A DNA stretch of 27,429 nt. Source: a virus. Within the stretch, counting starts at the first letter, position 1, and each line of letters begins with the position of its first letter. Shown in pieces: positions 1 through 27,429 of this stretch. Below the pieces are notes generated by a model. That model saw only the letters and a program-made list of their open reading frames with translations, was not told the origin of the DNA and did no database searches. A program made the position numbers and the translations under genes. The stretch is from positions 1 to 27,429 of IMG/VR virus record IMGVR_UViG_3300031787_000680. One strand, 5' to 3'.

Positions 1-955
1 AGACTCTATCAGATCCTAGTTCTTTATATGGATCATATCCATGCCCCTTTGATGGTGGGATTATTGGAATTAATTTTGCGGGAGTTCCAAGAGTTGTTGC
101 ATTAATTGGACCAAGATCTACTATCGCATATGAATAGTCTTTTCCTCCAGATGAAACAGTAGCACTAATAATAGTAGTAGTTTCGTCATCAACTTCAACA
201 ACTACCTTTCCACCTGTTCCGTCTCCGAGAATATTTAATTCATGAGTTCCTGGCGTGTACCCACTACCACCATTTTGAATATATATTTTTTTTATTTGAT
301 TGAGATTTACAGATGAATCTCCGTTTTCCCTGACAGATTCAACTTGAGAATCTACGGAATTTTCCCAATTATATGGAAGTGAGATATATTCGGTAGAATC
401 AAATTTTATAATGTCTGATGGCGATACGGTAAATAAATATTTCCATATATACCCATCTTCACTTACACCAGCTTTAGATGGATCAACATCAGTAAATTGT
501 GGCTCATCTAATGATGTATTTCCTACTGTGTTTATTCCCGAAGATCCATTATCTATACAAATATAAACACTATAGTTACTATTAATCACATAGTAATTTG
601 CATCATATAATCTGGAAGATTGGGTTATTGGTGAAAGGTTATTTAATGAATAGTCATGCCTATACATTTCATATCTTGTACCTCTTACCCAATCAATTCT
701 TCGTATAACTCTTCGCGCATTTGCACTATTGACTCTTTTCCCAAATAAAATTGTATCACGAGTATGTTGTTGATACTCCAAATTATCGACGGGATTTGGT
801 GTATTGGTGTTCCAATTATTTGTTCTACCAAAACCTACTGTTTCTGGATTAGATAGACCTACAAATATGTAATAAGAATTTGAAGGATCTTCAATAGACT
901 TAATAAAGTTATTTGCATTCTCTAATCTAAATTGATCAGTTATAATTGCTGTCAT
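1..955 (-). CDS. 8: Baseplate wedge protein gp8 (3' end outside window)
   Basis: Reads from ATG at 955 to the window edge with no stop, about 318 codons visible, so the C-terminus is missing. The start MTAIITDQFRLENA and the internal stretch DGYIWKYLFTVSPSDIIKFD (about residues 173-192) are typical of the gp8-type wedge protein of cyanomyoviruses. A later stretch, IYIQNGGSGYTPGTHEL, carries the GGSGY turn that also recurs in the giant neighbour. In T4, gp8 is one of the wedge subunits that assemble with gp10, gp7 and gp6 around the hub. Position confirms it: gp25, gp6 and the giant gene lie directly upstream, as gp6-gp7-gp8 do in T4. It follows the giant gene by 34 bp, and a TATAAATA late promoter sits in that gap. 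Assignment rests on remembered family features plus synteny. Confidence 0.87.
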   Translation of the reverse strand, partial: MTAIITDQFRLENANNFIKSIEDPSNSYYIFVGLSNPETVGFGRTNNWNTNTPNPVDNLEYQQHTRDTILFGKRVNSANARRVIRRIDWVRGTRYEMYRHDYSLNNLSPITQSSRLYDANYYVINSNYSVYICIDNGSSGINTVGNTSLDEPQFTDVDPSKAGVSEDGYIWKYLFTVSPSDIIKFDSTEYISLPYNWENSVDSQVESVRENGDSSVNLNQIKKIYIQNGGSGYTPGTHELNILGDGTGGKVVVEVDDETTTIISATVSSGGKDYSYAIVDLGPINATTLGTPAKLIPIIPPSKGHGYDPYKELGSDRV

Positions 956-974
956 ATTACATAGGTTTTTTCAC

Positions 975-982
975 TATTTATA
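975..982 (-). promoter_or_regulatory. T4-type late promoter before gp8
   Basis: On the minus strand this is TATAAATA, the exact T4-like late promoter core. It lies in the gap between the giant gene (stop at 990) and gp8 (start at 955), giving a predicted 5' leader of roughly a dozen bases. No -35 box is expected in this class. Confidence 0.65.
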
Positions 983-989
983 CCATTTA

Positions 990-3900
990 TTAACCTAAAT
1001 CTTTTCTAAGAGCTCCAGTGCTTCTTAATCCAAATCCTCTCCTCTGAATATCTGGGAATGTCGATAGACCAACATCGACCGAATATCCTTTTAAATTAAC
1101 TTCAAATCTATTTCCTAATACAGATCTATCAAAATCAAAAATTCTTCCCCAAGAAAATCTTCCACAAGGATTATCTACAGAACCGGATGTAGAAAGTCCG
1201 GTAGTAAGAGTTGATGGGTGAATATTTACAATAAATTCACCATATTCGCCATTAACACTTAAAGAATTTAAATAATAGATATTATCCAGGAAAGTAGATC
1301 CATATCCAATTACATCGGAAGTTGCTGTATTAATTGAAACTACACCATTTCCAACGTAAGTATCATAGACACATATTGGGTATGTGACATTTAATCCCTG
1401 ATATGAAAATGCTCTAGTAAAGAACTTTAGTGCAAGTGGATTTCCATTTGTTCCAGTTGTTGTTGTTATTCCAGTGATTATTCCAGTTGTTCCCTGGAAT
1501 CTTGGAATATTTCTTATTTTTTCTATGTTTGTTTTTGGTATTGGTGATATAACAGTTGGTGGATTTGTATTTGTGTAACCAATTCCCGAATTTACTATAG
1601 TAATTGGATATGAAATTTTTCCATTGGAAATGCTTGCAATAGCAATTGCAGTAGATCCTATCCCCAAATTTCCATATTGGTTGGATATCATTATATTTGT
1701 TGGTGACGATATGTAAATTTCTGTAGAAACTCCAGTGTATCCATTTCCACCATCATTAATTATCAATTGTTGAATAGTTCCAGATGTAGAAACAATAGCA
1801 GTGATCGCAGCCGCAACTGGATTTGTATTTTGGACAATAAGTGCATCAAACTTAGAAATGACAATATCAGATTCATCTTCTTCATAATTGAAGAATTTTA
1901 TATTATCTACGAATAATTGAATATCATCTTTTCCGACTGATTTTATAACCTTTGCGGAAGGGAATACTAACGGTTCGATGGTGTCTCTAGATTTGTAAAT
2001 ATTAACGCCCCCAATATTCAAATCGGATTTTTGTTTTGACCAAGCAAGAGGTTTTGAATTAACTTCATCAATTCCTTGGTCAATATATAATCCAGTTTCT
2101 ATAATATCCGATGAGAATATTGTTGAGACTTTTCTCTGATCTTGTGTAATTGTTTCTGGAATATAATTATTTTTATATACCTGAACAGTATCGCCTTCTT
2201 TAATTGTCTCAAGAACATTAATAAGAACACTATCAATGTCTCTACTACCTCTATAGAAGAATATCGAAACATTATCTTCTTTTTTGGGTGGATCTACAAA
2301 TATTACACTAGTTCCTCCCTCAAATTTATAATTTTTTATAGGTTCTTGAATAACTCCATTTACAAATATTAGCAACACACTATTAAGATCAATTAATTGA
2401 GAATCTTCGTCGTTAAGATTTTTCTCAAAACTCAATAATTCTCCATTATAAACTAATGGGAACCTAACCCTAATACCATTTTGCAAATCTTTGATGGGAT
2501 CAATAAAGTCTAATTCTCCAAATTGCCAAGCGGCACACGTATCTGTAAATGTTGATAGTACAGTAAGTTCAAAGTTACTAATTGGAGAATTTAAACTCTT
2601 ATCCGTAACAAGTCCCACAACTCTAATAACATCCCCAATTTGGAATGAATATCCTGATCTAGAAATTTTGAAGGCAGAAACTTCGTGAAGAGATGATGCA
2701 CCATTATTTGCTGGTTCAACATCCAATGTTAACAGAAGACCAATTCCCGTATCCGTAGTTGATCCAATTCCCGCCCTGTATGCACCTATTACAGGTAAGT
2801 TTTCATAATTAGGTTCAGGAGTAAGAATTCTTATCGTATTAGTGTATCCACTACCACCATTATGAATAGTAAATGACAGTGTGCCACCAATTCCTGCGAT
2901 TGCGGTTATACTTGCGGCAGTTCCTGTATGATTTGGGTCAGTTACTCCGATAGATACAACCCCACGATATGCAGAACCTAAATTATCGGTGATTCCTAAT
3001 CCAACAGAAACAACACTACCACCAGCACCAATAACTGCTGTTACAGACGCTCCTACAAGGGGTGCATATCCTAATCCTGGAGTTGAACCTAAAGAAACAA
3101 TTAGACCACCTCTTGGTAGTTGATTTTGATTTATATCTTTTTCTGTAGTTATAATAAAACCATTGTCGGATGAAATTCCAGTAAATGTTACACTAGAAAT
3201 CCCTGCAGATTCTTCAAAAATATAATTATTGCCAACATTATTATCTGTTGTCGGTGTTTGGAATATACCATTTATAACTAAAATTCCACTTCCTGGCTCA
3301 ATTCCTGAGGTATTAATTCCATTTGCAGTTAAAGTGAAACTTTGTCCGATTCCAGTGAATTGTTTTGAAATGTCATCGTATACTTTATTGTTCGTATAAT
3401 CACTTCTAAGGTAAACCCTTCCACCAAAAGAAGAAACTGGTTTTAATAAATTTGTGTCTATGTCAATAGTTACTCCAATTCCAGATCCTTTAGGTTCATC
3501 AACAAAATATATTCTATTACCAACAATATCATACCCACCAGTTAAAACTTCTACTTCAGTAGAATCTGCATGGTTTGTTGATATTGATCCAAAAGTTCCT
3601 CTTTTAACTTCAACAATTGGAAAATCCCCAATATTTGTAATTGGACCAATATTAGTGGTTCCCAATCCAACATTAATTACAGTTACATATTCTTGATTGA
3701 TTTGTAAAACATCTTTTGGGGCAATTGATCCTATTCCACTTAATGTGATAAATGGACTTTCATCATCAATTCCACCACCATTATTAGATAATTCATGTTT
3801 AATATTAGTATTTGATAGTGGTGATTGAATAACTCCATTTAATGTAATAATAGTCTTTTCTGCTTTCTTTGCCATTTCCAATCTATGGGCGTTTCCACTG

Positions 3901-6900
3901 CCCAACCCGGTGAATACTACTGTAGTATTCAATTCTTTTCTCGTAGTGAGTTTGAATTGGTCTTTGTTCAATCTCTTTACATAGACAGTTGGTGGTAAAA
4001 TAGTAGTAACTATTCCTGTGTAATCCATCATTGGAGAAATTTCCAATGGTAATGGATCAATCCCCCTAAATGTAGATTGTGGGATGTAAATTAATTCTTC
4101 AAGATCACTGAAAAAATGATTTTGTATATTAAATATTCCTGTGGATGGATTTAAAATACTTGAATTTTGTGGATTAAAAGTTTTGGTGAAAATGGGAATT
4201 GTATTATAGCGCATTTCAAAATTATCTCTACCCAGTCTATTTCCAGATAGTGCATTATACTCTGAAATAGAATAATCTAGATTTGCTGTACCGTATGTTA
4301 AAGTTTCTGGAATATTTAAATAATCTATATCAGTATAGAATAATTCACTAAAACTTTCTATTTTTATTTCATTTGAGTCGTATTCAGCATCTGGATAAAA
4401 TTTAATAATTACATTATCCGAACCATCAATTTCACCACCAAACGTTCCAATTCCAGTTTGACTTCCTATTGATAAAAATGGATATTGAGTTGTATATACA
4501 TTACTAGTATCTTGTAGTATTAACAACTGGTGCAATGCACTAGTTGATCCCACTCCAACCCTAATATATGATTTGGATACATTGATTTCAAAGCAATTGA
4601 AGGATAAAATAGTCGAAATTCCGCTTATTGCACTTAAATTTGACTCAAGTTTTGATGTTTTTTCTGATCCAGCATCTTGACCTTGAGATAAAAATCTAAA
4701 TGTCCCTATTCCCAAAGATGTTGATCCAAATCCAACAACTTGGGATCTAATTGTAACTGGGTTTGATATTTTATTGGTAAAATTAAGAAAAACTAATCCA
4801 CTAGTAGAAATTCCAGAACTAAATGTTCCGATATAATTGCCAGAAGAAAACTCTGAAGTTTCCGTATCAAAGCATACTTCGGTAGTATAAGTGTTAGTAC
4901 CATCATAATTCAAATATGTCTCAAAATAGTTCATTTTCAAAGTTGAATTATCAATAACTTGAGTAACTACGTACATTGATGAATAATTTTGCGCTATTAT
5001 TGCGGTTGATCCAGACCCAATAACAGAATTACTACCAATTAAATCTATGAATCCAATACCATAATCACCATATCCACCAAGCAAAGTATTAAATCTATTT
5101 CTTAAAATTTTGATATCATAATCAATATTAAATGGATCTGTTGGGTTAAAGTATATGAGTACTAAACCATTAACTAACTCCGCACTAATATATCCTAAGT
5201 CCACCTCAGTATTTGATAGATTTGTTTTTTCTAAAATATAAAGGTCATTTGCGTTATTCAATAAAACTACTTCAAAAACTTTAGTACCCTGTGTGGCAGC
5301 ATCTTTAACTATAACTAATAAATTGGAATATCTCTGTGCCTCAATATACGTGAGTATTATTGAATTAGTTTGAGATACATTTTCTCTATTTCTAAACGCT
5401 CCGCTTATATCATCAACTGAAAGAACCCTATTACTTCTACACTCAATGTAGTCTGTCAATCTTTTTGCATTAAATCTAATAAATTTTGATCTATCTTCTG
5501 TTGCATATATGTCTTTGGTTAGATCAAAATCAAATATAGTATCAACTCTAACTTCATTAGTGACATCAATAGTATTAATAGACTCAATAGATGTTGTTAA
5601 TGGTTGATTTGTTTGTGCATTTTTTTCTATCTGAGTATCTGCAAAATTCTTAAGTCCGCTTGTGTGTAAAAGACTATTAACTGGATTAATTAATTCATCA
5701 TACTCTAGTGGACTCTTGATAGTGTAAGAAAGATTTTGATAATAATCATTATTTGGGATAACCTGCAGATCTTCATTGGTAAATCCTATATTATTTCCCC
5801 ACCCATAATTTTTATGTAGTGAGTAACCTATTTTAAAAATACCATAACTTTCTTGAATTTGATTAATAGTTGCTATAACCCCACTATTTTTACCCCTGAT
5901 AGTGTCGCCAACTTTCAATCTATACGCCCCATAGACTTTAATATAGTCTTCTGAGGATTCTGAAATAAATAATTCCTTCAAAACATAATCGGATCCCTCT
6001 AAAATTGCAAGTTTTTCTTGATTGAAAAACGTAGAATTTTTTCTTACAACTTTAAATTTTGGATAATTGTTATAATTAATTACTATTGGATATGCATCTT
6101 GGAATGTTTTGGCAATACCAGCATTCGTTGTTAGTCCCGATACAGAATATTCTAATTGAACAGGATTTGTGTTTACATACTTAGTAATAGTAAAGAAATT
6201 GTAGTCATAATCCTCAGAATTGAATCCACTACCGTTTGTTATTTTTTCAATACCTTCAACAAAAATTTTATCTCCAACACCAAATGGTGCCAAATCAAAT
6301 CCCAAAATCGGGGTGCTTAAATAGCAAGTAATTATACCGGCAGGTGATGAATAAACTTCATTTATTACGATGCCATTACTATTATTTGTTGCAAGTAAAT
6401 TATGATCAATCGGTTCTAATCCTTTCGGATTTTCTACTATTTCTACAGATTTAATAGACCCACTACCCATTTTGGCTTCAAAAGTTGCATTATTTACAAC
6501 TTTTTTAGAAACTGGATTGAAAAGTATTAGTTTTGGTGCAGAAACGTAAGATTTGCCACCATCAATAACCTCTATCCTATCAATGGTATCAGAATTAGTA
6601 ATTCTTAAAATTGGTGAAATATAGGATTCTGGTCTTAGAGTATTATCGGAAGAATATTCAAATCCGGGAGACAATATCTTTACATTAGCAATTTTACCTA
6701 TAGTATTGGATTTTGGTAAAATAAATGCATTGATGCCCGCTTCCGAATTAATCTTGACGAAAGATGGTAATTTTTTATAGTTTGCTCCAGCAAAATTAAT
6801 TCTAATCTTATTTACACCACCAACATCACTAGTAGATTTCGTAGTATATTTTAATAAATCAGTATTATCTTTGGTATATGTAAGTACTTCTGGATAATTT

Positions 6901-9900
6901 TTTAATGTTACATTAAATGAGGTATTAGTAATCCCAAAAATGGTGTATTTTCCATTATATACACTACTTTTAAGAGATATTTGTGAGTAGTTTGCAACAT
7001 CTTCATCAGGCAATATAACTTCTCCATCTTTTTGTAACGTATAAGATAAAGATTTTGGTAGATATTCTGAATATCTTAGTGTTAATGAGGCATCTGAACT
7101 AATTCCTACCGTACCAACATTTACAATATTAAATACTGTTCCTGAAGAATCAGAAACAAATTCTTCAGTAAATGACTTATCATTATATAATTTTAATTTA
7201 TAATTAATTAATGATGGATCAGATAATGAAAATACCAAATCATTATTTCTTATAACTTCAATTTTGGGATTAATAAACCCAAGTGTATGGTTAGTTCCAC
7301 CTACAGAATTAAAAGAAATAATTTGTGGTGGAGATTTATACAGATCGCTATAAGTTTCTGCTAATTGAATCTTATTATTATTTAATTTAAAAACATAGTA
7401 GTCACCAGTACTTAACCCAGATATTGTTGCCCCAGTAGATGAATAAAATACCTTATCACCAGTATTAAACTTATGGTTTGGTACATTAATAAGATCTTCT
7501 GCTATATCTACAGAAGAAGGTAAAAATTGAGTAGGATTTACAATAATTCTGTCATAAGATGAATTATATTTTAAGTTTATAAATGTTGAAGTACCAATGC
7601 CAACACTTTGGTTTGATTTTACTTCCAAATCAATTACGTCACCAGATACCAAAGTATGTTCTTCATCTAAAGTAATTTTTGCTGTTATTTTCTCAATATC
7701 ACCTTTAACTTGTTGAAAATCTGATTCTATAGAATATTCATAATTATTTTCTGCGTTAGATATAAAAAATAAACCACTAGTATTTGTAGTTAGACCTACC
7801 GAAGTTGTAATTCCAATATAATCCTTTGATTTTTTAATAATATATACAAATTCCGAATTCCCACTTCTAGGTAAAATAAAACTTCCACTATTCGGAGAAT
7901 CTGCTACTAGTATTTGAGTTCCTTCAGAGGGTTTCCTTAAAATTACTTTTTGTGCGTTTTCAAATGGGTGATTTGGTAAGTATATACTTTGAGTTGGTAC
8001 AGAAATATTTTTAATATATTGACCAATTCCAAATGTTCTAGTCCCAGCAATTCCTGGAGTAGTTCCAACTCCAATTGATTCTACTGGATTGAAATATACA
8101 ATATCATTAAATCTTGAATCAAATTTGTCTAGAGATTTTCTAATTTCAAACGTGGATGGTAATAATACTACAGGATCACCAATACTATGAGCAGTTCCGG
8201 TTACACTTCCCCTATTTACTCGAATAACATTATTTTCTCTAAAAACATTAAGAACTGATACTACCTCAGTTACGGTGCCGATCCCAACACTATCCCCAAC
8301 AGATATTGTAGTTGGTACACTAGAAACATATATGTCTATTGAATTATTATCCAATAATATTGGATTTATTGGAACATTGGAAAGAAGAGTTACAGAGGTT
8401 TCTTCCACAGATATGTTGTGTTCTCCACCAATCAGAGTACTTAGTGATTCTGAGTTTATTCCAGTAATTCTTACATTATCATTATCAATTAATCCATGAA
8501 TTTTATTTGTTTTTACGATAATTGTACTATCGTTTTTCCAAGTAAAAATTGTATCCGGAAAATACTCTACTGTTGTATCAATTTTATTAATTGATTTGCC
8601 TTCAATTTTTGAGACATAAGCACTTAAACCGCCACCATTGGTTCCAGTATTATCAAATTCCAGTAGATCATTAATTCTATATCCTTGTCCTGGTTGAATA
8701 ATATCAAAAGAATCTACTGAACCTTTTGATGTATATTCAACCACCGAGATTTGATTGGAAATTTCATTGGGTTCAATAATAAAATCACTCCCCGAATAAG
8801 CATCATTTACTTTATATGGTAGAGTATTTCTAATTAATGTGGAGTTATTAAAATCAAATGATTGGTCAATATTAGAATCGATATTTTCTACTAATGGAAC
8901 GTAGTTATATTTGTTACCAATAAAGTATGGGAATTTGGGTTCATATAATTCTGATGATGATGTAGTGATTCCCGCAAAATATGCATAAGTTCCATTTGGG
9001 AATTCTGGAGTTTTACAAAATCTTCCATTATTTTCATCCAAATCCCCAGAATCAGTAAACTTGTAGTCCTCAACAAACATTCCATTTTCAAATCCACTGG
9101 GCCTATTTACTACCAAAGAAGAATCTAGTGTATATCCAGTTTCTAATATTTTAACGGCAGAACTATTATTTTCTGGATCAGAATATCCATATGGACCATA
9201 AATTGGACATCCATCATATGACCACCCAATAATCGGAGAATGATATGGATTTGATGGATTGCTATTTCTTTGATCTCCAAATACAATCTTTCCAATATTT
9301 GTAGAATATCCAACATATCCATATTCTGTATATTCTTCCCTATTAATTAGAATTTCTTGTCCAAATTTTTTGTAATTATTAATTTTTAAATCTCTTACCG
9401 CACATTCTAAAAATACACCGTATCCTGCTGATTTAACCTTAATGCTTGTAGATGCGCTTGAATATCCACTGCCACCCTGAATGATAATTACCTTAGTTAG
9501 ACGGTTGTCAATAATTACTGCTTTTAATTTCGCCCCTACACCATCTCCCTCTACAATAATATCAGGAACACTATAATATTCAGTTCCTCTACTTTGTACA
9601 GATGCTCCAACTATAGAACCATTTGATATAATTGGAGTTACTAAAGCATTTTTACCATTTTTAATTTTAACTGATGGTTTTTTATGTAAATTTAAAATAT
9701 TTGACCCATATCCACTACCACCATCATAAAGATATGTCCCAACTAAAGAACCTCTAACATACGGTGTCGCTGTTATCACGCCTACAGGATTAGAAATTCT
9801 AACATTTAATTCAATTTTTGGGTATCTAAATGAATGATACCCAGTTCCAGTTGACTGAAACTTACTATAATTTTTTCGATTATAGTTTTCAACTGATGTA

Positions 9901-12900
9901 GCGCCAATTCCAGCATCACATAACCTAAATCTATCATTGTCAATTGATAGAATATAGTATTGATTTGATGTTGATAATCCAGAAATTGCTTGTCCCGAAC
10001 AAGAATATTGAACAATTTCTCCACTTTTAAATCCATGATTTTTGAATTTAATATATGAAAATTCTTTACTAATATTCTCTGACTTGACGGGAAGATTTTT
10101 ATACTCAAAATCTGACCCAGAATTAATTATATTAATTTTTGTAAGTTTATTTTTTCCTGTGTACGTTACAAATTTATGAGTTCCTTTAGTATTGGACGTG
10201 GTAAATCCTACAGTGTTAATTCCAGAGATATAATCTTCATAATCTTCGTATATTTTAATAGTTTTATTGTTCAGTACTTTTGCATAATACAATCCATTTG
10301 ATTGCAAAATACCCAAAGTATTTAAATTTGATCCTTGGTACTTACCAATACCAATGGATAGATTTGAATTGTTATTATATACAATAGTTTCACCATCTCT
10401 AAAATTATGATTAGTTTGGAAAGTAATTGTATCGTCAATAGTATCAATTCCTCCACCATAAAATACTTCTCTAGCATCAAAAAATACTTGCCTGAACTCC
10501 TTTACTATAACAGGTTCTAATAGTAGTCCCTTACCATTTCCTCCAGTAATGTCTACAGATAAAACTTCACCAATATCAAATTCTTGGGGTTCAACAATAA
10601 TTTCTTCTAATTTTCCTTTTAAAATTGGTTCAGCATATGCAGTTGATCCAACAGATGGGTTAGAAATTGATAGTACTGGTGGGTTTACAAGATCATATCC
10701 AAATCCACCATTAAAAACTTTAATTTCTTTAAGTGGTCCATAATATACTTTATCATCAGATTTGTAATTGACAATTTCTACACCATTACATAAAATTCCT
10801 GTTGATCTATTTCCTAAAGTTTCAACTTCAGTAGTTGGAGTTAAATTACTAGTATTTGGAAATTTTTTGAGTAATTTTTGTGGACCAAGAAATTTATTCT
10901 TCTGAGAAAAAAGAGTAAAAGTATGTTTTCCGTTTATACCATCCGGATCTTCAAACTGCACACATTCACCCGTGGCAATGAATGCCTTAGATTGATATAA
11001 TTTAATTTTATTTTTTTGTGCTAAAACTTCAACGTGATATACCCCAGTATCAACTCCAGAAATATTATCATATTCCGGAGAATAGTATATTGTATCCCCA
11101 GTTATAAATGGCACATTTTGCCCAAAAGATAAAACAGTATATTTGTTAGTTTCTGGATCTAATACTTGGATAGATGATGATGATACTGATGCTGAATGAA
11201 TACTTGTTGAAGCAAATGATACTGTTAATGGGTATGATGGTAAAGAATTTGATGCAACGTAAAAATATTCATTATTTTCATTATATACGTTTAAAGTATC
11301 TGCTAATAATGAGTTATTTCCAAACTTTTTACCAAATAAATCTGGGTCAGTTAAACTATTAGCCTTTTTTAATTTTCTTCGGATATCGTAAGAAACGGTA
11401 CTTGGAGTAAATCCAGGAGCACTAAGGGATACGTAAATTGCTGAAGATATTCCAGTAACAGTTGCATTTGAATACGCAACAACTTCAGTTCCTCGGTTTA
11501 AAATGTCAACCTTATCATCAATATTTAAACTAGATTTATCAGTACTACTATAAAGTTTAAATTGAGATCCATTGATAGTTTCAACTTTATATCTAACAGA
11601 GGTATTATAGACCCAAGAATTTGCAAAAACTTGTTTAAAATTTTTATTTTCAGTAGGATTTTGAATTATTTCTCCAAGATTACTTACATAAATTTTTTCA
11701 CCTTCGGTTGCGAGAGAAGTATCTTCAATTGTAACATATTCGGAAAGAACCCCAGTAATTCTAAATACTACCTTTTTATCAATATCTCCATCTTCATACC
11801 CATAATACAAATCATTTGTCCTAATTTCCGATTTAGGACTAATTGCACTAGTAATTCCTACACACCCAAAAAATTGATTAATTGTTTTTTCAGTATAAGT
11901 AATTGTATTACCCAAACACATTAGAGTTCCAGTTTTTGGAAATCCAATAGTAGAATCTACTGTGATTATTGATGCACCAATTGAAACGTTTTCTACTACT
12001 CTATTAACTGGAGTTACTATAAAGTTACCCCTAATATCAGTTTCATCAGTATATCCAACAAATAAGGATAATTTAAAGTATTGTTTTTGCCCCTCTCGGA
12101 TAATTTCTACTTCAGAAACAGATGCCTTAGTATTTGAATCTGATTCTTTAAATATAATTTGACCAACTAAATTATCAGGATTACCACTTATTACATCTAT
12201 AACAATTATTTCCCTTCTTTCAAATTCAGCAGAAGATGGTTTTATGATAAATTTTTCTAGGTCAATGACTTTGGGATTAACATCGTATAGTACATTAAAA
12301 AGAATTCTAAAAGATTCTTCGGTTCCCTTTGCCTGATAAAAGTTTTTTGCCTGCTTAATGAAATTATTTACGTTAAGTTCGGGAACAAAATTGAGATTTT
12401 CTAATCCAGGAGTCAATAAAAACTTAATTTTTTTATAAAACTCTTTTAAGAATAAGGTACTTAGGTTTTTAACACTAGAAGCGGATTGGTGGGTTGCACT
12501 TTGACTAGAAGTAAAAACAAGTTCTCCATACTTATCATACTCAGTCACACCACTAAATCCACGTATACAACCAGTAAATGAATTGGTTGTTATTCCCGTA
12601 TATGTAATTATTTCATCATTAATTTTAAATAATCCATATTGTTGGGGATACCCTTTGGTTGAACCGACATTAATAGTTGTTGTAGTTGAATTAACTAATG
12701 AAGTTGTAGAAGTAAGTCCGGAGAGAACCTCTGGAGTTAAGTTATCAAGTTTTATGTATTGGTCAAGATTTTCTGCAATATCAGTAGGACCACCTTGATA
12801 CTCTTGTGAAATATAATATTGAGTTAAAAAATCTACAGATTTTGGACTTTCTGAAACAACAAATGATGGAAGTTGATTCTCTACAATTTCTTGTACTTTA

Positions 12901-12929
12901 ATTCTAGTTTCAAACCCAGTTGCTATCAT
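990..12929 (-). CDS. 7: Giant baseplate wedge protein in the gp7 position, 3979 aa
   Basis: Single uninterrupted frame of 3979 residues starting one base after the gp6 stop. T4 gp7, the wedge initiator at this locus, is 1032 aa, so this is nearly four times longer. The N-terminal 250 residues (with LFLKEFYKKIKFLLTPGLEN near 160 and NFIKQAKNFYQAKGTEESFR near 187) look like the conserved anchoring part. A YHYH-type segment with GWSYDGCPIYGPYGY lies near residues 1230-1250. The rest is modular and beta-rich. Turns of the type GG-x-GY recur near 741, 1072, 1153, 2123, 3360, 3728 and 3783. A module beginning NHxFxxGExVxY recurs near 840, 961, 1651, 1816 and 2935. These suggest tandem duplication of surface beta domains, as in tail spikes and adhesins. 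gp7 identity rests on synteny and the N-terminus; a fused peripheral baseplate protein (gp10-like) is the alternative. Confidence 0.75.
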   Translation of the reverse strand: MIATGFETRIKVQEIVENQLPSFVVSESPKSVDFLTQYYISQEYQGGPTDIAENLDQYIKLDNLTPEVLSGLTSTTSLVNSTTTTINVGSTKGYPQQYGLFKINDEIITYTGITTNSFTGCIRGFSGVTEYDKYGELVFTSSQSATHQSASSVKNLSTLFLKEFYKKIKFLLTPGLENLNFVPELNVNNFIKQAKNFYQAKGTEESFRILFNVLYDVNPKVIDLEKFIIKPSSAEFERREIIVIDVISGNPDNLVGQIIFKESDSNTKASVSEVEIIREGQKQYFKLSLFVGYTDETDIRGNFIVTPVNRVVENVSIGASIITVDSTIGFPKTGTLMCLGNTITYTEKTINQFFGCVGITSAISPKSEIRTNDLYYGYEDGDIDKKVVFRITGVLSEYVTIEDTSLATEGEKIYVSNLGEIIQNPTENKNFKQVFANSWVYNTSVRYKVETINGSQFKLYSSTDKSSLNIDDKVDILNRGTEVVAYSNATVTGISSAIYVSLSAPGFTPSTVSYDIRRKLKKANSLTDPDLFGKKFGNNSLLADTLNVYNENNEYFYVASNSLPSYPLTVSFASTSIHSASVSSSSIQVLDPETNKYTVLSFGQNVPFITGDTIYYSPEYDNISGVDTGVYHVEVLAQKNKIKLYQSKAFIATGECVQFEDPDGINGKHTFTLFSQKNKFLGPQKLLKKFPNTSNLTPTTEVETLGNRSTGILCNGVEIVNYKSDDKVYYGPLKEIKVFNGGFGYDLVNPPVLSISNPSVGSTAYAEPILKGKLEEIIVEPQEFDIGEVLSVDITGGNGKGLLLEPVIVKEFRQVFFDAREVFYGGGIDTIDDTITFQTNHNFRDGETIVYNNNSNLSIGIGKYQGSNLNTLGILQSNGLYYAKVLNNKTIKIYEDYEDYISGINTVGFTTSNTKGTHKFVTYTGKNKLTKINIINSGSDFEYKNLPVKSENISKEFSYIKFKNHGFKSGEIVQYSCSGQAISGLSTSNQYYILSIDNDRFRLCDAGIGATSVENYNRKNYSKFQSTGTGYHSFRYPKIELNVRISNPVGVITATPYVRGSLVGTYLYDGGSGYGSNILNLHKKPSVKIKNGKNALVTPIISNGSIVGASVQSRGTEYYSVPDIIVEGDGVGAKLKAVIIDNRLTKVIIIQGGSGYSSASTSIKVKSAGYGVFLECAVRDLKINNYKKFGQEILINREEYTEYGYVGYSTNIGKIVFGDQRNSNPSNPYHSPIIGWSYDGCPIYGPYGYSDPENNSSAVKILETGYTLDSSLVVNRPSGFENGMFVEDYKFTDSGDLDENNGRFCKTPEFPNGTYAYFAGITTSSSELYEPKFPYFIGNKYNYVPLVENIDSNIDQSFDFNNSTLIRNTLPYKVNDAYSGSDFIIEPNEISNQISVVEYTSKGSVDSFDIIQPGQGYRINDLLEFDNTGTNGGGLSAYVSKIEGKSINKIDTTVEYFPDTIFTWKNDSTIIVKTNKIHGLIDNDNVRITGINSESLSTLIGGEHNISVEETSVTLLSNVPINPILLDNNSIDIYVSSVPTTISVGDSVGIGTVTEVVSVLNVFRENNVIRVNRGSVTGTAHSIGDPVVLLPSTFEIRKSLDKFDSRFNDIVYFNPVESIGVGTTPGIAGTRTFGIGQYIKNISVPTQSIYLPNHPFENAQKVILRKPSEGTQILVADSPNSGSFILPRSGNSEFVYIIKKSKDYIGITTSVGLTTNTSGLFFISNAENNYEYSIESDFQQVKGDIEKITAKITLDEEHTLVSGDVIDLEVKSNQSVGIGTSTFINLKYNSSYDRIIVNPTQFLPSSVDIAEDLINVPNHKFNTGDKVFYSSTGATISGLSTGDYYVFKLNNNKIQLAETYSDLYKSPPQIISFNSVGGTNHTLGFINPKIEVIRNNDLVFSLSDPSLINYKLKLYNDKSFTEEFVSDSSGTVFNIVNVGTVGISSDASLTLRYSEYLPKSLSYTLQKDGEVILPDEDVANYSQISLKSSVYNGKYTIFGITNTSFNVTLKNYPEVLTYTKDNTDLLKYTTKSTSDVGGVNKIRINFAGANYKKLPSFVKINSEAGINAFILPKSNTIGKIANVKILSPGFEYSSDNTLRPESYISPILRITNSDTIDRIEVIDGGKSYVSAPKLILFNPVSKKVVNNATFEAKMGSGSIKSVEIVENPKGLEPIDHNLLATNNSNGIVINEVYSSPAGIITCYLSTPILGFDLAPFGVGDKIFVEGIEKITNGSGFNSEDYDYNFFTITKYVNTNPVQLEYSVSGLTTNAGIAKTFQDAYPIVINYNNYPKFKVVRKNSTFFNQEKLAILEGSDYVLKELFISESSEDYIKVYGAYRLKVGDTIRGKNSGVIATINQIQESYGIFKIGYSLHKNYGWGNNIGFTNEDLQVIPNNDYYQNLSYTIKSPLEYDELINPVNSLLHTSGLKNFADTQIEKNAQTNQPLTTSIESINTIDVTNEVRVDTIFDFDLTKDIYATEDRSKFIRFNAKRLTDYIECRSNRVLSVDDISGAFRNRENVSQTNSIILTYIEAQRYSNLLVIVKDAATQGTKVFEVVLLNNANDLYILEKTNLSNTEVDLGYISAELVNGLVLIYFNPTDPFNIDYDIKILRNRFNTLLGGYGDYGIGFIDLIGSNSVIGSGSTAIIAQNYSSMYVVTQVIDNSTLKMNYFETYLNYDGTNTYTTEVCFDTETSEFSSGNYIGTFSSGISTSGLVFLNFTNKISNPVTIRSQVVGFGSTSLGIGTFRFLSQGQDAGSEKTSKLESNLSAISGISTILSFNCFEINVSKSYIRVGVGSTSALHQLLILQDTSNVYTTQYPFLSIGSQTGIGTFGGEIDGSDNVIIKFYPDAEYDSNEIKIESFSELFYTDIDYLNIPETLTYGTANLDYSISEYNALSGNRLGRDNFEMRYNTIPIFTKTFNPQNSSILNPSTGIFNIQNHFFSDLEELIYIPQSTFRGIDPLPLEISPMMDYTGIVTTILPPTVYVKRLNKDQFKLTTRKELNTTVVFTGLGSGNAHRLEMAKKAEKTIITLNGVIQSPLSNTNIKHELSNNGGGIDDESPFITLSGIGSIAPKDVLQINQEYVTVINVGLGTTNIGPITNIGDFPIVEVKRGTFGSISTNHADSTEVEVLTGGYDIVGNRIYFVDEPKGSGIGVTIDIDTNLLKPVSSFGGRVYLRSDYTNNKVYDDISKQFTGIGQSFTLTANGINTSGIEPGSGILVINGIFQTPTTDNNVGNNYIFEESAGISSVTFTGISSDNGFIITTEKDINQNQLPRGGLIVSLGSTPGLGYAPLVGASVTAVIGAGGSVVSVGLGITDNLGSAYRGVVSIGVTDPNHTGTAASITAIAGIGGTLSFTIHNGGSGYTNTIRILTPEPNYENLPVIGAYRAGIGSTTDTGIGLLLTLDVEPANNGASSLHEVSAFKISRSGYSFQIGDVIRVVGLVTDKSLNSPISNFELTVLSTFTDTCAAWQFGELDFIDPIKDLQNGIRVRFPLVYNGELLSFEKNLNDEDSQLIDLNSVLLIFVNGVIQEPIKNYKFEGGTSVIFVDPPKKEDNVSIFFYRGSRDIDSVLINVLETIKEGDTVQVYKNNYIPETITQDQRKVSTIFSSDIIETGLYIDQGIDEVNSKPLAWSKQKSDLNIGGVNIYKSRDTIEPLVFPSAKVIKSVGKDDIQLFVDNIKFFNYEEDESDIVISKFDALIVQNTNPVAAAITAIVSTSGTIQQLIINDGGNGYTGVSTEIYISSPTNIMISNQYGNLGIGSTAIAIASISNGKISYPITIVNSGIGYTNTNPPTVISPIPKTNIEKIRNIPRFQGTTGIITGITTTTGTNGNPLALKFFTRAFSYQGLNVTYPICVYDTYVGNGVVSINTATSDVIGYGSTFLDNIYYLNSLSVNGEYGEFIVNIHPSTLTTGLSTSGSVDNPCGRFSWGRIFDFDRSVLGNRFEVNLKGYSVDVGLSTFPDIQRRGFGLRSTGALRKDLG

Positions 12930-12930
12930 A

Positions 12931-14865
12931 TTATACCCTCTTTAGTTCTCCGTTTGAATAGCTTGAAGTAACCTTAAACCCAACTCCGGAAATTTTTTCT
13001 CCAGAAGTAATAGTATCCTTAACCATATTTATCTTACTCTTGGAAACATCAAAATATAGATAAAGATCCTTTAGTCCTATAACATCATTAGATTCTGGAA
13101 TAGCTTGTATCTCAATAATATTATTACCAAAAGCAGATTCAGTTATATTAATTGTTGATAAAAATATTTCTCCAGTAGTATAATCTACAGTTCCTGCAGA
13201 ATTGACAATCACTCTAGATTCATTAGTCTCTTTAATCTCCTTTACTACAGACAAAATTCCCTTACCACTACCATCAAGAGCTCCATCTGAATTTTTATTT
13301 GGAATATTTGTCAAATAAACAAATTCAGATTCCCCAGGAATTTTGAATCCACTACTTTTAATATTATATCCAATTTCATTAATGTGGAATTGATTTCCAA
13401 AACATAGTTCATATTGAGTAAATTGATTTAATAATGCATTAAGATCTCTTCGCATAATCACTTTAGTAATGTTTGATGTTATTGCACCATCAACATTATC
13501 GATAACTTGATTTAATTTACTATACTTAAATCTTCCACCAAATTTATTAATATCCAATGATGTGCCGTACTCATTCAAAGTTGATATAACTTTGGTTCTT
13601 AAATCATTTATATTTTCTACTTGAGACGAGTTGTAGTAAATAGATGAATTAATTTCAACATAAAGAATCTTAGGATCAATAATTTTTTGATTGATTCCAC
13701 TCAGAGAGTATTGTTTTAGTTTTTGTAGAATAGTATTTTTATCAAACTCTGATATAAAAGTTGCATTTTTTGGTTTGATTACAATCATAACATTACCAAA
13801 CTGGGGTGGATCTAATTCTTCTCCCCCAATAACCGCAACGGATTCAGTATTTGGATAAATTTGTTGTATTATTGATTCGTAATCCCTCGATGTAACCGCT
13901 CTGTATTGTGAAGAATACAATCTTGGAGCAAAATATTTAATTGAATCAATAGCTTCTATATCAGCACCATATCTTGCGGACGATGTTGTTGTAAGTGATA
14001 CTGATTCTGGGATTATACTAGCTCCATTTGGATTTTTTACATTACCACTATATTCAAATGATGATGGACCATTACCTTCTTTACCATCAGTAATGATATA
14101 TGTTGCGGTAATAACAGATCCGTTCTGTAACTTTTTACCAAAGATTCCATCGCCAAATAAAAGTTCATATTTTTCATCTTGAACTTCTTGGAGTAGATAT
14201 ACCTCAGAATCTTTAGTAATGTTTAATATATTATCGATTTTTAAATATTCTCTTCCGACTCCAGTATCAAATTGCTCTTTGATCTTTACAACTAACGTTG
14301 CAGTATCAATAAATGAGTTATCTAAAATGAATCTTTGATCCAGTGATCCATCTACTACAAATTGTTTTGTTAAAAATGTTCCTTGATAGACTTCAATTTC
14401 ATCAAATTGTGCAGTCCATCTACCATTAACCGACTCTACGGTTGTTGTAATTGATTCTGGGATAGAAAATATGTATGATGAACGTCTTTCTGATCCAACA
14501 CAAATTAACCCAGGATCTAGTGTTACGGTTGGATATGGAAGTGGTGTTAAAACAGAATTTCCAAAATCAAGAGACAAACTTATTACTGCTTTTGCGGATG
14601 ATCTAGACCTAGGAACATATCCGATGTTTCTAGCAAGAGATACGACATTTTCCCTAATTGTTGCGGAATCCAAAAAGGATTCATTCACAATCATATTAGA
14701 ATTAAATGCCGTAATATAAGTATTATACGCTAAAGTATCGATAAGTATAGAAAAATTAGACCCTTCAAAATCAAAATCTGTGAAATTTGAATTAGATCTT
14801 AGGTAGTCCTTAATTGATGTTTTAATCTGGTCAAAATCCAGATTTGTAAACTTAGTAAAAGGCAT
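12931..14865 (-). CDS. 6: Baseplate wedge protein gp6
   Basis: 644 aa, close to T4 gp6 (660 aa). gp6 forms the inner ring of the baseplate by linking neighbouring wedges and contacts gp7, gp25 and gp53. The N-terminus contains the conserved segment from SNFSILIDTLAYNTYI (about residue 36) through SFLDSATIRENVVSLARNIG (about 63-82), the strongest signature of the family. A second block, SRDYESIIQQIYPNTESVAV (about 340-359), matches the baseplate J-like core. It starts 4 bp after gp25 and ends 1 bp before the giant gene, so gp25-gp6-gp7 form one translational unit, presumably transcribed from the late promoter at 15294. No internal frameshift or unusual feature was seen. Confidence 0.95.
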   Translation of the reverse strand: MPFTKFTNLDFDQIKTSIKDYLRSNSNFTDFDFEGSNFSILIDTLAYNTYITAFNSNMIVNESFLDSATIRENVVSLARNIGYVPRSRSSAKAVISLSLDFGNSVLTPLPYPTVTLDPGLICVGSERRSSYIFSIPESITTTVESVNGRWTAQFDEIEVYQGTFLTKQFVVDGSLDQRFILDNSFIDTATLVVKIKEQFDTGVGREYLKIDNILNITKDSEVYLLQEVQDEKYELLFGDGIFGKKLQNGSVITATYIITDGKEGNGPSSFEYSGNVKNPNGASIIPESVSLTTTSSARYGADIEAIDSIKYFAPRLYSSQYRAVTSRDYESIIQQIYPNTESVAVIGGEELDPPQFGNVMIVIKPKNATFISEFDKNTILQKLKQYSLSGINQKIIDPKILYVEINSSIYYNSSQVENINDLRTKVISTLNEYGTSLDINKFGGRFKYSKLNQVIDNVDGAITSNITKVIMRRDLNALLNQFTQYELCFGNQFHINEIGYNIKSSGFKIPGESEFVYLTNIPNKNSDGALDGSGKGILSVVKEIKETNESRVIVNSAGTVDYTTGEIFLSTINITESAFGNNIIEIQAIPESNDVIGLKDLYLYFDVSKSKINMVKDTITSGEKISGVGFKVTSSYSNGELKRV

Positions 14866-14869
14866 ATGA

Positions 14870-15271
14870 TTATCTTGTTGCCTCTAATAGGAAGGAAAAT
14901 TCTTGAGTTGGAACATCTTGCCCCACAATATTAAATGATACAGTTACATCAAATTCATTAGAGTTGGGTTTAGGAATAACAAATATTTGCAAATTTTCAA
15001 CTCTTTCTTCATATTTTGCAAGAGTCGATTCGATTTCAAATTGAATTGCCGATGCCGTGGCAACATCGACAAATTCAAAAAGAGAATTATATACATTGGT
15101 TCCCAAATCAGAATTAAAAAACCTTTCGGTTTTACTAGTTTCAACCAAATTACGAACTGCGCGACGAATCGCGTTCTCATTTTTTAAAATTGGAAGATCC
15201 TTTGTAACTGGATGGGGTTCAAAGGATAAACTAATATCTTTAAATGATCTGGATATCCTTTGAACTGCCAT
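14870..15271 (-). CDS. 25: Baseplate wedge protein gp25
   Basis: 133 aa, against 132 aa for T4 gp25. gp25 is the small lysozyme-fold-like wedge subunit that sits at the junction of gp6 and the sheath and helps start sheath assembly. Visible family features are KNENAIRRAVRNLVETSKTE (residues 29-48), FFNSDLGTNVYNSLFE (51-66) and the C-terminal strand VPTQEFSFLLEA. The ATG at 15271 is preceded by a TATAAATA late promoter 22 bp upstream. A clear Shine-Dalgarno is absent (CCCAAAA before the ATG). It is the first gene of the late baseplate operon in this window. Confidence 0.95.
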   Translation of the reverse strand: MAVQRISRSFKDISLSFEPHPVTKDLPILKNENAIRRAVRNLVETSKTERFFNSDLGTNVYNSLFEFVDVATASAIQFEIESTLAKYEERVENLQIFVIPKPNSNEFDVTVSFNIVGQDVPTQEFSFLLEATR

Positions 15272-15293
15272 TTTTGGGATAAATTTCTTTTTT

Positions 15294-15301
15294 TATTTAT
15301 A
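15294..15301 (-). promoter_or_regulatory. T4-type late promoter before gp25-gp6-gp7
   Basis: Exact TATAAATA on the minus strand, 22 bp before the gp25 start and just past the stop of the preceding 82-aa gene (15306). It is followed by an A-rich run. Same octamer as before gp8, so the two support each other. Confidence 0.7.
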
Positions 15302-15305
15302 TTCG

Positions 15306-15554
15306 CTACTTCCAAGAACTACCATATGTTGGTTCAGTACCATATTCCCAGTCATCATAGTCTAAATCATTACGAATTTTTTTGTGAATTTCATTTTGCT
15401 CCATTAAATTATGTCTTTGAATGTTCTCATCGTGCATAATTTCACGCATATGAACTTTATTGTCAGTGATTGTATAGTCTGTAATTAGTTTGTTTGTCCC
15501 CCAATTATCGAGCATATAATTGGTGTCTCTATCTGGATTTGGTTGAGTAGCCAT
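15306..15554 (-). CDS. Conserved-type small cyanophage protein, unknown function, 82 aa
   Basis: 82-residue hydrophilic protein starting MATQPNPDRDTNYMLDNWGT and ending in an aromatic/acidic tail (DYDDWEYGTEPTYGSSWK). There is no signal peptide or membrane segment. The middle (HMREIMHDENIQRHNLMEQN) is helix-prone and rich in H, N and Q. It lies directly upstream of gp25, separated only by the late promoter, and is preceded by an inverted repeat abutting its start codon. A virion or assembly role is possible from location alone; I do not recognise a function. Confidence 0.75.
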   Translation of the reverse strand: MATQPNPDRDTNYMLDNWGTNKLITDYTITDNKVHMREIMHDENIQRHNLMEQNEIHKKIRNDLDYDDWEYGTEPTYGSSWK

Positions 15555-15579
15555 CTGTTTTCTGTAAAAAGTAAAACAG
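15555..15579 (-). promoter_or_regulatory. Leader inverted repeat touching the start codon
   Basis: On the minus strand CTGTTTT, an 11-base loop, then AAAACAG immediately before the ATG of the 82-aa gene. The arms are perfect 7-mers. In the mRNA the hairpin would occupy the ribosome-landing site, so a translational operator is plausible. No Shine-Dalgarno is seen outside it. Confidence 0.4.
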
Positions 15580-15613
15580 AACTTTTAAAGGGGTTGCTAT
15601 CCCTTTGTTTACA

Positions 15614-15652
15614 TAAAAAAAGTGATATTAAATCACAAGGATCAATATCACT
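15614..15652 (-). terminator. Rho-independent terminator
   Basis: On the minus strand a perfect 9-bp stem AGTGATATT/AATATCACT with a 14-base loop is followed directly by a run of seven T. It lies 18 bp past the stop of the 50-aa basic protein gene and ends the transcript coming from 16800. Confidence 0.85.
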
Positions 15653-15669
15653 CTTAGTATATTACTTTT

Positions 15670-15822
15670 TTATTTATTCCCCTGTCCTCTGTATTTTTTC
15701 CTAGCTCCATTGCGAGACGAAGCGGCATATTTGGTTCCTGCTCCATCTCCCTGTCGAGTTTTTTTAGGGGGCCCTGGAGTATAAGAAGTTTTACCAGTGA
15801 AACTACCTTTTGCTTTAGCCAT
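15670..15822 (-). CDS. Small basic Lys/Arg-rich protein, 50 aa
   Basis: 50 residues, beginning MAKAKGSFTGKTSYTPGPPK and ending in an Arg/Lys/Gln tail (RKKYRGQGNK). Very basic, with Gly, Ser and Pro, and no hydrophobic segment; probably disordered until bound to nucleic acid or a structural partner. The start is fixed by a GGAG Shine-Dalgarno six bases upstream, inside the end of the preceding 57-aa gene (3-bp gap). Short proteins of this composition at this locus recur in cyanomyoviruses, to my recollection. A classical terminator follows. Function unknown; a nucleic-acid-binding or virion role is a guess from charge. Confidence 0.8.
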   Translation of the reverse strand: MAKAKGSFTGKTSYTPGPPKKTRQGDGAGTKYAASSRNGARKKYRGQGNK

Positions 15823-15825
15823 AAA

Positions 15826-15999
15826 TTAATCTCCAATAATCTCAGTTTCAATTTCAGAAGGGTTTGGAGAACCTGACTCATAATATTGTTGTGCCAGGTC
15901 CTCAATGACATCAAAGTATTCCTCCTGTGAAAGGTTGGAATAAATCTTTCTACCTTTACACAGGACGTTGTATGTTTCCGTGCTTGGTCTGTTAGTCAT
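15826..15999 (-). CDS. Small acidic protein, unknown function, 57 aa
   Basis: Starts at the ATG at 15999, whose first base is also the last base of the glycosyltransferase stop (TGATG overlap), indicating translational coupling. An in-frame upstream ATG at 16050 would overlap the transferase by 52 bp and is less likely. The protein begins MTNRPSTETYNVLCKGRKIY and has an acidic helical body (SQEEYFDVIEDLAQQYYESG) and a Glu/Asp-rich end. No catalytic motif was recognised. It sits in a three-gene unit with the transferase and the 50-aa basic protein. Confidence 0.75.
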   Translation of the reverse strand: MTNRPSTETYNVLCKGRKIYSNLSQEEYFDVIEDLAQQYYESGSPNPSEIETEIIGD

Positions 16000-16754
16000 C
16001 AAATAATTCTTGTTTTCTCGTGACCAACTCTGATACGTGGATCGCACCAAATTTCAAATCCTGCTTCCTTTGCATCCAAACAGAAGCTCACATCTTCTCC
16101 ACACATATCTTGAACCTCACCAGATTCAAAGACTTGCATCTTAGGAGCAAACCAAGGATACTTCATTTCGGGATGCTCAAAGACACCGTTCTTAATCAGA
16201 AGCCATCCAAAACCGGTATAATCAACGGTGAATGGCTTACGACGCTTGGTGATAGAATCAACGGTTTCGTGATTCATTACACCACCATTGTTACGGAAAT
16301 CATCTTCTTCTAACCAGTGTGCAACTGAAGTGGTGTGACCATCTTCTGTGGCATACCAACCTGCAGAAATGTCCTGATCAATTAGAACGAGTTGATAGAA
16401 CTTCTCAGTGTTGAAAACGATATCAGAATCGATCCAAAGTTGCCAATCATACTTAAGTTTGCCGTCCCAGGGAATTTGGTCCGGGCCACGTAGAACATTT
16501 GCACCAAGACACTTACAACGTGCAAAGTTAACCATCGATGAATAGTCTTGTGAAATTTGAATACTTGCACCGTTCTGTACAAGATCAAAACACAACTGAA
16601 CAAAACTCTTAAGATAGGTATATGAAACTCCTCTTCCTGGGAGACAGAATACGATTGATTTGCCTCGAATCATTTCACGGGCAAGATCATAATCCCATTC
16701 CTCTTCCGATTGCTTAGGCGGAGTTTTTGCTTTAACAGTAAATCCTTTAGCCAT
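15999..16754 (-). CDS. GT-A-type glycosyltransferase-like protein, 251 aa
   Basis: Probable nucleotide-sugar-dependent glycosyltransferase. A Rossmann-like opening SIVFCLPGRGVSYTYLKSF lies at residues 33-51. The metal-binding DxD is D109-S-D111 in QLWIDSDIVF. The second acidic pair, E220-D221 in CGEDVSFCLDAKEAGFEIW, is followed by H245, as in GT2-like enzymes where these bind the acceptor and metal. There is no signal peptide or membrane segment, so it is cytoplasmic. In T4-like phages such enzymes may modify DNA or virion proteins; the substrate cannot be read here. A promoter with TTGACA, a 17-bp spacer and TATGAT lies directly upstream. The start is the ATG at 16754, with no strong Shine-Dalgarno. 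Confidence 0.75.
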   Translation of the reverse strand: MAKGFTVKAKTPPKQSEEEWDYDLAREMIRGKSIVFCLPGRGVSYTYLKSFVQLCFDLVQNGASIQISQDYSSMVNFARCKCLGANVLRGPDQIPWDGKLKYDWQLWIDSDIVFNTEKFYQLVLIDQDISAGWYATEDGHTTSVAHWLEEDDFRNNGGVMNHETVDSITKRRKPFTVDYTGFGWLLIKNGVFEHPEMKYPWFAPKMQVFESGEVQDMCGEDVSFCLDAKEAGFEIWCDPRIRVGHEKTRII

Positions 16755-16776
16755 AATAGAAATTAATTACTTCAGT

Positions 16777-16805
16777 ATCATACAGTATTATATAGTGATT
16801 GTCAA
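16777..16805 (-). promoter_or_regulatory. Host-type promoter of the glycosyltransferase unit
   Basis: Minus strand TTGACA (16800-16805), 17-bp spacer, TATGAT (16777-16782). The -35 overlaps the stop codon of the 62-aa gene upstream. The predicted leader is about 16 bases. Near-consensus, so it should be read by unmodified host RNA polymerase. Confidence 0.75.
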
Positions 16806-16990
16806 TACGAGCGATTGTGATATTTTTCTTCTTCTGAGAGTTCAACATATTCAATGTCTTTCTCATCCACAACTTCTAAAATTTCTGCAAAATCATTTAC
16901 GATCTTCCAGATTTCGGTAAATTTTTCTTCTGGAAGACTATGATATAAACATCTATTCTTTACGTAAATGTGGTAGACTCTATTATTCAT
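16802..16990 (-). CDS. Small protein coupled to the AbrB-like gene, 62 aa
   Basis: 62 residues from the ATG at 16990, which overlaps the last 8 bp of the AbrB-like gene (AATGAATAA arrangement), so the two are co-translated. Begins MNNRVYHIYVKNRCLYHSLP, with a strongly acidic C-terminal half (DEKDIEYVELSEEEKY). Proteins with a VYHIYVKN-type opening are frequent in cyanophages, to my recollection, without known function. The reading frame is open further upstream, but the extension overlaps the AbrB-like gene entirely. The two-gene order resembles an antitoxin-toxin layout, but the protein shows no nuclease or toxin motif. Confidence 0.7.
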   Translation of the reverse strand: MNNRVYHIYVKNRCLYHSLPEEKFTEIWKIVNDFAEILEVVDEKDIEYVELSEEEKYHNRSY

Positions 16991-17159
16991 TTTCGTGCTC
17001 GGATAATACAATGTCTCTTCCCTCAAGATTAATTTCAATCTCAGTATCTTCATACCAGGAAAGTTCATTCATCATCCATTCGGGAATCGTAATGTAATAT
17101 TCCCCAGTAATTGGATCAACCTGTACGAGCTCAATATTTTCCCCGGATTTTTTTCTCAT
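16983..17159 (-). CDS. AbrB/SpoVT-like DNA-binding protein, 58 aa
   Basis: 58 residues. The pattern from YYITIPEWMMNELSWYEDTE (residues 21-40) to INLEGRDIVLSE (43-54) fits the swapped-hairpin AbrB/MazE fold: a short strand with IxIP, a helix, then GDxI/VxLxxxGxxIVL. Such proteins dimerise and bind DNA, as transition-state regulators or antitoxins. It is the only recognisable DNA-binding regulator in the window and so a candidate for the 24-bp dyad or CTCGTCGAG sites, which is speculation. It starts at the ATG at 17159, and an AT-rich TATATAAAA element lies about 30 bp upstream. It overlaps the next gene by 8 bp. Confidence 0.65.
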   Translation of the reverse strand: MRKKSGENIELVQVDPITGEYYITIPEWMMNELSWYEDTEIEINLEGRDIVLSEHENE

Positions 17160-17386
17160 GTGCGGTATTTTTAAATCGACTTTATTTTCTTTTTATATAG
17201 CGAAAAAAATTTTTATAATGAGCGTTATATTTACATCGCTTCCGTAACACTTTGTAGGTTAGGGTAGTTATGCGTTTTTATAACCGCGCCCCGCGCCGAC
17301 ATAACAAACCCCCCACAATTAACTGCCAAATCACGAACGAAGGCACAAGGGCAGTAAGCGTAACCTACTGCCCCCCACACTCACTA
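17160..17386 (-). other. Intergenic boundary between AT-rich and GC-rich segments
   Basis: No gene seen on either strand. The left 80 bp are AT-rich, with late-promoter-like TATATAAAA at 17191-17199 facing the AbrB-like gene. The right part is GC-rich and holds inverted repeats: GTTATG/CATAAC at 17267-17272 and 17300-17305 around a CGCG-CCC-CGCG core, and GTAGGTTA/TAACCTAC at 17254-17261 and 17361-17368. Composition changes sharply near 17270. Confidence 0.5.
17349..17373 (-). terminator. Hairpin after the 74-aa gene
   Basis: Perfect 8-bp stem GGGCAGTA/TACTGCCC with a 9-base loop, 13 bp past the stop at 17387. There is no T-run, so termination is uncertain; it may act as a 3' stabilising structure instead. 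Confidence 0.4.
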
Positions 17387-17611
17387 TCAGCGAAGTGCCG
17401 CCTTAAGTGCAATCTCATCAGGACGAAGTTGCCCTGCCTTGAGTGCAGAATTAGCACCGGTTGAATTATGCCAACGTGAAGAACCACCGCCAACCCGTGA
17501 CATTACCAATTCAGATTTGCGGGCGCGGCGAATAGGCAGGCGGGTAACCTTAATCAGACCCTGTGCCTCAGCGATTGCCAGTTCCAGTTTAGTCGCGGTG
17601 GTGAAGTTCAT
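17387..17611 (-). CDS. Small basic protein, unknown function, 74 aa
   Basis: Starts at the ATG at 17611, giving MNFTTATKLELAIAEAQGLI. The open frame continues upstream to an earlier ATG at 17662, but that extension overlaps the preceding gene and is poor in sequence. The middle is Arg-rich (LPIRRARKSELVMSR, residues 27-41) and the C-terminus is an Ala/Leu helix. No known motif. GC-rich codon use differs clearly from the baseplate genes. It is the last gene of the GC-rich island in the direction of transcription. No 24-bp dyad is found upstream. Confidence 0.65.
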   Translation of the reverse strand: MNFTTATKLELAIAEAQGLIKVTRLPIRRARKSELVMSRVGGGSSRWHNSTGANSALKAGQLRPDEIALKAALR

Positions 17612-17658
17612 TTGAGAGTGTAGAGAATTGTTTGGCGTAAGGCACGAACGGGGAAGGG

Positions 17659-17832
17659 TCACCCCCGCACTTCGTCAGAATGAACCTCAGCGAACTGTGC
17701 CGCCCATACGGTAGCGGGAATGCCCACGGGGTAAACCATAGCGGGGTTCTCATTCCAGCTGCTGCCGTCGTTACGGTAGGAGACCCACACGGTTTGGCGG
17801 TCCTTGAGGCGGGTAGCGGGAGAGAGGCGCAT
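17659..17832 (-). CDS. Small protein behind duplicated leader (copy A), 57 aa
   Basis: Starts at the ATG at 17832 (MRLSPATRLKDRQTVWVSYR). The frame is open for 12 codons further, but that stretch is the 37-bp promoter/leader repeat and contains the -10 hexamer, so it cannot be coding. The protein has two Trp in a beta-like context and a C-terminal FAEVHSDEVRG. No family recognised. The stop lies in a small GGG-TGA-CCC palindrome. It shares its leader with the next gene upstream but not its protein sequence. Confidence 0.7.
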   Translation of the reverse strand: MRLSPATRLKDRQTVWVSYRNDGSSWNENPAMVYPVGIPATVWAAQFAEVHSDEVRG

Positions 17833-17833
17833 C

Positions 17834-17870
17834 GGAGGCGGTTGGTTGAACTGGGTTAATTGTAGCACGT
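17834..17870 (-). promoter_or_regulatory. Duplicated promoter/leader, copy A
   Basis: 37 bp identical to 18070-18106. On the minus strand it contains TGC-TACAAT (extended -10; hexamer at 17859-17864) and a CA-rich leader ending in GCCTCC just before the ATG at 17832. No -35 box and no 24-bp dyad at the usual distance. Confidence 0.65.
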
Positions 17871-17885
17871 AACGGGGCAGGGGGG

Positions 17886-18068
17886 TCAGTCCCCCATCGC
17901 TTCCTTCAATGCCTCAAACGCTGCCATCCAATGGTCGGCATCGGCACGGTTGCCGGCAAGGCGCTCATCTACGGCAAAGCACAGCACGGCGGTTCGGATG
18001 GTGCCCCAAGTGCCATCGGGCAGGGTCAGGGTGGTAAGGTTCTCAGCGTTCCAGGGGGAGGCGGTCAT
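17886..18068 (-). CDS. Small protein behind duplicated leader (copy B), 60 aa
   Basis: Starts at the ATG at 18068 (MTASPWNAENLTTLTLPDGT); the upstream open codons are the duplicated leader. The C-terminal half is helical (ADADHWMAAFEALKEAMGD). No family recognised. The stop codon TGA sits in the loop of a perfect GGGGG/CCCCC mini-hairpin. The 37-bp leader is the same as for the 57-aa gene downstream while the two proteins are unrelated, which points to exchange of coding sequence behind a constant leader. Confidence 0.7.
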   Translation of the reverse strand: MTASPWNAENLTTLTLPDGTWGTIRTAVLCFAVDERLAGNRADADHWMAAFEALKEAMGD

Positions 18069-18069
18069 A

Positions 18070-18106
18070 GGAGGCGGTTGGTTGAACTGGGTTAATTGTA
18101 GCACGT
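18070..18106 (-). promoter_or_regulatory. Duplicated promoter/leader, copy B
   Basis: Second copy of the 37-bp unit, identical to 17834-17870; hexamer TACAAT at 18095-18100, preceded by TGC. One base (T instead of G) separates it from the next ATG differently than in copy A. Confidence 0.65.
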
Positions 18107-18114
18107 CGGGGGGG

Positions 18115-18276
18115 TCAGCGCCCGTCAGTGTAGTCTCCGATGATCACCCCATTCTGGCGGACCTGAGCGTAACCGTACTCCTCAGACAAATCCAGGCAGA
18201 GGTCCCAGGCACGGTCGGCGTCGGTGGTAGTGTTCTCCCAGGGGGCGGCGGGGCAGATCACGTCAAGGCGGGTCAT
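18115..18276 (-). CDS. Small protein, unknown function, 53 aa
   Basis: ATG at 18276, giving MTRLDVICPAAPWENTTTDA; it ends with VIIGDYTDGR. Mixed alpha/beta, one Cys in each half, acidic. GC-rich codon use. The leader (GGGAACCAAAGCAAACGAACCAA) is CA-rich with no Shine-Dalgarno, like several island genes. It is driven by the -10 TATACT at 18302 with a 24-bp dyad upstream at 18337. No function can be proposed. Confidence 0.7.
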   Translation of the reverse strand: MTRLDVICPAAPWENTTTDADRAWDLCLDLSEEYGYAQVRQNGVIIGDYTDGR

Positions 18277-18301
18277 TTGGTTCGTTTGCTTTGGTTCCCT
18301 T

Positions 18302-18307
18302 AGTATA
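18302..18307 (-). promoter_or_regulatory. Dyad-class promoter -10 for the 53-aa gene
   Basis: Minus-strand TATACT, 29 bp from the 24-bp dyad at 18337-18360. A GGGTC-TCCG-GACCC mini-palindrome lies between the two. Confidence 0.6.
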
Positions 18308-18331
18308 GGGTCTCCGGACCCCCCAAGCGGA

Positions 18332-18366
18332 AACCCTGTGCCAGTGGTTTGACCGGCACAGGGGTT
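18332..18366 (-). promoter_or_regulatory. 24-bp dyad 1 (core 18337-18360), extended stem
   Basis: Core begins TGTGCCAGT and ends CCGGCACA; flanking AACCC/GGGGTT lengthen the stem to 11 bp with one bulge. It lies 6 bp past the stop of the 49-aa gene (18372) and 29 bp upstream of the -10 at 18302. Confidence 0.65.
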
Positions 18367-18371
18367 AGCTA

Positions 18372-18521
18372 TTAGAATTGAATTTCACTCAGAGTAGGAG
18401 CAGCAGCGGAATCAGAACCGCCACTGTCAGAAACCCCATTAGCAATTGAATCAAGAATTTGGAGAATTTGCTCACCATTGGAACCTTGGCGAAGGAGTGA
18501 GAGAATGACATCGCGGGACAT
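18372..18521 (-). CDS. Small conserved-type protein, 49 aa
   Basis: ATG at 18521 gives MSRDVILSLLRQGSNGEQIL followed by QILDSIANG, a Ser/Gly/Ala linker and the end APTLSEIQF. The N-terminal 25 residues look like an amphipathic helix. Very similar short proteins (MSRDxILSLLRQG...) recur in cyanomyoviruses, to my recollection, without a known role. The stop is followed at 6 bp by dyad 1. The region upstream (18522-18584) has no dyad and only weak -10-like TAACAT. Confidence 0.75.
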   Translation of the reverse strand: MSRDVILSLLRQGSNGEQILQILDSIANGVSDSGGSDSAAAPTLSEIQF

Positions 18522-18550
18522 AATGTAGAATGAAAAATGTTAGAAATGAT

Positions 18551-18573
18551 TGAGCAGTTTTAGGTCATGCTCA
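18551..18573 (-). terminator. Hairpin after the 86-aa gene
   Basis: Stem TGAGCA/TGCTCA with an 11-base loop, 11 bp past the stop at 18585. It does not match the 24-bp dyad family and has no T-run. Confidence 0.35.
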
Positions 18574-18584
18574 GGACCCACACT

Positions 18585-18845
18585 TTAGAAGTCGAAAACG
18601 TCTCCGTTGATTTCGGCGCGGTTAACTTTAGAGTCGTTCCACTTCACACCGTCAGGGGTTTCTTTGCTGCCGAATTCATAGAACAATTCCAGCAGTTCTT
18701 CATAGCAGCAAACATCATTTTGTTGAATGTATTCTTGGATGGATTCGTCATTCTCAATCCAGAGGACTACGTTCCAGGTTTCATAATTTGTCCAACCGTT
18801 GTAGGTTGCATCGGTGAGGCAAGTCTGGTAGGTTGCGGTTGCCAT
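18585..18845 (-). CDS. WTNYETWxxxLW-motif protein, 86 aa
   Basis: 86 residues. TYNGWTNYETWNVVLWIEND (residues 14-33) is a signature shared by small proteins of many phages and some microbes, of unknown function. It is followed by an acidic helix-rich part (YEELLELFYEFGSK) and an acidic end. Net strongly acidic. The start at 18845 follows a leader with CATACCAAACGAAACGCAA and no Shine-Dalgarno. Promoter -10 TATAAT at 18870 with dyad 2 at 18906. Confidence 0.8.
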   Translation of the reverse strand: MATATYQTCLTDATYNGWTNYETWNVVLWIENDESIQEYIQQNDVCCYEELLELFYEFGSKETPDGVKWNDSKVNRAEINGDVFDF

Positions 18846-18869
18846 TTGCGTTTCGTTTGGTATGAATCA

Positions 18870-18875
18870 ATTATA
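18870..18875 (-). promoter_or_regulatory. Dyad-class promoter -10 for the 86-aa gene
   Basis: Minus-strand TATAAT; no -35 at 16-18 bp. The dyad edge is 30 bp upstream. The leader contains ATTCATACCAAACGAAACGC. Confidence 0.65.
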
Positions 18876-18905
18876 AGGGGTGGAAGTGCCGTTCTGGGGG
18901 AACCT

Positions 18906-18929
18906 TGTGCCAGTTCCCCAAGTGGCACT
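18906..18929 (-). promoter_or_regulatory. 24-bp dyad 2
   Basis: Plus strand TGTGCCAGTT, CCCC, AAGTGGCACT. It touches the stop codon of the 78-aa gene (18929-18931). Confidence 0.65.
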
Positions 18930-19165
18930 CAGCAACCCATCCGCTGGCAAAGTGCCTCTAGATTCTTTTCAACTTGCTCGCTGAAAAGGGATTCTTGAAT
19001 CACCTCCCGAATCTTCAGCAGAGCATAATCATATCCTTCATCATTCGTCAGTTGATTCTGATACTTTTCAGCAGTGGAGTAGCAGTCAAACAGACGCATA
19101 GAATCAAAGTTTTCGCCTTCATAATCCCAACCACCAATCACGGCATAAACTTTAGAGATTTGCAT
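18929..19165 (-). CDS. Small protein, unknown function, 78 aa
   Basis: Starts MQISKVYAVIGGWDYEGENF; the VYxVIGGWDYEGE opening and LFDCYSTAEKYQNQL (residues 26-40) look like a conserved small phage family. The frame predicts beta-strand, loop, two helices. Three Cys, two of them near the C-terminus. Function not recognised. -10 TATAAT at 19192, dyad 3 at 19228, leader with CATACCACGCAACCCAAGCAA and no Shine-Dalgarno. Confidence 0.75.
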   Translation of the reverse strand: MQISKVYAVIGGWDYEGENFDSMRLFDCYSTAEKYQNQLTNDEGYDYALLKIREVIQESLFSEQVEKNLEALCQRMGC

Positions 19166-19191
19166 TTGCTTGGGTTGCGTGGTATGAATTA

Positions 19192-19197
19192 ATTATA
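19192..19197 (-). promoter_or_regulatory. Dyad-class promoter -10 for the 78-aa gene
   Basis: Minus-strand TATAAT, 30 bp from dyad 3; the intervening segment is C-rich on this strand and has no -35. Confidence 0.65.
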
Positions 19198-19227
19198 GGG
19201 GGTGGGAGGGGCATCCGCTGCCCCCCT

Positions 19228-19251
19228 TGTGCCACTTGTCAGACCGTCACA
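19228..19251 (-). promoter_or_regulatory. 24-bp dyad 3, overlapping a gene end
   Basis: Plus strand TGTGCCACTT, GTCA, GACCGTCACA. It encodes the last residues (VTV) and the stop of the 62-aa gene, so the site and the C-terminus are the same DNA. Confidence 0.65.
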
Positions 19252-19427
19252 TCCTCTAGCAAATCAGGATTGTATTCTGTAACCTCAGCAATCAGTTCCT
19301 CATCAGAATAGGAGCTCAGATTGTCCTTCAATGTATCATAAACGAAACATTCCAAACATTTCAGGTCCATTGAATCTAGGATCTGCTGAGCATAATCAGC
19401 AATCAGAGAATCGCGGTCAAAGTTCAT
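19239..19427 (-). CDS. Acidic small protein, last gene of five-gene operon, 62 aa
   Basis: MNFDRDSLIADYAQQILDSM opens a largely helical acidic protein (SSYSDEELIAEVTEYNPDLL near the end). Similar short proteins occur in cyanophages, to my recollection. The ATG overlaps the stop of the 21-codon mini-ORF (ATGA). The final codons lie inside dyad 3. Possible DNA mimic from its acidity, but nothing specific supports that. Confidence 0.75.
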   Translation of the reverse strand: MNFDRDSLIADYAQQILDSMDLKCLECFVYDTLKDNLSSYSDEELIAEVTEYNPDLLEDVTV

Positions 19428-19489
19428 TTCAGGTAAGTTTTGTCGGAGACGTAGTAGTGAATGATGCCGAAGATTTTAATAGTTTTCAT
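19424..19489 (-). CDS. 21-codon coupling mini-ORF
   Basis: ATG at 19489 shares a base with the preceding stop (TGATG), and the TGA at 19426-19424 overlaps the next ATG (ATGA). Product MKTIKIFGIIHYYVSDKTYL plus one Lys, with a hydrophobic middle. The perfect overlap at both ends is the only argument that it is translated; it may serve to carry ribosomes to the 62-aa gene. Confidence 0.45.
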   Translation of the reverse strand: MKTIKIFGIIHYYVSDKTYLK

Positions 19490-19596
19490 CAGTGGTGCAG
19501 AGTGATAAGGGCAGAGGCAAACTTGTCATCGTCCATCATCTCCAACTGGTCATCAGTAAGTGACATTAGCAGGGCGACGATTTCAGCGAATGACAT
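19489..19596 (-). CDS. Small acidic protein, 35 aa
   Basis: MSFAEIVALLMSLTDDQLEM begins a 35-residue protein, predicted as two short amphipathic helices with a Met/Asp-rich turn, ending in Leu-His-His. The ATG at 19596 is preceded by AAGGAACCCACT, a usable Shine-Dalgarno. The longer open frame upstream overlaps the 40-aa gene and is rejected. It overlaps the next mini-ORF by one base. Confidence 0.65.
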   Translation of the reverse strand: MSFAEIVALLMSLTDDQLEMMDDDKFASALITLHH

Positions 19597-19627
19597 AGTG
19601 GGTTCCTTAAGTTCGGGGTAGAGGGTT

Positions 19628-19750
19628 TCAGTAATCATAGTCACCTTTGAGGTATTCATCAAGGTTGAAATCTTTGGAGTCTTGCATCTCCGGGATGTCA
19701 AAGATTTCGCCGGGAGCATCTTGAATCTCAGACCAGAGTTCGTCAGTCAT
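19628..19750 (-). CDS. Small acidic protein, 40 aa
   Basis: MTDELWSEIQDAPGEIFDIP and then EMQDSKDFNLDEYLKGDYDY: 40 residues with about a third Asp/Glu and almost no basic residues. The ATG overlaps the stop of the 49-aa gene (ATGA). Probably unstructured or a charge mimic; no family recognised. Confidence 0.65.
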   Translation of the reverse strand: MTDELWSEIQDAPGEIFDIPEMQDSKDFNLDEYLKGDYDY

Positions 19751-19896
19751 CCCAATTTCCTCAACATTTCATAGTAAATGTTCAACTCTCTTCGCACACT
19801 ATTCAATTCACTATTCGTTGCACCTTGCGATTGGAGAGTGTTAAACTGTTCGTGCAATTCATCAAGTTTGGATTGAATTGTTTGTGCGTCAGTCAT
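19747..19896 (-). CDS. Coiled-coil small protein, first gene of operon, 49 aa
   Basis: MTDAQTIQSKLDELHEQFNT followed by a second helix (ELNSVRRELNIYYEMLRKLG) with heptad-like Leu spacing. An upstream in-frame ATG at 19947 would lie in front of the promoter and is rejected. First cistron of a five-gene unit (19896 to 19239) with ATGA, 31-bp gap, TGATG and ATGA junctions. Driven by -10 TATACT at 19925 and dyad 4. Confidence 0.7.
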   Translation of the reverse strand: MTDAQTIQSKLDELHEQFNTLQSQGATNSELNSVRRELNIYYEMLRKLG

Positions 19897-19924
19897 CAGG
19901 TGGGGGTGCCTCTCAACTGAACTT

Positions 19925-19930
19925 AGTATA
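19925..19930 (-). promoter_or_regulatory. Dyad-class promoter -10 of the five-gene operon
   Basis: Minus-strand TATACT, 29 bp from dyad 4; predicted leader of about 22 bases. Confidence 0.65.
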
Positions 19931-19959
19931 GGGCACCAGGGGGGCATTGGAAGGGGGTC

Positions 19960-19983
19960 TGTGCCACCTTGTCAAGCGGCACA
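19960..19983 (-). promoter_or_regulatory. 24-bp dyad 4, overlapping a gene end
   Basis: Begins TGTGCCACCT, ends AAGCGGCACA on the plus strand. It encodes the last residues (CAA) and the stop of the nucleotidyltransferase-like gene. Confidence 0.65.
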
Positions 19984-20868
19984 CTGGAAGCGACCTTGGT
20001 TAAAGTTTGCTTTAGAAAAGACCTCACGATTCACCAGTTTGAACATACCAAACTCATTGGTCATGACATAACCTTCGGCATCAATCCTGTCCTGTCCGAT
20101 GTATGCTGCAGGACCATCATTACGGCACAGGAAGAGGCAATCTTCCTTAATAGTTTTAACCAGCAACCACAAACGAATCAGGTTAGGATCACACTCAAAG
20201 TCATCCTCATGAATCCTCATACCCTCACGAATGCGAGCATTAATTTGTTGCTTAATCTTTGCCGCTTCCTTATCAGTTGCAAAGCGGGCAGTGGTTGCAA
20301 CTTGGCGGGCGAACTTACACACGTCCTCAACATCAGCAAAGGATTCCTGATTGTGCAGGATGTATGCATTGGGTTTGACAAACTTAACCGTTTCGGTATC
20401 ATTCCAGATTGCACGATCAGGGTATGCCACGGCATTACGAAGATCGTTCTCAGCGTAATAGCAAGTGTGAGGAGCGATGATGATAATTTGCTCCACAATC
20501 TCCGGGAACTGATACGTAATCAGGTTGGAAGTGTATTCATCAGATCCACCGAAACCGATGAAGTCTGCCTGATAGATTGTCTCAGTACGGGGCAGATAAT
20601 CAAAGCACGTATGAAGAATGTCTGCCACGTTGCCCTGATAGAAGAGATCAATCTCCTCATGATTGTGGGCGATACGAATCTTTTTCTTGTTAAATACTGC
20701 CTTGGTTCCTACAAAGAACGTACCGGTTGCAGGATCAATTCCCCACACAATAGCAGGAGCACCATCAATCTTGACACTCAAAGTTCCAGGGGTCACGAAC
20801 CAATCCAGAACGGAAAGGTCTCCCGTCAGGATGGTATCTTCGGCGTGTTCGAGGTGGGTGTTTTTCAT
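19972..20868 (-). CDS. KxDG ligase/nucleotidyltransferase-like protein, 298 aa
   Basis: Related to the covalent nucleotidyltransferase (DNA/RNA ligase and capping enzyme) superfamily. Motif I is K33-I-D-G36 in SVKIDGAPAIVWG, where Lys would be adenylated. A motif III-like QADFIGF lies at 100-106. Motif IV-like E265-G266-Y-V and motif V-like K277-L-V lie near the C-terminus. The N-terminal NTHLEHAED resembles the opening of a T4-like phage family with a KWDGAPA motif, of unproven activity. 298 aa and no OB-fold tail is recognisable. The ATG at 20868 is chosen because the upstream open codons contain the promoter. The -10 (20875-20880) lies so close that transcription should begin at the ATG itself, i.e. 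a leaderless mRNA. An antisense frame of similar length exists but is a shadow. Confidence 0.8.
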   Translation of the reverse strand: MKNTHLEHAEDTILTGDLSVLDWFVTPGTLSVKIDGAPAIVWGIDPATGTFFVGTKAVFNKKKIRIAHNHEEIDLFYQGNVADILHTCFDYLPRTETIYQADFIGFGGSDEYTSNLITYQFPEIVEQIIIIAPHTCYYAENDLRNAVAYPDRAIWNDTETVKFVKPNAYILHNQESFADVEDVCKFARQVATTARFATDKEAAKIKQQINARIREGMRIHEDDFECDPNLIRLWLLVKTIKEDCLFLCRNDGPAAYIGQDRIDAEGYVMTNEFGMFKLVNREVFSKANFNQGRFQCAA

Positions 20869-20874
20869 GTCTTT

Positions 20875-20880
20875 AGTATG
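20875..20880 (-). promoter_or_regulatory. Dyad-class promoter -10, probably leaderless
   Basis: Minus-strand TGC-CATACT (extended -10), six bases before the ATG at 20868. Dyad 5 is 29 bp upstream. Confidence 0.55.
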
Positions 20881-20909
20881 GCACGGGATCGGGGGGAATG
20901 GGGGAACCG

Positions 20910-20933
20910 TGTGCCAGTTCTTCAAGTGTCCTT
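20910..20933 (-). promoter_or_regulatory. 24-bp dyad 5, degenerate right arm
   Basis: TGTGCCAGTT, CTTC, AAGTGTCCTT: the left arm is perfect, the distal arm decayed. It encodes the end of the 50-aa protein gene and its stop (20922-20924). Confidence 0.55.
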
Positions 20934-21074
20934 CTTCTTCAATTTGAGTGGTGGTAGTCCTTTTGGTTTGTTTCGGTTCTCATAAAGAGTTCCACCCAAC
21001 CAAAAAACACCAGGAGCAACTTCTATTTCTTTTGAGAATAAGAACTTGATGATTTTGAGTAGAGTTTTAGTCAT
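20922..21074 (-). CDS. Small basic protein, 50 aa
   Basis: MTKTLLKIIKFLFSKEIEVA, then PGVFWLGGTLYENR and a Lys/Pro-rich end. Basic, with an amphipathic N-terminal helix that could sit on a membrane. The ATG overlaps the stop of the 68-aa gene by 8 bp, so it is the second cistron of a pair. No family recognised. The C-terminus is encoded by dyad 5. Confidence 0.7.
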   Translation of the reverse strand: MTKTLLKIIKFLFSKEIEVAPGVFWLGGTLYENRNKPKGLPPLKLKKKDT

Positions 21075-21273
21075 TTCTCATTTGCTCCAGAACATTAATG
21101 AATTGAGAAATACAATTTTTTGGAATACTAAAAGAACTTCCTTGTTTGGTTTCAACATTTCCAATCAATTCATAATACTCAACTTCAATACATCCTTCAC
21201 CATCATCAGTGAATTGGTAGAACCAACCATCCTCGTGGTGAATGCGAATTTCTTTGGTGATTTGGTAGTCCAT
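21067..21273 (-). CDS. Small protein, unknown function, 68 aa
   Basis: MDYQITKEIRIHHEDGWFYQ, an acidic beta-rich first half (FTDDGEGCIEVEYYEL) and a helical C-terminus ending EQMRND. The start has a good Shine-Dalgarno (AAAGGA, five bases before the ATG), unlike most genes of the island. Followed by the overlapping 50-aa gene. -10 TATAAT at 21297 and dyad 6 at 21332. Confidence 0.7.
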   Translation of the reverse strand: MDYQITKEIRIHHEDGWFYQFTDDGEGCIEVEYYELIGNVETKQGSSFSIPKNCISQFINVLEQMRND

Positions 21274-21296
21274 CAGTCCTTTGTGTGTATGAGAGT

Positions 21297-21302
21297 ATTA
21301 TA
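21297..21302 (-). promoter_or_regulatory. Dyad-class promoter -10 for the 68/50-aa pair
   Basis: Minus-strand TATAAT, 29 bp from dyad 6, leader about 17 bases with Shine-Dalgarno. Confidence 0.65.
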
Positions 21303-21331
21303 AGGCATCACAGGGGGCTTTGGAGTGTCCT

Positions 21332-21355
21332 TGTGCCAGTTCCCCGAGTGTCACA
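21332..21355 (-). promoter_or_regulatory. 24-bp dyad 6
   Basis: TGTGCCAGTT, CCCC, GAGTGTCACA, ending at the base before the stop codon of the 113-aa gene (21356). Confidence 0.65.
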
Positions 21356-21697
21356 CTATGCCAGAATCATCCCATTAGTAAAGTCTTTCTCTACAAATAC
21401 GGGGGAAGATCCTGCCTGCCCGACGAACTTATGAACGAACCATTTAAAGTTCTTTTGAAATACGCATTCGCCCTTGATTGCGTGTCGCTGAAGAATAGCA
21501 TTCAGGCGGGATTTGGTGGTAGAAGATTGCCAACCACCGTCAAACAGAGTGACGAAATTATCACCAACTTCGGCAATCTTGTTGCCGTGAAGGAATACAT
21601 TTGCCACGCCATCTTCATGCATGACAGTAGTATTTCCACTGGTAAAGTTGCGACCTTCCAGAATAGCAGCGTTCATAAGGGTTTCAATCTTACGCAT
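21356..21697 (-). CDS. Conserved-type phage protein, unknown function, 113 aa
   Basis: Starts at the ATG at 21697 (MRKIETLMNAAILEGRNFTS); the open extension to 21802 runs through the promoter and is rejected. Recognisable blocks are NTTVMHEDGVANVFLHGNKI (residues 22-41) and LFDGGWQSSTTKSRLNAIL (50-68), a small beta-sheet protein type seen in cyanophages, to my recollection, of unknown role. It ends beside dyad 6. -10 CATACT at 21723 and dyad 7 at 21759. The leader contains TTCATACCAAGCAACCCCAC and no Shine-Dalgarno. Confidence 0.75.
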   Translation of the reverse strand: MRKIETLMNAAILEGRNFTSGNTTVMHEDGVANVFLHGNKIAEVGDNFVTLFDGGWQSSTTKSRLNAILQRHAIKGECVFQKNFKWFVHKFVGQAGSSPVFVEKDFTNGMILA

Positions 21698-21722
21698 TGG
21701 TGGGGTTGCTTGGTATGAACAT

Positions 21723-21728
21723 AGTATG
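21723..21728 (-). promoter_or_regulatory. Dyad-class promoter -10 for the 113-aa gene
   Basis: Minus-strand TGC-CATACT with ATCCCG just upstream, the same context as at 20875. 30 bp from dyad 7. Confidence 0.6.
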
Positions 21729-21758
21729 GCACGGGATGGGCGGTTCCACAACCCAAGG

Positions 21759-21782
21759 TGTGCCAGTTCGGAAAGTGGCACG
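21759..21782 (-). promoter_or_regulatory. 24-bp dyad 7, not at a gene end
   Basis: TGTGCCAGTT, CGGA, AAGTGGCACG. No protein gene ends here; the upstream segment is non-coding, which argues against a simple mRNA terminator role for the family. Confidence 0.65.
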
Positions 21783-21803
21783 ATGCCGCCTTCCAGGGGC
21801 ACT

Positions 21804-21882
21804 GGCTGCCCTATGATAAGGGGACAATCAGCAAAGACGGCAGCAGGGTAGCTGCCTGATCAAAGGTCGCCACCGGGGCAGC
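21804..21882. ncRNA. Possible structured RNA with two alternative folds
   Basis: No plausible reading frame. Four complementary hexamers, GCTGCC (21805), GGCAGC (21839), GCTGCC (21851) and GGCAGC (21877), can pair as 1-4 plus 2-3 (a long closing stem around a 6-bp hairpin with 6-base loop) or as 1-2 plus 3-4. The inner hairpin is further closed by ATCA/TGAT. Strand is unknown: on the minus strand it lies past the terminator at 21905, on the plus strand no promoter is evident. No known riboswitch family was recognised with confidence. Confidence 0.35.
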
Positions 21883-21904
21883 TTAAAAATAATGATAAAA
21901 TATA

Positions 21905-21937
21905 ATAAAAAAGGAAAGGGCACCACCCCTTTCCTTA
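21905..21937 (-). terminator. Strong rho-independent terminator
   Basis: Perfect 10-bp stem AAGGAAAGGG/CCCTTTCCTT with a 6-base loop, then TTTTTTATTATA on the minus strand. It has the best U-tract in this part of the window. Confidence 0.85.
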
Positions 21938-22015
21938 TAACCTACGCACCCACTTTGTCCGTTATGATATCACCACAGGAGTAACTTTTGCTTAAAGAGA
22001 GGCAAACTCTTTCCT
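21905..22015 (-). ncRNA. Candidate small RNA, about 110 nt
   Basis: Bounded by a near-consensus promoter (22022-22050, predicted start about 22015) and the terminator at 21905-21937. No ATG occurs between them on this strand. Internal features are GTTA/TAAC arms enclosing the palindrome TGATATCA (21966-21973) and an inverted repeat AGAGAGG/CCTCTCT at 21996-22019 at the 5' end. Not a tRNA (no T-loop motif) and not recognised as a known cyanobacterial RNA. The alternative is a 3' tail of the ArdA-like mRNA. Confidence 0.5.
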
Positions 22016-22021
22016 CTCTGT

Positions 22022-22050
22022 ATTATATCAGTTGTCGCTGAAAATGTAAA
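22022..22050 (-). promoter_or_regulatory. Host-type promoter inside the end of the ArdA-like gene
   Basis: TTTACA (22045-22050), 17 bp, TATAAT (22022-22027) on the minus strand. It points into a non-coding segment ending at a strong terminator. The -35 overlaps codons for VYIF. Confidence 0.65.
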
Positions 22051-22459
22051 CGTTACGGTAACCAACCTCGCAGGCAGTCATATCATAACGAAGCGAAGAT
22101 TCCCAGGTTGCTTCCCAATCTACAACCAACATAGAGGGCACTTCACCATACACATCGTTGTAGAACTGTTCAGCATAATCGGCAGTAGAATCAAACTGCC
22201 CACGATAACGCTCATCGCATTCCTCAACATACGAAACGTCGCCCATTTCTGCAATCAGAGCATCAACCGCTTCATAACCAATTGCCTCACCACAGCGGCA
22301 ATATTCTTCATAGTATGCAACGAAGTCTGCCTCATTGTGCTCATCGATGAATTTCAGAGCATCATCCAAATCATACGAATCTTCCAGCAATTCGTCAATC
22401 TTCTCAACAGTATCAGTAGCGAGAACTTCTTTGTAGTTGGCGGTCAGAGTGACGGTCAT
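22028..22459 (-). CDS. ArdA-like antirestriction protein, 143 aa
   Basis: Very acidic protein whose second half matches the ArdA layout: YRGQFDSTADYAEQFYNDVY (residues 85-104), then VPSMLVVDWEATWESSL (107-123) and a C-terminal strand NVYIFSDN. ArdA proteins mimic bent B-form DNA and inhibit type I restriction enzymes, and sometimes modification. Typical ArdA is about 165-170 aa; here the N-terminal domain is shortened and diverged. Expressed from -10 TATTCT (22485) with dyad 8. Its last codons hold the -35 of a separate promoter. Alternative: another DNA-mimic family of the same shape. Confidence 0.75.
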   Translation of the reverse strand: MTVTLTANYKEVLATDTVEKIDELLEDSYDLDDALKFIDEHNEADFVAYYEEYCRCGEAIGYEAVDALIAEMGDVSYVEECDERYRGQFDSTADYAEQFYNDVYGEVPSMLVVDWEATWESSLRYDMTACEVGYRNVYIFSDN

Positions 22460-22484
22460 TTGGTGTTTTTGTGTTGATGAATGT

Positions 22485-22490
22485 AGAATA
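22485..22490 (-). promoter_or_regulatory. Dyad-class promoter -10 for the ArdA-like gene
   Basis: Minus-strand TGT-TATTCT (extended -10), followed by ACATTCATCAACAC. 30 bp from dyad 8. Confidence 0.6.
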
Positions 22491-22520
22491 ACAGGGATGA
22501 GGCAGGAAGTCTAGGGGGTT

Positions 22521-22544
22521 TGTGCCAGTTTGGCGACTGTCACA
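22521..22544 (-). promoter_or_regulatory. 24-bp dyad 8, overlapping a gene end
   Basis: TGTGCCAGTT, TGGC, GACTGTCACA; a perfect match of the outer arms except one pair. The stop TGA of the 90-aa gene (22540-22542) lies within the distal arm. Confidence 0.7.
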
Positions 22545-22812
22545 CCATCACCAGTTTGGCAGGTTTTTCTTTCTTAACTTTAACGAAACCGTATCCGTCG
22601 TGGTATACGCTATACTCACAACCATACACGTTCTCGTCAACAACTTCCCAGGATTCGTGGTCTACCTTAACAATAATGTAACCATAAACGCTGGCACCAA
22701 CTAACATATCACGACCCCACTTGTCTGCTGCTCGCTGAGAAGAATGCAGAGTCGGTTCGTTATAGAAACCGTTGGAGTCTTCGCCAATCACAATAGTTTG
22801 GAATTGAGTCAT
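22540..22812 (-). CDS. Small protein, unknown function, 90 aa
   Basis: Starts at the ATG at 22812 (MTQFQTIVIGEDSNGFYNEP); the open extension upstream crosses the promoter and is rejected. The middle carries SSQRAADKWGRDMLVGASVY and a beta-rich acidic part with several Tyr and Val; the end is Lys-rich (KVKKEKPAKLVMV). Possibly an alpha/beta fold. No known family recognised. Leader ACATTCATACCAAACAACCC, no Shine-Dalgarno. Confidence 0.7.
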   Translation of the reverse strand: MTQFQTIVIGEDSNGFYNEPTLHSSQRAADKWGRDMLVGASVYGYIIVKVDHESWEVVDENVYGCEYSVYHDGYGFVKVKKEKPAKLVMV

Positions 22813-22834
22813 TTGGGTTGTTTGGTATGAATGT

Positions 22835-22840
22835 AATATA
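22835..22840 (-). promoter_or_regulatory. Dyad-class promoter -10 for the 90-aa gene
   Basis: Minus-strand TATATT, preceded by ATCCCTAA; 30 bp from dyad 9. Confidence 0.55.
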
Positions 22841-22869
22841 TTAGGGATTGTGGCGAACCGCAACCCCCC

Positions 22870-22895
22870 TTGTGACAGTTCTCAGACTGTCACAA
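22870..22895 (-). promoter_or_regulatory. 24-bp dyad 9, perfect palindrome arms
   Basis: TTGTGACAGT/ACTGTCACAA, 10-bp perfect arms with a 6-base centre that holds the stop codon of the 49-aa gene. The most symmetric copy of the family. Confidence 0.75.
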
Positions 22896-23031
22896 GACCC
22901 TTTGAATGCATCAGAATCATATGATCTAGTGCATCACCCAGAGTAGAGCGAACATACTCATCTTTCAGCATTGAACTCTCATAAGCATCATAGAGTTTTG
23001 TATACAATTCATCAAACTGGGTTTGAGTCAT
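22882..23031 (-). CDS. Small helical protein, 49 aa
   Basis: ATG at 23031 gives MTQTQFDELYTKLYDAYESS followed by LKDEYVRSTLGDALDHMILM and HSKGLVTV. Two amphipathic helices; no motif. The C-terminal VTV and stop are encoded by dyad 9, giving the same ending as the 62-aa protein at 19239, another case where the dyad supplies the C-terminus. Confidence 0.7.
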   Translation of the reverse strand: MTQTQFDELYTKLYDAYESSMLKDEYVRSTLGDALDHMILMHSKGLVTV

Positions 23032-23057
23032 CGGGTGAATTTCTCAGGTATGAATGT

Positions 23058-23063
23058 AATATA
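23058..23063 (-). promoter_or_regulatory. Dyad-class promoter -10 for the 49-aa gene
   Basis: Minus-strand TATATT followed by ACATTCATACC, the same block as at 22835. 29 bp from dyad 10. It lies 8 bp past the stop of the 82-aa gene. Confidence 0.6.
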
Positions 23064-23070
23064 TCAGCAA

Positions 23071-23319
23071 TCAGCGGCGTTTGGTAGTTTTCTGTGCCAC
23101 TTGTACGACTGGCACATCGGTATTCAATTGTGCCTGCAATTGCTCCACAATCTTGTCAACGAACTGCAGCACGGTTTGCATCACCTTACGGGTCTTTTCT
23201 GCCCCGTTGTTTTCATTGAACGAACGCACAGCAAACTGTACAATTCCCACAACGATTGCGGCGATGGTAGCAACATTTAGAACCAAGGTTTGATAGAATT
23301 TAGAGGCGAAGAGTTTCAT
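23071..23319 (-). CDS. Single-pass membrane protein, 82 aa
   Basis: Starts at the ATG at 23319 (MKLFASKFYQTLVLNVATIA). One hydrophobic helix at about residues 10-31, then a charged helical region (40-65, coiled-coil-prone) and a basic end. N-terminus short and basic, so probably anchored in the inner membrane with the long tail in the cytoplasm. Small membrane proteins with this opening recur in cyanomyoviruses, to my recollection. Dyad 10 lies inside the coding sequence and encodes VPVVQVA (residues 69-75); 15 more bases of gene separate it from the stop. Confidence 0.75.
   Translation of the reverse strand: MKLFASKFYQTLVLNVATIAAIVVGIVQFAVRSFNENNGAEKTRKVMQTVLQFVDKIVEQLQAQLNTDVPVVQVAQKTTKRR
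23093..23116 (-). promoter_or_regulatory. 24-bp dyad 10, inside a coding sequence
   Basis: TGTGCCACTT, GTAC, GACTGGCACA. It sits within the 82-aa membrane protein gene yet keeps the 29-bp distance to the next -10 (23058-23063). Confidence 0.7.
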
Positions 23320-23370
23320 AATATTAATGGGATGGGAGGAGAATGTAGAGAATTCCTCAACCACGAACAT

Positions 23371-23376
23371 AGAATA
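23371..23376 (-). promoter_or_regulatory. Dyad-class promoter -10 for the membrane protein gene
   Basis: Minus-strand GGT-TATTCT; 30 bp from dyad 11. The leader is longer than elsewhere (about 45 bases). Confidence 0.55.
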
Positions 23377-23406
23377 ACCCCTCACAGAGCATTCTGCAAG
23401 GGGTCT

Positions 23407-23430
23407 TGTGCCACTTCGAGAACTGTCACA
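23407..23430 (-). promoter_or_regulatory. 24-bp dyad 11
   Basis: TGTGCCACTT, CGAG, AACTGTCACA; directly abuts the stop codon of the 50-aa gene (23431). Confidence 0.65.
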
Positions 23431-23583
23431 TTACATCAGGGGTTCGAATTCTTTCGTGGTAGCATAGACATCTTCGTCACCTTCGAGTTCTAGTAACTCT
23501 TTCCAGTTCATATTCTCTACATCTAGATCATCATAACACATGATGTCTAGAGTTACACGTACAAGGCGTTTCTGTGCAATCAT
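23431..23583 (-). CDS. Small acidic protein, 50 aa
   Basis: MIAQKRLVRVTLDIMCYDDL followed by DVENMNWKELLELEGDEDVY and TTKEFEPLM. One beta strand with a basic start, then a short acidic helix. The KRxVRVTLxxxCYDDL opening is a recurring cyanophage small-protein type, to my recollection; function unknown. The promoter TATACT at 23611-23616 lies upstream, with CGAGA/TCTCG arms at 23646-23664 in place of the usual 24-bp dyad. Confidence 0.75.
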   Translation of the reverse strand: MIAQKRLVRVTLDIMCYDDLDVENMNWKELLELEGDEDVYATTKEFEPLM

Positions 23584-23610
23584 GATAGTCTCGATGTGTG
23601 TTGTGTGTCT

Positions 23611-23616
23611 AGTATA
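23611..23616 (-). promoter_or_regulatory. Promoter -10 for the 50-aa gene
   Basis: Minus-strand TATACT. The arms CGAGA (23646-23650) and TCTCG (23660-23664) begin 29 bp upstream, the same distance as the dyads, but belong to the CTCGTCGAG family. Confidence 0.5.
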
Positions 23617-23763
23617 TCATGCATAATGCCGATATGCAAGTGCTTCGAGATCATGTGAGTCTCGTGCATAATCCTCGTCGAGTTCTATGTCTTGTGCATA
23701 ATACTCGTCGAGATCTGCATAATCATTTGTGTATGTATAGTCGAGATCGTAGTCGTCGTACAT
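23617..23763 (-). CDS. Possible 48-aa Asp/Tyr-rich protein inside the repeat array
   Basis: ATG at 23763 reads MYDDYDLDYTYTNDYADLDE with further LDE units and ends YRHYA. LDE is the translation of CTCGACGAG, so the repeated DNA motif is in frame at 23674 and 23704. Very acidic. The promoter TATACT (23794-23799) with flanking motif copies lies upstream. The reading frame may be a by-product of the repeats; composition is unlike any neighbour. Confidence 0.4.
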   Translation of the reverse strand: MYDDYDLDYTYTNDYADLDEYYAQDIELDEDYARDSHDLEALAYRHYA

Positions 23764-23793
23764 AAAACTCGTCGAGATTGAATGAACGTTGAT

Positions 23794-23799
23794 AGTATA
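23794..23799 (-). promoter_or_regulatory. Promoter -10 with flanking CTCGTCGAG sites
   Basis: Minus-strand TGC-TATACT. The 13-bp palindrome at 23806-23818 covers the spacer/-35 side and another copy (23768-23776) lies at about +15. A further TATACT is at 23822-23827. Confidence 0.5.
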
Positions 23800-23902
23800 G
23801 CACAAATCTCGACGAGATGCAAGTATAATGTATGCTAATCTAGTCGAGATTGTTGTATGTATATATGTATTCTCGTCGAGATTTTATGTGTTTCTCGTCG
23901 AG

Positions 23903-23931
23903 ATTCTAACATATTGTATAATGTTTGTCAA
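23903..23931 (-). promoter_or_regulatory. Consensus promoter flanked by CTCGTCGAG sites
   Basis: TTGACA (23926-23931), 17 bp, TAGAAT (23903-23908) on the minus strand. One motif copy lies just upstream of the -35 (23934-23942) and one spans the predicted start (23894-23902), the classic places for a repressor. Confidence 0.75.
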
Positions 23932-23974
23932 GTCTCGTCGAGTTTTTGTGCGTGTTCTCATAAGTCTCGTCGAG

Positions 23975-24052
23975 TTTTTGTGTGGGTCTCACAGTATTTT
24001 CGCGGGGGTGGGACTTGACAAACTGCGCGTCTTATGCTTCGCTCGCTTAGTC
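23975..24052. other. GC-rich spacer with one arm of a 12-bp inverted repeat
   Basis: No gene seen. GACTTGACAAAC at 24012-24023 (plus) is an exact inverted copy of the -35 region at 23922-23933. No -10 fits the plus-strand TTGACA, so this copy is not a promoter. The segment CGCGGGGGTGGG precedes it. Confidence 0.45.
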
Positions 24053-24075
24053 CACAAGAACCAGAGGCATTAATA
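24053..24075 (+). repeat. 23-bp direct repeat, copy 1
   Basis: Begins CACAAGAACCAGAGG and ends CATTAATA; identical to 24088-24110, 35 bp away. Confidence 0.85.
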
Positions 24076-24087
24076 AGCATTAAAGAA

Positions 24088-24110
24088 CACAAGAACCAGA
24101 GGCATTAATA
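24088..24110 (+). repeat. 23-bp direct repeat, copy 2
   Basis: Exact second copy. The 10-base core AAGAACCAGA occurs a third time at 24112-24121. GCATTAA also recurs between the copies. Confidence 0.85.
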
Positions 24111-24263
24111 TAAGAACCAGAAGGGTTTATAACAAGTTATCCACAGGTAATAGACCTTTTCCACAACGTTTTCCACAGAATGTTATAAAACACTAACATA
24201 TGTTTTTTAATACCTTTTTTAATTAAATTTAATAATTTTTGGTATAAATTGATACCGTTTATA

Positions 24264-24698
24264 CTACTCTATCACAAATTCCCAGAGATCATTATGAAAC
24301 TTCCACTTCTTACCTCTGTGAATATAAACATCTCCGTTCTGTGGATTATCAGGAGGAGTCGGAATATCATCTTCATCATAATTGACAATATCCTTTACTG
24401 CATCTACATAAGTTTCTTCAAACCATTCACCATCAACATCTAACCATTTACCAAGAGGACATCCTTCTAATGCGAACTTGGATTTAATCTCCACAAAACA
24501 TCCACACTCATAACATCTCTTTTGGTTCCTATCATACTTATCACAAGAATGACACGTTTGAATTCTTGCTCTTTGAATCTCTTCGGGTGCCATAACTTTA
24601 TCACCCGCAAGTACCTGACTCAGAATCTTTCCGGTGACCTTTGTTAGATTCTTTGCCTGGTCGGTTGCACTAGGATACTTTGGAGTTTCTTCATTCAT
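24264..24698 (-). CDS. Zinc-ribbon-type small phage protein, 144 aa
   Basis: Cys pattern C49-x2-C52 ... C62-x2-C65-G-C67 ... C80-P-x-GKW, consistent with a zinc ribbon. The N-terminal helix (residues 11-45) contains TKVTGKILSQVLAGDKVMAP. The C-terminus has an acidic linker, then PPDNPQNGDVYIHRGKKWKF, resembling a short module found in phage tail-associated proteins. Small proteins with this CxxC...CGC...CPxGKW pattern recur in cyanomyoviruses, to my recollection, without proven function. Its stop lies 8 bp from the AT-rich part of the putative origin. An AT-rich TATAAATT (late-like) is upstream of the ATG. Confidence 0.8.
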   Translation of the reverse strand: MNEETPKYPSATDQAKNLTKVTGKILSQVLAGDKVMAPEEIQRARIQTCHSCDKYDRNQKRCYECGCFVEIKSKFALEGCPLGKWLDVDGEWFEETYVDAVKDIVNYDEDDIPTPPDNPQNGDVYIHRGKKWKFHNDLWEFVIE

Positions 24699-24725
24699 AA
24701 GAGTTTAACCTATCTACTAATTAAT

Positions 24726-24890
24726 TTATACATTATCCGAGAATACTGGTATGATTTCGATCTGAGTACATCCCTGCTTTCTTATAACTTCTTCCCAAAA
24801 TGTTGCATCTTCAATTTTTAGAAATACTGCCTTCTGTTTTCCATAGTGCCCTTTCTTCTTGGGTTTCAGATACACAACGCTGTATTTCAT
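24726..24890 (-). CDS. Small basic protein, unknown function, 54 aa
   Basis: Starts at the ATG at 24890 (MKYSVVYLKPKKKGHYGKQK), then AVFLKIEDATFWEEVIRKQG and a beta end QIEIIPVF. An alpha/beta pattern typical of small cyanophage proteins. It begins inside the 86-aa gene in another frame (80-bp overlap), which is unusually long. A longer start at 24938 would overlap more and adds a hydrophobic tail of doubtful reality. Confidence 0.7.
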   Translation of the reverse strand: MKYSVVYLKPKKKGHYGKQKAVFLKIEDATFWEEVIRKQGCTQIEIIPVFSDNV

Positions 24891-25071
24891 AATTAGGAAA
24901 GTGATGAGTACGAAGAGCATTATACACAATAAATGCATTCGTAATAAAAATGGACAAAAACATAATCAGGCGAAGCACTGCAACTTTATCCGCCTCTTCA
25001 TTATTCTTACCAGACTTTTCCCCCAGTGCCTTTGCGATGATTCTCCACAAATTACTTCTCTCTTTCATCAT
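24811..25071 (-). CDS. Single-pass membrane protein with overlapping C-terminus, 86 aa
   Basis: MMKERSNLWRIIAKALGEKS is followed by a charged segment, then a hydrophobic helix at 31-52 (VAVLRLIMFLSIFITNAFIV). Such proteins in cyanophages usually stop soon after the membrane helix, to my recollection. Here the frame runs on for about 30 residues across the start of the next gene, probably because an ancestral stop was lost. The start overlaps the previous stop (ATGA). Likely an inner-membrane protein of unknown role. Confidence 0.75.
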   Translation of the reverse strand: MMKERSNLWRIIAKALGEKSGKNNEEADKVAVLRLIMFLSIFITNAFIVYNALRTHHFPNYEIQRCVSETQEERALWKTEGSISKN

Positions 25072-25259
25072 TTCTCCGATTCTTTAAGAAGATAAACATT
25101 CTTCCAATCATGACGACTCACAAGCAAACAAACATCCCGTGATCGATGCTCAAAGGTATTCACACAAATAGTAATATAAGACTCACAGATGAATCTTACC
25201 GTACCAACATTATGTCTGTACTTAACTTCCAGTCCTTCATAGAAAGAGTTGTAATTCAT
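25068..25259 (-). CDS. Small beta-rich protein, 63 aa
   Basis: MNYNSFYEGLEVKYRHNVGT, then VRFICESYITICVNTFEHRS and a C-terminus VYLLKESEK. The alternation of strands (GTVRFICESYITICV) suggests a small barrel, as in SH3-like or translation-type domains. It overlaps both neighbours by 4 bp (ATGA), so it is translationally coupled. Recurs in cyanophages, to my recollection; function unknown. Confidence 0.8.
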   Translation of the reverse strand: MNYNSFYEGLEVKYRHNVGTVRFICESYITICVNTFEHRSRDVCLLVSRHDWKNVYLLKESEK

Positions 25260-25549
25260 ACAAAACAGGACTCAAGAACAGTTTTGATTAAGGGCATTGC
25301 GGTATAGTTGCGAGTATCACTAATATTCACCTTATCTCCGCACTTGGAGGAGTTAATAGGCGCATAATACTCTCTCTTCTTTGGATTGTAGAATCCCCAG
25401 ATTGTCCGAGTTGATTTACCAAGGTTATAATCAAAAGTAAGATTACAACGCAACCAAATGGAAATAAGACGAGCACCGAAGTTTTCATATTCATACTGGT
25501 AACCCTCGGGTGGTTGATGAGGGAAATCACAAATCGTCAAGTCTGTCAT
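25256..25549 (-). CDS. Small protein, unknown function, 97 aa
   Basis: Starts at the ATG at 25549 (MTDLTICDFPHQPPEGYQYE), 23 bp inside the end of the coiled-coil gene; the longer start at 25603 overlaps that gene much more. Aromatic-rich (NFGARLISIWLRCNLTFDYN; TIWGFYNPKKREYYAPINSS), predicted mostly beta. Four Cys but no clear metal pattern. Ends with ATGA overlap to the 63-aa gene. Confidence 0.75.
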   Translation of the reverse strand: MTDLTICDFPHQPPEGYQYEYENFGARLISIWLRCNLTFDYNLGKSTRTIWGFYNPKKREYYAPINSSKCGDKVNISDTRNYTAMPLIKTVLESCFV

Positions 25550-25685
25550 TGAATTCCTGAATAATGCGAATTTCTTCTTCAAGTATCTGTATCTTTGATT
25601 CAAGTTGTTGAATCTTCTCTTGGTATTGTTGCCTCAATTCTCCAAGCATCGAATTGGAATGGGCAACATTTGGAGTCGTTGACAT
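25527..25685 (-). CDS. Coiled-coil protein, 52 aa
   Basis: MSTTPNVAHSNSMLGELRQQ leads into YQEKIQQLESKIQILEEEIR, with Leu/Ile in a/d positions for about five heptads, so probably a dimeric coiled coil. The start at 25685 lies one base after the preceding stop; the longer frame to 25739 overlaps the 77-aa gene and is rejected. No specific function. Confidence 0.75.
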   Translation of the reverse strand: MSTTPNVAHSNSMLGELRQQYQEKIQQLESKIQILEEEIRIIQEFNDRLDDL

Positions 25686-25686
25686 A

Positions 25687-25920
25687 TCAGGTAACAAAGG
25701 ACGAAACAATACGGGATTCTTCGTTCTGGTCCAGAACAAATCTCTGTGCCTTGACTACATTTTCCATAATCTTATTATCATAAACATGATCATAAGAAAC
25801 TTCACCATCTCTCAGAATATCATGGCACTGAGTATCATTAGAGGCAATCACACTAATGACTCCACCATATTCAGAAGAAGGGAACGGAACCCAATAATCA
25901 ACAATATAAAGATACTTCAT
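25687..25920 (-). CDS. Small protein, unknown function, 77 aa
   Basis: MKYLYIVDYWVPFPSSEYGG and then VISVIASNDTQCHDILRDGE: a beta-alpha start resembling other small cyanophage proteins. The C-terminal half is charged and helical. First gene after a near-consensus promoter (25944-25972) and likely first cistron of the overlapping series down to 24726. Confidence 0.75.
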   Translation of the reverse strand: MKYLYIVDYWVPFPSSEYGGVISVIASNDTQCHDILRDGEVSYDHVYDNKIMENVVKAQRFVLDQNEESRIVSSFVT

Positions 25921-25943
25921 TTTCTTTGGTAAATTACTCCTTC

Positions 25944-25972
25944 AGTTTAATATGAATGTTGATATCTGTCAA
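25944..25972 (-). promoter_or_regulatory. Host-type promoter for the 25920-24726 gene series
   Basis: TTGACA (25967-25972), 17 bp, TAAACT (25944-25949) on the minus strand. The -35 overlaps the stop region of the 76-aa gene. GAAGGAG follows the -10. Confidence 0.6.
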
Positions 25973-26199
25973 GCAAACTCATCAACCTGATAACCAACTT
26001 CGGTCACCTTGATCGTGCCGTTTGAATTCTTATAAAGTTTTTCGATCCAATAGAGTCTGTTTCCGGTAGATGCCACAGAATAATCATCATAGACGCGAAT
26101 TCCATTTTGTTCATCAATCCAGTGTTCGGCAACAAGTGCATTTTCCCGGTCGTGGAATAGTCCTTCATAAGGAACAAATTCAAGTGAGCTGTATTTCAT
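25969..26199 (-). CDS. Small protein, unknown function, 76 aa
   Basis: MKYSSLEFVPYEGLFHDREN, then an acidic alpha/beta body with NRLYWIEKLYKNSNGTIKVT. The last codons overlap the -35 of the next promoter. Separated by 27 bp from the 44-aa gene upstream. No motif recognised. Confidence 0.7.
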   Translation of the reverse strand: MKYSSLEFVPYEGLFHDRENALVAEHWIDEQNGIRVYDDYSVASTGNRLYWIEKLYKNSNGTIKVTEVGYQVDEFA

Positions 26200-26226
26200 A
26201 ATCGTAGTAATGATAGTGTATCTTAT

Positions 26227-26361
26227 TTAAACAAATTCAAGTAGAAAGTATTCGATTGGAAGATTCAATTCTTGTGCCTTTTGTGCATAGAGTTCTCCTA
26301 GAATTTCTGGTGCATCCTCAAATACAATTAGCATTGCATCATACCAGGCATCATCAATCAT
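26227..26361 (-). CDS. Small acidic helical protein, 44 aa
   Basis: ATG at 26361 gives MIDDAWYDAMLIVFEDAPEI, then LGELYAQKAQELNLPIEYFL and four more residues. Two amphipathic helices. It starts 6 bp after the methyltransferase-like gene stops, preceded by GGGGAA-TAATAACC (weak Shine-Dalgarno). Whole product is acidic; unknown function. Confidence 0.7.
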   Translation of the reverse strand: MIDDAWYDAMLIVFEDAPEILGELYAQKAQELNLPIEYFLLEFV

Positions 26362-26367
26362 AGGTTA

Positions 26368-26940
26368 TTACAGGGGAAGAACTGCCTCACTAGGAGATCG
26401 TTGTGCTAATTTTGAAGTTGGTATATTCAGTTCCTCCATTATAATTTGTTTTGGTAGGAAGTTCCAGCAATAGTAACTGCTGCTGAATGTAATCTTATCA
26501 TTTGGGCGACCATCAGGGCTCACAAACTTCATACGTTTATCAAACATCAGAAGTTGCAGATCCTTGTCCTTGAACAACTGCTTGGGAGCACCATCATTCA
26601 ACCACGTATTTGTCATAATCAGGGCAAATGGTTTCTCAAATGAGAGTGCCCGTTCAAAGAACTTACGCTTGTTTGTGAATGGTGGATTGGATACAATCAC
26701 GTCCCAATCAAAGTTTGGAGTATAGGTGAGAAAATCTTGTCCCGTTGAAATGTGTGTAGAAATGACTAAGTTTTGTGCGCCAATTTGCTTGACAAACTCA
26801 CTCTCTTTGGTATCAAATGGGCACCATACTTTTGCATTCTTAGGAATGTACTTGAGAATAGGAGTCACACCATATTTTGGAGTGTAACATTCATCATTAT
26901 TCCCTTCAGAATACATTAGTTTGCCACTATCAATTGTCAT
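26368..26940 (-). CDS. N6-adenine methyltransferase-like protein, 190 aa
   Basis: Class I SAM-dependent methyltransferase features: motif IV NPPF at residues 85-88 in DVIVSNPPFTNKRKFFERAL, the signature of amino-group (adenine N6) methylation, and a motif I region KVWCPFDTKESEFVKQ at 37-52 in which the Asp ends the SAM-binding strand. The order (motif I then IV) and 190-aa size fit a minimal phage methylase lacking a separate recognition domain. The ATG overlaps the stop of the nuclease-like gene (ATGA), so they are expressed together. It could modify phage DNA or, less likely, RNA. Confidence 0.7.
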   Translation of the reverse strand: MTIDSGKLMYSEGNNDECYTPKYGVTPILKYIPKNAKVWCPFDTKESEFVKQIGAQNLVISTHISTGQDFLTYTPNFDWDVIVSNPPFTNKRKFFERALSFEKPFALIMTNTWLNDGAPKQLFKDKDLQLLMFDKRMKFVSPDGRPNDKITFSSSYYCWNFLPKQIIMEELNIPTSKLAQRSPSEAVLPL

Positions 26941-27429
26941 AGAATCTGAGTTCCGTACTTATAAATTTCAGTTTTACATAGATTAGTAGAAAGACGGGGA
27001 TCTTTGTGATTTCCCTTAATCTTACGTTCCCAATCTTTCTTGAGTTTAGGAAGTAGAATCATCAACACATCATCACCAGTAAGTTTCCAGATTTCTACAA
27101 CTTTTGCCCCTTCATAACGTCCAATGTAATGATTGGTATATTTGCCAATTTTTTCCTCAATCAAATAACGTTCTTGTTCTTCCCAGGTATTCTCAACACT
27201 GATACCATTATATGTCCCATTGATGCGTTTGGCAATAGTGGATTTATATTCACACTCACCATCTTGATCTTCGGCATCTGCACCAGAATAGGTCTTTGCT
27301 ATTTGATGTCCAAGAATACCTGCAAGATGTATCTCACGAGAGCGAGAATAAGAGAATGGATCACCCCATCCCTCCTCCTGACAGAGATTATAGATTTCTT
27401 CAAACAGTTGTCGATACTTTTGCTTGAGA
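26937..27429 (-). CDS. PD-(D/E)XK nuclease-like protein, 5' end outside window
   Basis: Open to the right edge; 163 residues visible. SREIHLAGILGHQIAKTYSG followed by ADAEDQDGECEYKSTIAK gives an Asp-rich loop and then E-x-K (E60, K62 counted from the edge), the layout of PD-(D/E)XK nucleases, including many type II restriction enzymes with an EYKS core. The C-terminal part (ENTWEEQERYLIEEKIGKY; VVEIWKLTGDDVLMILLPKL) is alpha/beta. Overlap with the adenine-methylase-like gene gives a restriction-modification order. Recognition specificity unknown; the starting codon cannot be placed. Confidence 0.6.
   Translation of the reverse strand, partial: LKQKYRQLFEEIYNLCQEEGWGDPFSYSRSREIHLAGILGHQIAKTYSGADAEDQDGECEYKSTIAKRINGTYNGISVENTWEEQERYLIEEKIGKYTNHYIGRYEGAKVVEIWKLTGDDVLMILLPKLKKDWERKIKGNHKDPRLSTNLCKTEIYKYGTQIL

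Follow-up and report, generated by a model that had tools for sequence, protein, structure and literature searches.

Late promoters served by the P2 Ogr and P4 delta proteins carry their activator element near position -55. In the ISME J in 2016, Doron et al. reportedly described a novel regulatory element that is conserved at the early genes of Syn9 and further T4-like cyanophages. The Ogr/delta element reads TGT-N12-ACA (PMC3931495). Cyanomyoviruses lack motA and asiA, and how transcription starts in T4-like cyanophages without alt, mod, motA or asiA is an open question (PMC2984593). PeSL (promoter early - stem-loop) cassettes are known from T4-type phages (Arbiol 2010 and Comeau 2014, as cited in PMC4503421). 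On the host side, yfr2 promoters carry an element termed CGRE1 (Lambrecht, Wahlig and Steglich 2018, DNA Res, as cited in PMC6778093). The Prochlorococcus GntR regulator PMM1637 binds the yfr2 promoters with this element and is common to all cyanobacteria; the GntR/PlmA-type regulator reports nitrogen and light stress, and CGRE1 is found nowhere else in MED4 (PMC6778093), which implies a tiny regulon.

Dyads and promoters in the window

The window is the whole stretch of 27,429 nucleotides from the viral record IMGVR_UViG_3300031787_000680. A pattern search of the window recovered eleven dyads, all at the positions given in the initial annotation. Ten match TGTGCCASTT-N4-AASTGGCACA with at most three mismatches, a pattern found in none of 100 dinucleotide shuffles; the eleventh (20910) fits a looser pattern with three mismatches. 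The dyad motif can be written as TGTGMCASTTNNNNAASTGGCACA. The minus-strand -10 hexamers proposed alongside stand exactly where they had been placed in 11/11 cases, 29 or 30 bp from the dyad, whose centre lies at about -54 from the predicted start. When two fixed offsets are allowed, a -10-like hexamer occurs in this region of the window with p = 0.052 per site, so that its occurrence at all eleven dyads has a probability of approximately 7e-15. The window dyads are real promoter elements. The parts are listed below, with the gap given as the distance from dyad to -10.

18337..18360 (-) dyad 1, predicted regulator site; gap 29 bp
18302..18307 (-) -10 TATACT of dyad 1
18906..18929 (-) dyad 2; gap 30 bp; touched by the stop codon of upstream gene 18929-19165
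18870..18875 (-) -10 TATAAT of dyad 2
19228..19251 (-) dyad 3; gap 30 bp; contains the upstream gene's stop codon (19239)
19192..19197 (-) -10 TATAAT of dyad 3
19960..19983 (-) dyad 4; gap 29 bp; contains the stop codon (19972) of the ligase-like gene
19925..19930 (-) -10 TATACT of dyad 4
19972..20868 (-) DUF6267 family gene (called ligase-like in the initial annotation), under dyad 5; PF19782 E=8.7e-76; phrog_455
20910..20933 (-) dyad 5; gap 29 bp; degenerate upstream half (AAGGACACTTGAAGAACTGGCACA); contains a stop codon (20922)
20875..20880 (-) -10 CATACT of dyad 5, serving the apparently leaderless ligase-like gene
21332..21355 (-) dyad 6; gap 29 bp; adjoined by the upstream gene's stop codon (21356)
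21297..21302 (-) -10 TATAAT of dyad 6
21356..21694 (-) Kyano_Gp96 family gene, under dyad 7; PF23790 E=3.9e-43
21759..21782 (-) dyad 7; gap 30 bp
21746..21751 (-) -35 TTGTGG of dyad 7; 7 bp from the dyad, 17-bp spacer
21723..21728 (-) -10 CATACT of dyad 7
22028..22459 (-) gene of an ArdA-like anti-restriction protein, under dyad 8; phrog_36653 E=1.6e-38; match to Pfam ArdA below cut-off (E=0.0011)
22521..22544 (-) dyad 8, promoter of the ArdA-like gene; gap 30 bp; contains a stop codon (22540)
22508..22513 (-) -35-like TAGACT of dyad 8, less clear; 7 bp from the dyad, 17-bp spacer
22485..22490 (-) -10 TATTCT of dyad 8
22871..22894 (-) dyad 9; gap 30 bp; contains a stop codon (22882)
22858..22863 (-) -35 TTGCGG of dyad 9; 7 bp from the dyad, 17-bp spacer
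22835..22840 (-) -10 TATATT of dyad 9
23093..23116 (-) dyad 10; gap 29 bp; within the 3' part of upstream gene 23071-23319
23058..23063 (-) -10 TATATT of dyad 10
23407..23430 (-) dyad 11; gap 30 bp; adjoined by the upstream gene's stop codon (23431)
23394..23399 (-) -35 TTGCAG of dyad 11; 7 bp from the dyad, 17-bp spacer
23371..23376 (-) -10 TATTCT of dyad 11

These promoters had been described as lacking any recognisable -35. This proved incorrect for the sites at 21759, 22871 and 23407 and, less clearly, 22521, each of which has one at a distance of exactly 17 bp to the -10 and 7 bp to the dyad.

A fixed register in related phages

The predicted conservation of the spacing to the -10 was borne out in several hundred relatives by a motif search in related phages, which supplied a set of 776 non-redundant dyad copies. 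At 211 unconditioned sites, strong -10s peak at offsets of 29 (38 sites) and 30 (37 sites), with every other offset accounting for six or fewer. At least four of the six TTGACA positions are matched in 250/776 copies, compared with 66/776 in shuffled spacers, a good -35 thus being present in only 32% of the relatives' copies. The step from dyad to -35 is fixed at 7 bp across the 776 copies: TTG occurs 7 bp past the dyad alike at -10 gaps of 29, 30 and 31 bp (52, 130 and 12 copies, respectively). The 29 or 30 bp gap reflects a -35/-10 spacer of 16 or 17 bp. De novo 7-mer enrichment upstream of the -10s yielded nothing clear.

Distribution among cyanophages and early genes

The dyad is present in six T4-like cyanophages, including S-PM2, Syn9, P-SSM2 and S-CRM01. 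No dyads were found in T4, nor in Ma-LMM01, Syn5, P-SSP7, PSS2, Nodularia phage 2AV2 or pelagiphage HTVC008M, and CL131 gave a single weak match. Syn9 has four (46.3, 48.6, 51.0 and 53.0 kb), each before small non-structural genes of the gp62-gp94 region. The lineages concerned are T4-like phages of Synechococcus and Prochlorococcus and a siphophage of Microcystis, Mic1.

The Mic1 genome contains 47 dyads, all at 57.3-72.1 kb and all within gp49-gp73, the early block defined by RNA-seq (PMC11237433). A dyad lies just upstream of 13/23 early genes, as against 0/75 other genes. The remaining 10/23 early genes have no dyad within 140 bp and would thus need read-through or other promoters. The gap from dyad to -10 in Mic1 is 29/30 or 39 bp, the classes differing by about one helical turn. 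The genes behind the window dyads are probably early.

A host counterpart upstream of Yfr2

When one mismatch was allowed, the dyad was found in 30/194 cyanobacterial genomes, compared with two for the reversed control. An exact-motif search had returned 39 stretches in 257 Gb where chance predicts approximately 30; the reading of no host use drawn from it was dropped after the one-mismatch search. The initial annotation, which considered cyanophages, undershot in one respect: a siphophage and host genomes also use the dyad.

Cyano-1 (RF01701) begins just downstream of the dyad in 13/18 host loci scanned. Among picocyanobacterial yfr2 promoters, 11/28 scored above 8 bits, compared with 2/280 null windows; these sites are degenerate, with chiefly the upstream half retained, and are placed closer, by approximately 10 bp, than those of other cyanobacteria. 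The GntR family (PF00392) was absent from all 14 phage records searched and gave one match in each of two cyanobacteria, which places such a regulator in the host rather than the phage. One of these host matches is a PlmA-like protein of 332 aa.

We consider it likely that the dyad promoters are early sigma-70 promoters that use the site of a host GntR regulator (PMM1637/PlmA type) to switch on phage early genes. Each 24-bp dyad would be the site of a dimeric host factor, most plausibly the GntR protein that controls the Yfr2 (Cyano-1) sRNA; it would immediately precede the -35 of a sigma-70 promoter, being centred near -54 and separated from the -35 by 7 bp and from the -10 by 29-30 bp. Upon infection, the dyad promoters would be fired at once by the host RNA polymerase together with the host regulator, and early, mostly small non-structural genes would be expressed. 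We infer that the same GntR protein binds the phage dyads, and does so as an activator, not a repressor. The dyads could instead be bound by some other host factor that acts at yfr2. The dyad-promoter unit would also form the usual cassette boundary, often providing the upstream gene's stop codon, with breaks in homology among relatives falling there.

On balance, we favour the view that unrelated cyanophage lineages have planted many copies of the GntR site of host Yfr2 promoters before their early genes, in the same -35/-10 register, whether independently or by exchange. One conserved host regulator would then serve as a shared entry switch in the take-over of cells by cyanophages, and its sites would double as cassette boundaries.

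Alternative explanations

The dyad might instead be bound at about -54 by a phage-encoded or virion-delivered activator akin to P2 Ogr or P4 delta that contacts RNA polymerase, the host resemblance being secondary. The geometry is indeed close to that of Ogr/delta promoters, and there are dozens of sites per phage and few in hosts. However, the Ogr/delta family (PF04606) had no match in any of the 12 records searched (11 cyanophages and T4); Mic1 and the T4-like cyanophages have no obvious regulator in common, visual inspection of 35 conserved S-PM2 proteins, only a few of them also run through Pfam, having revealed no known transcription factor; early genes require a factor that is already present; and the same site occurs in host yfr2 promoters. 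A phage-encoded regulator was rejected on the absence of Ogr/delta and of GntR from the phages searched and of any recognised transcription factor among those S-PM2 proteins, and we regard this explanation as improbable.

Less probable still is that the main role of the dyad lies in recombination (as an integron-like or Xer-like site, or as shared homology), shuffling gene cassettes, with the promoter link as a by-product. Upstream homology ends fall in dyad-promoter units in 155/201 cases (null 47), 73/232 downstream ends fall in the dyad itself (null 14), and in locus L132 the window dyads at 21332 and 20910 are cleanly joined. Such an element, however, has no need of a fixed register to the -35 and -10; other parts of the unit contain breaks as well, and ordinary homologous recombination at repeats is enough.

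The distance to the upstream stop codon had been held to vary, with one dyad lying within a gene. The latter is correct, but the distance is not freely variable: among the ten window dyads with a nearby upstream gene, 8/10 stops lie inside or against the dyad, the other two being 11 bp before it and beyond it (the dyad inside the gene). In relatives, 318/676 stops are inside the dyad and a further 56 abut it. Enrichment is also seen for a second hairpin, located between the dyad and the -10 (303/776 copies versus 90 when shuffled; T-tailed in 78). Both observations would suit a dyad that acts as an RNA hairpin ending the upstream gene, be it a terminator or a processing site, along the lines of the PeSL composites of promoter and terminator. 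Pairing of the arms, however, is no better than independence in the 776 copies, with mispairing at 5/20 and at 8/17, the latter pairing less often than expected, and the lack of covariation indicates a protein site rather than an RNA hairpin. The excess of equal bases at 8/17 loses its significance once the set is thinned to 60% identity (p = 0.14) and is therefore used solely as an argument against pairing. An Rfam search of the window gave no relevant match and none on the dyads. With neither stem covariation, nor a T run after the dyad itself, nor an Rfam match on the dyads, and with a fixed 7 bp to the -35 and further dyads arranged in tandem or standing ahead of sRNA genes in hosts, the terminator or hairpin reading was rejected as very improbable. 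The proposal that assigns the dyads to the promoter downstream of them rather than to upstream terminators is supported by the conserved spacing, the lack of RNA-type covariation and the same offset in an unrelated phage.

If the host GntR/PlmA regulator does drive the dyad promoters, the early switch would depend on a nitrogen and light-stress regulator; infection would be tied to host nutrition, and host range could be influenced. The dyad also offers a simple DNA signature of early genes in uncultured cyanophages.

Comparison with known systems

T4 middle promoters differ in that the MotA box, near -30, replaces the -35, whereas the dyad is centred at about -54 and has its own -35. P2 Ogr and P4 delta late promoters resemble those described here in having a dyad upstream of a weak -35 and one activator site each. 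They differ in their element (TGT-N12-ACA against TGT-N18-ACA of the phage dyad), in serving late rather than early genes, and in their phage C4 zinc-finger activator, which PF04606 did not find in the cyanophages searched.

As in the PeSL cassettes cited in PMC4503421, a compact intergenic promoter, probably early, lies at cassette exchange points, some copies may have a stem-loop terminator, and dyad-promoter units mark recombination junctions, as seen in the homology ends and L132. Relative to that account, the conserved part here is a predicted protein-binding dyad with 0 matches in T4, and a T-tailed stem-loop accompanies only 78/776 dyad copies.

The element had been presented as new for cyanophages. 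The dyad promoters are not a wholly new class: the motif matches the host Yfr2 element, and the element of Doron et al. is reportedly likewise an early-gene element, abundant and conserved among T4-like cyanophages, a likeness of description rather than of sequence. Part of the finding has probably been published for marine cyanophages, while what concerns Mic1 and the precise geometry may be unpublished. Unless stated in that 2016 study, the present additions are the freshwater phages, siphophage Mic1, the 7-bp distance from dyad to -35 and the connection with Yfr2.

A close counterpart is CGRE1, the element associated with PMM1637. Hosts have one or a few copies where phages have tens, and picocyanobacterial sites are more degenerate. 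A similar dyad stands upstream of Cyano-1/Yfr2 genes, a likeness drawn from scans of yfr2 promoters rather than from the published CGRE1 letters, and in hosts other than picocyanobacteria its distance to the RNA start equals that in the phages.

Dyads and promoters in the window

The gene content of the 27.4-kb window is of the T4-like cyanophage type (gp6-like, gp25-like and small ORFs; every one is encoded on the minus strand). Eleven copies of a 24-bp dyad, TGTGCCASTT-N4-RASTGKCACA (named by their starts, from 18337 to 23407), were located exactly where the initial annotation had placed them. The eleven minus-strand -10 coordinates it had assigned were likewise exact, with a dyad-to--10 gap of 29 or 30 bp in each case. 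Ten of the eleven match the strict consensus, which never occurred in 100 shuffles, and the chance of 11/11 dyads possessing a -10 at these gaps is approximately 7e-15. The accompanying assertion that no promoter has a -35 proved wrong: 21759, 22871, 23407 and, less clearly, 22521 carry TTGNNN or TAGACT, with spacers of 17 bp to the -10 and 7 bp to the dyad.

Start codons at dyad promoters mostly lie 20-30 nt downstream of the -10, with an ATG within 10 nt in 59/646. The DUF6267 (ligase-like) gene at 19972-20868 is apparently leaderless (window 20866-20880), its ATG residing 6 nt past the -10; this layout recurs in P-SSM2 (58535) and in the compared loci L132, L133, L136 and L147. Separately, window 23660-23990 contains many copies of repeats resembling CTCGTCGAG(A/T)TT, with the last of the dyad genes on one side and a G-rich stretch on the other.

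The register is conserved among relatives and fixed to the -35

Relatives were defined as 80 loci with an orthologue of gene 19972-20868. Across 211 coding-strand sites matching a loose motif, good -10s occurred at 29 bp in 38 cases and at 30 bp in 37, with no other distance exceeding 6. These counts are unconditioned; the spacing counts from a geometry set of 776 non-redundant dyad copies presuppose a -10 at 28-32 bp. In the latter, TTG was found 7 bp past the dyad at every -10 gap (52 cases at 29 bp, 130 at 30 and 12 at 31). Because this step is constant whatever the -10 gap, we conclude that the dyad keeps a fixed position relative to the -35, and that the 29/30 difference is mostly that of a 16/17-bp -35/-10 spacer. 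TTGACA was matched at 4/6 positions or better in 250/776 copies vs 66 with shuffled spacers; the missing good -35 in many copies is what might be expected of activated promoters.

A position-weight matrix built from the relatives' sites and scanned over whole genomes detected the element in S-PM2, S-CRM01, Syn9, S-SKS1, P-SSM2 and P-SSM4, and not in the T4 genome or shuffled sequence. Among the genomes listed, a composite search returned 17-38 sites per genome vs 1-7 in Markov controls and 3-13 with wrong spacings. Sites precede small non-structural genes and occasionally a replication gene (for example CobS and gp32 in S-PM2, both with weak sites); structural clusters are devoid of them. At P-SSM2 66591 and S-SKS1 150583/150654, dyads either have a -10-like sequence 29 bp away on each side or form back-to-back pairs, possibly giving divergent promoters from one site. 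A complete dyad-promoter unit in L329, a Flavobacteriales TMED113 contig from a bacterial genome bin, probably represents a misbinned cyanophage contig.

Arm pairing spoke against an RNA element and for a protein site: across the 776 copies pairing was nowhere clearly above independent expectation, and positions 8/17 were paired in 30% vs 44% expected, a departure that weakened after thinning. The Rfam search gave no match for the dyads. The promoter-proximal half holds 13.8 bits of information vs 10.9 bits for the other half. Hairpins separate from the dyad are over-represented in the interval between it and the -10 (303/776 vs 90), with a T tail in 78.

Dyads precede early genes of Microcystis siphophage Mic1

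Two loci with dense dyad arrays match Mic1, whose 47 dyads all reside within 57.3-72.1 kb. RNA-seq has defined gp49-gp73 as its early genes (PMC11237433); these span 52.6-71.9 kb. A dyad lies just upstream of 13/23 early genes vs 0/75 others (Fisher 2e-10), including gp69-gp73, which constitute all but one of the six 0.5-h E1 genes; the exception, gp49, is without a dyad. The dyad-to--10 gap is 29/30 or 39 bp, classes about one helical turn apart, and most of these promoters possess a TTGACA, TAGACA or TGGACA -35. By eye, gp71 and gp73 have CATAAT at about 30 bp. The whole-phage scan revealed no dyads in Ma-LMM01, Syn5, P-SSP7, PSS2, Nodularia phage 2AV2 or pelagiphage HTVC008M, and a single weak match in CL131.

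In L075, L081 and Mic1 65.9-72.1 kb, dyads are in tandem with a period of 56-63 bp, many followed by a TTGACA-like -35, with the -10 absent. Such arrays might serve the regulator as a sink or as a multi-site enhancer.

Host yfr2 promoters carry the same type of site

An exact dyad search of all prokaryote genomes yielded 39 stretches, close to the chance estimate; with one mismatch allowed, 30/194 cyanobacterial genomes held a site vs 2 for the reversed pattern. The Cyano-1 sRNA (RF01701, Yfr2 family) was present in 13/18 host loci scanned, typically beginning ~40 bp past the dyad, a promoter position equal to that in phages. Picocyanobacterial yfr2 promoters contain a degenerate dyad (>8 bits in 11/28 vs 2/280 null windows). 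Phage dyads and host yfr2 promoters share both place and sequence type. A second conserved dyad of host cyanobacteria, TGTACCAGTTTTRCAAGTGGCACA, precedes the gene for a 93-aa putative membrane protein in L370-L372 and may be a further GntR target.

A GntR domain was found in 0/14 phage records and once per genome in both cyanobacteria tested, in a PlmA-like protein. Present in all cyanobacteria, the GntR regulator known in Prochlorococcus as PMM1637 binds those yfr2 promoters that contain CGRE1, an element found nowhere else in MED4, and mediates Yfr2 induction by high light and nitrogen starvation (PMC6778093). We suggest that PMM1637/PlmA would bind the phage dyads, contact RNA polymerase from about -54 and so boost early transcription ahead of any phage protein synthesis.

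Dyads as cassette boundaries and comparison with known elements

The upstream gene's stop codon falls within the dyad in 318/676 cases and abuts it in 56/676. Homology between window and relatives ended upstream in dyad-promoter units in 155/201 cases (null mean 47) and downstream inside the dyad itself in 73/232 (null mean 14). In L132, 7928-8001 is a clean recombinant junction that crosses the dyad precisely, with the upstream flank of window dyad 21332 on one side and the downstream flank of 20910 on the other; one entire gene cassette present in the window is thereby lost. Dyad units are reminiscent of the PeSL (promoter early - stem-loop) cassettes of T4-type phages, which do not occur densely in the ORFanage of S-PM2 (PMC4503421).

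C. Steglich co-authors both Doron et al. 2016 and the CGRE1 paper, so the link between phage element and CGRE1 may already be in print. The former reportedly describes a novel conserved element of early genes in T4-like cyanophages. Subject to the content of both papers, we add the occurrence of the element in a siphophage, the constant 7-bp step and its helical-turn variant, the overlap with stop codons and the cassette junctions at dyads. We class the window's dyads as new members of an already known kind of element.
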